Below are positions 1 to 64,000 of a stretch of DNA of 64,000 bases, piece by piece. A model generated the notes under the pieces. That model did not search any database, had not been told where the DNA came from, and saw only the letters and a program-made list of their open reading frames with translations. This stretch comes from Flammulina velutipes (lineage: Eukaryota; Basidiomycota; Agaricomycetes; Agaricales; Physalacriaceae): contig CM022368.1 in the NCBI GenBank assembly GCA_011800155.1, positions 1,674,001-1,738,000 on the forward strand. Reading direction: 5' to 3'. Position 1 is the stretch's first letter. Each line of letters opens with the position of its first letter. Made by a program: the position numbers and the translations under genes.

Positions 1-1046
1 ACGTTGTGCCCGTAATTGTTCTGAGCATCAGTTTGTGTGGTGGACGAGTGTGAAATGAGAGTTGGTGTGGATGCTGATGCGGGTGTCGGTGGGGAGGCGA
101 TGGTATGCTTTTGGTAGCTTGGATGGAGTAGTAAGAGAGCAGCGGGGAGGTCGACTTGTAAAACTGCTGCAAGCGGCGCGCAAATATTTCCTACGGTCAT
201 TTTCAGTCTTGGACGTCGGACGAGGAGCTGGTCAAAGCGTACGGGATTATCGTCAGGTCTTTTCGTTAGTGGTTCGCCTGTCTGGTCGTCTAGGCCGTCG
301 ACCTTTGGTCTGTTGTAGGACATGTTGTAGACACGACCTGACGGGAGGTGGACGTAGCGATCCGAGATCCGGCTGAGTATGACTTGGTCCGGGACGTCTA
401 TGTTTACAATTAGGCTTAGTGGAATGCCTTGTTTCCTGTCAAACGTTGAGCGACTGGTTGGATGGCGGGGGATAATGGGACCTTAGGTGGTGATCAAGCA
501 GCTCTCCCTGGACGAGGGTGCGGGGGAATCCATCCAATATCCAGTGCTGAATGGGTGTGATGAGCATAGGACATAGACGAGGGTAGAATGATACACACTC
601 TGTTGTGCAGGAGGTCGAGTTTACTGGTGATGATCTTGAGCATAACGTCGTCTGGAACCAGGCCACCTTGCGCTACAATGTCCTGCGCCTGCCTTCCGAC
701 TTGTGTCCTAGTGTACTAGTTAGTGTTTTGCATAGTGCATAGTAATGGCTGCGCACCCTTCCAGGATATGCTGCCTCAGGAGATCCCCAGCCGACAGCGA
801 GAGAATGTCGTATTTTTTGACGAGACGCGCAGACAGCGTACCCTTGCCAGCGCCGGGCTTTCCAAACATGATGAGGCGCAGCGTCCGTCCATGGCCACTG
901 ACATTCCTCGAGTGTTCCAACGAGTCTTGCGCAGCGCCCCGCAGGCTGTTGAGGAAGAACGGAACAGCCCTGAGCGCCGCCGCCGACGTTGCAAACGACC
1001 TTGAGCTCGTCGGTGCACGATGACGGCCAACGCGGAGGACTTGCAT
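1..1046 (-). CDS. Mitochondrial adenylate kinase (GTP:AMP phosphotransferase type), 3' end outside window
   Basis: Transfers phosphate between nucleotides (AK3/Adk2 branch), probably in the mitochondrial matrix. The start at 1046 gives an Arg/Ser/Ala-rich leader (SRSFATSAAALRA) typical of a mitochondrial presequence. Then come the P-loop GKPGAGKGT and the AMP-binding SLSAGDLLR. After splicing, the frame reads HWILDGFPRTL, PLSLIVNIDVPD and the LID segment SDRYVHLPSGRVYN. Exons read by eye: 1046-757, 707-599, 546-482, 435-243 and 190 to the edge, with introns of 46-52 nt that each restore the family frame. The last part (FARRLQQFYKSTSPLL) is clear; the tail left of about position 100 is His/Pro-rich and less like the family, so an unseen splice may exist there. 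The gene continues past base 1. Identity is very secure; matrix location is inferred. Confidence 0.93.
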
Positions 1047-1168
1047 GTATGTGCGAGAAGAAAGACGGACAGGCGTAAGTATTTAGAGCAGTGCCATATA
1101 TGTATACGGTGGGAATTTCAAACTTTGGGGACAGGGCCCACCCGTGAGTAATCACTTGATCTAGACCC

Positions 1169-2338
1169 CTATTGGTTCTCTAATGTCACGCTCGCAGTGC
1201 GGCCCTCCGAATGCCACCCAATTAGCTCTCGCATTCGCCTCACTCCAACGACGCCCTGTACCTCTTCGTTGTCCAGCGCAACACACACTGCCTCCCCAAC
1301 ATGATCTACGTGAATAGGCGGCAGTGTCAATGCATTGGGCACGCTTTCCAGCCCTAGCCGGCGCAGAACATCTGACGGCGTAGGAATAGATTTGGGTATC
1401 TTTGCGTGCATCTGCGCTGAGAAATCAAGCAGTGCCGCAAGAGGCGTCGTCAGCGGCCGATAATGCGCGTGATAAACCAGACCTATCACGTTCAATACGG
1501 TGTTAGTGAATGAGTTCATAGCCAACGTACTTGGTCTGATGTAAACACCACGGAAGCCAGGCTGACGCGCCGAGATGAGGGTTTCGATACCAGCTTCGGC
1601 CTCGCGTTTGCTCTCGATATAGCGAGCTGGCACTACAGGTCGGAAGATATCCTCCGCAGAGATGTATACGAACGGTCTAGATGCGGAAGACCCCGCCGAC
1701 GAAGATGACCCCAGGAAAGCCTCACAGACGCGTAAAGCTAGATTGCGCGTCAAATCTTTGAAATCCGGATGGGTCAATAACTAACCAGCATCTCTGTTCA
1801 GCCTGTTGTACGCGCTATCACCAGAGGATGTAGACCTCCCTAGTGGATTTGAACCTCCACCCAAGAAAGCCGTGGCCAACCCAAGGACGTTCCCTTCTTT
1901 GACCGCCTGCTTATACGCGCCGTCCTCCAGTAGAGTACCGAGTGTGTGCACGACACCGTCTGCGGTTTTCAAAACGCTCTCAAAGGACTCTGGGTTTAGT
2001 GCGTCGCCTTTCAGCCATTTAACCTAGACGCAAGTAAAATGAGCTTAGTCTGGGGACGACGGATTCATACGCACTTGACTAGTCCAAGCCGGACTGTGTC
2101 CTTTTGGGGTGGTATACGGACGACCCGAGAAGCTGCATTCATCTCAGTACCTGTTGAATGAAAAGTCTAATGGACAGACCTGACAGAGGTGACCTGCATC
2201 CCTCTCGAAAGAGCGGCACGACACACCGCAGAACCTAGCAGATATTCAGCCACGCTGACACGTATAACAAACATTGGAAACGTTACCTATGAATCCATTT
2301 CCTCCTACCACCACTATGCTTTTCGCTAAAGCAGCCAT
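1169..2338 (-). CDS. coq11: Coq11-like NAD(P)-binding Rossmann protein (mitochondrial, YLR290C family)
   Basis: Atypical short-chain dehydrogenase fold associated in yeast with the coenzyme Q synthesis complex. The start at 2338 is preceded by an in-frame stop and gives the dinucleotide-binding beta-alpha-beta motif IVVVGGNGFIG within the first 18 residues. Later exons carry SGRPYTTPKGHSPAWTSQV, VVHTLGTLLEDG, NRDAALRVCEAF and VYISAEDIFRP, all in the order seen in this family. The intron at 1785-1738 (48 nt) joins NRDA to ALRV and removes an apparent frame break. The final exon is 1737-1169. There is no clear cleavable presequence in this model; the Rossmann motif sits at the very N-terminus. 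Its left neighbour, the adenylate kinase, is on the same strand, with its start codon 122 bp past this stop. Family assignment is strong; a direct role in ubiquinone synthesis is inferred from yeast. Confidence 0.88.
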
Positions 2339-2607
2339 TTACGACGCGACGCGAACGTTCAAATCAAGGAATGGTTTGATGCCGACGTCATCTAGAATCG
2401 GTCGGCACCTTCCGGGATGCGCCACCTTTTCACATCTGCTCACTGCTGCGTATCCGAAAAAGCAAGGCCTGTGATACATGGAAATTTTATTATAATTTTG
2501 AAGTTATATCTCGATGGCATCGCCATCAAGAACACTAGGACTGACTGAGTCCATTTTATAGATTTAAAAACAGGCAGAAAAATAATGATGTCTGAGGAAC
2601 TTTACAC

Positions 2608-4021
2608 TTATCGACCACAACAAGGGCAGGCCTTCACGACAAATGGATGCGCTCCGAGTGTCGCAGGAGTCTCCCTCTCCGTATGCTCAAACCGGAGGCA
2701 AGCACGAATAAAATCAGCCGCCAAACGGATCTCCTCGTCCGGTATGCCCATCTTACAGTTCGAGATCACGTCCTCTAACGTGGTTATACTCAATTCTGGA
2801 GCGCGCAAAAGATTCCCTGGAACAATAACTTAGTTAGCTGTGGAGAATTCTTGAAATAAAAGTTTCACACACCCAGATCGTCGAAGAATTCATCACGTCT
2901 GCTTGCGCGCTTGAGTATCGACTCTGGGATTTTTTTGCCGGTCATCTGCATCATTTGTGCCAAAAGGTCAGCTTCGGCAGTCCATGTCTCCTTCGCTTCC
3001 GGATAGAAAAGCGGTTTTCCGACCAGGAGCTCGAAAGCCTACATAGGGGCGTAGGTGAACGAATTATTCTTACACATAGGAAGTGTAATGGACAAACCAT
3101 GCAACCGACAGCCCATACATCGATCCCCACGTCGAAGTCGGATTGCAGTATCGTCTCTGGCGCTCGCAAGGCTAAATCACCGCTGCCAGAGTAACGTATG
3201 GTGGGTTGTTCACCTACTATCACAGCTAATAGGCGTGTAAGTTATAGTAAAATGATTGGGACGATAGTAAACACCTTGGCCGAAGTTAACAAGGCAAAGA
3301 GTCATCAGCTCCATGTCATACACGTTCGTTTCCCAGGTGAACTCAGACGAAAAAGGCTGAACTCTGGGAGAAAGATAGCTTTCCCCGTTGGCGAGCTCAT
3401 ATTCACCTTCATATTCGATAGGGTGCTCCTTCAGATGACTTGCCATTGTTCCGTCACCAGATACATTCCAATCTTTTATGAGTAGATTTTCGAGCGTGAT
3501 CTGCGTGTGGACTATGCGTAACTCTCGTAGTTTGCTCAGAGCATCGAGGACCATGGTGAGTACGCTCTGTATGATATGAATGGGTAGAGCCCTACGCGGA
3601 GCAGAGAGCCGTATCTCAGAGATGGAATTAGCGAAGAGATCGGTGACGAGACAAAGATGGGGTCCCCCTGGACCTTGCTCAATGAAGTGATCGAGAAGAC
3701 GTGGAACATGCGATGATGGAAAGCCCTTCGCATCAGCAATACGCTCAAGGGCCTGAAGTTCAATTCTCTGCCCAGAAAAGTGGTGGCATGTGGCGTCTAC
3801 AGTGAGGATCTTTACGGCGACGAACCGATAGGATGGTCTGGAGGTATTAGCGCTGTCCGAAGAATTTTAACGTGCGCTTACTCCTCATAGGGATCAGAAA
3901 CTAGCCAGATGGTCGACGACACACCAGCTTGTAGCTTTCGAAAAACTGTGTATCTTCCATCCTTGAGGGTGGAATTCATCCGCGCTGGGAAAGAATTCAC
4001 GTCATGAAGTTTGGAAGACAT
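2608..4021 (-). CDS. SRPK-like protein kinase fold, catalytically degenerate (pseudokinase)
   Basis: Start 4021 (MSSKLHDVNSF). Kinase subdomains follow in order after splicing: a glycine-poor P-loop (KLQAGVSSTIWLV), the beta-3 lysine in YRFVAVKIL, a catalytic loop reading RIVHTQITLENLL, an activation segment LVNFGQA, then LALRAPETILQSDFDVGIDVWAVGCM and a C-lobe ending near AHPFVVKACPCCGR at 2608. The layout matches the SRPK-like kinases common in basidiomycetes, in which the loop is usually HTDIxxxN. Here the catalytic Asp is Gln and the loop Lys is Thr, and the Asp of DFG is Asn. The lysine that binds ATP and the loop Asn are kept. The fold is therefore intact but catalysis is doubtful. All introns keep frame and I see no stop, so it looks like a maintained pseudokinase rather than a dead gene. 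Function unknown. Confidence 0.8.
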
Positions 4022-4999
4022 TACAGGACGGTAAGACGATACAGGTGGGTCAACAACGTACGGAGACAGAAAGATTAGTCAGGATGTCACAGTCACCGTG
4101 GCGCGATCTCGATCTTGCACTTGCAGCGCTCGAGGAATGTCAGCTGGCCAAGATAAATAGTGTACATCGAGGTTCCAGTGACAATTTGTGAGAGCCAGAT
4201 CTTGAAGCTTGAAGATCAAGTGTTGATGGAGCCCACCGTGTATCACCCGGAAGAGGGTTGATGGCTGGAAGAGGATGAGGCCGAAACATGTATACCCTGG
4301 CAATGTTTGAGGACACATATACGGTGCATGAGATCTTCAGAATATGATCTTCTTGCAAGAGAAGATACCGTGGGAACTCTAGACGACCATGATAAAAAAT
4401 CCTCACTTCATCTGACTTCAACGCCAGTGCTGCCAAGTCTGGGAGAAGACAATGTAATGAAACCTACCGAAATGAAGTTCTCTAAATTCGAGGCCATGAG
4501 GATTAGAAAAAATCAAAGTAATACGAAGTGTGGCGCAACTCGGCTACTCCTGACCGCACAAAGTTCCATCTCATTGTGACTCTGATCAATTGAAATCTGA
4601 AACGAGGGCACTAGGCCATCGCAAAAAATGCATTACGGCACTGTACAAGGTAACGATTTCTAGGTACACCAAAGGTACCATGATGGGCGCCCGTCCTCAC
4701 ACGCACCAAGAGTAACAGGATGGTAAACATTTTTGTCCATGAGATGATAAGAGCATAAACCCAAAACAAACAAAACCAGGATTGAAAAGCTTTCGGGGAG
4801 GGTTGGATGAAGGTTGTAAATGTATGAACATGCGATGTCCGTGGAGAGTAAAGATCTGATGCCGACCACCAGGAGAAAAGGAGCATCGCAACGCTAGGTT
4901 GGGTGTCGTATCGCTCATAATGCGTAAACACATTACGGTCGGTCGTCAGAGAAAAGAGTCAACCCATGACTAGCCCCAAAAGGGAGAGGAGGTCATCGT
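4022..4999. other. Unassigned interval with possible small exons
   Basis: About 1 kb between two minus-strand genes. It includes the 5' flank of the pseudokinase and the 3' flank of the beta-barrel protein. Minus-strand open stretches lie at 4140-4436 and 4611-4931 (the latter aromatic-rich, with a hydrophobic run around WFCLFWVYALIISW). Neither has a recognisable domain, a good start codon context and splice-linked continuation, so I do not call a gene. A short membrane-protein gene on the minus strand remains possible. Confidence 0.3.
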
Positions 5000-6125
5000 T
5001 TAGTTGATGAACCAGCGGACTGAAGACTGTTAGTTGGAATGATCATGAAAAGGCACGAATCAACGTACTAGGGAAGATACCATCAGACTCTGCGGCGAGC
5101 GAGGTGAAAAGTCCGTGAGAGAGATCAATGCCATCGCCCTCGCAGGTTGGGCACGAGTCGGCAATGAGAGCCTGAGTTTGCTGACCGTTGTTGGTGTTGA
5201 TCAGAGTAACAGTCTTGCCACAGTTCGCGGACTTGCTGTTGGCGTCACCCCAGACGGAAGGGGCTGAAGAAAATGAGCTGTGTGATAGGCATCGCGATGA
5301 ATGTTACTCACGGATAGCCACAATGGCATCGCTGTCACCGTGGATGTCACCGCAGGCGCCACGAACACCATTCTGGAAGTAGTACGTAGCTCTAAAGCGA
5401 AGGTCAGAACACGTTACGAAATTATTGCTCAAAAGGCTACGTACATGCCAGTCAATCCACCCTCAGTCGGGACAGAGCCAGAGTCGGCAGCAGTGGTCTC
5501 TGCGGCGGGAGCCTCCTCAGTAGACGTAGCCACAGGCACTTCGACGACAGGCGCCTCAGAAGTTGCGGGGGTTTCGGTGGTTTCAGGAACGTAGCTGGCA
5601 ACGGGCTCCGCAGCATAGGTAGTTGCGGGTTCTGCAGCGTATGTGGTGGCAGGCTCAGCAGCGTAAGTGACTTCCGGGACGTAGGCCTCAACGGACGCGG
5701 ACGCGGCGGTGTCTTCGTACTCGTAGTCCTCGTCAGAGCATTCCTCGTCGTCAACATCCTCCTCTGTGGAGACAGAGGTCAATGACTGGGCCTGAGTTGT
5801 CGCAGCTGCGGTGCAGGAAGCATCGGTATCAGCGTTCTCGCTGTCAGCTGCCTGTTGAGACGTCAAGAAGAGTTTGATTATCACTACGTGATGAACTTAC
5901 GAGGCGGGGGTGGCAGCACTGGTCAAAGAACGCAGTTCCGCGGGATTCGTAGCATCCGTAGGAATCAAACCTGTCGTGGTAGGCAGAGTATGACTCGAGG
6001 AAGCCTTGGGCGTATGTTGCTGGTGCTGAGCTGGCCTCGTCAAGGTCCAGGTCGCGACGATGGGGAAGAACGAGTGAGTTGGCGGATGCAGCGAGGAGCG
6101 CAACGGAGAAGAGTGCAGAGAGCAT
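5000..6125 (-). CDS. Secreted RlpA-like double-psi beta-barrel (DPBB/expansin-like) protein
   Basis: Likely extracellular. The start at 6125 gives a signal peptide (MLSALFSVALLAASANS) followed by a dibasic HRR. The middle is low complexity: an acidic run (EEDVDDEECSDEDYEYED) and a Ser/Thr/Pro/Ala linker in which the unit TYAAEPAT occurs nearly three times. The C-terminal domain begins ATYYFQNGVRGACGDIHGD and contains SANCGKTVTLIN, LIADSCPTCEGDGIDLS and a final PIRWFIN, the DPBB pattern with its conserved cysteines. The last exon is tiny, reached by a 49-nt intron. These proteins occur in cell walls and in small cysteine-rich inhibitors; no catalytic activity is implied. A 5'-UTR intron is likely at 6189-6236 and a TATA box lies at 6300-6307. 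Family confident; exact role unknown. Confidence 0.86.
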
Positions 6126-6188
6126 TGCGAATTAGTAAGGAGTGAGTGAGTTGAGAGAGTGTTGTTAACGACGAAGGTCGTAGAGGAG

Positions 6189-6236
6189 CTGCAAGTTGGT
6201 AAGAGCGAGTTGAACAAAAGCGAGTAAAAGACTTAC
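6189..6236 (-). other. Probable 5'-UTR intron of the DPBB gene
   Basis: On the minus strand this 48-nt stretch begins GTAAGT and ends TTGCAG, 63 bp upstream of the start codon at 6125. Donor, length and acceptor all match the coding introns in this window. Confidence 0.6.
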
Positions 6237-6299
6237 GGGATGGAAGAAAAAAACAGAAAGTGTAGGAACACAAGGAAACTTTTCAACCAACCACCCTGT

Positions 6300-6307
6300 T
6301 TTATATA
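6300..6307 (-). promoter_or_regulatory. TATA box of the DPBB gene
   Basis: TATATAAA on the minus strand, about 175 bp before the start codon at 6125. The distance fits a leader that contains the predicted 48-nt UTR intron. The rest of 6126-6762 is the divergent promoter region shared with the SCAMP gene. Confidence 0.55.
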
Positions 6308-6762
6308 GTGGGGCTGGTAACTGATTACATCATTCGGTCAATCGCATGCGATCGCTTTAGATCTTCCCAGGGCCAACAGCCGCCAGGGCGCACAGCCTGT
6401 TGAGGGAATAGGCGCACAGTCGGCAGAACGTTGCGGTAAAGGGGGGCGGGAACAGCAAAGTTGAAAACTTGTCGACGTCGTCGAGCATCGTCTCGGAAAG
6501 TACAATGCAGCAGAAAATTCCGCCCATAGCATGACACATGGTGACGAATTTATGGAGACATGCATCTAGGCCGATATTGGTCCGTAGAACGGGGTCCATT
6601 CACCGTGGCGCAAATTTTAAAAGTCGGCGATGGATAGATCGCATCGGGATTCGTTGGAATATAGAACGGCCCGCGTTGCCAACAACTGCAGTGCAACAGT
6701 ATTTGGTATCCCCACCGAGACCAAACAAGCGCTTTACCACCTTACCACCAACCACGACAGTC

Positions 6763-8045
6763 ATGAGTAGGTCCATGTATTCCATTCCAATTTCCACCGG
6801 CTGAGCGTCGCACAACTAGATTACAACGGCAACGAGAACCCTTTTGCTTCTACCCATTCGCTGGACACGAATCCTTTCGACGACCCAAATCCGCAGTATA
6901 ACAACAGTAACGACACCCGCCTCGAACAGATACGCCAACGCGAACTCGACCTAGAGCGTCGCGAACAGGAATTAAACAAAAAGGCGGAGACTATAAGGCA
7001 TATTGGCAAAAAGAACTGGCCACCTTGTGAGTCGCGCCCCGTTACCTTCCCGACGCCTGCATCGACGCCGACTTGTAGTCTTCCCTTTGATTTTCCACGA
7101 CATTTCCGAAGAGATTCCTGAAGCGTCAAGGCCGCTCATGACTCGGCTGTATCAATTATGGCTCGTACTACTGGGGACCCTACTTCTCAACATGATTGCA
7201 TGCATCTTCATTCTTGTTGCCGGTTCGCGCGATGGTGGTCGGGATGTTGGTGCTAGCATAGGGTACGTCTCGGTCCAACCTCCAAATTATGTCCTGCTTA
7301 TCTTGTCTCAAGTTACGTATTTACCATCTCCGCCCTCTCCTTCTTGTTGTGGTACCGGTGCGTGCTGAGACTGCGTAAGACCGCCAAGAGCCTGACACGT
7401 TTGCAGCCCTATATATAACGGATACATGAAGGTGAGCCGCCTCCAACCTCGCACTTTATGCGTAGCTCACGACGGCATATAGGAGCAAGCTCTGTACTAC
7501 TGTCAGTATTCTTCTTCCGACTCTACATCCGTCTCTGACGCGTTTCTACTTAGATCTGTACTTTTTCTTTGGTGGCTTCCACCTACTGTTTAGTGTGTAC
7601 ATGTACGTGTGTAAGACGTGTGTTGTGCTCTTCAGCTTACAATTTTTGTCAGGATAATTGGAGTGCCTAGGTAAATACTGTGTACTTTCGCCGGAGATGT
7701 CTGCTGAACGTACCAAGCACCGGATCTGCGGGCCTTATTCAGACCGTACAGATGTTTGTCGGTCACCACTGGGCTGCTGCTGTTCTCGCCCTTGTCGCTT
7801 CGATAGGATGGATTGTTCAAGGACTGGGCCATGCGTTTTACTACCGCCAGGTTCGTGGCGCTGTTTGTCGCAGCATTTGTTTCTTACCTGTGCCCAGATT
7901 TACAACCATCACAACGCTGCAGGACACACGATGGAAAAGGTATGTTCATCTGGATACGGCGTCTCCTTTGTCTGATTCAGATCCTGTGTAGGCCAAGACA
8001 GAGTTGGCATCTCACGGTGCGAAAGCGTACTTTACGCGAGGTTGA
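6763..8045 (+). CDS. Secretory carrier-associated membrane protein (SCAMP)
   Basis: Tetraspan protein of Golgi/endosome recycling vesicles. After splicing the N-terminus reads MNYNGNENPF, with a second NPF at TNPFDDPN; such NPF motifs bind EH-domain endocytic proteins. A charged coiled coil follows (QIRQRELDLERREQELNKK), then the family's entry motif NWPPF, the cytosolic IFHDISEEIPEASRPLM and hydrophobic segments around LYQLWLVLLGTLLLNMIACIF, the FFGGFHLLFSVYMIIGVPSTG region and HHWAAAVLALVASIGWIVQG. The end is AKTELASHGAKAYFTRG. The first exon is only 4 nt (6763-6766), spliced by a 53-nt intron (6767-6819, donor GTAGGT) to the rest. This is the only splice I found that keeps the NPF frame and supplies an ATG. 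Confidence 0.87.
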
Positions 8046-8471
8046 GGGGCGTTGTTGTGTCTTTATGCTAGTTAAATTTATTCTTTGTGCTACAAGAACA
8101 ATAAGCCGTTTGCATGGACATTTGAAGTGTTGAATGGATGAATGAGCTGAGTTTGAAAGCGGTGATGGGAAGATTCCATAAATGGATGAGTGGATTGTCG
8201 GTTTTCTTCATCCACCATCATCTAAAGGTGAGCCTCATCTGCCTCGTTGACGTCCTTGTACTGGACGCTGAGCGTATTTTGCAGCCAAAAAGCCGATAAA
8301 AAATCAAAAAAACCTTTTTATCAACAAGCGGTTGTCTTGTTACTCCCTGTGTGCGCCTTTTTTTTCTTCTTGTCGATGCGCGGTTGAAGCTGACAGCGCA
8401 GCGCAGTCGCAGAAAAGTTCATAAAGCAGTAACGACCCCCACAAATAACCCTCCAAAAAAACCAGTTCGAA
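8046..8471 (+). promoter_or_regulatory. Intergenic region and probable 5' leader of pab1 with oligo(A) tracts
   Basis: Holds the SCAMP 3' flank and the pab1 promoter/leader. Two A-rich clusters lie before the pab1 start: 8285-8312 (three A-runs of 5-7) and 8455-8461 (7 A, 10 bases before the ATG). Oligo(A) in PABP leaders is a known autoregulatory site in animals; here it is only suggestive, because the transcription start is not known. Confidence 0.45.
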
Positions 8472-10703
<2,232 letters not shown>

Positions 10704-11146
10704 AGTGCATGTGGCTTTGCCGTATTTTGGGATCTTCATTCGTGAAGGTCCCGTCCGTTCGTTTAACCTATCAGCATTATGTCCGTGTTAGCGTGTTTTG
10801 TCCTGACCTGTTGCTCGCCTCGTCGTTCTACTTACCGTCTGTGAGGTGTGTCATGTTACTTGTCTATGTAGCTTAATGGAACAGAGATGAATAGCTGCTG
10901 CTTTGAAGTAATATTGCGTGAATTCAGGTTGTCAATGCTTCTGCCATCCTGTTGTGGCGTCCATAGTTTTATTGCTCAACCAGGTTAGGCACTGTGAATA
11001 TCCAAGTAGCTTTGCTGTGTAGCCTCTTGCGTGGATAATGGTCTACACGACAGACTCAGTATACGCGTGAAAGGCTATACCAACGAAAGTTTGGGACTAG
11101 TGTAGAATAATTGTTACAATAAGAGTCAATGCAGTCGGAACTAGAG
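10704..11146. other. Intergenic 3' flanks of convergent pab1 and P450 genes
   Basis: 443 bp between two stop codons on opposite strands. I see no open frame, repeat or structured RNA beyond AT-rich 3'-UTR-like sequence. Confidence 0.5.
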
Positions 11147-13610
11147 TCAGTTGCCCTCCGTAGCCGCCAGATCTTCTTGCATTGTGACCCAAAGGCCACC
11201 CTGTCATACATCTTAGTTCAAAGAACACGCGACGGAGAGCAGAACAAAACTAACCTTCACATACATCGTGAGATGCATCGCAAGCACTACGGTATCCATC
11301 GATTTCGTTGAGCCAGGGATGACTTCCTCAGCAGCCCATTCCGGTGGCGGACGTTGTTGCAGCTCATCCGCGATGCTCACCGAAGAGAAACTCTGCATCA
11401 GTCGCACGAGGAAGTATGACGCTTCGTTGTATGCGAACTACGAGGTACTTGGTAAAATAGAAGGACGAAGGGCTGCAAGGCGTACCTGTTGCCCGAGACA
11501 GATGCGAGGTCCTGCATTGAAGGGGACGAATATAAATGGATTCTTGACGATGTATTTCACACGCTCGTCGATGAACCGATTCGGGTCGAATTGCATTACT
11601 AGACACCGAATCGTCACTGTGCACGACAAGGGAGATTAAGAGGAGAGGCTGACCTGTCGGGCCCCACAAGTCCTCGCGGCGGTGCATCCAGAAGATCCCA
11701 TACCTAACCCTTCAAGTACGACAGTGAGTAAATACTGTTTTACGAACCAACGGTAAGCAATAGCTTACTTGGTGTCTGGGGGAATATAGTACAGTTTCCC
11801 ATCCTGGCGAGGAAAGGTGGTAGACCCGATAGACGACCTGGCATCGAATGGCCTTTGATCTCGCAAGTCAGGCGTGAGATAGGTCATATAATGAGGCGTT
11901 GCTTACACAGGCGGATACATGCGAAGCGTTTCTTGATAATGGCATTTATTCTTGAATCGATCTTATGGAATCATTAGACGCACCATTGAGTACCGCTCTC
12001 AAGTACTTCATAGACCGGAGATCGTCGTACGTTGGTGTTCTTTGACCAACTGTGTTCAAGATCTCTTCTCTGAGCTGATGCATGATGTCTGGGTGCTCCG
12101 TAAGGGCATATATGGCGAAAGTCAGCAACGATGCTGTCTGTAAGTTGCGTCAGGGACGTCAAATCACGCTGTGTGGCGTAGCTCACAGTATCCCTTCCTG
12201 CGACCAAAATGTTGATGAGCTCGTCTTGTATCGCACGCGTGTCTGTTTCAATTATCTGAGTGTTTTCTAACACCTTGTTCTGGCGCCTCTCACCATCAGT
12301 TGCTACCACCAAGTTGGTGAGCAGATTCCCTGATTCCTCTTCCTTGTGATCAAGATATCCAGCCGTCTTCTTCGACAGGGCATTTCTCATGAGTGGTTTG
12401 ACGTACTCTTCAATCACTTGCCGATGCGGCGAAATCTCGTCCTTCCAAAACTCCCGGAGTGGCCAGAGCTCACCATACCTCGCCCTTTTGGCAGTGCCGA
12501 TCTGGCCTTGCATGAATGCGTTGACGAACACGTTGGAAGGGTGATTGTCGTAAATGACCCCATTCGGAACACCGGATGACTGTGGGTACGGTGTGCCGGC
12601 CTCAAGAGACTTGACGTCTTTGCCAAAGAGAAACTCGCTTGCGGAGTCGAGCGTGAAGCGAGACACAACGTCCTAGGAAGTGTTATGACATGAGATAACG
12701 AGCGACTTGTGATACACACTTGGAAATCAACGGGATACCCTTCCTTGAGGCGTTCTTTGATCAAGAGGATCGCCTTCCAGGCGTGTCTCTCGAAATTCTC
12801 AAAGTCACTGACCCGATCTTTGGTAAAGAATGGTCGCGTCATGTTGCGATGGAATCTGTGCATGTGCTCAGTTCAAGCGCCCATGCCTTCCGGACGTTTT
12901 GGCTTACTTCCATGTATCACCTGGTATTATGGTTCAGAATAGTGTTTAATATGTGGGAGCACGGGCTCATACCATCGGCATTGAAGATCCCTGTACCGAG
13001 AAGATCTGACATGCTTTCATACGACGTGGGACCTTTGTGAAAGTCGTTGAACTTTGTTGAAAGAATGGCCTGTAACGAGGTTGTTCAATACGGTAAATCA
13101 GGCAATAAGAAGGTCTGATTACTTTGACATCTTCCGGCTCTATCGTGAAGATCTGTATTGAAAGTGTTAGTATAGCTCCTAGGCAATCGATGGTAAGCAC
13201 CTCACCCTTTTCTCGCCATACGTATCGAAACTGAAAGCAGAGCCATATGTTTGAGACCATTTCCAGAAGACCTCGCCAGGATAGCCAACCAAGAATGTAT
13301 GGAGACATTGACGAAGGATCTCGCCACTCGGGAGGTCAACCGAAGGAAGCTCTTCTGCTCCCTTCAAGATCCTATCGCGCTGCCTTGCACGCGACGACAG
13401 CGCTCGTTTGACCACGAGGCAAAGAGGATGAATAACTATAACAGCTGTGGTGTATACCCAGTTAGGGATCTGAACATCCCAAAACTTGGAGTATCCCTTC
13501 AGAAGAGAGCATACAAGAGTAGATTGAAGAAGGAAGAATGGCAGGACCTTAACGAGTAGAAATGCAGGCCCAGGTGGGAGGAAGCGGCGGGCAAGATTGA
13601 ACTGAGACAT
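11147..13610 (-). CDS. Cytochrome P450 monooxygenase, CYP63/CYP52-like
   Basis: Membrane-anchored haem monooxygenase. Starting at 13610, the N-terminus has a PPGP hinge and hydrophobic segments. Conserved P450 elements appear in order over many exons: the helix-I motif [18 protein letters not shown], the K-helix [14 protein letters not shown], and the haem loop [15 protein letters not shown] with its cysteine ligand. The I-helix AGRDTTA and the [12 protein letters not shown] loop resemble the CYP63/CYP5037-type P450s of white-rot fungi and the alkane-hydroxylating CYP52 clan. A last short exon ([17 protein letters not shown]) after a roughly 50-nt intron ends at 11147. Substrate cannot be read from sequence; fatty acids, alkanes or aromatic compounds are typical for the clan. 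No neighbouring biosynthetic genes, so probably a stand-alone detoxification or lipid enzyme. Confidence 0.88.
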
Positions 13611-14095
13611 GAGGATTGCGTAAGACGTCCAGTTGTTTTATAGCGCGCGCGGTAGTCACTAGTCAGTAGTTATGCGGCAGGTTCATTCTGGGCTTCTCGG
13701 AAGTTGGGGCGGGGCGAATGAGCGCTGAGCGCTGGAAATAGGACCGGCAAATGTCCACTAAGAAAATGGTACTAAGTGGTATATGCAAGTGCGTATTGAA
13801 TGTTGACAGTACCTTCGAGCCAGTATATGTTGTCTCTGCAATCCTTCAGTCAGATTCGAAGCTAGCGCCACTATCAGCAAAACACAAAGAGAGGGAAAGG
13901 AATGACGAACTAATATCTACTGGCAGCCGGGAGAATATCGATGAATCAAGAGCCTACACATCTATTACTGAATGATGGAATCAAGGAACCTCCGTCAACT
14001 AGTAGTAGACGAGCTGTCAACTCAATGCAATCTGTCTCCAAATGATGATGAGCCAATCCAGTCGTGGACATAGTCATTATTTGGTCAAATACAGA
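13611..14095. other. Intergenic, P450 promoter side
   Basis: 485 bp upstream of the P450 and downstream of the large C1-domain gene. No convincing TATA box, RNA gene or repeat; a plus-strand open stretch at 13751-13975 has no recognisable domain and is not called. Confidence 0.5.
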
Positions 14096-17000
14096 TTAAC
14101 TTGCAAGCCGTCCAGCACGTCGCTCCGGTAACACCCTCCCGATGTCTCTCTTCGCTTCCAGGATCCTAAGCTTTTCCGCAGCTATCAAGTCCTTTGTCAC
14201 CTGGTTGACCAAGCTCTCTACGGGGACCTCCAATACGGGTTCGGATAAAGAACGAAGCGCGCGGGAGAGCTACATCATAATGTCGTGGTCAGATAATGAT
14301 TTCCTACAGCGCTAAGAACACGCACCTTCGCAGTGTGCGACTCACCACGGCCCAGCGCTATCAGTCTATTGAGTATAGCGATGTGTGACATAGACTGCAT
14401 CGCGATGGGGCTGTGAAGCGACCGAATGAAAATGAACAAGTCGGCCACCGTAGACCAAGTCAATATCGCCAATGTCTCCATAAGAATGTCAGCTCACGAA
14501 ATAAATGTCTGTAAGAGTTTACTCACCACAGACAACCCAGCCCGAACTTCCGCTTCGAACATATTCACCAGACACTCAAACGGCGGCCATAGCTCATTCC
14601 ACACAGAGAGGGCTGGAACAGAATTCTCCTCCCCTCTTGTAGTATACCTTTGCGCAAGGAGAAGCCACAGCTTGATCGAGATATACGCGTGGTTTATGTC
14701 GGCAATGGCTGAATCAGGAGGGCTCGTCCCAGCTTGAAAGTATCCTCGCAAGGCCCCCGTGTGCGCCAGTGAGAACGTCGGAAGCTGGCGGTAAATCAAT
14801 TGGATCCTGCTCTCGGTGGGATCCATGAGAGCCGCAATCAGAACAACATTCCACGCTCGAACGACCATGCTCTGCCGGGACGCTCTCTCCACCGTATGTT
14901 CTGCGATCCTGCTCATAACACTGGGATCTTGACTAGCAGCCTGCAAAACGAGCTTGCCGACTGCAAGCGATACAGCGAAGTCGCTGTCTGAGGTGACATC
15001 TCCCCAGATGTGATGGAGCAGGAATTGGAATCCATTGTCCCCGAATGTTGGGTATTCTTGCTGGTACAACACGATGGGGGTAGAATGACCAGCGATCTCT
15101 GTAGTCATCAAAGCTTCCAACATGCTTTTGATCGTTGAAGGCATTATGCGAGCTTTCATTCGAAGAGCGTCACCCAAGAGTTCGAATATAACTGCAAGGA
15201 TGGTGTTTGTGGGGGCGTTGGAGTCCGAGGAGTGTGTTCGTCGGTAGAGTGTTGCTGTGACTTGAATGAGCTTAGCCAGATTGGACGTCTCGACATCCAA
15301 CCTTGTCAGGATGATACGCAATACAGCATCTGTATATGTGAGCAAGTCCTGCGGGGTTCGGTTAGCTTAATGGAAGTCGTCGTGAGATATGTACGAACTC
15401 TACTCAACGCCTTGTTGTGTTGGATGAGGAGGGTTGCAATGACAAGAAGAGGTGACGGGTTTATGTGACAGTGAGCAGGAAATTCGACACTTCGCCTCGC
15501 AAGTTGCGTCAGCTGCTGCCCAACAACTAGTATCATTTCCTTAACACAGCGTTCAAGGCAAATCTAAATCACTCACACATCATACAGTCAGCAGTATATC
15601 CTTGATGATAGATAACTTCCACATAAGTTTGTAAGTTGTTGAGCACTGTCTGGAAGACAGTTTGATCTGTCTCCGCAGCTCGCGGCAAGGTGTCACGAAG
15701 TAATCGTTCCCGTAGACTGTCGGAAGGACTTGAAGCTGCCTTTGCATGACTGTCGATGATTTGCTTGAGAACCATGAACACCTCCTTGTCCAAAGGCCTC
15801 CGAAACAGGCCCACCATGGTGCCATTATTCGAATGGCTATTGCACTGTTGAGTCAAGGATTCCATTCGATCGAATTGAGTGACATACATCGATAAGGTGG
15901 ACTCGATAAATGCCTTCCCTTGAGCAACGAGTATGTCTTGACTCGTGTGGCTTTGTGATGCGATGAGCTTCGCTACTCGTTCGATCGATAGACTAGTTAT
16001 AAAGGTCAAGGCAGATGAGCATTTTACATCGAAAAAGGACTCACTGAACGAAAGCCCGAAGACCAGGACCGGTCCACGTTTTGATGAAGGACTGCACCAC
16101 GTACAGCGCAAGCTGACGGCATTCATAATTGATATCCAAATCCAGTAAATCCAATGAACGAGACATGGCTTCCCTAAGTGCGTTGCTGAGATGCTTCAGA
16201 TGAGTTTTGCGCTCGATGTCATGCTTCTGGACGATAATGCCGAGCATCTCGAGCATATTCTTCAGTGTCAATATAGGCAGAGCGCTGATGTTTTCGATGG
16301 AGCCGAACAGGCCCAGGGCAACCTCAACGAAGGGGGCGCCAATAAGAAGTGGCGTATTGGTGTCCTCTCGTACGCCTGTGTATGCGTACGGGTCAATGGC
16401 GTAAGGCGCATCCAAGACCACAACAAGTTCATGAAGGCAAGGCAAAGCGGTTTTGGGCACTTCTTTGACTTCACCAAATATGACGTCGAAGGTCAGACCG
16501 TTGTGATTTGGCCTGAGATCCACTTTGTCGAATCCTAACATGCGGACTAATTGATGCTTCAAGCGCATTATGTGATTGTAGTTGATCTCGATTCCGCTTG
16601 ATATCATGTTGAGACTGAGGAGGATCAGCGAGACCTGTATACAATTGAGGCAAATATACCAAGAAGACAGGGCAATTACTCACCCGAAGAAGAGAGCTTG
16701 AACTGTCCGAATGTTTCTTGTCTGCGACTTTCTCATCGTCGGTGGATAGTCCATACATAGACTAAGAGGGCTGAGTGGTATCGCAGCGCCAGTGAATTGA
16801 TAAACGTACAAGATAAGCAGACGCTGGCCCGTCTTGTTCTTCTTTCTCGTCGTATTGGTCTTCTAATAAAGTCTCTATGATAACTTCCCAAGACACAACT
16901 AGGAACAGTGTGAGATGCGTGCATGAATAGACAATAGAAAAAGTGCTCGCCTCGCCAAAGAGGAAAATGGGATCGCAACTGTATAAGAAACGACACAAGA

Positions 17001-20000
17001 TGTACCTTTTCTTGGATTGGCGACTTCGATAAAACCTCGTTCCAGCATGACGAAATGGCGTCAAAATGGACACTGAGCAACGTCGCAGCCAGAGTCTCCG
17101 TAGTAAGCCGTACCTCTTCCTGAAAGGGATCAGCATGAGAAGACATACGCCGCACAATTAGTGTCACGTACCCTTTCGTCGGCCCAGAGGGACACAAAGA
17201 AGTACTCAAAGACGTCGATGACATGAGACCTCCACAGCCTATCCTCGACATTGAATGAGGGACTGGAAGCATCTAAGATAATGCGAAACAATCGAGCTAC
17301 GCCTTCGAGTCTGCAGAATGATTGTCAGGGACTAATTGTAAGTTTCATTACGACGCTAACCTTGATAGCCATTCTCCACCTTTGCGGAACCATCGCTTGA
17401 GTATCGAATGGAAGGGCTGGTCGTCCACTACAATGACACGCAGAAGGAAAGAGGCTCTTAGCTCTGAAACAACATCCCGTTGTATACCATACAGCTGCCA
17501 AGCACTGAAAACAAGTCGGTCGGTCAATATGCATGGTCACCAAAGAAGGGGAAACACATACCACTTCGACAACAGTACACCGTTCCTCAAGATGAAATTG
17601 TCGATTTCATGTGGCTCAAGATACGGAGAGTCGGTGAAAAACATGTTGACGAACTGGGCAATAAGGCACGAGACATCGTCGTTATTCGCTTCTAGGTAAG
17701 AGCTCAACACGCTCATCAGGCTGGGAGGTATGATGATAGGATCGGATACGAGTGATTGTCGGGCGCCCAGTTTTCTCCTTTCAGAGCATTAATGTGTGTG
17801 TCCTTGTCGATTCAGAACCCGCACCTACCGTGAGGGTAAACCTTCCACTTCTTCATCCAGTATCATCTTCAAACTGAGTAGCTTTGATCGCTCACAGCCA
17901 TACAACGTGAGGCAGGTGCCGAGAGACAAACGCACGAAGACAAGACTGTAGAAAATCGAAGTGAGAAAACAGCAACAAAGAGTGACAGCCACGTACACAT
18001 CTGGGGAGCATTTTCCTGTTCTCATTTCTTCTAGCACTTCTGCGAGGTGTCGCTCATGTAGGGATGCAAACATGTCTTGAACTGCTAATCGCGCGGTTGG
18101 CCTTAACCAGATAGACGACATCATAGCTTTGACAAATATCGAACTCTCCAAAACGGACGTTTTGAACTTGCCCATGGCCGTGATGAAGCGATTCCAGGTC
18201 TGGGTTGGTATCTCCGCGCCAGAGCGCGCGAAGACGTAGAGCCAATGCAGAGCTTGAAGTAAACTCTCCTTGCTCTCAGTTGTGGCGGTTATGACCCTAC
18301 GCCAGGGATCGATACCAGCCATATCTGCCCCACTGCCTATGCCAATAGCGCCATGTTGACCTGAATCGAAGGTGCTCATGCGATAAGAGTCCGTGTTCTC
18401 GCGAGGTAGCAGACGCAGCAACGACGGTACAGGCTAATGGCGCGATCAATACACTTCGGAACGAGATGGAATTTCTGACATACATCCTTGAAAGAGGGCA
18501 AATTTGCTACCACATCGAGCCAGCGGTTGAATAGATCATCTAAAATCGCGAAAGTTATAGAGTTCTGTGAGAGCCGTATGATGAGCCGTAAAAGTTTGTC
18601 GAGATGCTTTCCACTATTGACGTCGGGATTTACCGATGCCCTGGGTTTCGGATGAAGGACATCGTATGTTGTCAACGACTCTTGCGAAGTGTCTAAACAT
18701 ATGTCGAATAGCATATCGGTGTATGTCTCTGGTTCTTCGTTGTGCAACGCCTGGAGCCAAGGGACCGCGTAATGAGCAAGCAATGAGCGCCTTGTAGCGA
18801 CGTAGTCTCCCCCATTGTTGGAAGAGCCCTGGGGCAACGCACGGGAACGTTGGGTTTGTGGCCAGGACACATCGCGGCTCGATTGCACACCGGGAAGAAC
18901 GCGTTGTTTCGCTACATACTCCCGAAGAATTGTTGCGAGGTCCTCATCCTGCGTAACGAAGATTGGAACGTTACACGATCCCTTGATTATGAGCACACAC
19001 CTCAGCAAAGACCCATGAGACGATAGCACGGACGAGACGTCGCGTCGCGTAGTCCGAAGCCATGCTATTCGGTGGCAACCTCCTTGCGAGTAACAGGAAT
19101 CCCGTCTCGTTGATAGAGAGGTCTATATGTGTCAAACATGCTTCGATTGATCCAAAGAGTGTCTCTACGTCGGTGGAAAAGTCGAGGCCGAAAGGCAATG
19201 GAAAGAGGCAAGCAACTCCCTTCCCCGCCTCGACATCAGTCGCATCTACTCGTCCATCTACTCGTTGGAATAGGCCAAGGTGTAGGAGATGATTCAGCAT
19301 TAGCTTCGTGATCGAATCGAGGCGGAGGTTAAATTCGCAACCGAGAGCATTGCGAAGGTGGGATGTAGACACAAGTTCGTACGGATGAGAGAATGAATCG
19401 GATGAGTCAGAGACGTCTGGCGGATACACACCTAGCATATCCGACGAGTTCCTGTGACCTGTGCTCATGGTAAATGGTGCTTTGATGGTTGATGCTATGT
19501 AGACGAGATTGGCCCAGTCGAAGACGATGGTATGTTTCTTCCGAGTGATCCTGGCGGTTTGTAGATATTCGTCTTGAGCATCTGATATAGGAAGGCTATC
19601 AGACTCTATAAGCTCTTCGCACATCTTGAGAGTGTGATGAAGTTCAAATGCGTCCACGCCTTTCTTTGATCCTTTCTTCATCAACTCCATGGAGCCCAGC
19701 GCGAGACCATTTTCGAGTAGTTGGACCTGCACCCAAATAACAGATTGGAGGACAGACACCTCTTCAAAAGACTTCGCCGTCAAGTCCTCTTTCGTAAGCT
19801 GCAAAAGGTCCCCATAAAACGCCACGCACGATTGTCGCAGTGTACTCGGCTGCACAAGTATATGACTGGAATCTGGCTCAAACGTTTGACACGGATGTAC
19901 ATCGCGAGAAGTTGCGCAATGCCAGTGCACGAATTGCATGCAAGATATACATCGATATCCTTGTGCGTATATGCCCCACAGAGGCTCGCGGCACGCTGTG

Positions 20001-21909
20001 CATAGACAGAGTGCAAAGATGTTGACGGGACGAAAAGTGTGGCCTTGGGATCGAAGGACCTGAGGACCATAGTCACGACGACCGCCCAAAACGTCTGAGA
20101 ATCGGTAGATCGCCACCTTCTGCATCGATGCATCAGATGTCATCGAATACTTGGCGAGATGGCAACCCGAGGGAACGTCAAAGCAGTCGAAATGCACTGA
20201 ACACGAGCAAAACGGGCAACAAAGACCAAAGCCGTCGAGAGTTTGTGAACAGGATCGACACTCGTGTCGCGGTGTCCGTCGAGTGGAGGTAAAACGCCAA
20301 GGAACGAATTGATGTTCATGGGGATGGTCCTGGACGACATATTGCATTGCAGGAGAATTGGCCAAGTACGCGGATGACTTGAGAGCGCGGGTAATCGTTA
20401 GATGGCCAACGGCCTTGGGCCAGAAGGCTACGAGTAGACTAGCAGCTGAATGACGAGCTCTAGGTGTATGGTACGCTAGGACCTCCAAAACGTCCAGATA
20501 TGCATCCAACTTGGCGGTGAATATGAGATCTAGTAAACGATGAAGTCTGTGAAGGACATCAAGGCCTGATTTAGATTCCATCCCAAAGTCGATGTTGTCC
20601 AGTATCGCTGCCAAGAGAGGAGGGACGATTGAAGCAAGGAAGTAGATGGCAGATCCTTGTAGTGGAGCATTGGTAGAAAGGATGTTGATGACTTGGTGAG
20701 ATAAATTGTCCACCCAAGGTGTCCATTGGGGTTTGTGCGTCGGCGCGGGCTCCTCGTCATCTACACCGTCTACTCGAATCGAGACCATGGGCTCTTCGCC
20801 GTCATGCTGGAAGTCAAACGGGTTTGGACCTAAGACAAGGTTAGCATGTCTTCCAGTATATTATGACTAACGTACTCATTTCAGATATGGAATTCAGAGT
20901 TCCCTGCGCGTCGCGCAAATTGTCGAGGACGCCCCGTATGATGCTTTCCTCGTAAAACGCAAGGAGGCGGGCGTGCATTTCTTGAGGAAAAGTGAAGAAA
21001 GCTGGCAAAATAGCGTAGGCTATCTGGGAAACAATCTTGGGGCTGTTACGATGCGTGTGGAGGAGGAACTGGGCCACTTTGAGCGTCAAAGCCTGGAGAG
21101 CGTTTGGAGGGCGAGATGGTCTTGGAGGGCTTATCTTGAAGCGACAATCCTCGGACACGACCGAGGTAAGCACCGACATGCACTGGGACAGCAGCTCGGT
21201 TGACTGAACGCGTCCTCCAAAGGCAGGAGACGGTGAACGCGATCGTTTCCCAGAAGGATGTAGCGTGTTGATTGATCGTCGAAATGGCGAAGAGCTCTTT
21301 CCGCTGTTGCGCTCTGGCCGTGAATTATCTTCGGACCTATCGCGGGAGTGAGTAGGCGTTCACAAACCGCACAAAGAGTGGCACGCACGGTTCATCGAAT
21401 ATCTGCCATCCTTGAAGCACTGATATCATCAAGACATCCCGCAGTTGCGACATAAGGTCGAACGTCACGTCCGTCGAGAACGTCCCGTCTGATTCTCCTT
21501 CGTCGTCCTCATCTATATCACGGGAGGCGTTTGGCTTGTTGTTGTTGTTCAGTTTGACGGCCTGTTTCACGTTTCCTACAAAAGTTGCAAAACCTTTCTC
21601 CTCCGACATCCCGGTGGTCGCTCCAAACGTTTCGTAGACTGTCGGTGGCATAGGGCGACTGGATAGCTGACGGAGAAGATGTGCCAAGAGCTTGCGCGAC
21701 TCCTTGCTTCTCGTGCTGGCCTTTCTAGGGAAGCCTGGAGATAGAGGAGGTAGGGTGATTTCATTCGGAGTCGAGGAAACTTTGAATGAGGGCAATGAGG
21801 GTGAAGTTGGCGATGGTACACGGAGACCATCATAAGTCGAGGCATTTCGCGCAATAACTGTGTCGATAAATATGCCAGGAGGCTTTCCTGGACGAAGACT
21901 GTCTTCCAT
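14096..21909 (-). CDS. Giant helical-repeat protein with tandem C1 zinc fingers, UNC79/UNC80-like
   Basis: A 7.8-kb gene of over 2,000 residues with many short introns; start MEDSLRPGKPP at 21909, stop at 14096 after RRAGRLAS. The longest uninterrupted stretch (18971-20788, 605 codons) contains two C1-type fingers. The first is around 20190-20310 with CPFC, SVHFDCF and a final Cys. The second is around 19880-20040 with CTAC, CISC and VHWHC. Both follow H-x12ish-C-x2-C...C-x2-C-x4-H-x2-C. Just before them is DVLEVLAYHTPRARHSAASL followed by FWPK, which recalls the animal UNC79 segment that precedes its own zinc-binding region. The rest is alpha-helical, ARM/HEAT-like sequence without catalytic motifs. 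UNC79/80 assist NALCN channels, and fungi have the related Cch1 channel, so a channel-accessory role is plausible but unproven. I read it as one gene because open frames link across the whole span, but a split into two genes cannot be excluded. Confidence 0.68.
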
Positions 21910-22021
21910 GTTGTCGGATAAACGATGTTAATAGATGATCATGGCAGGACGCAGACATGGTCGCATCAAAATTGGAACAACTCAGTTTCTATCAAAGTCA
22001 ATCTTGGACGGATATAACATA

Positions 22022-22544
22022 TAATTAATACAGAATAATCTAGCCATCCAGGATGGCCGGTATGTAGATGGTCAGGACACCTCCTGCGTCAGTAATGCCG
22101 CCAATATACACATACAAAATCAGGCAATGGTCCTGGCAGACGCCCGTTCTTGTTAGATGAAAAACCGCAGCCAAAACGCACAGGCAATCGTTGTCGTCGA
22201 CACTACATGGCTGTTGAGAAATTTGAAGAAGCTTCTTATCGAAACATTAACGGAAAAGTGTTTGTCTGGATCCGGGGCACCGTCCTCGCTCTGAGATGCC
22301 GCTGGCTCCCTCTCTCCGACATTGGCCTTATTCGATCCACAATTATGCGCAGCTTTTGAAGAGGCGGTAAGACTACCTGAACCTGACAAGTTTTTTCAGC
22401 CCACAGTCACAGAACGTACAGGAAAGATTGGCATACATCTGGCTCCGGGCACATTGGTTCGTTGAGCTTATCGACGTCGGTCGGTTTCAAGACTTCTATC
22501 TTCACGTCGTGGGTAACCTTGACGTGTCGGTTTAGGCGTATTGT
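22022..22544 (-). pseudogene. Decayed 3' fragment of hus1 (second copy)
   Basis: About 90% identical by eye to the 3' part of the intact hus1 gene at 25231-25911, same orientation. It starts inside a coding exon, at the codons corresponding to TTRLNRR, and ends just past the stop codon (22040-22042). It has no 5' exons. Inactivating changes: a roughly 150-bp internal deletion (junction near 22315, between short CTC repeats) that removes one whole intron and much of an exon and shifts the frame; loss of the AG acceptor of the last intron (AACAG became AACGG); an 8-bp intron deletion. Homology stops abruptly at both ends, and the left end lies about 110 bp from the start of the UNC79-like gene. 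Confidence 0.88.
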
Positions 22545-22610
22545 TACATCTACTAAGGTGACAAGTATCGGTCTGGGCAAAATTTTTAGCACAAGAAGAC
22601 GAACATGGCT

Positions 22611-24749
22611 CTACCGGAGAGCCGGAGGCAAATTTGCGTTGTGGTCATCCGGCCTACTTCGCTTGAGCTGATGAAGATAGTTAGCAAAAGGCTGGGAGTT
22701 TCTAGGCTAATGAAATGTGTACCTCATTGATATTGCCATAGATTTCACCGGTTGTTTTGGCCAAGTTGATGACTTGGCAATGGTAGCGTTCCGCCACAAG
22801 TTCATTCGTGTCGATAGCCTTCTTGACCATCCTCTGTTTGCCATCCTGGTCTATGTGGCGATATTTGGCAGAGAGCGGGAAGGGGAGATCGACGCTATAC
22901 TCTGAGGTGACGATAATGTAGATAACTTTGTCGACACCTGGAAGCCCCTTCAACCAGTGAAGCCCAGTTGCGCTGACCGAGTGGCCACTACTGACGGTAG
23001 CTTGGAGGGCATATGCCGTACGGGTTTCAGATGTGTAGATGAAAGCATCGAAGGAAGGATGGTTTGCCATTGTAGGCCTGTAGTATCCACTGTGACCCGT
23101 GAGATCAAGTTTGGCTAGGGTAGAGTACATATAGACGGTCAGATTGCGGATGGGAGGGACAGCTGGTTGGTCGTTGGATATTTGTGCTGGTTCACCTAGG
23201 CCGCCAACTGTGAAGAAAGCGGAAGCTGAAGGATCCGAACTGTCCATGACCGTCCAGAGTTGATTGACATCCGGCTTGGATTTACTCTTCACGAGACGGA
23301 GCAATTCCCATACACCTGGCTTTGAAAAGAGGCGGTGAAGTCCCGCGTCCAGCATCAAACCTGCTGGCACGCGCGTGTATGGATGCGCAAGGAAGTTTTG
23401 GTAAACAGTATTGACCTGGAGTTCCCAGCTCAAAGAAGTATGCTTGTCGACTAGTTCTTTGATATATTCAGTCGCTAGAACTCCCATGCATCGGGTGCGA
23501 GAACCGGGTTGGGCGATGACTAGGACGATGTGATGGGAAACCGAATCTTTCATAACTTTGCTAGGATCGTGCAAGAGCGTGAAGAGTTCTCCCCATTTTG
23601 AGGTTTCGATACTTTCGATGAGGTTTCTTTCCCACTCTATGAGCGCTTCTCCCACGAATGAAAGGCCGGTACGGAGCGATGGACCAAATTTTTGATAAAA
23701 TTCAAGCACGTCGCTGCATTTGAGGTGCGGGCAGGAGATTTCAGCGCTGGGAACAAGGTTACGTTAATCGTGACAAAGGGGCAGGGCGGGACTTACATTG
23801 CAATGAATTCATCGAGTGTTGGTGGTTGCAGGAAGATCTTTTGGACTAGATTCTGCGGGGAGCTACGTTTTATCCAATCCATATGAAAGCTGCAAGGAGA
23901 AGTAGGTTGAATCAAAAATCCACGGTTCTCGTATAATGCAAGATCATCAGCTGAGCCTACTTGTACGTCCGAGTTGAGGAGGCACCAGACATTGCGATCA
24001 ATGACGGTCTCTGAGAACTTCGACAAGGCTGCATCGGCATTGGGAAACATTTCGACGCCATTTTCATCGCAGTAAAAGTATTTCTTCCTGTCAATAAACC
24101 ATGTCGGGCGGCGGGTGATGCATCGCATAGCGAGAAGAACGTAGAGAAAAAAGGTTTTTCCTGGGGAGACGACGTCAGTGTCGATCTGATTCATCAAGTA
24201 TACTGAATTCATACCGGTTCCAGGGTGTCCAGTAAAGACCAGGCCAAAGCTCCTGACATCCGGAGACTTGTTCCAATCGGTTTTCATCCACTCCGGTCGG
24301 GTCAAGCAGCGCGCGCTATCGTCCTCAGAGATATCCTCTGACTCGGAGTCTCTGTGATTGGCCCTGTCAGTGGTCGTTTCCATCGCACAAGGAATAGCTT
24401 ACGAGTCAACGGCGTCATCCAGGTCGCTGGAGCGAAGCGGAGCGGGTTGTGAGTTGCCACAATACGGTATACTGACAAAACCAGTCGCGCCATATTTCGC
24501 GTTGAGGGAGGGGCCAAGTGTACCGTCCCAGTGCCATGCCTGTAAAATACTCAAGGCGATCTTGTACTCGTCCCGTATGAGAATATATTGAGGACTCTGG
24601 TCGGCGCCAAAGACTTCTGGATGGAAGTCAAGGACTGTCCAGTTGTGGCCGCCGAAAGATTTCGTCTCAAAGACCTCGTCGAAGTCAACACCCCAAGACC
24701 TGTGGTAAAGACGAGAGGCGGCGAAAGGCGAGTTAGTTGGCAGCTTCAT
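22611..24749 (-). CDS. Crinkler-RHS-type P-loop NTPase with nuclease-like C-terminal domain
   Basis: Start 24749 (MKLPTNSPFAASRLYHRSW). After an N-terminal region of about 120 residues and an acidic stretch, a Walker A motif GHPGTGKT is split by an intron and followed by FFLYVLLAMRCITRRPTWF and YFYCDENGVEMF. The C-terminal half ends in a segment reading FDAFIYTSETRTAYALQATVSSGHSVS, the weak D-...-(E/Q)-x-(K/T) arrangement of the REase-like domain paired with such NTPases in fungal Crinkler and trypanosome RHS families. These families are known to be patchy, expanded and linked to transposon-derived effectors. The frame can stop at 22702; I prefer a last 55-nt intron with a CTAAC branch site, which adds LKRSRPDDHNANLPP and ends at 22611, 66 bp from the hus1 fragment. 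No signal peptide. All splices keep frame, so it looks intact. Confidence 0.75.
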
Positions 24750-25230
24750 GGTTGAAAGGCAAGATTACCAATTCCCACGTACAATTCGGATTCCACCTAA
24801 CTTTTCTGCCAAAAATGATACCTCGTTTCACGACGCAGTCGCACAAATACCGTGCCTCCTAAAAACCTGAGAACTCACATACATAGTAGCAAGAGGTGCC
24901 AGATCTCTGAATCTTGGATACCGATCAAGCCACGCGAGATTCCACGGCAATCATTGTTCGGTCATTGCCGTGGACGCCACACTGTGCATTTGAGGGAGTA
25001 AACAAGGTGGTTTCTGACTAGAGTGTTGCAATGATCACGAAACACCTCACTCCTAGTCTCCCGAAGCCTGACTCTATCGCTCGAAATTGATCTGTATACA
25101 CAGCTCTTGACTGTACAAGTAATACTTCCCCCCACCACAAGCGGAGCTTCCCGAGTTCAAATCTTCCAATGTTAATTGATTTTTTGGTGGCTTGGCCCCT
25201 TCCCTCAGGCGATACACTATTTTGCACTGT
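24750..25230. other. Spacer between hus1 stop and the CR-type NTPase gene
   Basis: 481 bp holding the hus1 3' flank and the NTPase promoter. Apart from the inverted repeat at 24941-24974 I see no coding exon or RNA gene. It has no visible similarity to the flank left of the hus1 fragment, so the duplication does not extend here. Confidence 0.5.
24941..24974. repeat. Perfect 11-bp inverted repeat (hairpin)
   Basis: TCCACGGCAAT at 24941-24951 and its exact reverse complement at 24964-24974, separated by 12 bases. It lies in the 24750-25230 spacer about 190 bp upstream of the NTPase gene start. The rest of that spacer shows no gene. Possible protein-binding site, structured RNA or trace of a mobile element. 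Confidence 0.7.
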
Positions 25231-25911
25231 AATTACAAAAAATCTAGCCATCCAGGATGGCTGGTATGTAGAAGGTCAGGACACCTCCTGCGTCAGTAAC
25301 GTCGCCGATATAAACATACAGAATCAAACAATGGTCCTGGCAGACACCTGTTCCTTGTTAGATGAAAAACCGCAGCCAAAACATATGAACGCACAGGCAA
25401 TCGTCGTCGTCGACACTACATGGCTGTTGAGAAATTTGATGAAACTTCTTATCGAGACGTTGACAGAAAAGTGCTTGTCTGGATCTGGCGCAGCGTCCTC
25501 GCTCTGAGATGCCGCTGGCTCCCTCTCTGTCGACCAGTAAGTACCAACGGGATGAGAGTTCAAAGAACATACCCAAGGGCGCATTAGAACACTTCAACCA
25601 CAATGTTTCGACCTTTACGCTCTCAGTGTGTATGGAGAGTCGCAGACACCCATTGTTGTTGACATGGATAGCAAGTATCTCCGACATTGGCCTCATTCGA
25701 TCGACAATTGTGCGCAGCTTTTGAAGAGGCGGTAAGACTACTTGAACCTGACCAAAGTTATTTTAGCTCACAGTTACAGAATGGACGTGAAAGGCTGGCA
25801 TACATCTGGCTCCGGGCACATTGGTTCGTTGAGCTTTTCGACGTCGGTCGGCTTCAAGACTTCTATCTTCACGTCGTGGGTAACCTTGACGCGTCGATTT
25901 AAGCGCGTTGT
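25231..25911 (-). repeat. Direct repeat partner: 3' part of intact hus1
   Basis: This segment, from just beyond the hus1 stop codon to the middle of a coding exon, is the parent or replacement of the copy at 22022-22544. It is 681 bp long against 523 bp there; most of the difference is one deletion in the other copy. Confidence 0.85.
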
Positions 25912-26384
25912 GCCAGTGATTTCAAAGCTCAGCACTGCCTGGTCGTTTTTCTTTGCGAGTTTCATGACAACTTCATCTGTGGCGTACGAGGAAGAGCTGG
26001 ATGACGGGGAGGCAGAACGCAGGGCAGTCAGAAGGGCTTCAGAGGAGATGTTGACTGTGATAGTGTTCGACGCGTTGGATTGGATTCGGTATCCACTGAA
26101 TAGTGAGTCTACCTTGACCTGCCTAGTAAGAATACAATGGGACATCGCGACTCTCTTGAACGTAAACACTCACGACCAGACTTGGATGCCGCCTTCATTC
26201 GTGTCGCTGTTGCATATCAGATGCATGTGCGTCTCCGTAAACTTGATTATGCATTTCTTCTGCAGTTTTTCTATGGATTGAATGATCCCTGGAGAGGCTT
26301 CCAGTCGCGTCGAGGTTTCCTTCAAGTCGTGTTTGACGCACGGTGGAATGTAGGGACGTTCTCTATCGACGCTCTGAACCGCAT
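25245..26384 (-). CDS. hus1: Hus1, subunit of the 9-1-1 DNA-damage checkpoint clamp
   Basis: Forms the PCNA-like Rad9-Rad1-Hus1 ring that recruits checkpoint kinases at damaged DNA. Start 26384 gives MRFRASIENVPTFHRIIQSI, matching the family's KFRA start. Further on: IIKFTETHMHLIC, ITVNISSEALLTALRSA, the diagnostic VKVTHDVKIEVLKP with CPEPDV, LPPLQKLRTIVDRM, and the C-terminal FSVNVSIRSFIKFLNSH, VCQDHCLILYV and LTFYIPAILDG. Introns of about 46-55 nt all keep frame, including the last one (47 nt, GTGCGT...GAACAG) that links STTTIAC to VCQDHC. Length is near the usual 280-300 residues. Its 3' part is duplicated at 22022-22544 beyond the NTPase gene. The next upstream genes are two RPA2-type single-strand-binding proteins. 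Confidence 0.94.
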
Positions 26385-26686
26385 CTGAAGACCACGAGTG
26401 TGTTGACAAAGGCCGTTCACCCGTGCATTACTGTTTAACGACGCAACGTTGTGGAGGAAAACAAGAGGGATTCTGTCACGTGCGATCATAATACAACTGG
26501 TAACTTAGTCTCAGTCTGAGTCTCCTCCAGTGCCACAGCTTGCTCGTTGGTCACTCGAAAGCCGGGCCTCCATGGTGAAAACTAACGCGTACTATTTGAA
26601 ATACAATGTATACAAAATTAAAGATACAAAGAAGATTGAAGGATATATCACACCAAAATTACAACAGATACATGAACACATATTCC
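26385..26686 (-). promoter_or_regulatory. hus1 promoter region
   Basis: 302 bp between the RPA2-like stop and the hus1 start on the same strand. AT-rich near 26600-26660; no clear TATA box or other motif. Confidence 0.4.
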
Positions 26687-28237
26687 TCACTTGGTCACAG
26701 CAAAATGTTCCTTGTCAACCGTATCATGGATAAAGCCTTGACGTAGGAGCTCTCCCAACGCTTCTCTAGGGAAAATGAAGTCAAAACCTGAGAGCACACC
26801 ACAAATGCAAAGGCAAATGCTTACTTTATCTCCGATGGTGTGTATTGCAGCCTCGCTAAAGTATTCAAGATGTATGTCCGCGATATCCCCACATTCGAGG
26901 ATTCGGACACGACAGAAACCTCCTCCTCCTCCAAGTTGATCGACGGATATATCGTGCTCTTGCTGCCCTCTTCCTCGGCAAGGAATATCATGATGTCGCG
27001 TTCAGTGTTACTGAGGGTTGCGTACGGATCGAGACGTTTCCTCGCCTTGAGTTTGGAGCCGCGAGACGTTGACGCCACGAGGGTGGGCGAAGAAATTGCC
27101 TTCTTGGGAGATCTCTTGCTCGATGGAGTTGATATAGTTGGAGGGCTTGGATTGCGCCGCCGACGGGGAGTCGGCGTGGAGAATAGCAAAGAAGATGGAT
27201 CATCATCATTCGCCATCATGTCCCCCGAAGCCTCGTTCTCGGAGTCCAGAGTAAGGTCAATCATAACGGTGGGCTCAGACAGCTTGGAAGGTTTGCGCCT
27301 TACGCGGGCGCGTGAAGGAGTAGCCTTGGGAGTTGGTGGCAGCGTTGTAGACTTTGAAGACTCGCGATGTTGTTCTTCAACGGGAGATACAACGACGGGA
27401 TGCGCAATTGGTGGGGCGGAGACGCGTAGAGGGGTGGTGGGTGATAGAGGTGGGGAAGGCATGCGCGTCGGAGAGGGTATAACAGGTGTTTCTTCGACAT
27501 CCTGAGCAAAAGCTTCATCCTCTTGAACAATTACAGGTTCGAGTTCCGGCTCTCTCTGCACACGAAGATTAGCTACAACACATTAGAGGTCCATACCGGG
27601 CTTACCATCGCCTTCAAAACTGCAATATGTTCGTATATCGCTTGCAGGGAATGTAGGTATACCGCCAGATAATCCTTCTCTGGACGCAATACGACTTCCG
27701 CGTGCATACTCACAGACCGCTGGTACTTGTTCAAAATTCCCATCGCCACCACGTAAGGGCACTTCTCCAATTCGTCATCACTGTATGAGAATGCATTCAA
27801 GGTCGACACAGCAGTGGCTCGAAATTCATACCTCAAGTCAAGGATGGTCTTCACAAAATCATCTTTTGGATTTTTCCACACCTTGAGCTTCATCTTGCCA
27901 GAGCCATCGTCGAGGAGGTACTCCCATCTATTGGGATACTTTTCGAGACCAATGACTTGAGCGACTAATTTGACCTGAATGATATCTGCATTGATCTTTC
28001 GAATTTCAAAAACGTTCGGTCGCGAGAACACACCTTGCTTAGTGCGTATCCATCCAACGAGTACGCTTTATGGGTGGTCCCGAACTTCTCTTCGATGTTT
28101 CGCGCCTGGGCGATTGTCAGGCAGCGAACAGAGTCAGTCGCAGTCGCGAAACGATACTAAGCGATGCAGAGATTAACTCAGACTTTGCAACAAACAGCCT
28201 GTTAACTTACATTCTGGGTACCAGGCGAGTCCGACAT
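26687..28237 (-). CDS. RPA2/Stn1-type OB-fold protein with winged-helix C-terminus
   Basis: Probably binds single-stranded DNA, as an RPA32 paralogue or a telomeric Stn1. Start 28237 (MSDSPGTQN). Spliced exons give IEEKFGTTHKAYSLDGYALS, then an OB fold: VKLVAQVIGLEKYPNRWEYL, LDDGSGKMKLKVWK, CPYVVAMGILNKY. A Ser/Pro/Thr-rich linker of over 100 residues contains VMIDLTLDSENE, which looks like a SUMO-interaction motif. The C-terminus is a winged helix: SNTERDIMIFLAEEEGS, then across a 59-nt intron LQYTPSEIKEALGELLRQGF and a stop at 26687. This mirrors the end of the neighbouring RPA2 (VREALDRLMDDGIIY), supporting an RPA2 relationship. Stn1 has the same first OB fold but usually two winged helices; only one is visible here. 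Fold secure; RPA2 paralogue versus Stn1 undecided. Confidence 0.78.
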
Positions 28238-28423
28238 TCCAAGAGCCAGCCCGGAGAGCTGTATGATGGTACAGACGGAACCGAACTTGACACAAACAAA
28301 TACACACCGTCCACTTGGGATGTATCTTATCTCAACTAGTACTATAACGCGAGATTTAAAGTACAACGTTCATATATAAATACAGCACTAAACTAGCCAT
28401 ATGTAGGATCAGGATATAGAGCA

Positions 28424-29579
28424 TCATCGGGAAACTTTGAAGGTTGATTCGTCCAAAGTCGTGTAGATTATACCATCGTCCATGAGACGATCCAAAGCTT
28501 CACTAATAACATTGTTAATGCTGCTATGCGCAGAGCGACGATAGTAGTACATACCTGACTTTGTTAGCCCCGTTGTCTGCCGCGTCCATACCAATGCTGA
28601 CCGCGATCGTACCTACGTTTGTTCCCGGACTGTCATCATCCTGTGCGAGCATGAATTCAAGTATTTTTCGCTCCAGATGAGGAAGGGTGGCCCATTTCTT
28701 GTTGTTGGCGGTCAATGACGCCGCGCTTGCGCTGCTCCCACCGGATGCCTTGGCGCTGGGACCAGTTTGCTCCTTCAGTTTACTAGAAGGCTAGAAATGA
28801 TTGAGCTTCCTGGTAGCTCACATCAACGAGCGAACATACAGATCCGTGTTCAGTCTGCAGCGTGACTGCGATACATTCCAGGAAATGGAAATCAATTTCG
28901 TGGCAGTTGTTCTTGTTGATAGCTGGGCGAATGGCCAAGTTGGTATTGACGTAACGTTTGGTGCCAAATGTTTTGAGCTGGCCAGTGACGCGGACAAACA
29001 TGCCTTCCCTAGGAAGCAAACGTGAGTAGGGAACACAAGAGTAAAGAGAAACTTCACACACTCGATGCCGCCCCATTTAAGAAGATCCTCATCGTTGGCA
29101 GAATCATTCCAATGCCGTACTTCGTAGGATCCCGTGCCGTCCTCGACGTAGTATGTCGTTGTTGTAGCCGTCTTTTGTATGTGATGAACTTGGGCCACGA
29201 CAGTAACCTATCGAATACATCAATGAAGGATGGGAGAAACGCGACGCGACGCGTACATGTCCAACAGTCGCGTCGTCCAGAATCCAATCTGCATCACTGT
29301 GCGGCTGGTCGCATTTTTTCAGCTGGGCAATGGTCATCGGCCTCAGAGCCTGAGCAGCTTCATTTTTCTGCCAAAAGTGAGCAGCGAGCCTGGAAATCGC
29401 AAGTCGACGGACCTTGGAAGCGTTGCTGGGACTGCCATTATTGCTGCCCAAAGGAGAGCTGTTACCGTCTTGGACGAAGCCTCCTCTGCTAGTCGAATTT
29501 TCATAGTAGTTATCTGATTCAAAGGTATTCAGCGCTGTGCAGTCCGACGACGAGAGACGCGCTTACTTTGACTTGACAT
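28424..29579 (-). CDS. RFA2: Replication protein A 32-kDa subunit (RPA2/Rfa2)
   Basis: Middle subunit of the heterotrimeric ssDNA-binding complex used in replication, repair and checkpoint signalling. Start 29579; the first exon is 13 nt (MSSQ plus one base), spliced to a Ser/Gly/Asn-rich N-terminus (YYENSTSRGGFVQDGN) like the phospho-regulated tail of the family. The OB fold follows: RPMTIAQLKKCDQ, VTVVAQVHHIQKTATTTTYY, VEDGTGSYEVRHW, EGMFVRVTGQLKTFGTKRYV, IDFHFLECIAVTLQTEHG. A linker leads to a winged helix (ATLPHLERKILEFMLAQ ... EALDRLMDDGIIYTTLDEST) that in other organisms binds repair proteins. Stop at 28424. It starts only 48 bp from the start codon of COA8 on the other strand. Very secure. 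Confidence 0.94.
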
Positions 29580-29627
29580 GGTGGTAAGAATGAGCGCGTT
29601 GTTTGGTGATGTTTGCTTGTCCCGCCG
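29580..29627. promoter_or_regulatory. 48-bp divergent start-codon spacer, rpa2/coa8
   Basis: Only 48 bp separate the start codons of rpa2 (minus, 29579) and coa8 (plus, 29628). The 5' UTRs must therefore overlap or be extremely short, or each promoter lies within the other gene. Two out-of-frame ATGs (29590, 29609) precede the coa8 start. Confidence 0.7.
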
Positions 29628-30186
29628 ATGCTTGCACTCCTGCTCCGATCACGGTCTGCTCGCGCGCTGCACTCGTCGGCGCCGCGCAACCATCTTGTCG
29701 GTGCGCCACATCCAATATCGCATATTCGACCAGTTCTCTACGACGATGTCCCGCCACCGCCACCTCCGTCGTTGCTGCAACATCCGTACTCGCTAGCCGA
29801 GTTCGACCCAGAGCCGCCAGTGGGATCAGGCCAGTATGACGTCCAGTGGAAACTCCAGAGACAGCAACTGGATGACTTGGACCAGAACTTCTGGCTAGAC
29901 GTGTGTGGCGCCTTTTCGAATATAAAATGGAAACTGATAGACAACATAGAGCAATATTCGCTTTGAAAATGGCAAGCAGGCCGTCTTGGCGAGCCTGCCC
30001 GAATCGGCTTCTCCTCTGGACAAGGAGGATGCTCTCTCCGAGTTTTACAAGCAGTGGGTCATGCAGGAAAAATCCCGCACGGATGATTATACGCAGGAGT
30101 GGCGCACAAGGAACATACTTTGCATTCAATTAGCTGTCCGCGCACATTTGGCGAAGCTGGCCAAGATGATTACTTTTAATCAGTGA
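29628..30186 (+). CDS. coa8: COA8/APOPT1-like mitochondrial protein (cytochrome c oxidase assembly)
   Basis: Exons 29628-29900 and 29950-30186 give 169 residues. The start MLALLLRSRSARALHSSAP is an arginine-rich mitochondrial presequence. The body has the family pattern: HLVGAPHPISHIRPVLYDDV, then LDQNFWLDSNIRFENGKQAV joined across a 49-nt intron, ALSEFYKQWV, YTQEWRTRNILCIQLAVRAH. In animals COA8 protects complex IV assembly under oxidative stress; fungal members are little studied. The stop is 40 bp from the convergent NUP133 stop, so the 3' UTRs probably overlap. Confidence 0.86.
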
Positions 30187-30226
30187 ACAGCAAATGGATA
30201 CACATATGCAATACATAAGAGAAATT

Positions 30227-33200
30227 CTACGATTCCTCAACTCCTTGTACATCATTCTCCGCCAACACCTTCACCTTGTCGTAGACGTCGTCCAAAATCA
30301 ACTCCCCTAGCCTATCCGCCTCAAACATATAATCTGCAAGAATAGCCTGCGCATCATCTGGCGTCTTCCCTGGCCATCGAGAAGTGATTTCCTCCATGGT
30401 GGGAAGCTGTAGCGCCACAGATGGGTCCGCTTCGTAGTCCGCCATGTCATAACGCTCCGATATCATGGACTCGAAGACGACATAGAGCGCGGTGTTGCGG
30501 AACCTATCGTTAAGTTCGCTGTCAGGAACTCGACCTGTTCTCTGTATCTTTTCCCAGCTAGATGGGACATGAAAAGGTGAATGGACATGGTAGGAAAGGA
30601 CTCACTCATCATGGATATATACACGCCGCCACACAGAACGAATTGCCGACGTTTTTCGAGCATCGGGTATGTGCTATCAAAGATCAGTCTCAGCGTGAAG
30701 ATACACAATGAGGAATAAATTACACGATCGCGGAGCAGAAGCCTGAGTGCGTAGGCGTAATGGTCGGGTGTTGTATTGTTGTCCTTCAAAGAGAGAACAT
30801 CCACCGCATCTTCGAGAGCTAGTACTCTCCCTTGCAATAGATTTCGTACGAAATCTTTGAAAACCTACATACTCAACTTTAATTCGAATGACAGGTCCTA
30901 TGAATCGTGACCTCACCAAGGTGAGTGCTGGTCTATCAGCTAGCCCGGCAGCCTCGGCTTTAACGACAGCATCAGTTTGAGTCTCCAGCGACTGTCTACC
31001 GCGTAGATGTTCGAGGAGATTGTTGAAGCCTGCACGAAGTTCGTTGTGAATGCTAACAAAGTCTAGGTCGTCGTGGAACGCTGTGTGGCAATAAGAGTCA
31101 GACTCGAACTTGCATAGGTTGTATGTCGCTGAGACTCACTGTCCATCATATCATCGGACGTAGGCCCCTCGTTGGTTTCAAAAATGTGAGCCAACTGCGC
31201 CAACTTGCCCACACTGAGCATGAACTATGCAAAGTTCATATCAAATCCATTGCACAATTGGGAGACTCACCTGTTTTGACGCTAGGTTCACTGTTTGTTC
31301 TGATTCCCGCTGCAAAGACTTCGCCGCGTTCTCATAGCGTTGTAGGCCCAATTCATGTATCCATGAAATTGACGTGTTGGGCGTGTCTGCAAAGAATTTG
31401 TCCATATAACCGATATGCGCCTCGTCTTGAGCGAATAGTACGCGCAATTCTCCTGAACCTATTTTAGAAAGAAGCGAGGGAGGAGAAACAAATGTGGTTC
31501 ACCATGTTTGATGTACCAGGCGTATAACTCCTTAGCAAATGACTCCTGGTATAGCTCGAGGTATAGTTGGATCCTATGGAGATGAGGATTGCTCTCGGGA
31601 GGGTAGACAGATTCCCGGTTACAAAGTGCGGCCAGGCTACTGAAGTCAGCATACCGCTCGGCCAAAGTGAACGCAGTTCCTGAATGTCCATTCCTCCCTA
31701 TACAAGCGTAAGAAGAAAGTTATGCCCTTTGACAGGACTACATACTCAATGTCTCCAAGACGTTGGGCCGTATTGCATCAAATTTCATTGAGACGTTTTC
31801 ATGCTCTTGTATGAGTTGTTGGCTTGCGTCTTCGTCTTGGGAAGCGCTACGGCCATAGTTAGGCTCATTATGTAGATCATCAAATCGTGGCACACCTTGC
31901 AAGCCAACTGAGCCTTTCGTGTAGAGATGCGAACAGTCTTGTCGCCAGATCAGGCAGTTGTGCCTTCAAATCAGCGTCGTAGTCCGAAATCGACGGTGAC
32001 TCAACCAAAGCTGTCGTGTTGTCGAACAGTGTCTGCACGACGTCGATAACGGCGGGATCGCACGTCCAGGGGTTCACCATAGGTAGAGAGATTCCATAAA
32101 CACCCTTGTTGTAGTCCCGATAATCAGACGCAGCGTTGAGGACAGACTATAAGAGAATACCTTCAGTAGGATAACGGGGAGAAACTAGGAATGACCGACC
32201 AGCGTAACTCTGTTCGCTTCGGCCACAAATTCGTTTTTGGCATTTCTCACAGTAGTAGCAAGGCCTCTATCCACCGTTTCAGGGAGCCTGCCGATGATTT
32301 GTGCCAGGTCAGCCACCCTAAGTTTGAAAAACGCTCTGATCACATCTTCGTGGTGGCTTTCATTGATATCGTTCATGTACGAAAATATAGCCTCGTGAAG
32401 AATGCTATAGTCTTGTCCAGTGCTGTAAAACGTTTTAGATCGATTGACCGAAGTAAAGAGCTATGTACCTCAAGAGGTCATTGTGCTGAAGCCAAAGCTG
32501 ATGAGCTGCATAAAGTTTTTCAGCATCGACTGCTAATTTTTGCCGGCACGTTTGCGATATCTGTCAAGCATCAGCAGATGTATCGAGATATGGCTGAATT
32601 ATGTTTACCTTTCCCAACACACCATTGTCGTTGATGAAATGGATGAGGAAACTCAGCCTTTCCTTTCGAGTGGTCATCTGGGCGTGTAGATCGTTGTTAC
32701 GCAGTATAAGCAGTGAATCAGATTCCAGAACAGACTGGCTGATCTGTATTGCTCCTTGCATAAGGCTTTTCTCGTCGACCTCTGGTGGGAAAGTGAAAGT
32801 TAGAGGGTTCTACGGTAAGAAGTGTTCAATGACTGGGAATCTGATATTCATGGGGATGCTTACTGAGGGGATAGGTCCATACATGATAGCCTGTGTCATG
32901 ATAGATTTGATCAAATCGACTTTTCCAGTCCTGCCTCCGTCGTTAGAATGTTTCAACATACATACACACATCACTCACTCTGGATCCAAACCGCGCAAAT
33001 TTGTTATGTCGATATGTGCTTTCAACATAGTAGATGAAGTAAGGACAAGGAGCGCGTTGTCTGCATGCATAATTCCGACGCCCAATGTACGGTCGGTGGA
33101 GGACTTCAGCTCGAGTCGTTCTTTGTACTCGGACTCTGCGCAACGTCAGTGTGAGCGTAAAAGAAGTCGAGGCTTCACATACTATACGCCACCAAGGCAA

Positions 33201-34779
33201 CTACATCTCCGAATTGCACACTGACTATGTCGCCATCGAGAATGAGTTGAATGCGAGGATGCATTGGTGCTCCGGAGGAAGATGTCTGTTGTTTTCTCAG
33301 TATCTTGAAATCCCTTTGGAAAGGAAGATTATTACGCTCTGATATGGGACGTGCTGAGCGTCTTTGACTTCAAATGAGTCGCTGAAGGCCTGGAGGCGCG
33401 TAATGGCATAGAAACGCCTGGTGGTACTGGCTGAACCATAATGTGAATCGTCTGCGCCAGCGTATGATACCAAGACCACCAATTGTGCGGACCTGCCCCG
33501 CGTTCTGAGCAGCGATTCAGGAAAATGAGATGAGATAGACATACCCATCAACAGCTACATCCAGGAGCTCCAAGTCGAACTTGGCGTCGTCAGTCTCTGT
33601 GGCGTTCAAGACATGTCGGAGGTTGACTATAATTTGACGAGAAACGTCTATATCCATCAGAAGATCTTCCCAACCTTCAGCTTTAAGCTCCCATTTTTGT
33701 ATACGCGTATCGACCAAGGCCCATATATCTTTGCCGTCATCTGCAGTTGTGCGGCCAACGGTCACTGCATTGACATTTCCGGGCTCGGATACTTTTGAGG
33801 AGGAGCTCGAGGACGAGAAGAAAGACGTGTATATTCGTGTGAGGGACAGTGAAGATGTTGGTCGTGCAAATGCATGGGTAGTTAACTGGAGTTTTCCACC
33901 TAGTGGGACTAGCATCAGACGATACAGAGTTCCCGATGATGTTGACGCGATGAATGTTTGAGCCTGCGTTGTGTTAGCGAAATAGAGTAGAGGATGCATG
34001 AGGACGGACATCAACGCGTATTAAATTCGTCACGTATTCATCTGAAGAAAGCGGAAGCGCCGAGGTCGAGAAATGTTCGCCTCCTGCCAGGCCTATACTG
34101 ATGCTGTCCCAAAGGCGAATATGCCCAGATGGAGAGACCAAAACAAGGCCAGGTTCCCGGGACACGCTGTACGGAATGAGACCGTAGAGCGGGGCAGATG
34201 TTTGGTCGTAGTCCCTTGGGCAGCCAAAGATATAGCAGGTAGGTATTCCTTTGACGGCCTCAACGTCCCGCATGAATAAAAAATCATCAGTTGTGGTATA
34301 TGGACATACCTGTGAATGTTGCCACACAAAACATGTATCTGCAGACGCCACCAACGCGAAACCAGTGTTGATGTCAATGCCTCCGGTGTATGCCCCTCCG
34401 TAAAAGTCTAGTGGCAGTTATAGTGATTGTAGATTTGTGAGTAACAGAACGCACCAGCATTTCTGAGGACCTGCATAACCTCGACAGGCAAATCGGAGTA
34501 GAAGTTGACCGCAAGTTGGTCCGACTTTGCAAAATACAAGGATGTGGATGGGGCTGGAGTTATCCTGTCAGACGCAATCGAGCGCTGTTCGTCGTCGTCG
34601 ACGTCCATGACTGAAGACAATACTGACGCGCGCGATCCTTCGAGCACCGAGATGTCTGACGCGTTCATTGGCGTTCCCAGGCGGCTGTTCGACACGAATG
34701 CACTTTGCTGCGGAGACGTGGGACCGTGGCGCAGTCGTCTTGAGCGACGCGGAGCCGGGGATGCAGAGAACGTCGCCAT
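30227..34779 (-). CDS. nup133: Nucleoporin Nup133 (Y-complex)
   Basis: Scaffold subunit of the nuclear pore Nup107-160 complex. Start at 34779 (MATFSASPAPRRSRRLRHG); a Ser-rich disordered N-terminus with an acidic patch precedes a beta-propeller region: YGLIPYSVSREPGLVLVSPS, HIRLWDS, AQTFIASTSSGTLYRLMLVP, and DIWALVDTRIQKWEL. The C-terminal half is alpha-helical, including AERYADFSSLAALCNR and YLELYQESFAKELYAWYIKHG, the hallmark Nup133 segment. It ends with DVYDKVKVLAEND at 30227. The gene has many 45-60-nt introns; I did not fix every junction. It lies tail to tail with coa8 and head to head with sqt1. Confidence 0.85.
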
Positions 34780-34995
34780 CGTCGTCGTCGTCGTTGAGCT
34801 TGGATTGAGTGCTTGTGTAAGCACACTAAATTTCGTAATCTAATCTTATCTCGCTCGCCATCCCATCCAAAGTTTTCATCAGCTCTTCATCAGTCACCAC
34901 TGAGTCAGCCCTCTCTCGGAGCCTCGCCTGTGCTTTATAATTGCTTGGAATCTATATAAACCTCCTTTGCGACACCCGACGCGCATATTTCAAAA
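34780..34995. promoter_or_regulatory. Divergent promoter nup133/sqt1 with TATA box
   Basis: 216 bp between start codons. On the plus strand TATATAAA at 34953-34960 lies about 36 bp before the sqt1 ATG, so the leader of that mRNA must be very short if this box is used. Confidence 0.5.
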
Positions 34996-36449
34996 ATGGC
35001 ATCTGCCCAGCACCACGAAGAGGACATTGATGACAGCGAGGAACATTTTATCTCTCCGGACGATGTTCTTGCAGAAGTCCCCGACGATGGCGACACCCCC
35101 ATGGACGACGACGACGAAGCTGGTGACGACGTCGGCGACCTACCTTCAGCTTCCGGCTCGGGGGAGGACAACTCTGTGCAAGGATTCCAGGGCCACGCCG
35201 CGTCTGTCTTCACCGTCACCGCACATCCGACCGAACACTATGCAGCATCTGGAGGCGAGGATGATTTTGGCTACATCTGGGATATTGTCGATGGAGAGGT
35301 TATCGTCAAGTTGACGGGCCACACAGACAGTGTCACTTGCACGGCATGGAGTCATGACGGACAGCTCATTGCCACCGGTGGTATGGACGGCAAAGTCAGA
35401 GTGTGGCGGAGAGTGGGAACGCAGGATTATCGCACTTGGGAATTTCTGACAGAACTACAAGGACCTGACGAAGTCATGGTAAGTAATCTAGCCGATCAGT
35501 ATTTTCGATGCTCAATAGATCTAGTTCTTGCGATGGCATCCAAAGGGGAACGTCCTCCTTGCTGGATCCAACGATTCGACCTTATGGCTGTGGCAACGTA
35601 GGTTATCGCGCCGATGCGTAACTGTATGCTGATTGTTCGATAGTACCTTCTGGCACGACGATGCAGGTGTTCGCCGGCCACACAGGCGCGGTTCAGTGTG
35701 GTGAATTCACACCAGACGGTAGGTTTCATGCACCACTAATCGAACATCGATCTCATCTACGTCTTCTTAGGCAAAAGAATAGTTTCCGCGTGTGCAGACG
35801 GCACACTAATATATTGGGACCCCCGATCGTCCACGCCAGTTTTCAAACTCACTGCGGACGATGCGCGATTTAGCCTGGACGGAATAACTGCGATTGGTGT
35901 CAATGCTGCATCTACTTTACTTGTTGTCGGCGGAGCAGCAGGTGGTCTGCGCCTTGTTAGCTTGAGCAAGGGCGAAGTCATCTCAGCATTAGGCGGTCAC
36001 ACCGAGGGCGAGAGTATAGAGGCTGTACAATTCTTGAACTTTGCTGGCGCCGACAACGCTGGCGCAGGCATAGTGGCCACGGGTGCCACAGATGGGAAAA
36101 TCTGCATTTGGGATCTCTCAACTATGCGTATCCGGACGACATTCCGACATACGGTAAGTATTTCTCGATGTCAGGAGAGTAGCTTGCTTAACAGTTCATG
36201 TAGGATGCAGTGACCACATTACTAGCAGTACCACCTCCAAAAGGCCATCTATTGGTATCCGCTTCCGCAGACAGCACGCTACGCACCTGGGATGTGAGGA
36301 CTGGTACTCTTGTGCGCGAACACAAAGGTCACCAAGGCCCTGTATTGGGAGCCTCTCTAGGATTAGAGGGCAGCGTTGTCATCAGTGCCGGAGATGATGG
36401 CGTCTGTCTCGTTTTCACGACGGAGGAGGCTGAAGAACCTCAGCAGTAG
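34996..36449 (+). CDS. sqt1: Sqt1/AAMP-type WD40 protein (Rpl10 chaperone)
   Basis: In yeast Sqt1 is a dedicated chaperone of ribosomal protein uL16/Rpl10; AAMP is the animal homologue. A very acidic N-terminus (about 60 residues, DDSEEHF, MDDDDEAGDDVGD) precedes WD repeats: FQGHAASVFTVTAHP, DDFGYIWDIVDGEV, LTGHTDSVTCTAWSHDGQLI, FLRWHPKGNVLLAGSNDSTL, FAGHTGAVQCGEFTPDG, GKICIWDLSTMRIRTTFRH, DSTLRTWDVRTGTLVREHKG and DDGVCLVFT. Introns at about 35480-35527 and three more restore the frame. Order and spacing match Sqt1/AAMP. Ends 24 bp from the stop of the convergent SAP gene. Confidence 0.88.
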
Positions 36450-36473
36450 ACTCGATTGAATTATCTAATATCT

Positions 36474-37253
36474 CTATTTGAGGCTCGCTTTGAAGGAAGC
36501 CCATGCACTCGAAAGTGAGTTGGAAACATCGCGAGGATACGGTACGTTGAGACTTTCTGCTGCATCGTCCCAGAAACCTCCTTGCCCCGGTTGTCTGGGA
36601 GCCTCAGAATCAGAGGTTGGGTCGCTCAAGTCTTCCGCCGGAAGGGTACTCAAGACGGGACCGCCTCCATGATGAGTTGCAGCGCCAGCAACAACGAGAA
36701 TCTTGGGAGGCTCCACTAACGGCTCAGGCTCCGATACATGTGGGGTTGAAGATGTCCAGAAGTCGGGGACGTAGGGCTACACGAATATTGATGAGAACCG
36801 TATGAGGTGCATGCATGGAGTGAACGTACAATCTGGATCGGCCGCGGTGGGAGATCATAGTTCGCATCTGGCAATTGAAGATTCATGAAACCATCAGGAG
36901 GAAGTTGGTGAAATTCATGGGCAGGAGGCACTCCGGGAACGTCGCCTAAAACAGACGCGCTTTCTGCGGTAGGTGCTGACACGCTAGCTGATATCGAGAT
37001 GCTCTTTTCGTGTTCTTGAAGGCGCGAAATAAGAATGTTTTTCTTCCCTACGCTAAGCCTAGATTGATAAAGGTGACAGTATCCAAGAAAAAGGAATAAC
37101 TAACGAGGATAGACCGCGGGCACGAGCTTCTTTTTTGAGGTCGGATACGGTGTGTTTTTCCCATGTTCTGGACAGCGTTGCTGGAGAGACGAATGTCCGG
37201 CGCTGCGCCTGGGCGGCGACGGCGACGAACTTGCTTTGGGCCCGCGACAACAT
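36474..37253 (-). CDS. Mitochondrial SAP-domain protein (Aim34-like)
   Basis: Start 37253 gives MLSRAQSKFVAVAAQAQRR and RTFVSPATLSRTW, a basic amphipathic mitochondrial leader. It is followed at about residues 40-70 by a SAP motif, SDLKKEARARGLSS joined over a roughly 50-nt intron to VGKKNILISRLQEHE. SAP motifs bind DNA or RNA. The remaining part is Pro/Ser-rich (LPPRPIQI, GGGPVLSTLP, PGQGGFWDDAAESLN) and ends WASFKASLK. Size and layout resemble yeast Aim34, a mitochondrial protein of unknown function; assignment to that family is tentative. Confidence 0.68.
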
Positions 37254-37578
37254 GCTGGCGGAAAGGAAAGAGTCGGAGAGGCACGTGATCTGACACAAAG
37301 AATTGAGCGGAATTAAATTTACAGCTTGAGCCACAACCACCATCTACTTTTTCAAGCAAAAACCATTTCAACCTTGCTTTCGTTTCAGATCCAACGCGAT
37401 AGTAACTGATCGTTTATCAATTCAACTGTCGACGCATCTGCCTCGTGTTTCCCCCGTGGCGGAACAAGTCCCTTTGCATTGGAATATGACTCTGGCTGGT
37501 CACTAAATACCCCATATCTAAACATGCTTGCATCACCCGCGTGAGCTCCTACCTCTCTACCCCCTTCCATCTCTGACA

Positions 37579-39290
37579 ATGCTGTCGCTGCACCACAGAT
37601 CAACAAGTGCTAGTCTTCCCAGTGGCCAAGGCTTCTGGAACAAATTCAAAGCCGGTGGAAAAGCCAAAGATGCCGTAGACCAACGCCAGGCTCTTGCGCG
37701 CCAGCGCCTTCTCACTCTCGCCTTTGGCGAAATGGAGACCATAAGAATGGTGCGGTTATCAAAATTAATTACAGCGATCGTTCATCTAAGCAGCGCCGCG
37801 TCTAGTTACCCAACACATTCGCCGAACTCGATGCGGTCGCACGAGACTGGAGTAAGCCACCTCCAGATGCCATGTTCTCTCTTCGCATCCCGGTCGAATA
37901 CGCTTCTCTCAATGCTGCAGTACGTCCTCTGTATATTCCACCGACATCTATTGAATTATGTCTATAGCGTTTCGTCGCCGGGCCTTACATATACGTACGT
38001 CGTCCTATCCTCTTCACGCGATCTTCATTGACATCCTATTCCTTAGCTCACTGGAGAAGACTCTTACCAAATTGCGGTTATGGGTGTTCATGGCAGCCGT
38101 GTCGAGATAGTCAGTGATGCACCGCCGCCACCAGACGAACCGCCGTACGTTATTGCTCGATGTCGTATCTATGATGTATGCTCATATCGCTGATAGTCCC
38201 CCACCGTGATTATCTTCCATGAGCACCGTCATACGTGCGGTGAACTAACGCAATTCTCAGACCTCCACCCGTTCTTGAAATGCCGGGTACATTCAATTTG
38301 GAACTCGTGCCGGGTCAACATGTCGCCCTCGATACAACTATAACGTCCGACGAACTGGACATGGCACGTATGGAGGACGGTACCACCGTCGACGGCATGT
38401 TTTGGGGCAAATTGGATATCGTCCACCAAGGTGACACACACAAGATGGAATTTAGTGGGACACGATTGATAGGCGATCAAATGACGCCTGATTTCATGTT
38501 CGACTCTCGGGTAGTCGCCAAACTCGCGGTTGCAACGAAGCCTACGACTGCGCGGTGTCAACTGAGTCTGCTTACTCCCGAGGTGCAGTATTGCGACGTC
38601 GTTCTCACTTTTTCCACGCTATGGAAATTAGGCATAACTTGGCCTCCTGCGGAGAAGCTGGCGGAGAACAAGGTCAAATACTTCTTGCGGGCTCATCCTG
38701 GTGGCGCGATGGAGCATTTCGAAAGCGAGATGGTGACCACGGCGTTGTATTATGAAGCCATGTCAGTCCCTTACTTCATTCTGTACATGCATGCTAACTT
38801 CCCGAATAGTCCTGATCCGACCATGTTAGAGCCTAGTGACTACATTGCTCCAAGAAACGGATTTGCAATGTCCTTCCGAGATTTTATTCCACATCTTATG
38901 AATGTCCTTGACCAATTGGGTATGTCCATGTACGCTCGGACGAATTTTATCAAGTAAGCCTTGCCTCATTACTGAAAATAACTTCTACTCATGGTATATA
39001 GCAATAATATGGCGGCCTTTTCTCAGCACAAGAACATTGCGTATCGCTTCCTACCCCCATCCAAGATTGCCGCAGCGGTGGACATTAGTGTAACCTCAGA
39101 TCCCTGCATCTTCCTCCGCCTCTTCCTCATATTTCGTGGATTGAGTGATGATGACGTCGGTATTTTCGCCGGTGCAGGTGAAAAAGAGGCGAACACTGTC
39201 AACTGGAGAGAGATAGTTGGATGGTCAGAGGAGTCTAAGGACTCCACCATGTTCCGCGTTCTGGAGACATCTGTTCTAGAAGTGACTTGA
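37579..39290 (+). CDS. Conserved-looking hypothetical protein, about 450 residues
   Basis: No family recognised. Start at 37579 (MLSLHHRSTSASLPSGQGFW, NKFKAGGKAKDAVDQRQ). Linked exons read FAELDAVARDWSKPPPDAMF, SLRIPVEYASLNAA, RFVAGPYIYLTGEDSYQIAV, a PPPPDEPP stretch, then a long exon 38280-38760 (ELVPGQHVALDTTITSDELD, GDQMTPDFMFDSRVVAKLAV) and a C-terminus YRFLPPSKIAAAVDISVTSD with the end at 39290. No signal peptide, no membrane segment, mixed alpha/beta composition. Splices keep frame at each step I checked, so it is a real gene. Its head-to-head neighbour is the SAP-domain gene. Confidence 0.7.
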
Positions 39291-39504
39291 TTTTCGCATT
39301 GCCTCATTTATACGTACTATTATATACCTGCTTCTTGATGTTAATAGGCTGTTAGTGCATATGTAGCTTTTTCTTCCTTTGCTTCTTTGATCTGCTGTTG
39401 TATATGCTTTCTGTATTTTGCTACTGAAAAATAGCGCCACAGGTCACATGATGTGACTGGACGCGCCTCGAATGTGACTCTGAAACTTGCTCTCGACGTC
39501 CAAA

Positions 39505-41702
39505 ATGGCGAAGCTTTCTCAATAGTAAGACCTTGTTAGTCTTCCGTAGTTTTGGCTCTCGACTTACCTTTTGCTAGTGAAATTGACCGCGAGGCTAACA
39601 TTGCCCGCAACCGCGCTCTCCTAGAACAGTTGGAGCTTAAGCAAGCCGTAGAAGGCCTCGGATTCACGAAACCTAAGCCTGCGAAGAAGTCCAAAGCTCA
39701 GCCTGTACAACCAGCGAAGAAACCCAAGAAATCAGAAGATACCGACCCCCCTGTCACGCGTCGTTCGTCGCGTCTTCAAGTAGACAATGAAAGTCCCTCG
39801 AAGAAACGGAAGCGACAGGTGCGTTCTATGAGTCTAGCACTATAAAGCATTTGTCGATGCAGTCACTTTCCAGGAGGAAGATCGTGCAAAAGAGTCTGAG
39901 GCGCGCATCGAAGCAGAGGAGAGGGACCGCCTCGCGAAGAGACCGCGTCACGAAGACCTTGATCTGGGGACACTTGTTGGACTGGACGACGTAGAGGCAG
40001 CGTCTGCGTTAGAGAAAGAACTGAAGAACCTCCCACCATATACGAAGGAAGGCGTTATTCCTGAAGACGATGCTGGGGACAAGGCGGAGGCGAGGGCGAC
40101 GGAAGAGTTAAAGGAGCAGCTCGGCAGCCTTTGTGTCGTCTCGAGGGCAAAGGTCACTGTTAACCGCATCTATAGTGCTGCGTATCATCCTGACGTGCAG
40201 AAGGATCTAATATTCTTTGGTGGTCAGTACTGCCTCCGTTTACGCGGTGCGTAACCTCACAATTTGTTAGATAAACACGGCCAACTTGGGATATGGGATG
40301 CGCGCGCACCACGCGAGTCGCTTGATGACGACGAAGAGGATGACGATGAAACCGCGGAGGATGGCAAGTACTGGCGATTGCAAGTTCACTGGCCAGCTAC
40401 CTCCAAGTCAGTAAGTTTCTTCAAGATCCGTTTCTTTAATTTCCGGCTCAAATATGCTCAAGTCTATCTCGTGTGTTAAATTCAACCCTACGAATCATCA
40501 TACTGTGTGTAAATTCATTCATAGTCGCCCCTCCTCGGCTGATTTTTCCGTAGGTCTACACAAGCGCCTATGATTGCACCATTCGCAATCTTACGTTTAC
40601 TACTGGCGTTTCTCGGGAGATCTATGCATCGGAGGGTGCTCTTCTCACAAGTCTGGATGTGACCCCCAACGGACACGAGATGTGGGTATCAGACGCAGCT
40701 GGTGGCCTAATCCATCTCGATTTACGCGAAGACAAGTCGTCGGCTCAGTGGTATGGTTTGTCCAACAACAAGATTGGGTCTGTGAGTATCAATCCATCGC
40801 GGCCAGAATTCCTGGTTACAGCTAGCAATGATCGATCTTTGAAGTGAGGAAACGCGCTATGTTTCTTGACTATAATACTAATGTTTATCAGAATCTGGGA
40901 CGTTCGCAAACTTGGCAAACTAGCGCTCGAAACAAGTGACTCCCTCGAATTTGATAGTGATACGGTGCAGAAATTCGTCGATTCCGATGCGGGACATGGA
41001 TCTTTTCGAGGGGAGTGGAGACATGGGAAGTCAGTCAGCTCTGCGTACTGGAATCCAAGGGGAAGAAGTATCGTAAGTACGAGCTACGACGATACCATAC
41101 GCAGTGAGCCGTTTCTGGACGATGACCATCTTCATTCTCTGAATAATGTCACAGTGTGGGGCTACGGGCCGTCTGTGTTGGAGAGTGACGAACCTTTCCC
41201 CTCCTTGAGACCTCAAGCGCAGGTGCAGCATAACTGTCAGACCGTAGGTGTCTTCCTTCCGACTTCTCGTGTCCTTCAATCTGAAATCACGCAGGGAAAA
41301 TGGCTGACTATTTTACGTGCTCAATGGTCGCCCAATCCTGATGCATTTCCACATTATACCGTAGGTCGCTTCGCCTGTAGCCTTGTGCTTGTTGACGAGG
41401 ATATCTTCAAGATTGGCAACATGCATCATAGTTTGGACATTCGCACGGGAAAGGTATGTACGCGTTGGTGTCCTTGGACAGTGAATTCATAGATTATTTC
41501 AAGGGTAAATTGGTTGTGAAATTGGCCGACGAGACCAAGTAAGAGCAGTCACCGAATATGCGTACCCCTCTGACTGGATGTCTATAGGATAACGGCGGTG
41601 CAAGCTGTGACTTGCTCTCATCCAAGTATAACAGAGCGTGCCGCAAGTGGTAATGCCAGTGGACGCTGTGTTTTATGGGCCCCTAGGGATAGCAGTTCGT
41701 AA
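39505..41702 (+). CDS. cmr1: Cmr1/WDR76-type DNA-damage WD40 protein
   Basis: Chromatin-associated WD40 protein that in yeast moves to quality-control sites under replication stress. The first exon is 20 nt (MAKLSQ plus two bases), spliced to EIDREANIARNRALLEQLEL, then a Lys/Pro-rich basic region (KKSKAQPVQPAKKPKK, TRRSSRLQV) and a coiled, charged stretch. The propeller carries DKHGQLGIWDARAP, VKFNPTNHHTVYTSAYDCTI, SLDVTPNGHEMWVSD, GSVSINPSRPEFLVTASNDR, LKIWDVRKLG, HGKSVSSAYWNPRGRSIVST, SYDDTIR and a final GRCVLWAPRDSSS at 41702. Motif order and the N-terminal basic segment match Cmr1/WDR76 closely. Confidence 0.9.
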
Positions 41703-42302
41703 TAGAGGATGTATCCTATCCCCAACCTTGACTAGCATTGACTAATTGCCTTACACGTCAGCTCCAGGAAATAGTGTAGGAGCTGGTCTGCATTCAACCA
41801 CTCATACCCTTCGCTGAGCGCTGAGGCCTCACTCAACTTCGCTATCCTACACTGAAACGTCTCTGCTGCGTATATGAAGAAAGCCGTATCTTGGATCAAA
41901 TATAATGTTGAGGCTCGTCAAAGCGCTATCTTATGGCTATGTATCAGTCTTGAACGTCAAAAAGTAGGCTTCCTAGGCCTAGCACTCACCTGGTCGTGAT
42001 CACGCCGTTGGGAAAGTTCTGCTTCCCAGGGACGTCAGGCGCGATTGTGTTTTAGAGCTCAGAGATGCCGCCATATGTTCCAGTGGAACTCGCAGTGGGT
42101 GTCTTCGAGATGAATTATACAACTACTGCGGTGTCTGTGATCCTTCCTCTGGGCACACAGATTCCACACATGGAAGCGTCTCTCCAGCAGAAGCTTTTTT
42201 CCAGCCACCCGTCTTGGAAAGCTCACCCTTAAGGATGTCATAGTGAACTAATTGTTGTGTAGCCTAGATAGTGGTCCCAGTGTGTCAATAAGATGAATTC
42301 CT
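41703..42302. other. Intergenic, cmr1 and trs120 3' flanks
   Basis: 600 bp between convergent stops. A 60-codon minus-strand open stretch (42059-42241) has no domain or splice partner. No tRNA, repeat or hairpin noticed. Confidence 0.45.
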
Positions 42303-45300
42303 CTAATCGTTTACAACAATCGCTGTCAGCTGCCCCACACCTTCCCGAGTGTTCGTCTTACTTGAACGAACGACAGCGGAGAGAATGAACCGCCCAAACG
42401 ACAGGAAGCAGACAGGTATACAAACAACACGGCTCTCCTCCCGCTCCAACCGTCCCACAGGAATCCCAGTCTGCGTGCCTTCGAAAAGGACATGCTCTAC
42501 AGGTTCCATATCTATGCTTAGCCGTAGATTCAGCGTTGATGCTGTGTTTATTTCGGTGAGTTCATTGCCTGCAGCACTGTCATGACTTCACACGTACCTG
42601 TCCAATTCGTCACCTCTATCCGGAGGTAGACAAACTCGTGCGCTGGAGGGAAATACTTCTCGTTCTCCTTCCTTGTCTCCTCGTCCGTCGGTAGTAAGAG
42701 GGACATCGATACCTTGGCCGTGTTGGTCCGTACAGCGTTGAGCATCTGCATCGTCATGCGCTGTTGTCTCAATGACAGATCTCCGGTGCGAATGCCCCCA
42801 GCCTACATGTGAATGAGAATTCGTACAAGGACGAACTCATCAAAAGCGCACCTCTTTCCAATGACAGTGGAGGCACTTGAACAACTCTTCTCTATACCAA
42901 AATAGTTCACGTTGTGCTTGGTCCTCGTCCTTGCTCAGCTTCTGAGTAGCCACGACAAACTGGCGGTCGGACAGAGTGGGGATTGGCTGCGATAGATGCG
43001 TGTCTGACAGAATGAACTTCCTGAGGGCGATAACCAGCCTAAGGAGAAAATGAGCTTCAGATATCACATTCCCTTTGCCTCAGAGGCGCCGCACCTTGAT
43101 GTGGATCCCGGTGCAATCATACTGGTAGTCGAAGTGGGCGGTTGGCCTGTTTAACCAAGTAAGTGCAAAGCCATCGGAGGGAGGGGGGGGAAATGACCTT
43201 CTTGCGTTCTCTCTATCGTCACCTCAAAAGGCGTTCCGTACATATTGCGCACCTCCACAGAGAACAGACACCACTCTGCGTGATCGAAAGTTCCGAGTTC
43301 GGAAACGACTCCGCTAGATGGGTACGGGTGGATGTCCATGGAGTGACATTCGAGCATTCGGTACACCGTGACCATCAGCGGATACGATATTTGACGGGTG
43401 TGGAAGACCTCCGATGCATGCTCTAAACCACGATCGACACATGCATATGTGGCGTAGATGTTCCCGCTCATACTGCCTCGATGATGAGTATACGGCGCAG
43501 CAAAGTGAAACAGAATCGAACGTACCACCCAACTTTTCCGAAACATTGAACGTTGAGGGTCAAACGCTCCCCAGGTGCAAGCGGCCGCGCTTCCTCTTGG
43601 TTCCACGAGAACAAAGGTCGGTGTATCAAGTCATATTCTGTTTCGTACGTCTCGAACGTGTTCATTGCGCCATCAAGTAGGGCCTGCTGTGCCGGTTGAA
43701 TCGTCGAGTCATCGAACAGTAGTTTCAGGAAGTCAATAGTCATGCCCGATATGTTCTCCACAGTGAGCCGGATGACAGAACTTTGGACTCTTCAGTTTTT
43801 CTGCACGAAATGGAACGACATACACTCACCGTTCGCCGTCGTAGAGCATCAACGCTCCATGAGTCACGGAAGACCGCCGAATCCTTAACAAAGGCTGTTC
43901 GGGAACAACCTTGCACTCCAGGAATTTCATCGAAGACTTCGTCAAGAGTTTGCTAATGAACTGATCGCTCATCCGCCTCGCAAGTTTATCCGACGGGATG
44001 GCCTCCAGACCAGAATACTTTGACCGCTCCTTTTCACAACGCAGAGCAGCACGGTGGAGTGACTTCTTTTCCTCTTCTTCAGGCGTAGAGAGAGGCAGGA
44101 GGAATTCCCTCGTACCGCCAGACGCCTCAACAACGCATCCCCGAATTATCAACGTCCCAGTCTCGCTCACCTTGCCGGTGACGACAACGCGATGGTAAGA
44201 TCGTGAAGGCAAAGTCACTCTCTGGGGAGGCGCTTCAAAGGTAGGACCGGAGGTGCTGCATATACATTAGTGACGAGGAATGGAGGGGAAAGGCAAAAGG
44301 ACCCTACCTCAAGATAAATGCATCAAGCTCAAAGTCAAAGACGTATGGATTCCTAAGTATCACTATGATCTCGAGGGTCTCGTTTTGAACTACCATGATT
44401 TGACTCTAGCGCAAGAAGTCGATCAGTCATTGAAGAAGACGTTGTCGAAGGTAAAATACCTTGCTGGCTGTGGCTCTGCGAGGGTTGTACAAGAAGGGGT
44501 CCGTTCCGCCCGTTAATATAGGGTTGAAGCCAGTTGGTTCCGTTCGAAGGACAGAGACTGGTTTCTCGTTGGGTAATCGTATCAGAGGTAATCTATCGCG
44601 AGGGTTCGTATCAGGTTCAACGATGTGAAAGTTGGCAGATAACATACGGAGTAACAATGATACTGACAAGTGGATTTGCAGCCCAAAGTTCCACAGTTCG
44701 TGTCTCGCCGCGTCGTTTGGCAGTTTGCAGCGCTCTCGATGCTGTCGTGTAGAAATGATATTGATCACCGGGAGCTAAAGCATCTTGTAACGTCTTGAGT
44801 GACGACAGTGAAAATTGGGCGACAGAAAGGTAGTCTGGAATAAAGAAGGACGTAAGATAGAGTGTTGGAGTAAAAATATGTAAAGCACCTGGTAAAGCTT
44901 CTGCGACTGCGATAGCTTCGCGAACTACCCCGACTTGGAGCTCAGGCCAGCCGAATGGCTCCCGAAGTTCTTCCTCAGTATCGAATCCAAGCGGAGAACC
45001 CGAAATCCCCTGCCCTTCGGCGGCTATTTTGACAGCCTCCAAATCTATACCAAGAGTCTTGCAAATATAGCTGAGGAGATTTAGAAGACTCGCGTTCCCT
45101 TCCGTGCTCTCGTTGAACCTCATGCCCACTTGTCCATATGTCGCTCCCTTTGCAACATCGTTGGCCATAGCACCAGCGGAAGTAACGCTACTCGACGACC
45201 CCTCGTCTCGGCCACATACAATCAAGTCCAATATACAGCCCAGAATCTCCCTCAGCATATATGCCTCTTTTCTCCGATATCCAATGCACGCATACATGCT

Positions 45301-46956
45301 CGCAGTGGCCTCGAGAATGGAGATTCGTTCTCGGGGACCGAGATGTAGCAACCAAGGGCCATGGATCTGTGCCAACACGGAAGATATAGACTGTCTGGAT
45401 ACGCCCGAAATTGAGCTCAGCCGTTCTAACGTTGCCCATACATCCCGGTCCTCGCGTGCGATAGTAGGAGGGAGATAGGGAGTTGTGCCGGACTGTAGCA
45501 TGGTGGTAAAGGCGAGTGGACCCCATCCCTTGGCGGACCATACAGAGAAGAGAAGAGAAGAATGGCGTAAAACACAACAGCAATAAAGATAGGATAAAAG
45601 GGAGAATGCGTGGTCTGCGTCAGGAGGGGCAGCCCTATAGTACAACGACGCAGCCTGAGAGAGTTTGTCGACAACGTCGGCCCATGGTTCGCGAGTGGCT
45701 GCTTGGCTCATTGACGCTTGCTGCAGATGGGGTTAGGTGGTGAAGATGAAGAAGCAAGATGACGAACTAGACCATGCCCAGTGGACCAAGCGTCCAGGAC
45801 GGCAATTGTCGCAACGGCTTCTAGAGCGGATGCATGCCAGACGGTGTCTTGGGAGGTTTTGAACATTTGTAGTGCTTCAATGTACCTAAGTGCTCGTTGA
45901 TATGTGCTGCAGCATGACTTATTTGGGCCTTACCAGATGGACGCGTCCTCTGTTCTTCCTGCGATCATGTAGAAATCCCCTAGTACTTTGTACAGGCGTC
46001 CGTGTGACGAGGCAACTCCGATACCGCTGCTGAAACGCTTTTTTGTTGCTGTTGGCGGTGGGCCGAGGGTAGATTGTCGATGAGGTCCCGCTGAAGAGGT
46101 GCGTGTCATTGGAGGTGCAGAGGACAGGGTAAAGCCAGCGCGCGCCATGTCTGGTACGCTGTTGTGTGAAGGTAAGGATGATCTTGGGCCGACGCCGTTG
46201 CTTCCGTCAAGCGGAGCAGGCATTTCGGACAATGGTGGAAGGTTAGGAAACAACGACGCGTTTAGGTATTCGTTTCCGAGAGGGCTCTCCAGTGTTTGCA
46301 TCTGCGCACACACTGGTAAGTGGTGCGCCAACGATTAACAAATCGACGTACCAAAACACCGAATTCCCCGAGAACATTTGAGCATAGATCGGCAATGAGA
46401 GTGCTTAGATACAGTTTCTTGTTGCCCATCATGCTTGGGATTACGACTAGGCCGGGAAGACTGTCGCCAAGATGTGAACTGTTATTCCCGTCGCCATCTT
46501 CAAATACGAAACAGTTTCTTGCGAGTGGAAAGAGTGCATCGGCTGGGAACAAGTCGAGCAGGACTGTGTTGAATTGGGCGAGGATGGAGGTGAGTGTATC
46601 GGACGGAGAGCAGACAGCAAGTCCAATAACTGCGAGCGGGAAATGCGACGGACGAATAAGTGAAAGCGGCGCATGGGTTATTGGCGGTGGATGCGTCGGG
46701 AAGCTGAGATGCAAATGTCCTGTCGACAAAGGGTTCGGCATGAAACGGGCTTTCCAGACATTAGATACGTTCATTTTTCGTTGCAAAAAGACATACCGCG
46801 TTCGTTCTTGCTATCCACCGGGATGTCGCCCAGGCGCAGCGACTCGAAACTGCGTATTTCGGCGACATGTTTGTCGAATACCGACAGCGATATTGAGCCG
46901 ACTGGAACGAGCAGTATTTGAAGATGTGCTAGGGATGCAAAGCCATGGGCGTCCAT
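42303..46956 (-). CDS. trs120: Trs120/TRAPPC9, TRAPP II tethering complex subunit
   Basis: Subunit that turns TRAPP into the TRAPP II exchange factor for Ypt31/Rab11 at the late Golgi. Start 46956 gives MDAHGFASLAHLQILLVPVG, the conserved N-terminus, followed by FDKHVAEIRSFESLRLGDIP and FMPNPLSTGHLHLSFPTHPP. The middle exon 44617-45711 is helical (DKLSQAASLYYRA, SYLYCCCVLRHSSLLFSVWS, LGPRERISILEATASMYACI, KEAYMLREILGCI). The C-terminal half is beta-rich, with Ig-like ASNA-type strands (VYLRIEVTNWT, MEPVEHVLFEGTQTGIPVGR, LEREESRVVCIPVCFLS, GVGQLTAIVVND). A Ser/Thr-rich insert around 45990-46250 is less conserved. Length, about 1,300-1,400 residues, is normal. Its start is 88 bp from the divergent dpm2 start. 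Confidence 0.9.
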
Positions 46957-47044
46957 CCGACGAGCACAGAGATCAAGGCGAAAGACAAAGTCAGGTCCGA
47001 CCAAACTTGTCTTTGTCTTCCACGTCGTCCACCGATATTCCACA

Positions 47045-47409
47045 ATGGCAAGCCTCTGCCACATCCGCGACGCGTCTACTCACACTCATACAGGGCACCA
47101 GCGATAAAGCTCTCGGTGGCGCAATGCTGCTGGCAGCAGCCGTCGTATTCACCTACTACACAACCTGGGCTATTCTCCTCGTACGCGACGCTCTCAGTGT
47201 CACCGCTCTCGAATAACAACACCCTTTCATAGCCATTCATCGACCCTTCAAGTGGCATACACGCCCTATTCCCACCACGAGAGTGGGCTGTCCGGATACC
47301 AGCATTCATTCTTGTCGTAGGCCTCTCAGCCATCGGTCTCTTCATCGGGTCAACTATCATGAAAGAGAAGAAAAGGCAGGCGGAGAAAGCTCGACTACGG
47401 ACGGCTTAA
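47045..47409 (+). CDS. dpm2: DPM2, regulatory subunit of dolichol-phosphate-mannose synthase
   Basis: Small ER membrane protein that stabilises DPM synthase for N-glycosylation, O-mannosylation and GPI anchors. Two hydrophobic helices, ALGGAMLLAAAVVFTYYTTW and IPAFILVVGLSAIGLFIG, flank the loop PFIDPSSGIHALFPPREWAV and end in a Lys/Arg-rich tail (KEKKRQAEKARLRTA). Exons 47094-47180 and 47233-47409 are joined by a normal intron. The only in-frame start that gives a full N-terminus is an exon of three bases, ATG at 47045-47047, followed by a 46-nt GC-AG intron (donor GCAAGC, acceptor ACAG). The result is MGTSDKALGG and 88 residues, the usual family size. Without that splice the protein would begin at an internal Met within helix 1. 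Identity secure, start exon inferred. Confidence 0.88.
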
Positions 47410-47543
47410 TGACCTGCAAACAATGTCTTCATTTATTGTAATGTTACCATGATACCGCCTTACATTCGACAACGATACGCGAGGCTTCCTCTGGAGGTGG
47501 AGATGCCAGTGGTTAACACCCCAGTCGCTCCCGGACTGTTTCC

Positions 47544-48158
47544 TCAATTACTCCCCGATACGCTGTCCACTGCAGACCAGTCATTGAACCGCCCTGTTGT
47601 CAATTGCAATTTACCCCGGTCGTACTCCAGGTCGTAAATGTACGTTCTCGACACCTGATTGAACGAGTGCATTGATTGAGGAGTCACTAGTACGAGTGCC
47701 TCAAAGTCGATATCATTGACGGGCATCGAAAGGCTCTCGAGTGTCTCAACACATACTCTGAATTCACCCGGCGTCCTTGGGCTTGCCCTCAGGTCGTAAG
47801 TGAGGCTATGTTTACTTTGCGATGTTCAAAGCACGTACGTCTGATCGCCAGGCTTAAAGTTCCATGCCGTCTCGATGGGACTGTCTCCTCGTCAAGCTAG
47901 TGTATGCAAATAAAAGGAAGACTTACCGTGGCGCCCGCTCTGACGCCCCCTTGCGATTCTGCCGCTAAGCTTTCTTGGATTTCTTGGAGACGGCCTTGCA
48001 ACAGGTCAGTTATGGACTTGCTTCATAAACTTGGTTTCGCATCTACAGGCAGGTTGGGATGACTTTCCATTCGAATGGTGCGAAGGAACGTCCGTATGAC
48101 TGGACGCGACGTAGATGAAAAGGTTGAGGAGGAAAAGGACGAGCGGCACCGATATCAT
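47544..48158 (-). CDS. Small secreted protein, unknown family (tandem copy 1)
   Basis: Start 48158 gives a strong signal peptide, MISVPLVLFLLNLFIYVASS. It is followed, through three small introns, by RLQEIQESLAAESQGGVRAG, TAWNFKPGDQTLTYDLR, SPRTPGEFRVCVETLESLSM and PVNDIDFEALVLVTPQS. No domain recognised. The 3' end is uncertain: the frame can run to 47544, or a further intron may start after HSFNQ. The gene is a diverged tandem partner of 48355-48737, which shares the start region, the first splice neighbourhood and the DL-x-x-SP...EF motif. Confidence 0.5.
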
Positions 48159-48354
48159 AGTAATGTGACGAGCTAATCGACAGCTAGCGACCTGGGTAGT
48201 GTCTACATGCGAATACTGCGATTTCACAGTCACAGGATAAATATGATAAAAAAAACGGCTCGGCTTCCTTGTGTGGCCAATCTGCTTGACACTGCGTCTC
48301 TAGATCTGGTGTCATCACCGCTCAAAGGCAGAAATTACAAAGGATTCCCAAGCA

Positions 48355-48737
48355 CTACTTCAACATATCCATGTCGTCAACCATCTCTTGCGAAAAACCT
48401 ATGTCCAGAAAAAACCTCTTCAGTGATTCTACATCTACTCCTTTCTCGTGAAAATCACGGTCGAATTTCGCAAAGTCAACATCACCGATGGGCTGTGAGA
48501 GGTCGCCGAATCTCCCTGCGGGTGTCGTGATTGTAAACTCGTGCGGACTCCTTACGCTTAGGTCGCAAGTGAGCTCGAGGATAAGTTTGTATGTACTCGC
48601 CTCATAAACTGTATTTGCATACAGACGGGATAGGGTGACTTTCCGTTCGAATAGTTCGAAAGAACATGCGTGTAGTAGCTGGACGTACTGTCGAAAACAT
48701 GATCATGGGAGGAAGAGAGAACGAGCACCACCATCAT
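48355..48737 (-). CDS. Shorter paralogue of the adjacent secreted protein (tandem copy 2)
   Basis: Nucleotide alignment to copy 1 is visible around 48600-48740 against 48020-48160 and around 48460-48600 against 47690-47830. From start 48737 the frame reads MMVVLVLSSS, with the hydrophobic core shortened, then SNYSNGKSPYP. An intron of about 50 nt leads to LTCDLSVRSPHEFTITTPAG, RFGDLSQPIGDVDFAKFDRD and a helical tail (VDVESLKRFFLDIGFSQEMV) to the stop at 48355. The middle exons of copy 1 are missing. The weak signal peptide and odd donor (GTCTGT) leave open that this copy is decaying. Confidence 0.4.
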
Positions 48738-49211
48738 CTCTGCGGTCGTTTGAGGTTATTTGGGACAAGCCAAGTCATCGATAGCCAGCGGCACCATTCT
48801 GTAGCCTTAAGACCTATAGGCTATCCAACGAATGTACACATGCGAATATTCCTAGTCGAAAATAGTATAGGGGTAGCATTTTCTGACTCTCGATTGACGG
48901 TGAGTCATAGAGCAGAAACTGATACCAGGCTATGAAGTGGGATAGGCCAAATGTTTGAAATTTCGAGTGCTGGGGTATTGTAGAAACTTGATGTACGGCT
49001 CGGAAGAATCTCTCTTCAACTAGAAACATGTAAGCCTCGAGCAGCTATTAATCGAGATTACATACATATTGAGCATGACCGGCCGTCCTTCACCAGGACA
49101 TGCGTAGTAAAAAGGTCGATGCAACTCTTTTTTTTGGTTCTTCAACCCAATAGGATATCTCTGACATACATGAGAACGAAGAGTTAACATACTGCATCTA
49201 GCATACAGGCG
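48738..49211. other. Intergenic between secreted-protein copy 2 and mtr3
   Basis: 474 bp; a minus-strand open stretch at 48814-49029 has no recognisable features. Nothing else seen. Confidence 0.4.
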
Positions 49212-50250
49212 CTACTTGGACTGTGAATTGTCTAGTAATGCCTGGGCCACCACTGAATGTATTTCGGTGCAACGTTCTTGACACATCTCCATGGACTATC
49301 GAGTTATTAGAGCAGATACGGAGAGGCAGGGAATAAACCTACCTTGATAATATCGTCGGTCTGCATTCGCCCAGTCTGCCAAATGCTCGTTACAGTCTCT
49401 AGGGCAGGCATTGTCGCCAAAACTAACGTCCCATCCGCTCTCTGGGACTCCTCGAGTGTCGGATCGAGCCATATCTCATCGCCGACCAGAGCCTGAATAA
49501 ATAAACGTCAGAGAAATGTGTTATTTTTTGGAAGAGAAAAAAAAGGACATACAGCTGCACATGAAGTGACGAGACCGAATATTTCGATACCAGCGTCTGC
49601 TAGTGCCGTACTAGCGGCGACGGAGCCTGCAGCAACGCTCGCTTCCACTCCATCTGATTCAATTATAACTAGAAAAATGTCGATGGTGGATTTGGGAAGG
49701 AGCTCTAGGCGGACGGAAGACAGTAGCGCCTGGTGTATGGCGACTCCGATTGTACGGTCTTCGGCGTCCTGTGCGCCACATTAAGAAAAGCAGGAAGTCG
49801 CGACATGGTGGACTTACTCGTATTGGCGCTTTTCGTTTTTGTGAAGAGTACGGCGTATACTTGACTTCAACGTTCAGACGTCCGTTGTCGTTGTACGCCG
49901 TATTTTTTGACTGCCGTGGGCCATAGCTATGTGGAAGGTTGGTTTGTTGCAAACGAAGGTTATGAACTAGACTTGCACCGCACAGGCAATCTTGGTCTTT
50001 TCGGTCTCGACGTAGGCTGAGCCATTTGCTTGTGTTATGAGCCCTGGTTGAAGAACTACCGGGATATGTTGTTGTTGAGGCTGCAGTAGAGATAGATGTG
50101 CCTACATATGGGACGGATGTCTGTTGGCTTCCGACCTTGTCTAGTCTTTCCTACTGCCTTTGCAATTCTATCTTCATCGTCGTCGAATACAGGTGGGAAG
50201 CTATCTTCTGGTCCATTAATGCGCCGTCTGTCGAAGCCTGCTTGAGCCAT
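49212..50250 (-). CDS. mtr3: Mtr3/EXOSC6, RNase PH-type ring subunit of the RNA exosome
   Basis: Structural subunit of the nine-subunit exosome ring; catalytically inactive in eukaryotes. Start 50250 (MAQAGFDRRRINGPEDSFPP), then TRQGRKPTDIRPICM, the RNase PH fold segments NGSAYVETEKTKIAC, YGPRQSKNTAYNDNGRLNVE, RTIGVAIHQALLSSVRLELL, TIDIFLVIIESDGVEASVAA, TALADAGIEIFGLVTSCAA and LDPTLEESQRADGTLVLATM. The last exon must be read in the frame SMEMCQERCTEIHSVVAQAL (stop 49212), because this gives the closing helix of the family; the alternative frame to 49198 does not. Start codon lies 62 bp from the divergent nsrp1 start. Confidence 0.9.
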
Positions 50251-50312
50251 AGATGGTGGCTTACGCGAAGACGCGATTTTATCCAGGCTCCGGCCCGATA
50301 TCCGCTCTTTCC

Positions 50313-51525
50313 ATGAAACTCTCATTCTCGCTTGCGAAACCAAAGCAGACAGAGTCAACGCCGTCGCTCAAACGACCAGCAGCCTTTGCCTCACTTGACG
50401 ACGACGAGCCCGTCGACGCTGCGGCTACCTCGTCGCACAACAACACCGCGCCCAACAAGAAACTCATCGCACAAAATGTACTCACATCCAGAACGCTGAA
50501 GAGACGCTTGGAAGAGGAAAAGAAGGTCGACGAGACAGTCTTTGAGTATGATGAAGTATGGGATAAGATGCAGGCTGCAAAACAGAGGCAGAAGGAAGCG
50601 AAGGATGTTGACGCTCAACAGCGCAAGGTGAATCATGTTCTCTAATGATTCGCGGCAACGGCTGATACTCTGACAGCCAAAATACATCGGCAACCTGCTG
50701 GCTTCGGCGCAAACACGAAAGCTCGACCATCTGCGAGCGGAAGAGAAGATGATGCAACATGAACGCGAAATGGAAGGCGATGAATTCAAGGACAAGGAGG
50801 CGTTCGTCACGCAAGCCTACAAGGACCAGATGGAGGAGGTCAGACGGGCAGAAGAAGAGGAAAAGAGGCAGGAAGGTACGAATCTGTGCTATCCTTTCTA
50901 CCCAATTCATTCTTACTCTATCTCAGCACTGAAAAAGACAAACAGTGCATCTACTGGAATGGCCCATTTCTATCGCAAACTACTGGAAGAGTCGGAACAG
51001 AGCCACGAAGCTACCGTCGCCGCGACACAGAAGCCCATAATAGGACCTCAAGCCAACCTCACCATAGTCAAGCCTGCAGACTTTACACCCGTCTCCGACC
51101 TCGAACTCGCAAATCGTGCGCGCGCAGAGGGAAAGGATATTGAACTCAACGACGACAACCAGATTGTCGATAAGCGCGAGCTTTTGGCAGCGGGACTCAA
51201 TCTATCTGGCGTCAATACACGCAAACTCGGCAAGTCCTCCTCGCGACAGCACGATGCCAGCGAACCAGTTCAATCGCACCGGGCCGTTGGAACCGCTGCC
51301 AGTCGTCGCGAGATTATTCAGCGAAGGCAAAGGGAAATAGAGCAGCAGATGATGTCAGAAAAGGAACGCGTAGAACGAGAGGCAGAGAGGGCAGAGAAGG
51401 AGGCTCTTGCGCGGGTAGTGGCGAAACGAAATGATGATAGTTCAGTTGAATCAGCCCGTGAGCGGTATCTGGCGCGGAAACGGCAGAAATTGGAGAATTC
51501 TTCTACTAGCACAGGTGATTCATAG
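50313..51525 (+). CDS. nsrp1: NSRP1/CCDC55-like nuclear speckle splicing regulator
   Basis: Coiled-coil protein (DUF2040 family) that in animals sits in nuclear speckles and affects alternative splicing. Start 50313, MKLSFSLAKPKQTESTPSLK. Key family blocks: TVFEYDEVWDKMQAAKQRQK, then across an intron PKYIGNLLASAQTRKLDHLR, DEFKDKEAFVTQAYKDQMEE, and after another intron TGMAHFYRKLLEESEQSHEA. The C-terminal half is charged coiled coil (EIIQRRQREIEQQMMSEKER). Nearly all of it is predicted helical or disordered and very rich in Glu/Lys/Arg. Stop 51525, about 100 bp before the stop of the convergent kinase. Confidence 0.86.
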
Positions 51526-51629
51526 TGCAATGTTGCTATATTGGATACATTTACATATGATTGATCGTTGTATTATAGAGTGCTGTATATTAGTGCTATG
51601 ACTTCGTATAGGTCCGTAAAAGCTCAGAG

Positions 51630-52782
51630 CTATGGCACCTTGCGGCGGCGGCTGCCTGCAGCAGACTGCAACCTGTCAAAGTTCGCAAGGACAGTGTCTA
51701 GCGCGGGTCGTTCATTAGGATTCTCGTTGAGCATTGGTTTGATGATGTCGAGAAGCTCTGGTGAGCCGTACCCTGATAGCTATATCTTTGTGAGAGTCTG
51801 TCTTGAGAGGGTGGGCGAGATTTTGTTACCTTACAAACTCTAAGCATCAAGACAGCGAGTGCCCAAACATCGATTTTATGCAGATCATTCCACATACCAT
51901 TAGCGCACTCTGGAGGGATCTCCGTTCCTCTATAGTCATGCATAGGATCATCGAAGCGGCGACTTCTTTCGTAGTCAATGTAGGCGAAGCGGCCGTTGGA
52001 ATCTGTGAGGATGTTCTTGAGTGATATGTCCAGATGGGCTATGCGATGGTGATGCAGGAAGAGCACATGCTGGCGATAGATCAGCTGGCGGTTACAGCAA
52101 GCGCGGTAGGCAGTGAGCTGACCTCGATGCACTGTCTGAGCGCCGTCAAGAACGTCTCGAATGAGCACGAATGATCAGGGTGCATGCATTCGGATGACCA
52201 TTCCTCCATGATGATGAACGCGATCTGGTCTTGTTGGTCACGAAGGATATCGAGCACAGCTACATCTATGTTTGAGAACCCGGGATCATATGAAAGGAGA
52301 CGAGAAGAAACGCACGTATTGAATGATTCAACGGATGATCACGTATAGGCGGTGTGGACAGGAACTGTATAATCTCCAATTCACGACTTCGTAGATGGAC
52401 AGCTTTGATAACGACCTTGGCGCCATCCCGGATAGAGGTGCCTCGAAACAAGTTGTCGGGCTGATAGGAAAATAACGTCAGGCGATTTGGATCATGGGGA
52501 AAGTGACCGTTTTACCAGACCAGCGTCGGGACATAGATCGTCATCTGCGAGCTGGCGGCGACGTAGAGCTTGCGGGGGATCTACTCCCCAATCACGATAA
52601 CACTTTCTTACATCTCCTGCAGTGTCCAGTCTGAACCCTCTGGACTGGAGTGAAGTCCTGTATCTTGGCCAGTAGGGAGTGAGACGCATATTCCATTCTT
52701 CAGGCTCTTCTTCTTGTGAGGAACTGGTAGACGGTGGGGAGGGGGAATCTGCAGGCTTCAAGTTTCGGTAACGGGTAGACAT
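51630..52782 (-). CDS. Protein kinase-like protein (fungal-expanded type)
   Basis: Start 52782 (MSTRYRNLKPADSPSPPSTS). A disordered acidic N-terminus leads to a short region with WNMRLTPYWPRYRTS. The kinase fold begins at NLFRGTSIRDGAKVVIKAVH (beta-3 Lys present) and contains ELEIIQFLSTPP, the catalytic loop RIAHLDISLKNIL with the catalytic Asp and Asn, then FAYIDYERSRRFDD in place of DFG (the metal-binding Asp kept, FG replaced by YE), GTEIPPE for APE and HKIDVWALAVLMLRV. C-lobe ends NENPNERPALDTVL and RRRKVP. Key residues needed for transfer are present, so it may be active. Substrate unknown; this type of divergent kinase is amplified in mushrooms. Confidence 0.75.
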
Positions 52783-53170
52783 GGACACGGGGAGGACGCG
52801 TGTATAGTCGAGACTCTTATATGGATAGTAACAAAAAACATGCTAGGGGCCACGACAGCCGGGAAACAGATACCTGAAGCAGTAAGGCATAGTATCAGAA
52901 GCCACATAGCCGTCGTGTTTAGAGGAGATTGCTCCGATTCCACGCAGCAAGATGGACGGATATGGGTTTTATATCTCAGGTGTAAGAATGTTGGCCGTCC
53001 AGCCAAGAATAGTTTTGTTCGTAACTTCAAGATTAGCCTGGGATGTACGAGAGTCGCAAGGTACGTATACAGCAAACGCCAGGATGATGGTAGTGATCAG
53101 CGTCGAGAACAAGTCGTATTTTCCCATTTACGGCAAGAATTCTGCCACGTGCAGCTTGTCTCTCCCCGTC
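52783..53170 (+). promoter_or_regulatory. Divergent promoter region, kinase / RRM gene
   Basis: 388 bp. An in-frame ATG at 52952 would add about 73 residues to the RRM protein, but the added sequence has no domain and the family starts at the later Met, so I treat this as leader and promoter. TTTTATAT near 52969 could be a TATA-like element. Confidence 0.4.
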
Positions 53171-53795
53171 ATGGAAGAAGGCACGAAAGCAAAGAAAACG
53201 GTGTTTGTAGGCAACTTGGCGGAAGATGTCAATGAATCAATTATCTACGAACATTTCCAGACATTTGGTACGTTCACCATTTTAACAGCAACTCGCAGCT
53301 TACATTCTGTAGGAGATATCATAGAGGTGCAACTTCCACCGGCCAATACAAACCCACACCAGCCGCCTGGTTAGTTGTGTTATCTTATACAAATCGAGAC
53401 TAACGCTATCCCTTCAGATGGAAAACATAGAGGCTTCGCTTTCGTAACATACGCCTCGTTCGCCGACGCGGAGGATGCTATTGACAATATGGACATGAAC
53501 GAAATGAAGGGCAAGGTTCTCAAGGTCAACCTTGCTCGCCAGGTGAAGATGCCACTGCAACTAGGAGGCAACCGCGCTGGTGAGTTATGCACGCAATTGT
53601 CAGTGTATCTTATCAAATCCTTCAAAGTCTGGGAATCCGAGGAATGGTTGAAACAAAACGTCAAGCCATTAGCAGAGAGCGGTGGTATGTTTTCAAGTGC
53701 CTACTGTACTTGTAAAATATCTAACGTCGTATGTAGGTGCCCAAGGGCAACGGAACGAGACTCCAGCAGAAGACGAGGACGCAATGGAGGAGTGA
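53171..53795 (+). CDS. Single-RRM protein resembling the RRM of cyclophilin E (Cyp33/PPIE)
   Basis: RNA-binding protein of about 145 residues. Start 53171 (MEEGTKAKKTVFVGNLAEDV). RNP2 is VFVGNLA, and after two short introns RNP1 is KHRGFAFVTY. Next come DAEDAIDNMDMNEMKGKVLK and VNLARQVKMPLQLGGNRA, then two small exons (VWESEEWLKQNVKPLAESGG; NETPAEDEDAMEE). Sequence and spacing match the N-terminal RRM of nuclear cyclophilin E, but no PPIase domain follows within the 150 bp before the next stop codon. In animals that RRM binds MLL1 and spliceosomal RNA. It is either a genuine RRM-only fungal form or a truncated one; the intact acidic C-terminus favours the former. Confidence 0.8.
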
Positions 53796-53945
53796 AATCG
53801 ATATCCTACGGACAGAGTACGTTCAAAAGGTGTCCACTGATCAATAAACCGATCCAGTATCCGGACGTGAGTCTCTTGCACGCTTGCAAGCCGTGTAGAG
53901 AACTCTATAGGTGGTAGTGACGGTGGTGGTCGGTAGACGAGTATC

Positions 53946-54685
53946 TCAGAATCCTCTTGGGTTATCCGACTCCTCGAATTGAGCACGAGCACGTTTGATA
54001 TCTTCTTGCATGAAAATGAGCTCCTCCATACGAGCGAGCTTCTTGGCATCTGCCGGTCGAGAGAGGGCTTTGCGCAGATCTTCAACTGAAAGGCGCCCTT
54101 TGCGCGATGGACCACCAGCGGCGAGGCACTGAACAAGTCTGAGATTCGGGTCCATGAAAGAAAGCAATATACGCACAACGTCCGTTATGTATTCGATGAG
54201 GATCTCTTCCATGACATTCACTGTATCATTCGCCGGATTCCGATCGTCTCCAAAGCCGTACATGATGTTTTTGACTGCATCGTAAGGAGCTGTCCAGACG
54301 ATTAATTGTTCGACTCACGTTCTTTGGTGAAGAGCCCCTTCATATTCGACTGTCTCCTGCCGCCTCGTGCAGTCGATGTTGTCGTGCTTTCTCGCGCATA
54401 GCTCGTTGGAGTTGGCGTATACGTTTGGAAGGTCGCTTGTCGCTGCGGTGCAGGAGCAGGACTTGACGTAGCAGCTGGTCGAGGCTGGGCAGGTGCTGTA
54501 GCAGGTTGGGCCACTCTGGGAGCTGTCTGTGGCATGTACGGATGGTAGTACGGCCCCGCCCATGGATTATATCCCGTTGCTTGGTACGGATAATGAGCTT
54601 GGTATCCGCCATAGGGATACGTCGCAGTTGGTTGTGTCGTATTCGCGTAGTACGACATGGGTGTAGGAGAGTAAGGCTGTGACAT
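53946..54685 (-). CDS. taf13: TAF13, histone-fold subunit of TFIID, with Tyr/Pro/Gln-rich N-terminal extension
   Basis: Start 54685. The first exon encodes about 125 residues dominated by Tyr, Pro, Gln, Ala and Thr (YPYGGYQAHYPYQATGYNPW, MPQTAPRVAQPATAPAQPRP), then GLFTKE. Across a 45-nt intron follows the TAF13 histone fold: LKNIMYGFGDDRNPANDTVN, VMEEILIEYITDV, and across another intron CLAAGGPSRKGRLSVEDLRK, ALSRPADAKKLARMEELI. It pairs with TAF11 in the TBP-binding lobe of TFIID. The core is unmistakable. Yeast and animal TAF13 lack this prion-like extension; whether it is translated in full depends on the chosen ATG, and no later Met fits better. Confidence 0.88.
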
Positions 54686-54840
54686 CACTTGTCACATTGA
54701 AATTCGGTAGGCAAGTAGATTCGCAGGCGTAAGGGTCTAGAAAGAAATAGCGTACATGCCCATGGGCGCGAAAATCGTATTTATGCAGTATGTAGAATAA
54801 AGAGTTTTGATCTAAAGATCGTGTCTAGCGAATGTGGCGT

Positions 54841-57800
54841 TATTTCACATGTACGTATCCAATGAGTCCGACGATATAGCAGGAAAACTACGGTGCCCCG
54901 AAATAGCGAAGAAAGAGTATGTCAAGTCCATTGTCCGAAGGAGTCTTCCGTCTATTAGTCCACAGCGAGATAGAAAAGCGATGCATTTATGGTCGTGCTG
55001 TAGAGCACTGTGAGCCACTGCGTGAACAAGCATAGAGAAGAGAAACGCACATAATTGTTCTTTTCTGTAGAACCAGAAGTAGCCGATGACAATGATAAGC
55101 TGGCAGATTAGAGCTATCCAGAAGAGCGGTTGGCCCATAGGGCTGCCTGCAAGTCCTTCCGCTTCGAAATCCCATTTAGCAGCATCTGGGAACACGCTGC
55201 CTGGCCCGACACTGTTGGGTGCGGTAGCGCGCGCAACCATGACACAGACGGAACCGATGATTTGTGAAAATGCCAGCGTCGCACACACATGGAGTCGTGA
55301 CAACGTCTGGAGAAGGATCATGCCGAGACCCACACCTTGGATGGCGTCGAGGACACCGAGCCACAACCAAAGGGATAGGCCGAGATACGGACCGCCTGAA
55401 CCTGCCCAAGGTATGTACAACGCCAGAGAAGACGTTCCCCATAGCATTTGACACCACTTGGGTGCCCCGAGTCCAACAGCGAACACCGGCAACAACCATG
55501 TATGTGTTTTACTGAAGTGGGTCAGGATGGCGAGCATCAAGCCCCACAACACAATGAAGAATGCGATGATCATCAACAGGATTTGGTACGCGGGAATGGG
55601 AACATTCCACAGGAAGCCCCAGTTACGGCCGTAGGGCTGGAGAGAGGACATTAGCTAGGACATCAACAAGATGTAATGATAACTTACTCCACTCAACCAG
55701 TAGTCTCGGAGAATTTCAGAGAACAAGAACCAAACGACCAATTTGCGACGGAAGAGAGTTTTCAGGAAGTTGGGAACCTTTGGAGGTGTTTGACGGTAAT
55801 ATTCTACCATTGACGTTAGTTAGTGCTAGGATATGTCAATAGATAAAAGAGGCGTACCAGGTAGACCGTAGAGCATCAGGTATGCGAATACGAAACTCAT
55901 AATCGAAAGGGGCCACACAATGCAAACGATCCACCAGGGAGGCGTGTACTCATCGCTCTGTCCGCTTAGAGAGTGACCCCAATACCATAGAGCGGCGACC
56001 CAAATTTGCTGAGATCCCTGAACGATACAAGCCCTGGTAGTCCAAACTTCAGTGGCAGCACCCTACAGATAGTGTCGTCAATAAATGCAGCCGTCGCGGA
56101 AAGAAATTGTGAACATACCGCTTCTTCACCAAAGTTGAGACCGAAGAAGAGGAAGGCAGCCGCTGAAGCAACGGCATAGCACCATGTTGCAGCACTTGCT
56201 AATGCACGATGAGCAGGCTGGAATACATCCGACACAGAGGGCAGGCCAATGATGAGGAAAGCCAGGCCGAAGAAAACCCAAGGAGCAGAGAGACACCAGA
56301 CGGATGGCTTGTATCGGAACAGTGGGTACCAGACGGCCGACGCTGCGAGGAAAATGCCGCCCAAAACGTATAACTGTATGTCGTCCTGCCAGTTCCTGCC
56401 CGTCAGCAGAGTAATTTGGAAACTGGTGGCGCTGAGCATTTGTCCGAGTGCAATGACGATGGTGTAGAGGGGCCATCCCCAGACTTCGCGGCACATGGCG
56501 ATCTGGAGACCAGTCATAGGTACAATGTCGGGGGCTGATTCGCCTTGAAGCGGGCCACCCTCGTAATCGGGAGTGAACTGCGTGTTGGGCGCTGAACGAG
56601 ATGAGTGAAGGCAAACATCAAGGAGATAGCCGATAACTTACAGCCAGGACGAGAATAGATTGAAGGAGACGGTGTTCCCCATACAGAATCGCGCTGAGAC
56701 GATCTGATACTGGCTGCACTGTCGAGCTTGTCCTTGCGAACCTTACCGAAGAACGCCTCCTCACTCTTGACCAGGAACTTTTCGATAGATAAATCATGCT
56801 CCGAGTTCTTGGCGTTAAGTGATTGCAGTTTCTGAACGAATTCCGAAGCGACACCGCCATCCGAATCAGTGAACTAGACTTTGTTTTAGTTTTGTACAAG
56901 GCCAAGGGAAGGGCGAAGCTTACAGATGCGATAGCCTTGTTCAATGGAGAGTTCGATTTCTCGTCGACAATAGAAGAAATGGATTCCACAGAAGACACGC
57001 GAGAGTGTGCACCGAATGGCCGACTGGGTTGCAGGTTCCCGTCGGCGAATGGGTCGGGAGCATGCCGTTGGTCTCGTGCAATCGTGCGGTTGGCCCTCTC
57101 CAAGAAATCACCGTAGCCTTGTTGAGGAGTCTCAGGACCAGTGCTGCCGCGTGAATGAGCCGCGAAATAGTCGCCATTGGTGGGTGTTAAGGTATCTTGG
57201 CTCCATTGTCCAGGAGAACCAGGAGTATTGACACCGGGACTTTCGAGTACACTGTTACGATCCCATTCAGGTTGCAATGGTTGAGCCTGGTGGATAGGGT
57301 CCCAGTCATCATGTTCAGCCAAAGGTTGGGTGCTACCGCCATCACAATCCGATTCCCTCCATGCGTCTGCACCGGCAATGCCACGGCTCATGCCGATACT
57401 GCGTTTGTGGAAGTCTTCCATGCGTTGACGCCATTCCACTACAGGGAAACGTTGTACAGCAGAACGAGCGCGGAGTACAGCACGTTCTTCCTCGGTGGAC
57501 TTAAGCGCCATCTTGACCGTCTTCGTAAGTTGCGACAACATGTGAGCTGTTGAGCTAGACTCCACAGGGTACCACTGAAAACGAAGTCAAACGCTGAAAA
57601 TGAGCGATAGAGATAACGACATACCCAACCAGGCATCAAACCGAGACCACCAAGACGAGAGCCAACACCAAGAGCACCCTTTCTACCGAATTCGACAGCA
57701 ACCAGACCGAAAGGTTCATCACGGGAAGGGATGAGAGCGAAATCGGCACCACTGAACAAGTAGGGCGGCAACGCAGTAAACTCTGGTTTGGAGTAGACGC

Positions 57801-60800
57801 GATCTGGGTACATTTCCATGAGACGAGCGAGTTTTTCGGCAGCGAATCTCCCATATAAATCGATGACAGGTCCCACAGCGATGAGTTGGATGCTGGGGCG
57901 CTTCTCCAACCTGCGAACTGGTCAAAATGAGAACCAGAGGAGAGAGGAAATAACATACAGAGAGGGCATAACATCAGCGATGAGATCGACACCCTTTTGT
58001 TTTGACCAACGACCGACAAAGACGAAGAGATCAGACTCGGGATCCTGTTTGATACCAGCCCATTCTTGTGCTTGTCGCTTCTGTTCGGGACGGGCAGCTT
58101 CAGCGATTTCATCAACCTGAACATCTTTCGCCTTGGTCGGAGCCTCATCCAGAGCAGCGATGTCCGAGGGATCCGGATTCGGCAAGGAGTCGACATGCTT
58201 GAGAGTCCAAAGGGCGGGATAACGCGCCCAACTACGCTTTCCGTACTTGTCCGACACACCAGCGACACCAATACTCTTCTGGTGCACACTGATGAAGGAA
58301 GCCGCCGCGTGCAGCAGATTGAAGGTATTACCGAACTGGACGTACTTGGTGCAGTGTTCTTTGCTTATGTTGAACGCCGAGCAGACTTCCTTCATCTCTT
58401 CCTTCGTTCGCAGTGGCCACAATCCTTGGAACTCGGCATTGTGCAGCGACAAACACACAGGAAGGACTTTTGGGAGGAGGTAGATGGGGGCTAGAGCACC
58501 ATGATAATCGTTGATGTGGTAGATGTCAATCAATGGGTTGCGCTTGACGGTAACCGCGATAGCCTGGTTCCAAGTCGAATAGAAGATGGCAGAGCTGAGA
58601 TCATCCATACGAGCGGGATAGGGATCTGCTTTGGTCTGAGCACGGAAGACGGGACTGTCGAGAATAACGTAGGTGATGTTGTCAAGAACATGAGTTTCGA
58701 CCTCAATGAGGTAAGGTTCGCCAAAGATGATGACTTCGATGGGCTCAGCGGGATCTCCAGCAGGGTATTCCACATCCTTGACCTTGGGAATAACCCAGAT
58801 GAGATCGACATCAGTCATCGCTTTGCCCATCAAACTGGACATGACACCCAATCCACCAATTTTGACCTTGACCTTCCAGTCGATGATCTCGTACTCTAGA
58901 GTAGCGATGAGAACCTTGCGACGCTTGTTCTTGTCTTCTGGCCAGCCAATGATGTCCCCGTTGTGCTTGTGCCCGCCAAACATCTGAGAAGCAGCGGCTC
59001 CAGCGCCTTCTTTAAGGTCGGAGGTCGATTTGGTGAAGGCACCGAGGATAGGGAAGTAGCTGTTGCTGGATTTCGCCTTGACACCATACTGGTTATGCCT
59101 GATGCCGTAGAAGGACCACATGAAGATAAGGACGGCAAGAGTTCCGGTGATGATGGGAATGGCTAAGAGTAGCGCGTACATAGTGGCGCCAACCCAGGAC
59201 TGGCCACGGGGCTTCAGCCACCATCGCATCGTGCTGTCGTCGACAATAAGGGACCATGAAAGATGGGGCGTCGGGGGCGCCGACATGTTGACATAATTGG
59301 GCGCGGCTGTGTTGGGTGGCAATCGGTCGAGTATACCGTCGTTGTCGACATCGCCGTAGTAGTAGTCATCGAAACCCCAAACGTTCAACTGCACGTATGT
59401 CGGCCAGTTCGCCATGATTTCTAGTTCCCAAAAACCATCGTCGTTCTGTTCCATGAGAGATGTCAAGCCCTCGTCAAAGCCCCATGTGTTATAGGGGCCA
59501 CGAGCAAGAAGTTGAGGAACTCTACGACCTTTACCCGACCAGTTGACATCGGCGTGGACGACGTGACTCGTCGACGATGCTGCCGAACTCCAATCTGCAA
59601 AAAGAAATTAGAACACACTTCGACAAGGGAGGAAAATAGATTTACATTGCACCATGATGTGGTCGCCATCCCAGAACAAATCGTCCTCATCTGAACCACT
59701 GAAGACGCTAGCCTTGATTGTAGTTGTATCCTCCCATTCCGACCAAGTCGTCCAGTTCTGGCCAAAGTTCCATGAATATCTGAACCTCTCTGCGCCATAG
59801 GCCAAGTGAGTAAAGGTGTATCCATCGTCGGCCTTCTTGAAGGAACCAACAGTATCGTAGTCATACTCTGGCCAGACCATGACATTGCTGGCATTTCCTT
59901 TCCTAAGCAAGAGATGATCGATAGACTAAAGTAACTTGTCAGCAATAGAATGAAGAAATGAACCTCACGTACGTTGGTAGTATTACCACCAGCACTCGCA
60001 GGGTTGTCCACAGTAATCTTGAGAATCCCGTCGGGGAAGTTGGTCAAGGTTGCGGACCATGCCCAAGCGGACGCTGACCCCCCTTGAATATCGGAAGTAG
60101 CGCCCGTCACCGCTGCACAGTTGACATTGGAGATAGTAGGCGCATTGCCGTGACCAGAGGAATCCATCTCGAGAGTCAGGCTATTCGTAACACCGTCACA
60201 ATCCATAGGTACGTTGAATTCGAGAGAAATGTCGATATTGGTGGAGTTATTGTCGCCCTCTACGACTAGGAGTCGATGATCGTGGCCAGGAGAGAATTTG
60301 GTGATTGCAACAGGAGCCGCCACCCACTGTGCTTCTGGAACAAGCGCCTTGAAACCATACGCGTCCATAGTGACTCCACTCAGACAGCCAAACCATGGCG
60401 CCTGTCCATTATTGAAGTAAGAGGACAGCGAATCTTCAAGGGTGTAGGTTTCGAATGGCGCGAACAAGTTCCGCACGGTGGTACCGGATTGGAATGGCGA
60501 CGAAATCCACAGATCGCCAGAGCAATCGTATTCCCACGATTTGGTCTGGTTCTCGTTGGTATAGAGAAGCCAAACCTGATCGTTGAACGTCCCCGATAAG
60601 GTTTGTACGTTTTCGATGGCCGAACGCGACACAGACCAGAGGCCCATCTCGGTGAATGTGTGGTTGGAACCGGGTTTCTCGATGCGGTATGTCCAATTGC
60701 CTCGCTGGACGAGGTTGAATCCGTCTTGAAGCGCGCCATAAGTGGTCCGCAGGCTGTTGAAGTGTGTAAAAATTCGACGACTGCCAGTCGAGGGATCGAA

Positions 60801-62778
60801 ATGATCGAGCGCGTTCCAGTCATCCTCGCATCCGAGAAGAGACTTGTCGAGAGGCATATTGTAAAATTGTAGTGAGCCTAGGCGATAACAGCCGTGACGT
60901 TTCCAAGCTGTAGATGCAGCCATGGCCTGTCGTCTAAACGGAACGTAAGCAGTTGCCAAAACTATGTGATACACAAGACAAACCCGTAAAGATAATTTTG
61001 AGCACCGTTGTCGTACAAATAGAACTCCTGCTCTTCGCCATAATAGTACTGACAAGGACGTCAGAAGTCGATAATATCAATGGAGACTAAATCATACCAA
61101 TGGAATGCCAGGCATGACAAGTGTCGCGATGAACGTTCCCAAGACACTGCGCTGAGTGCCATCTTCCAAACTCGGCCAGCGGAAAATATCGAAGTTACTC
61201 GTTCCGTAGAGATGGCGTGGGTCCAAATCTCCTGTTAATTGATTGAGGAAGTCATTGGCGACGAACATTTGATTCCACGCCGTGACAAAGTTGACGTCGA
61301 CGTCGTATGCGACGTTGAGATTTCCATCCATACCAAGGAAACGAGCCAAAGACCGGTAGATGGAGTAGTGAAAGGCAACGGAGTCGAGACCGTTGACGCC
61401 CTTTTCCCGAAGGAAATATTCATTGTCATCAGCGGTGAGGTTGGCGGCCTCCAAGAAACCCCCCGGCAGTTGAGTAGGAGTACGACCACGACCACTGTCG
61501 ATCAATTAGCCAATGTCACAATTCGATGGAGATGAACGATGCGCACTAGTAAAGAGATCCGAAGGTATCACCACCTGTTACTTCACCCGGGATGAAAAAA
61601 TTTTCTTTCCCAAGGTCGAAAGCACATTGACGGGCGAAAGACGTCCACTCCGACAAAGCGCGAACGGTGACCTGAGTGGCCTTATCGATACGAATGGCGT
61701 CGAAATCAAGAGCGGTGATGGCCATGCAAACGAAGTTTTGAAGGCGTTCCATGACATGAGGCTGCCACTCGCGCAGACGATCTTGTACCGAGGCGAACTT
61801 TGAGAGCTGACGTTGCCAATCTTGATGTACACCAAAGGCCTCCATATCACCGTACTGATCAAAATCAGAGGCCATGCAGCCATTGGTCTCGACGGTGACA
61901 GTCTCGCCAGCGTCGTCCCAAAAGGTGGGAAGCTGGCATGAGGTGTTCCTCTCGTTACCAATCTGTGAACAGGGTCAAGTTAGTGTATATGTCGGTGAGG
62001 GCAGATAGATGCGTACGCTGAAATCGGCATATTCGTCAAAACCCCAAGGCATATAGCGAGGTTTTTTATAGACCGCGTTGTATTCGTTCAGACTGAAAGG
62101 CGTACTGACGTTCAAGTGACTGGTAGGGAGGGGTTTAGAATCACGACAGTGCGAAAAGAGGTCTCTACGTACCCTTCGAAGCCAATGATGTCGGACATGG
62201 TACCGACGGTGAAGTCAACCATGAGGTACATGTTATGTGCATGGATGGCATCAATGGCGTCTCTCCAATCGCTTATAGTGCCCCAGTGAGGATCAAGGAT
62301 GGTCATATCGAGGGGGGAATAACCTGTACGTCCTGTGAGTATAGTCGACAGGAGATACAGCGAATGACGTACTGTCTGCTTGCCACAACATGTTGAGGAA
62401 AGGCGTTCCGGCGATATAGATAACCCGTACGCCCATCCCATAAAGATAGTCCAGCTTGGAGACGAGACCTTTGAGGTCACCACCAAAGCGAAGCTGCGTT
62501 TCCCGCCAGTCGTTCTCGAACATGGAGCCAAAGAAATCGTTGTTGACTGGATCTCCATCTGCAAACTTGTCGAGAAGGATGGTGTAGACTGGGAGAGCAC
62601 GCCAATTTTCTGGCGACGGGGTGTAGGTCGTATTTGGACGCGAGGTAGTGTATTTTGCAGGGTCTGTTTCGTCCTTGTTGGTGTTTATGTTGTAGTCGAC
62701 GAGTTCCTCTCTATACGGCGAGGCCGCAACGAGACGCAGCAGAGAAGCTGCAACGGTAAGAGCGGCGGAAAACCGCAT
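54841..62778 (-). CDS. ags1: Cell-wall alpha-1,3-glucan synthase (Ags1/Mok1 type)
   Basis: Large plasma-membrane enzyme that builds wall alpha-1,3-glucan. Start 62778 with signal peptide [20 protein letters not shown]. Domain order is the family's: extracellular alpha-amylase-like domain ([86 protein letters not shown]), beta-rich spacer, a membrane span near 59130, then intracellular GT5 starch-synthase domain ([20 protein letters not shown] with the KxGGL sugar-nucleotide motif; [20 protein letters not shown]; the [19 protein letters not shown] acceptor loop). A Ser-rich linker and a C-terminal multi-span region ([35 protein letters not shown]) presumably form the export pore. The last two exon junctions are uncertain: the frame can end at 54845, or two more introns (43 and 80 nt) give [18 protein letters not shown] ending at 54841. 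About 2,300 residues expected. Confidence 0.93.
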
Positions 62779-63515
62779 GATTGGCGACGAGCGACTGCAC
62801 GCCTTGGGAAAAGGACAGAAGAAGCAATGAAGGAAAGGAAAGGTGTCGACCGGCGAGGCAAGGATGCAACTGCGACCGTCGTTAGAGGCGAGGTTGTGGT
62901 GGTAAGTGTCAAGTCGTGCAGTCTGGTGCAGACGGTGGTTTATGCCCTCTTCCCGTCACGCCAATCACATTTATGCGGCACAGCCACCGGATGCCTCCAT
63001 GTGGCCTGAACGAACATCCAGGCCCACATTGGAAGGATACAAATGATAGTAGTTAACCTGTAGTTAACAGACAATTAATTCATCAGCCAACTCAAGACGA
63101 CGTATATATAAACTCGCCAACGAAGACGACATGCAAAATTTCACGCGCAATAGGCAGTGTGGCGCAGCGCTCTTGTGCCTGTTGACTAAGCAACGAGGTT
63201 GGCAGGCGCTTATCTAATGACAGGCGCCCCTGCCACTCCTCACCTTCAGACAATTGCCAGTCAAAAGTTAATTGTTGTTCGCGTCTGCCGTCGCAAGAGC
63301 ATCCAAAGCGTGCTGCTTTCTTTCCTTCTTACCACCACCATCTCTTCTTTCCGTATGTCCTTCTTGGTTTCCGCCGTTGCCCGCGCCCTTTGACTCCCAT
63401 CGCAGCTTACATGTCTTCACATTCATCTTAATCTGGTTTAAACTGTTGTATCACTTTATCGCCAAACGCCTCAATCAGTGGTTGATATACCTACATCGCC
63501 ACGCTCCTTGGAATC
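62779..63515. promoter_or_regulatory. Divergent promoter, ags1 / SAM-domain gene
   Basis: 737 bp between start codons. Contains an 11-bp direct repeat (GTAGTTAACCT / GTAGTTAACAG, 63049-63070), a TATATATAAA stretch at 63103-63112 readable as a TATA box, and a CCAAT motif near 62970. Plus-strand open stretches at 63199-63556 are CT-rich leader-like sequence without domains. No gene is called in it. Confidence 0.5.
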
Positions 63516-64000
63516 ATGTCAACTGTCGCCGCCAGCGGCCTGTTTCATTCCCTTGACGGCTCTGATAGTTCATCGAAGCCTGCTTCGCCAGCATCTCCCA
63601 CCAATTCCTTTCAAACACAGCAATCTGTCCCACGCGCTTTTACTGCTTCCGCTCGTGGCCAGGTCTCTGCGTTCCCCTCCACTCCGTCTTCTTCATCGTT
63701 TCACGCCACTCTGGAGCCACCACCGGACGTAACTTGGTCGGACTACATCCAGACATGGCAGGACGACCACGTTGCTCGCTGGCTCGCCGAATGCAAGTGC
63801 GGCGGCCATGCAGATATCTTCAAAGCAAATGATATACGTGGGGACATCCTTCTCGAGCTGGACCATCCCACCTTACAGGAAATGGGCTTGACAAGTGTGG
63901 GCGACAGATTTCGTATCCTCAGCGCTGTCAAGCAACTTCGGCACAAGGTGGCGTCTAAAGTACCACCCACAACACGGTCATCTAACCGGAATGATGAACA
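63516..64000 (+). CDS. SAM-domain signalling protein, probable Ste11-type MAPKKK (3' end outside window)
   Basis: Start 63516, MSTVAASGLFHSLDGSDSSS. A Ser/Pro-rich N-terminus of about 75 residues is followed by a sterile-alpha-motif domain: WQDDHVARWLAECKCGGHAD, FKANDIRGDILLELDHPTLQ, EMGLTSVGDRFRILSAVKQL. The DIRGDILLELD and EMGxxSVGDRxRI pattern is that of fungal Ste11 MAP kinase kinase kinases; the adaptor Ste50 has a related domain. The kinase domain that would settle it lies beyond base 64000. No intron seen in the 485 bp available. It shares its promoter region with the cell-wall gene ags1, whose expression depends on MAPK signalling in many fungi. Confidence 0.65.
   Translation, partial: MSTVAASGLFHSLDGSDSSSKPASPASPTNSFQTQQSVPRAFTASARGQVSAFPSTPSSSSFHATLEPPPDVTWSDYIQTWQDDHVARWLAECKCGGHADIFKANDIRGDILLELDHPTLQEMGLTSVGDRFRILSAVKQLRHKVASKVPPTTRSSNRNDE

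What the first reader, a model, noticed from the sequence alone, without database searches (positions are those of the whole stretch)
22022..26384. hus1 locus with a WHO-like layout: intact gene, nuclease-like gene, 3' gene fragment
Seen: reading along the minus strand, intact hus1 (26384-25245) is followed by an apparently intact P-loop NTPase/REase-like gene (24749-22611), then by a decayed copy of only the 3' part of hus1 (22544-22022), all in one orientation. Known: in the WHO homing elements of Torulaspora and relatives, an endonuclease gene sits downstream of FBA1 together with a leftover FBA1 3' fragment, because the element inserts into the gene and supplies a replacement 3' end. Inference: the same strategy may be used here by a Crinkler-RHS-type gene on a checkpoint gene, with the intact 3' exons being the incoming, functional replacement. 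I know of no description of this for hus1 or for this NTPase family.
Basis: partly seen in the sequence, partly recalled or inferred. Interest (0 to 1): 0.88.

Follow-up and report, generated by a model that had tools for sequence, protein, structure and literature searches.

The report
hus1 with a displaced old tail
In a mushroom-type fungus, a DNA-damage checkpoint gene (hus1) is followed by an unfamiliar ATPase-like gene and then by a decayed second copy of the checkpoint gene's tail; the two tails seem to have drifted apart while both still worked, so this is probably not a simple recent copying error, but there is no proof that the ATPase-like gene caused it.

Summary
On the minus strand there is an intact six-exon hus1 (26384-25245), an intact five-exon P-loop gene of 642 aa (24749-22611), then a broken copy of hus1 codon 124 to stop (22544-22022). 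This pair gives the only direct repeats of 45 nt or more found in the window. New evidence: the two 3' ends differ mostly at synonymous sites (21 synonymous, 10 nonsynonymous codons). A fragment dead from birth is rejected (P 0.003-0.004 by one statistic, 0.002-0.018 by another), and neutral gene copies elsewhere in this genome differ from it (P 0.007-0.01). So the fragment was probably part of a working hus1 for much of its divergence. That fits replacement of the 3' end by a diverged allele, the product that WHO homing leaves. It fits an old whole-gene duplication, later truncated, almost as well. Evidence against active homing by the P-loop protein: no recognised nuclease domain, no visible ExK at the presumed motif, and two related genes elsewhere without neighbour fragments. 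Discordance between 5' and 3' hus1 is inconclusive. No relative's DNA or empty allele was available, so the history stays open. WHO-like in layout, not a WHO member.

The parts
25245..26384 (-). intact hus1, 295 aa; exons 26384-26342, 26288-26174, 26122-25804, 25747-25573, 25526-25395, 25347-25245
   Evidence: gene model; Pfam PF04005; orthologues
25230..25911 (-). 3' part of intact hus1 (codon 124 to about 15 nt past the stop) that has a second, broken copy
22022..22544 (-). broken hus1 3' fragment; lacks about 150 nt matching roughly 25529-25680 (most of the end of exon 4 plus intron 4) and has small indels; differs from the intact copy at 6/137, 5/137 and 21/136 first, second and third codon positions and 12/105 noncoding sites
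22611..24749 (-). P-loop NTPase-like gene, 642 aa; exons 24749-24403, 24351-24215, 24160-23797, 23746-22723, 22667-22611; Walker A GHPGTGKT; possible degenerate nuclease motif FDAFIY...YALQATVS (motif reading recalled, by eye)
   Evidence: paralogue at G000:C1:2547700 (54% over the exon-4 frame; 52% over the aligned protein)
24884..25032 (.). remnant of a roughly 460-nt MITE-like element with 29-nt inverted ends (fuller copies on C3 and C5)
24805..24884 (.). 80-nt remnant of a second, 456-nt MITE-like element (copies on C1 and C9, 98% alike, inverted ends of 27-29 nt)
22545..22610 (-). 66 nt between the P-loop gene's stop and the fragment; the fragment may serve as its 3' UTR (inference)
25779..29978 (+). 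segment copied to G000:C13:687282-691442 (82 substitutions in 4139 sites): hus1 exons 1-3 plus RPA2-like genes; used as a neutral control for the fragment
18971..21927 (-). UNC79-like gene that follows the fragment (UNC-79 and C1 matches slightly below Pfam's cut-offs)

Best explanation
The locus is a chimaera of two hus1 alleles. A recombination or break-repair event between diverged haplotypes (or introgressed alleles) left one working hus1 whose 3' end comes from one allele. Behind it came a P-loop gene that lay downstream of that allele, then the displaced 3' end of the other allele, cut at codon 124, which has since decayed. Shown: the layout, the intact frames of both genes, the sharp ends of the duplicated piece, and a statistical excess of synonymous differences between the two tails. 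Inferred: that they were alleles, that one event made the structure, and that the P-loop gene rode along as a passenger rather than cutting the DNA.
For: Fragment versus intact: 21 synonymous and 10 nonsynonymous codons; third positions 15% against 4% at first and second. A purely neutral fragment gives P 0.0027-0.0043 on the nonsynonymous share and 0.002-0.018 on the nonsynonymous count. In the fit, dropping the functional phase costs 3.0-4.3 log units; the three best fits put 0.63-0.88 of the divergence before decay, though values from about 0.25 to 1 lie within 1.92 log units of the best in one fit or another. Neutral copies in the same genome: 48 nonsynonymous, 30 synonymous and 4:3; Fisher P 0.010 without and 0.007 with the latter. 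Of the ten amino-acid changes, three hit residues fixed in 20 of 20 orthologues (T125I, D277G, F287I) and one a site that is R or K in 20 of 20 (R130H), which fits a later phase of decay. No hus1 5' remnant lies between intact gene and fragment, so one event is simpler than duplication, insertion and deletion.
Against: Only 31 differing codons carry the selection signal. In the Nuf2-like part of the control, third positions are also raised (12 of 69 and 17 of 154; pooled control P 0.052), and fragment against control by codon position alone gives only P 0.039. Both tails share 14 of 16 lineage-specific residues where they can be compared, so any donor was a close relative. No second allele or empty site was seen. 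Flanks beyond stop+15 are unrelated, where allelic 3' UTRs might still be expected to align.
Confidence: 0.42

Rival explanations
1. Old whole-gene tandem duplication: two working hus1 genes stood in a row; later the P-loop gene replaced the 5' half of the second copy, which then decayed.
For: Explains the constrained divergence equally well; needs no second haplotype. The genome does copy segments about.
Against: Needs duplication, insertion and deletion; no trace found of a second hus1 5' half or of a duplicated flank between the genes. A checkpoint-clamp gene kept in two working copies would be unusual (own knowledge).
Confidence: 0.28
2. Active WHO-like homing: the P-loop protein, with a recoded hus1 3' end, cuts other hus1 alleles near codon 124 and is copied in by repair, pushing the old 3' end downstream.
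For: Order, orientation and 3'-only fragment match the WHO product (PMC7282813, section 10). Constrained divergence of the tails. A 3'-weighted excess on the window branch: tip 0.087 for 5' versus 0.479 for 3', rank 3 of 71 taxa. An independent copy on C13 also ends in hus1, 132 nt from the fragment's start.
Against: No intein-type or other homing domain in Pfam scans. The presumed nuclease strand reads QAT, not ExK, in this gene and in its paralogue (by eye). The paralogue on C1 and a distant relative on C7 show no neighbour fragments. The 3'-heavy pattern is not special: two of 71 taxa exceed it, private residues split 4 to 9, near the overall proportion, and in several outgroup comparisons the 5' part is fast too (for example 8 to 3). 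Only one fragment, no cluster.
Confidence: 0.12
3. Simple partial duplication: the 3' end of hus1 was duplicated, for example by long-tract repair when the P-loop DNA inserted, and the extra piece has decayed neutrally since.
For: Simplest event; the genome has other partial gene copies.
Against: Synonymous bias of the differences, unlike the neutral copies on C13.
Confidence: 0.14
4. Assembly artefact: two haplotypes stitched in tandem.
For: Dikaryotic fungi are prone to this (own knowledge).
Against: The fragment is decayed with a frame-shifting deletion, and apart from the MITE remnants and the P-loop paralogue no second copy of the DNA between the two tails was reported in the assembly.
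Confidence: 0.04

Closest known systems
WHO homing elements at FBA1 (Torulaspora, Lachancea; PMC7282813)
   Same: Full-length host gene, then an element gene, then a 3'-only fragment of the host gene, in one orientation; the TdFBA1 S and R alleles are 85% identical downstream of the cut (section 10), the two tails here about 91% over aligned sites (44 differences in 519).
   Different: Different host gene; the element protein has no recognised intein or homing domain; one fragment only, no cluster, no known empty or polymorphic alleles; no cleavage shown; related genes elsewhere lack fragments.
Crinkler-RHS-type (CR) NTPase proteins (Zhang et al. 2016, seen only as described in passages of PMC5289972)
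   Same: P-loop NTPase with a possible REase-like C-terminal region.
   Different: No profile match above a cut-off; degenerate motif by eye; no homologue among the candidates that the word-based protein search scored.
Ordinary partial or tandem gene duplication with pseudogenisation
   Same: A broken partial copy next to its parent.
   Different: Differences suggest past protein-level constraint; an unrelated intact gene lies between the copies.

Membership tests
WHO element | Element gene directly downstream of a full-length host gene, same orientation | tested here: met
WHO element | 3'-only fragment of the host gene downstream of the element gene | tested here: met
   the only repeat of 45 nt or more reported in the window
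WHO element | Intein-type endonuclease with zinc finger | tested here: not met
   Pfam scans of the exon frames and of the whole spliced protein found nothing above a cut-off
WHO element | Host 3' end more diverged than its 5' end, with contradictory 5' and 3' trees | tested here: inconclusive
   Identity to Mucidula 88% for 5', 75% for 3'; 3'-excess rank 3 of 71 on a fixed tree; rate test 3' P 0.001-0.035 over 9 outgroups, but no change point (P 0.56). Separate topologies were not compared.
WHO element | Displaced 3' end was once a working allele | tested here: inconclusive
   Past constraint supported, but a whole-gene duplicate would show it too, so allelic origin is not shown
WHO element | Empty or polymorphic alleles; repeated insertions at the locus | not testable with these tools
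   No relative's genome is held (notice); one locus in this assembly
WHO element | Encoded protein cleaves the sensitive host allele | not testable with these tools
   bench assay needed
CR (Crinkler-RHS-type) protein | P-loop NTPase domain | tested here: met
   Walker A GHPGTGKT, GHPGIGKT in the paralogue; weak AAA_25 and nSTAND3 matches below cut-off; motif reading by eye
CR (Crinkler-RHS-type) protein | REase-superfamily C-terminal domain | tested here: inconclusive
   No profile hit; models unusable; motif read by eye only

The most novel reading that the evidence does not exclude
A P-loop NTPase gene unrelated to inteins works as a 3'-end-replacing selfish element on the checkpoint gene hus1. 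It spreads by breaking hus1 alleles and carries a recoded hus1 tail that is resistant to itself. If so, WHO-type homing arose independently in mushrooms, with a different protein and a DNA-damage checkpoint gene as target.
Probability: 0.1. Interest if true: 0.88.

Novelty: new variant of a known kind. Interest (0 to 1): 0.5.

Why it matters
If the tail of a checkpoint gene can be swapped together with a linked foreign gene, 3'-end replacement is not peculiar to FBA1 in yeasts. One could then search fungal genomes for full-length gene, single gene, 3' fragment triplets and apply the codon test used here. Even as a one-off chimaera it would be a displaced gene end that kept a record of having worked.

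Tried and rejected
Homologues of the P-loop protein: none at E <= 1e-3 among the 7994 candidates scored for the whole protein, and none at E <= 10 among 1154 candidates for residues 380-612. The word-based search is weak for diverged families, so rarity is not shown. Relatives in viral and prokaryote contigs: none confirmed among 67 and 186 pattern matches. Solved structures: three hits, E 0.79 or worse, taken as chance. Structure of exon 4 and of its C-terminal part: models too poor to search with, so no fold search was run.

The C13 copy of hus1 as the missing 5' half of the second gene: rejected. In the 133 columns that it shares with both copies, fragment and intact differ at 13, and C13 follows the intact copy at 13 of 13. 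A change point in hus1 at codon 124: not found. MITEs as the vehicle for the P-loop gene: remnants were found on one side of the gene only; the other side was not searched beyond.

Rows dropped: searches used 20 orthologues of the 120 listed (402 matched; one search's rate test used 9 of them as outgroups, chosen by me); one search used 116 of 120 (length 285 or more); one search used 70 of 120 (length 288-312, the first 70). One search ended with an error in its last print line, after the figures cited here. The control uses reading frames and exon limits that I chose by eye. Papers: PMC7282813 outline, abstract, found passages and section 10; PMC5289972 passages; PMC12693581 passages (all in its reference list); other papers seen only in listings. 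Literature searches that could have shown this arrangement listed 2, 0, 1, 0, 0 and 1 papers, and nothing I saw of these describes it; the library lacks most subscription journals.

Full report
The window lies in a 38-Mb, 23-contig assembly (G000, contig C1). The hus1 protein is closest to Mucidula mucida (79%), Guyanagaster (77%) and Cylindrobasidium (73%), so the fungus is an agaric near the Physalacriaceae (family name recalled). No related genome is held, which limits every historical conclusion below.

What is there. hus1 runs from 26384 to 25245 on the minus strand in six exons with normal introns and codes for 295 aa. The P-loop gene runs from 24749 to 22611 in five exons and codes for 642 aa. 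The fragment runs from 22544 to 22022 and matches hus1 25911 to 25230, that is codon 124 to about 15 nt past the stop. It lacks about 150 nt around intron 4, which throws it out of frame. Homology ends sharply: the flanks tested on either side are no more alike than shuffles. In the whole 64 kb the pieces of this pair are the only direct repeats of 45 nt or more that were reported.

The P-loop gene. It has a Walker A motif and one clear paralogue at G000:C1:2547700 (54% over the exon-4 frame; 52% over the protein). A weak relative lies at C7:697517 (28% over 80 residues, E 0.002). Pfam, NCBIfam and PADLOC scans gave nothing above a cut-off. By eye, the C-terminal stretch FDAFIY...YALQATVS could be a restriction-nuclease-like hairpin with QxT in place of ExK, the same in the paralogue; no tool confirmed this. 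The paralogue sits between genes that I read as SDA1-like and NADH dehydrogenase 75-kDa-like (names recalled; ORFs), with no duplicated neighbour piece found in 9.0 kb. The C7 gene shows none either in 9.9 kb, beyond low-complexity and short weak repeats. So 0 of 2 other family members examined show the hus1-type layout.

The key result. Fragment and intact 3' end differ at 6 of 137 first, 5 of 137 second and 21 of 136 third codon positions, and at 12 of 105 noncoding sites; of the codons comparable in full, 21 differ synonymously and 10 nonsynonymously (135 codons). I simulated a fragment that was dead from the start beside a constrained parent (transition bias 7, set from the 64 transitions and 18 transversions of the C13 copy). 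A nonsynonymous share as low as 10 of 31 came up with P 0.0027-0.0043; with a different statistic and biases of 2-8, P was 0.002-0.018. A fit with a functional and a dead phase prefers a long functional phase, and leaving that phase out costs 3.0-4.3 log units; the range of acceptable splits is wide. The same genome supplies controls. C13 holds copies of other genes: 48 nonsynonymous and 30 synonymous codons in a copy from C5 of similar divergence (7.4% against 8.5%), and 4:3 in the hus1 5' copy. Fisher tests against the fragment give P 0.010 and 0.007. Against this, 31 codons are few, the control frames were chosen by eye, the controls' third positions are slightly raised too (P 0.052), and the codon-position comparison of fragment and control gives only P 0.039.

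Amino-acid changes. Of the ten, T125I, D277G and F287I hit residues fixed in 20 of 20 orthologues, R130H a site that is R or K in 20 of 20, and T172I a site that is T in 16 of 20; E148D, M177I, A229G, I247F and V278I lie at more variable sites. The first group looks like decay, the second like ordinary drift of a working protein. Of 16 sites where the window protein departs from a shared Mucidula/Guyanagaster residue and the fragment can be read, the fragment shares 14, has a third residue at 2 and keeps the ancestral residue at none. Both tails therefore come from one close lineage.

Tests of 5' versus 3' discordance. Identity to Mucidula is 87.7% for the 5' part and 74.9% for the 3' part; Mucidula against Guyanagaster gives 86.3% and 82.5%. 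Relative-rate counts show a fast 3' part on the window branch with P 0.001-0.035 over nine outgroups, but the 5' part leans the same way with seven of the nine. On a fixed tree of 71 sequences the window ranks third for 3'-excess. Residues private to the window split 4 to 9, close to the proportion in other taxa, and no change point appears (P 0.56). I call this inconclusive.

The second breakpoint in hus1. A 4.2-kb copy of window 25779-29978 lies on C13 and ends within hus1 intron 3, 132 nt from the fragment's first base. Where fragment and intact differ in the shared stretch, the C13 copy follows the intact gene at 13 of 13 sites, so it was taken from the intact-type tail. Its surroundings are a mosaic of copies from C1:4161004 and C5:2450402. 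So this genome does paste gene fragments about with no P-loop gene seen at the site. Two breakpoints close together in one gene are curious but prove nothing.

Judgement. The layout is WHO-like, and the selection record fits a displaced working 3' end. An old full duplicate fits nearly as well. The claim that the P-loop protein homes rests on layout alone, and what could be tested speaks mildly against it. I keep it as the bold reading at about 0.1.

Noticed in passing
G000:C13:682000-691442 (L009) against window 25779-29978: Mosaic of copied segments from C1:4161004 (94%), C5:2450402 (89%) and this window (98% by substitutions), with introns; a site that collects fragments of other loci, one ending inside hus1 intron 3.
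   Followed up: partly
window 26687-29562: Two neighbouring RPA2-like genes beside hus1 (my reading): an RPA_C match at 28424-28612 and weak OB-fold matches below cut-off in both; both lie in the segment copied to C13.
   Followed up: no
window 24805-25032: Two different MITE-like remnants abut at 24884; fuller copies of about 460 nt with 27-29 nt inverted ends lie on C3/C5 and C1/C9.
   Followed up: partly
hus1 codons 124-295: The 3' part of this hus1 looks fast on the window's branch; two other sequences (P0013, unnamed, and P0040, Serpula lacrymans) show a stronger 3' excess.
   Followed up: partly
G000:C7:697517-697756 (L038): Distant relative of the P-loop gene with FDSF...GFKMTIANEHS near its C-terminus, also without a visible ExK.
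   Followed up: no
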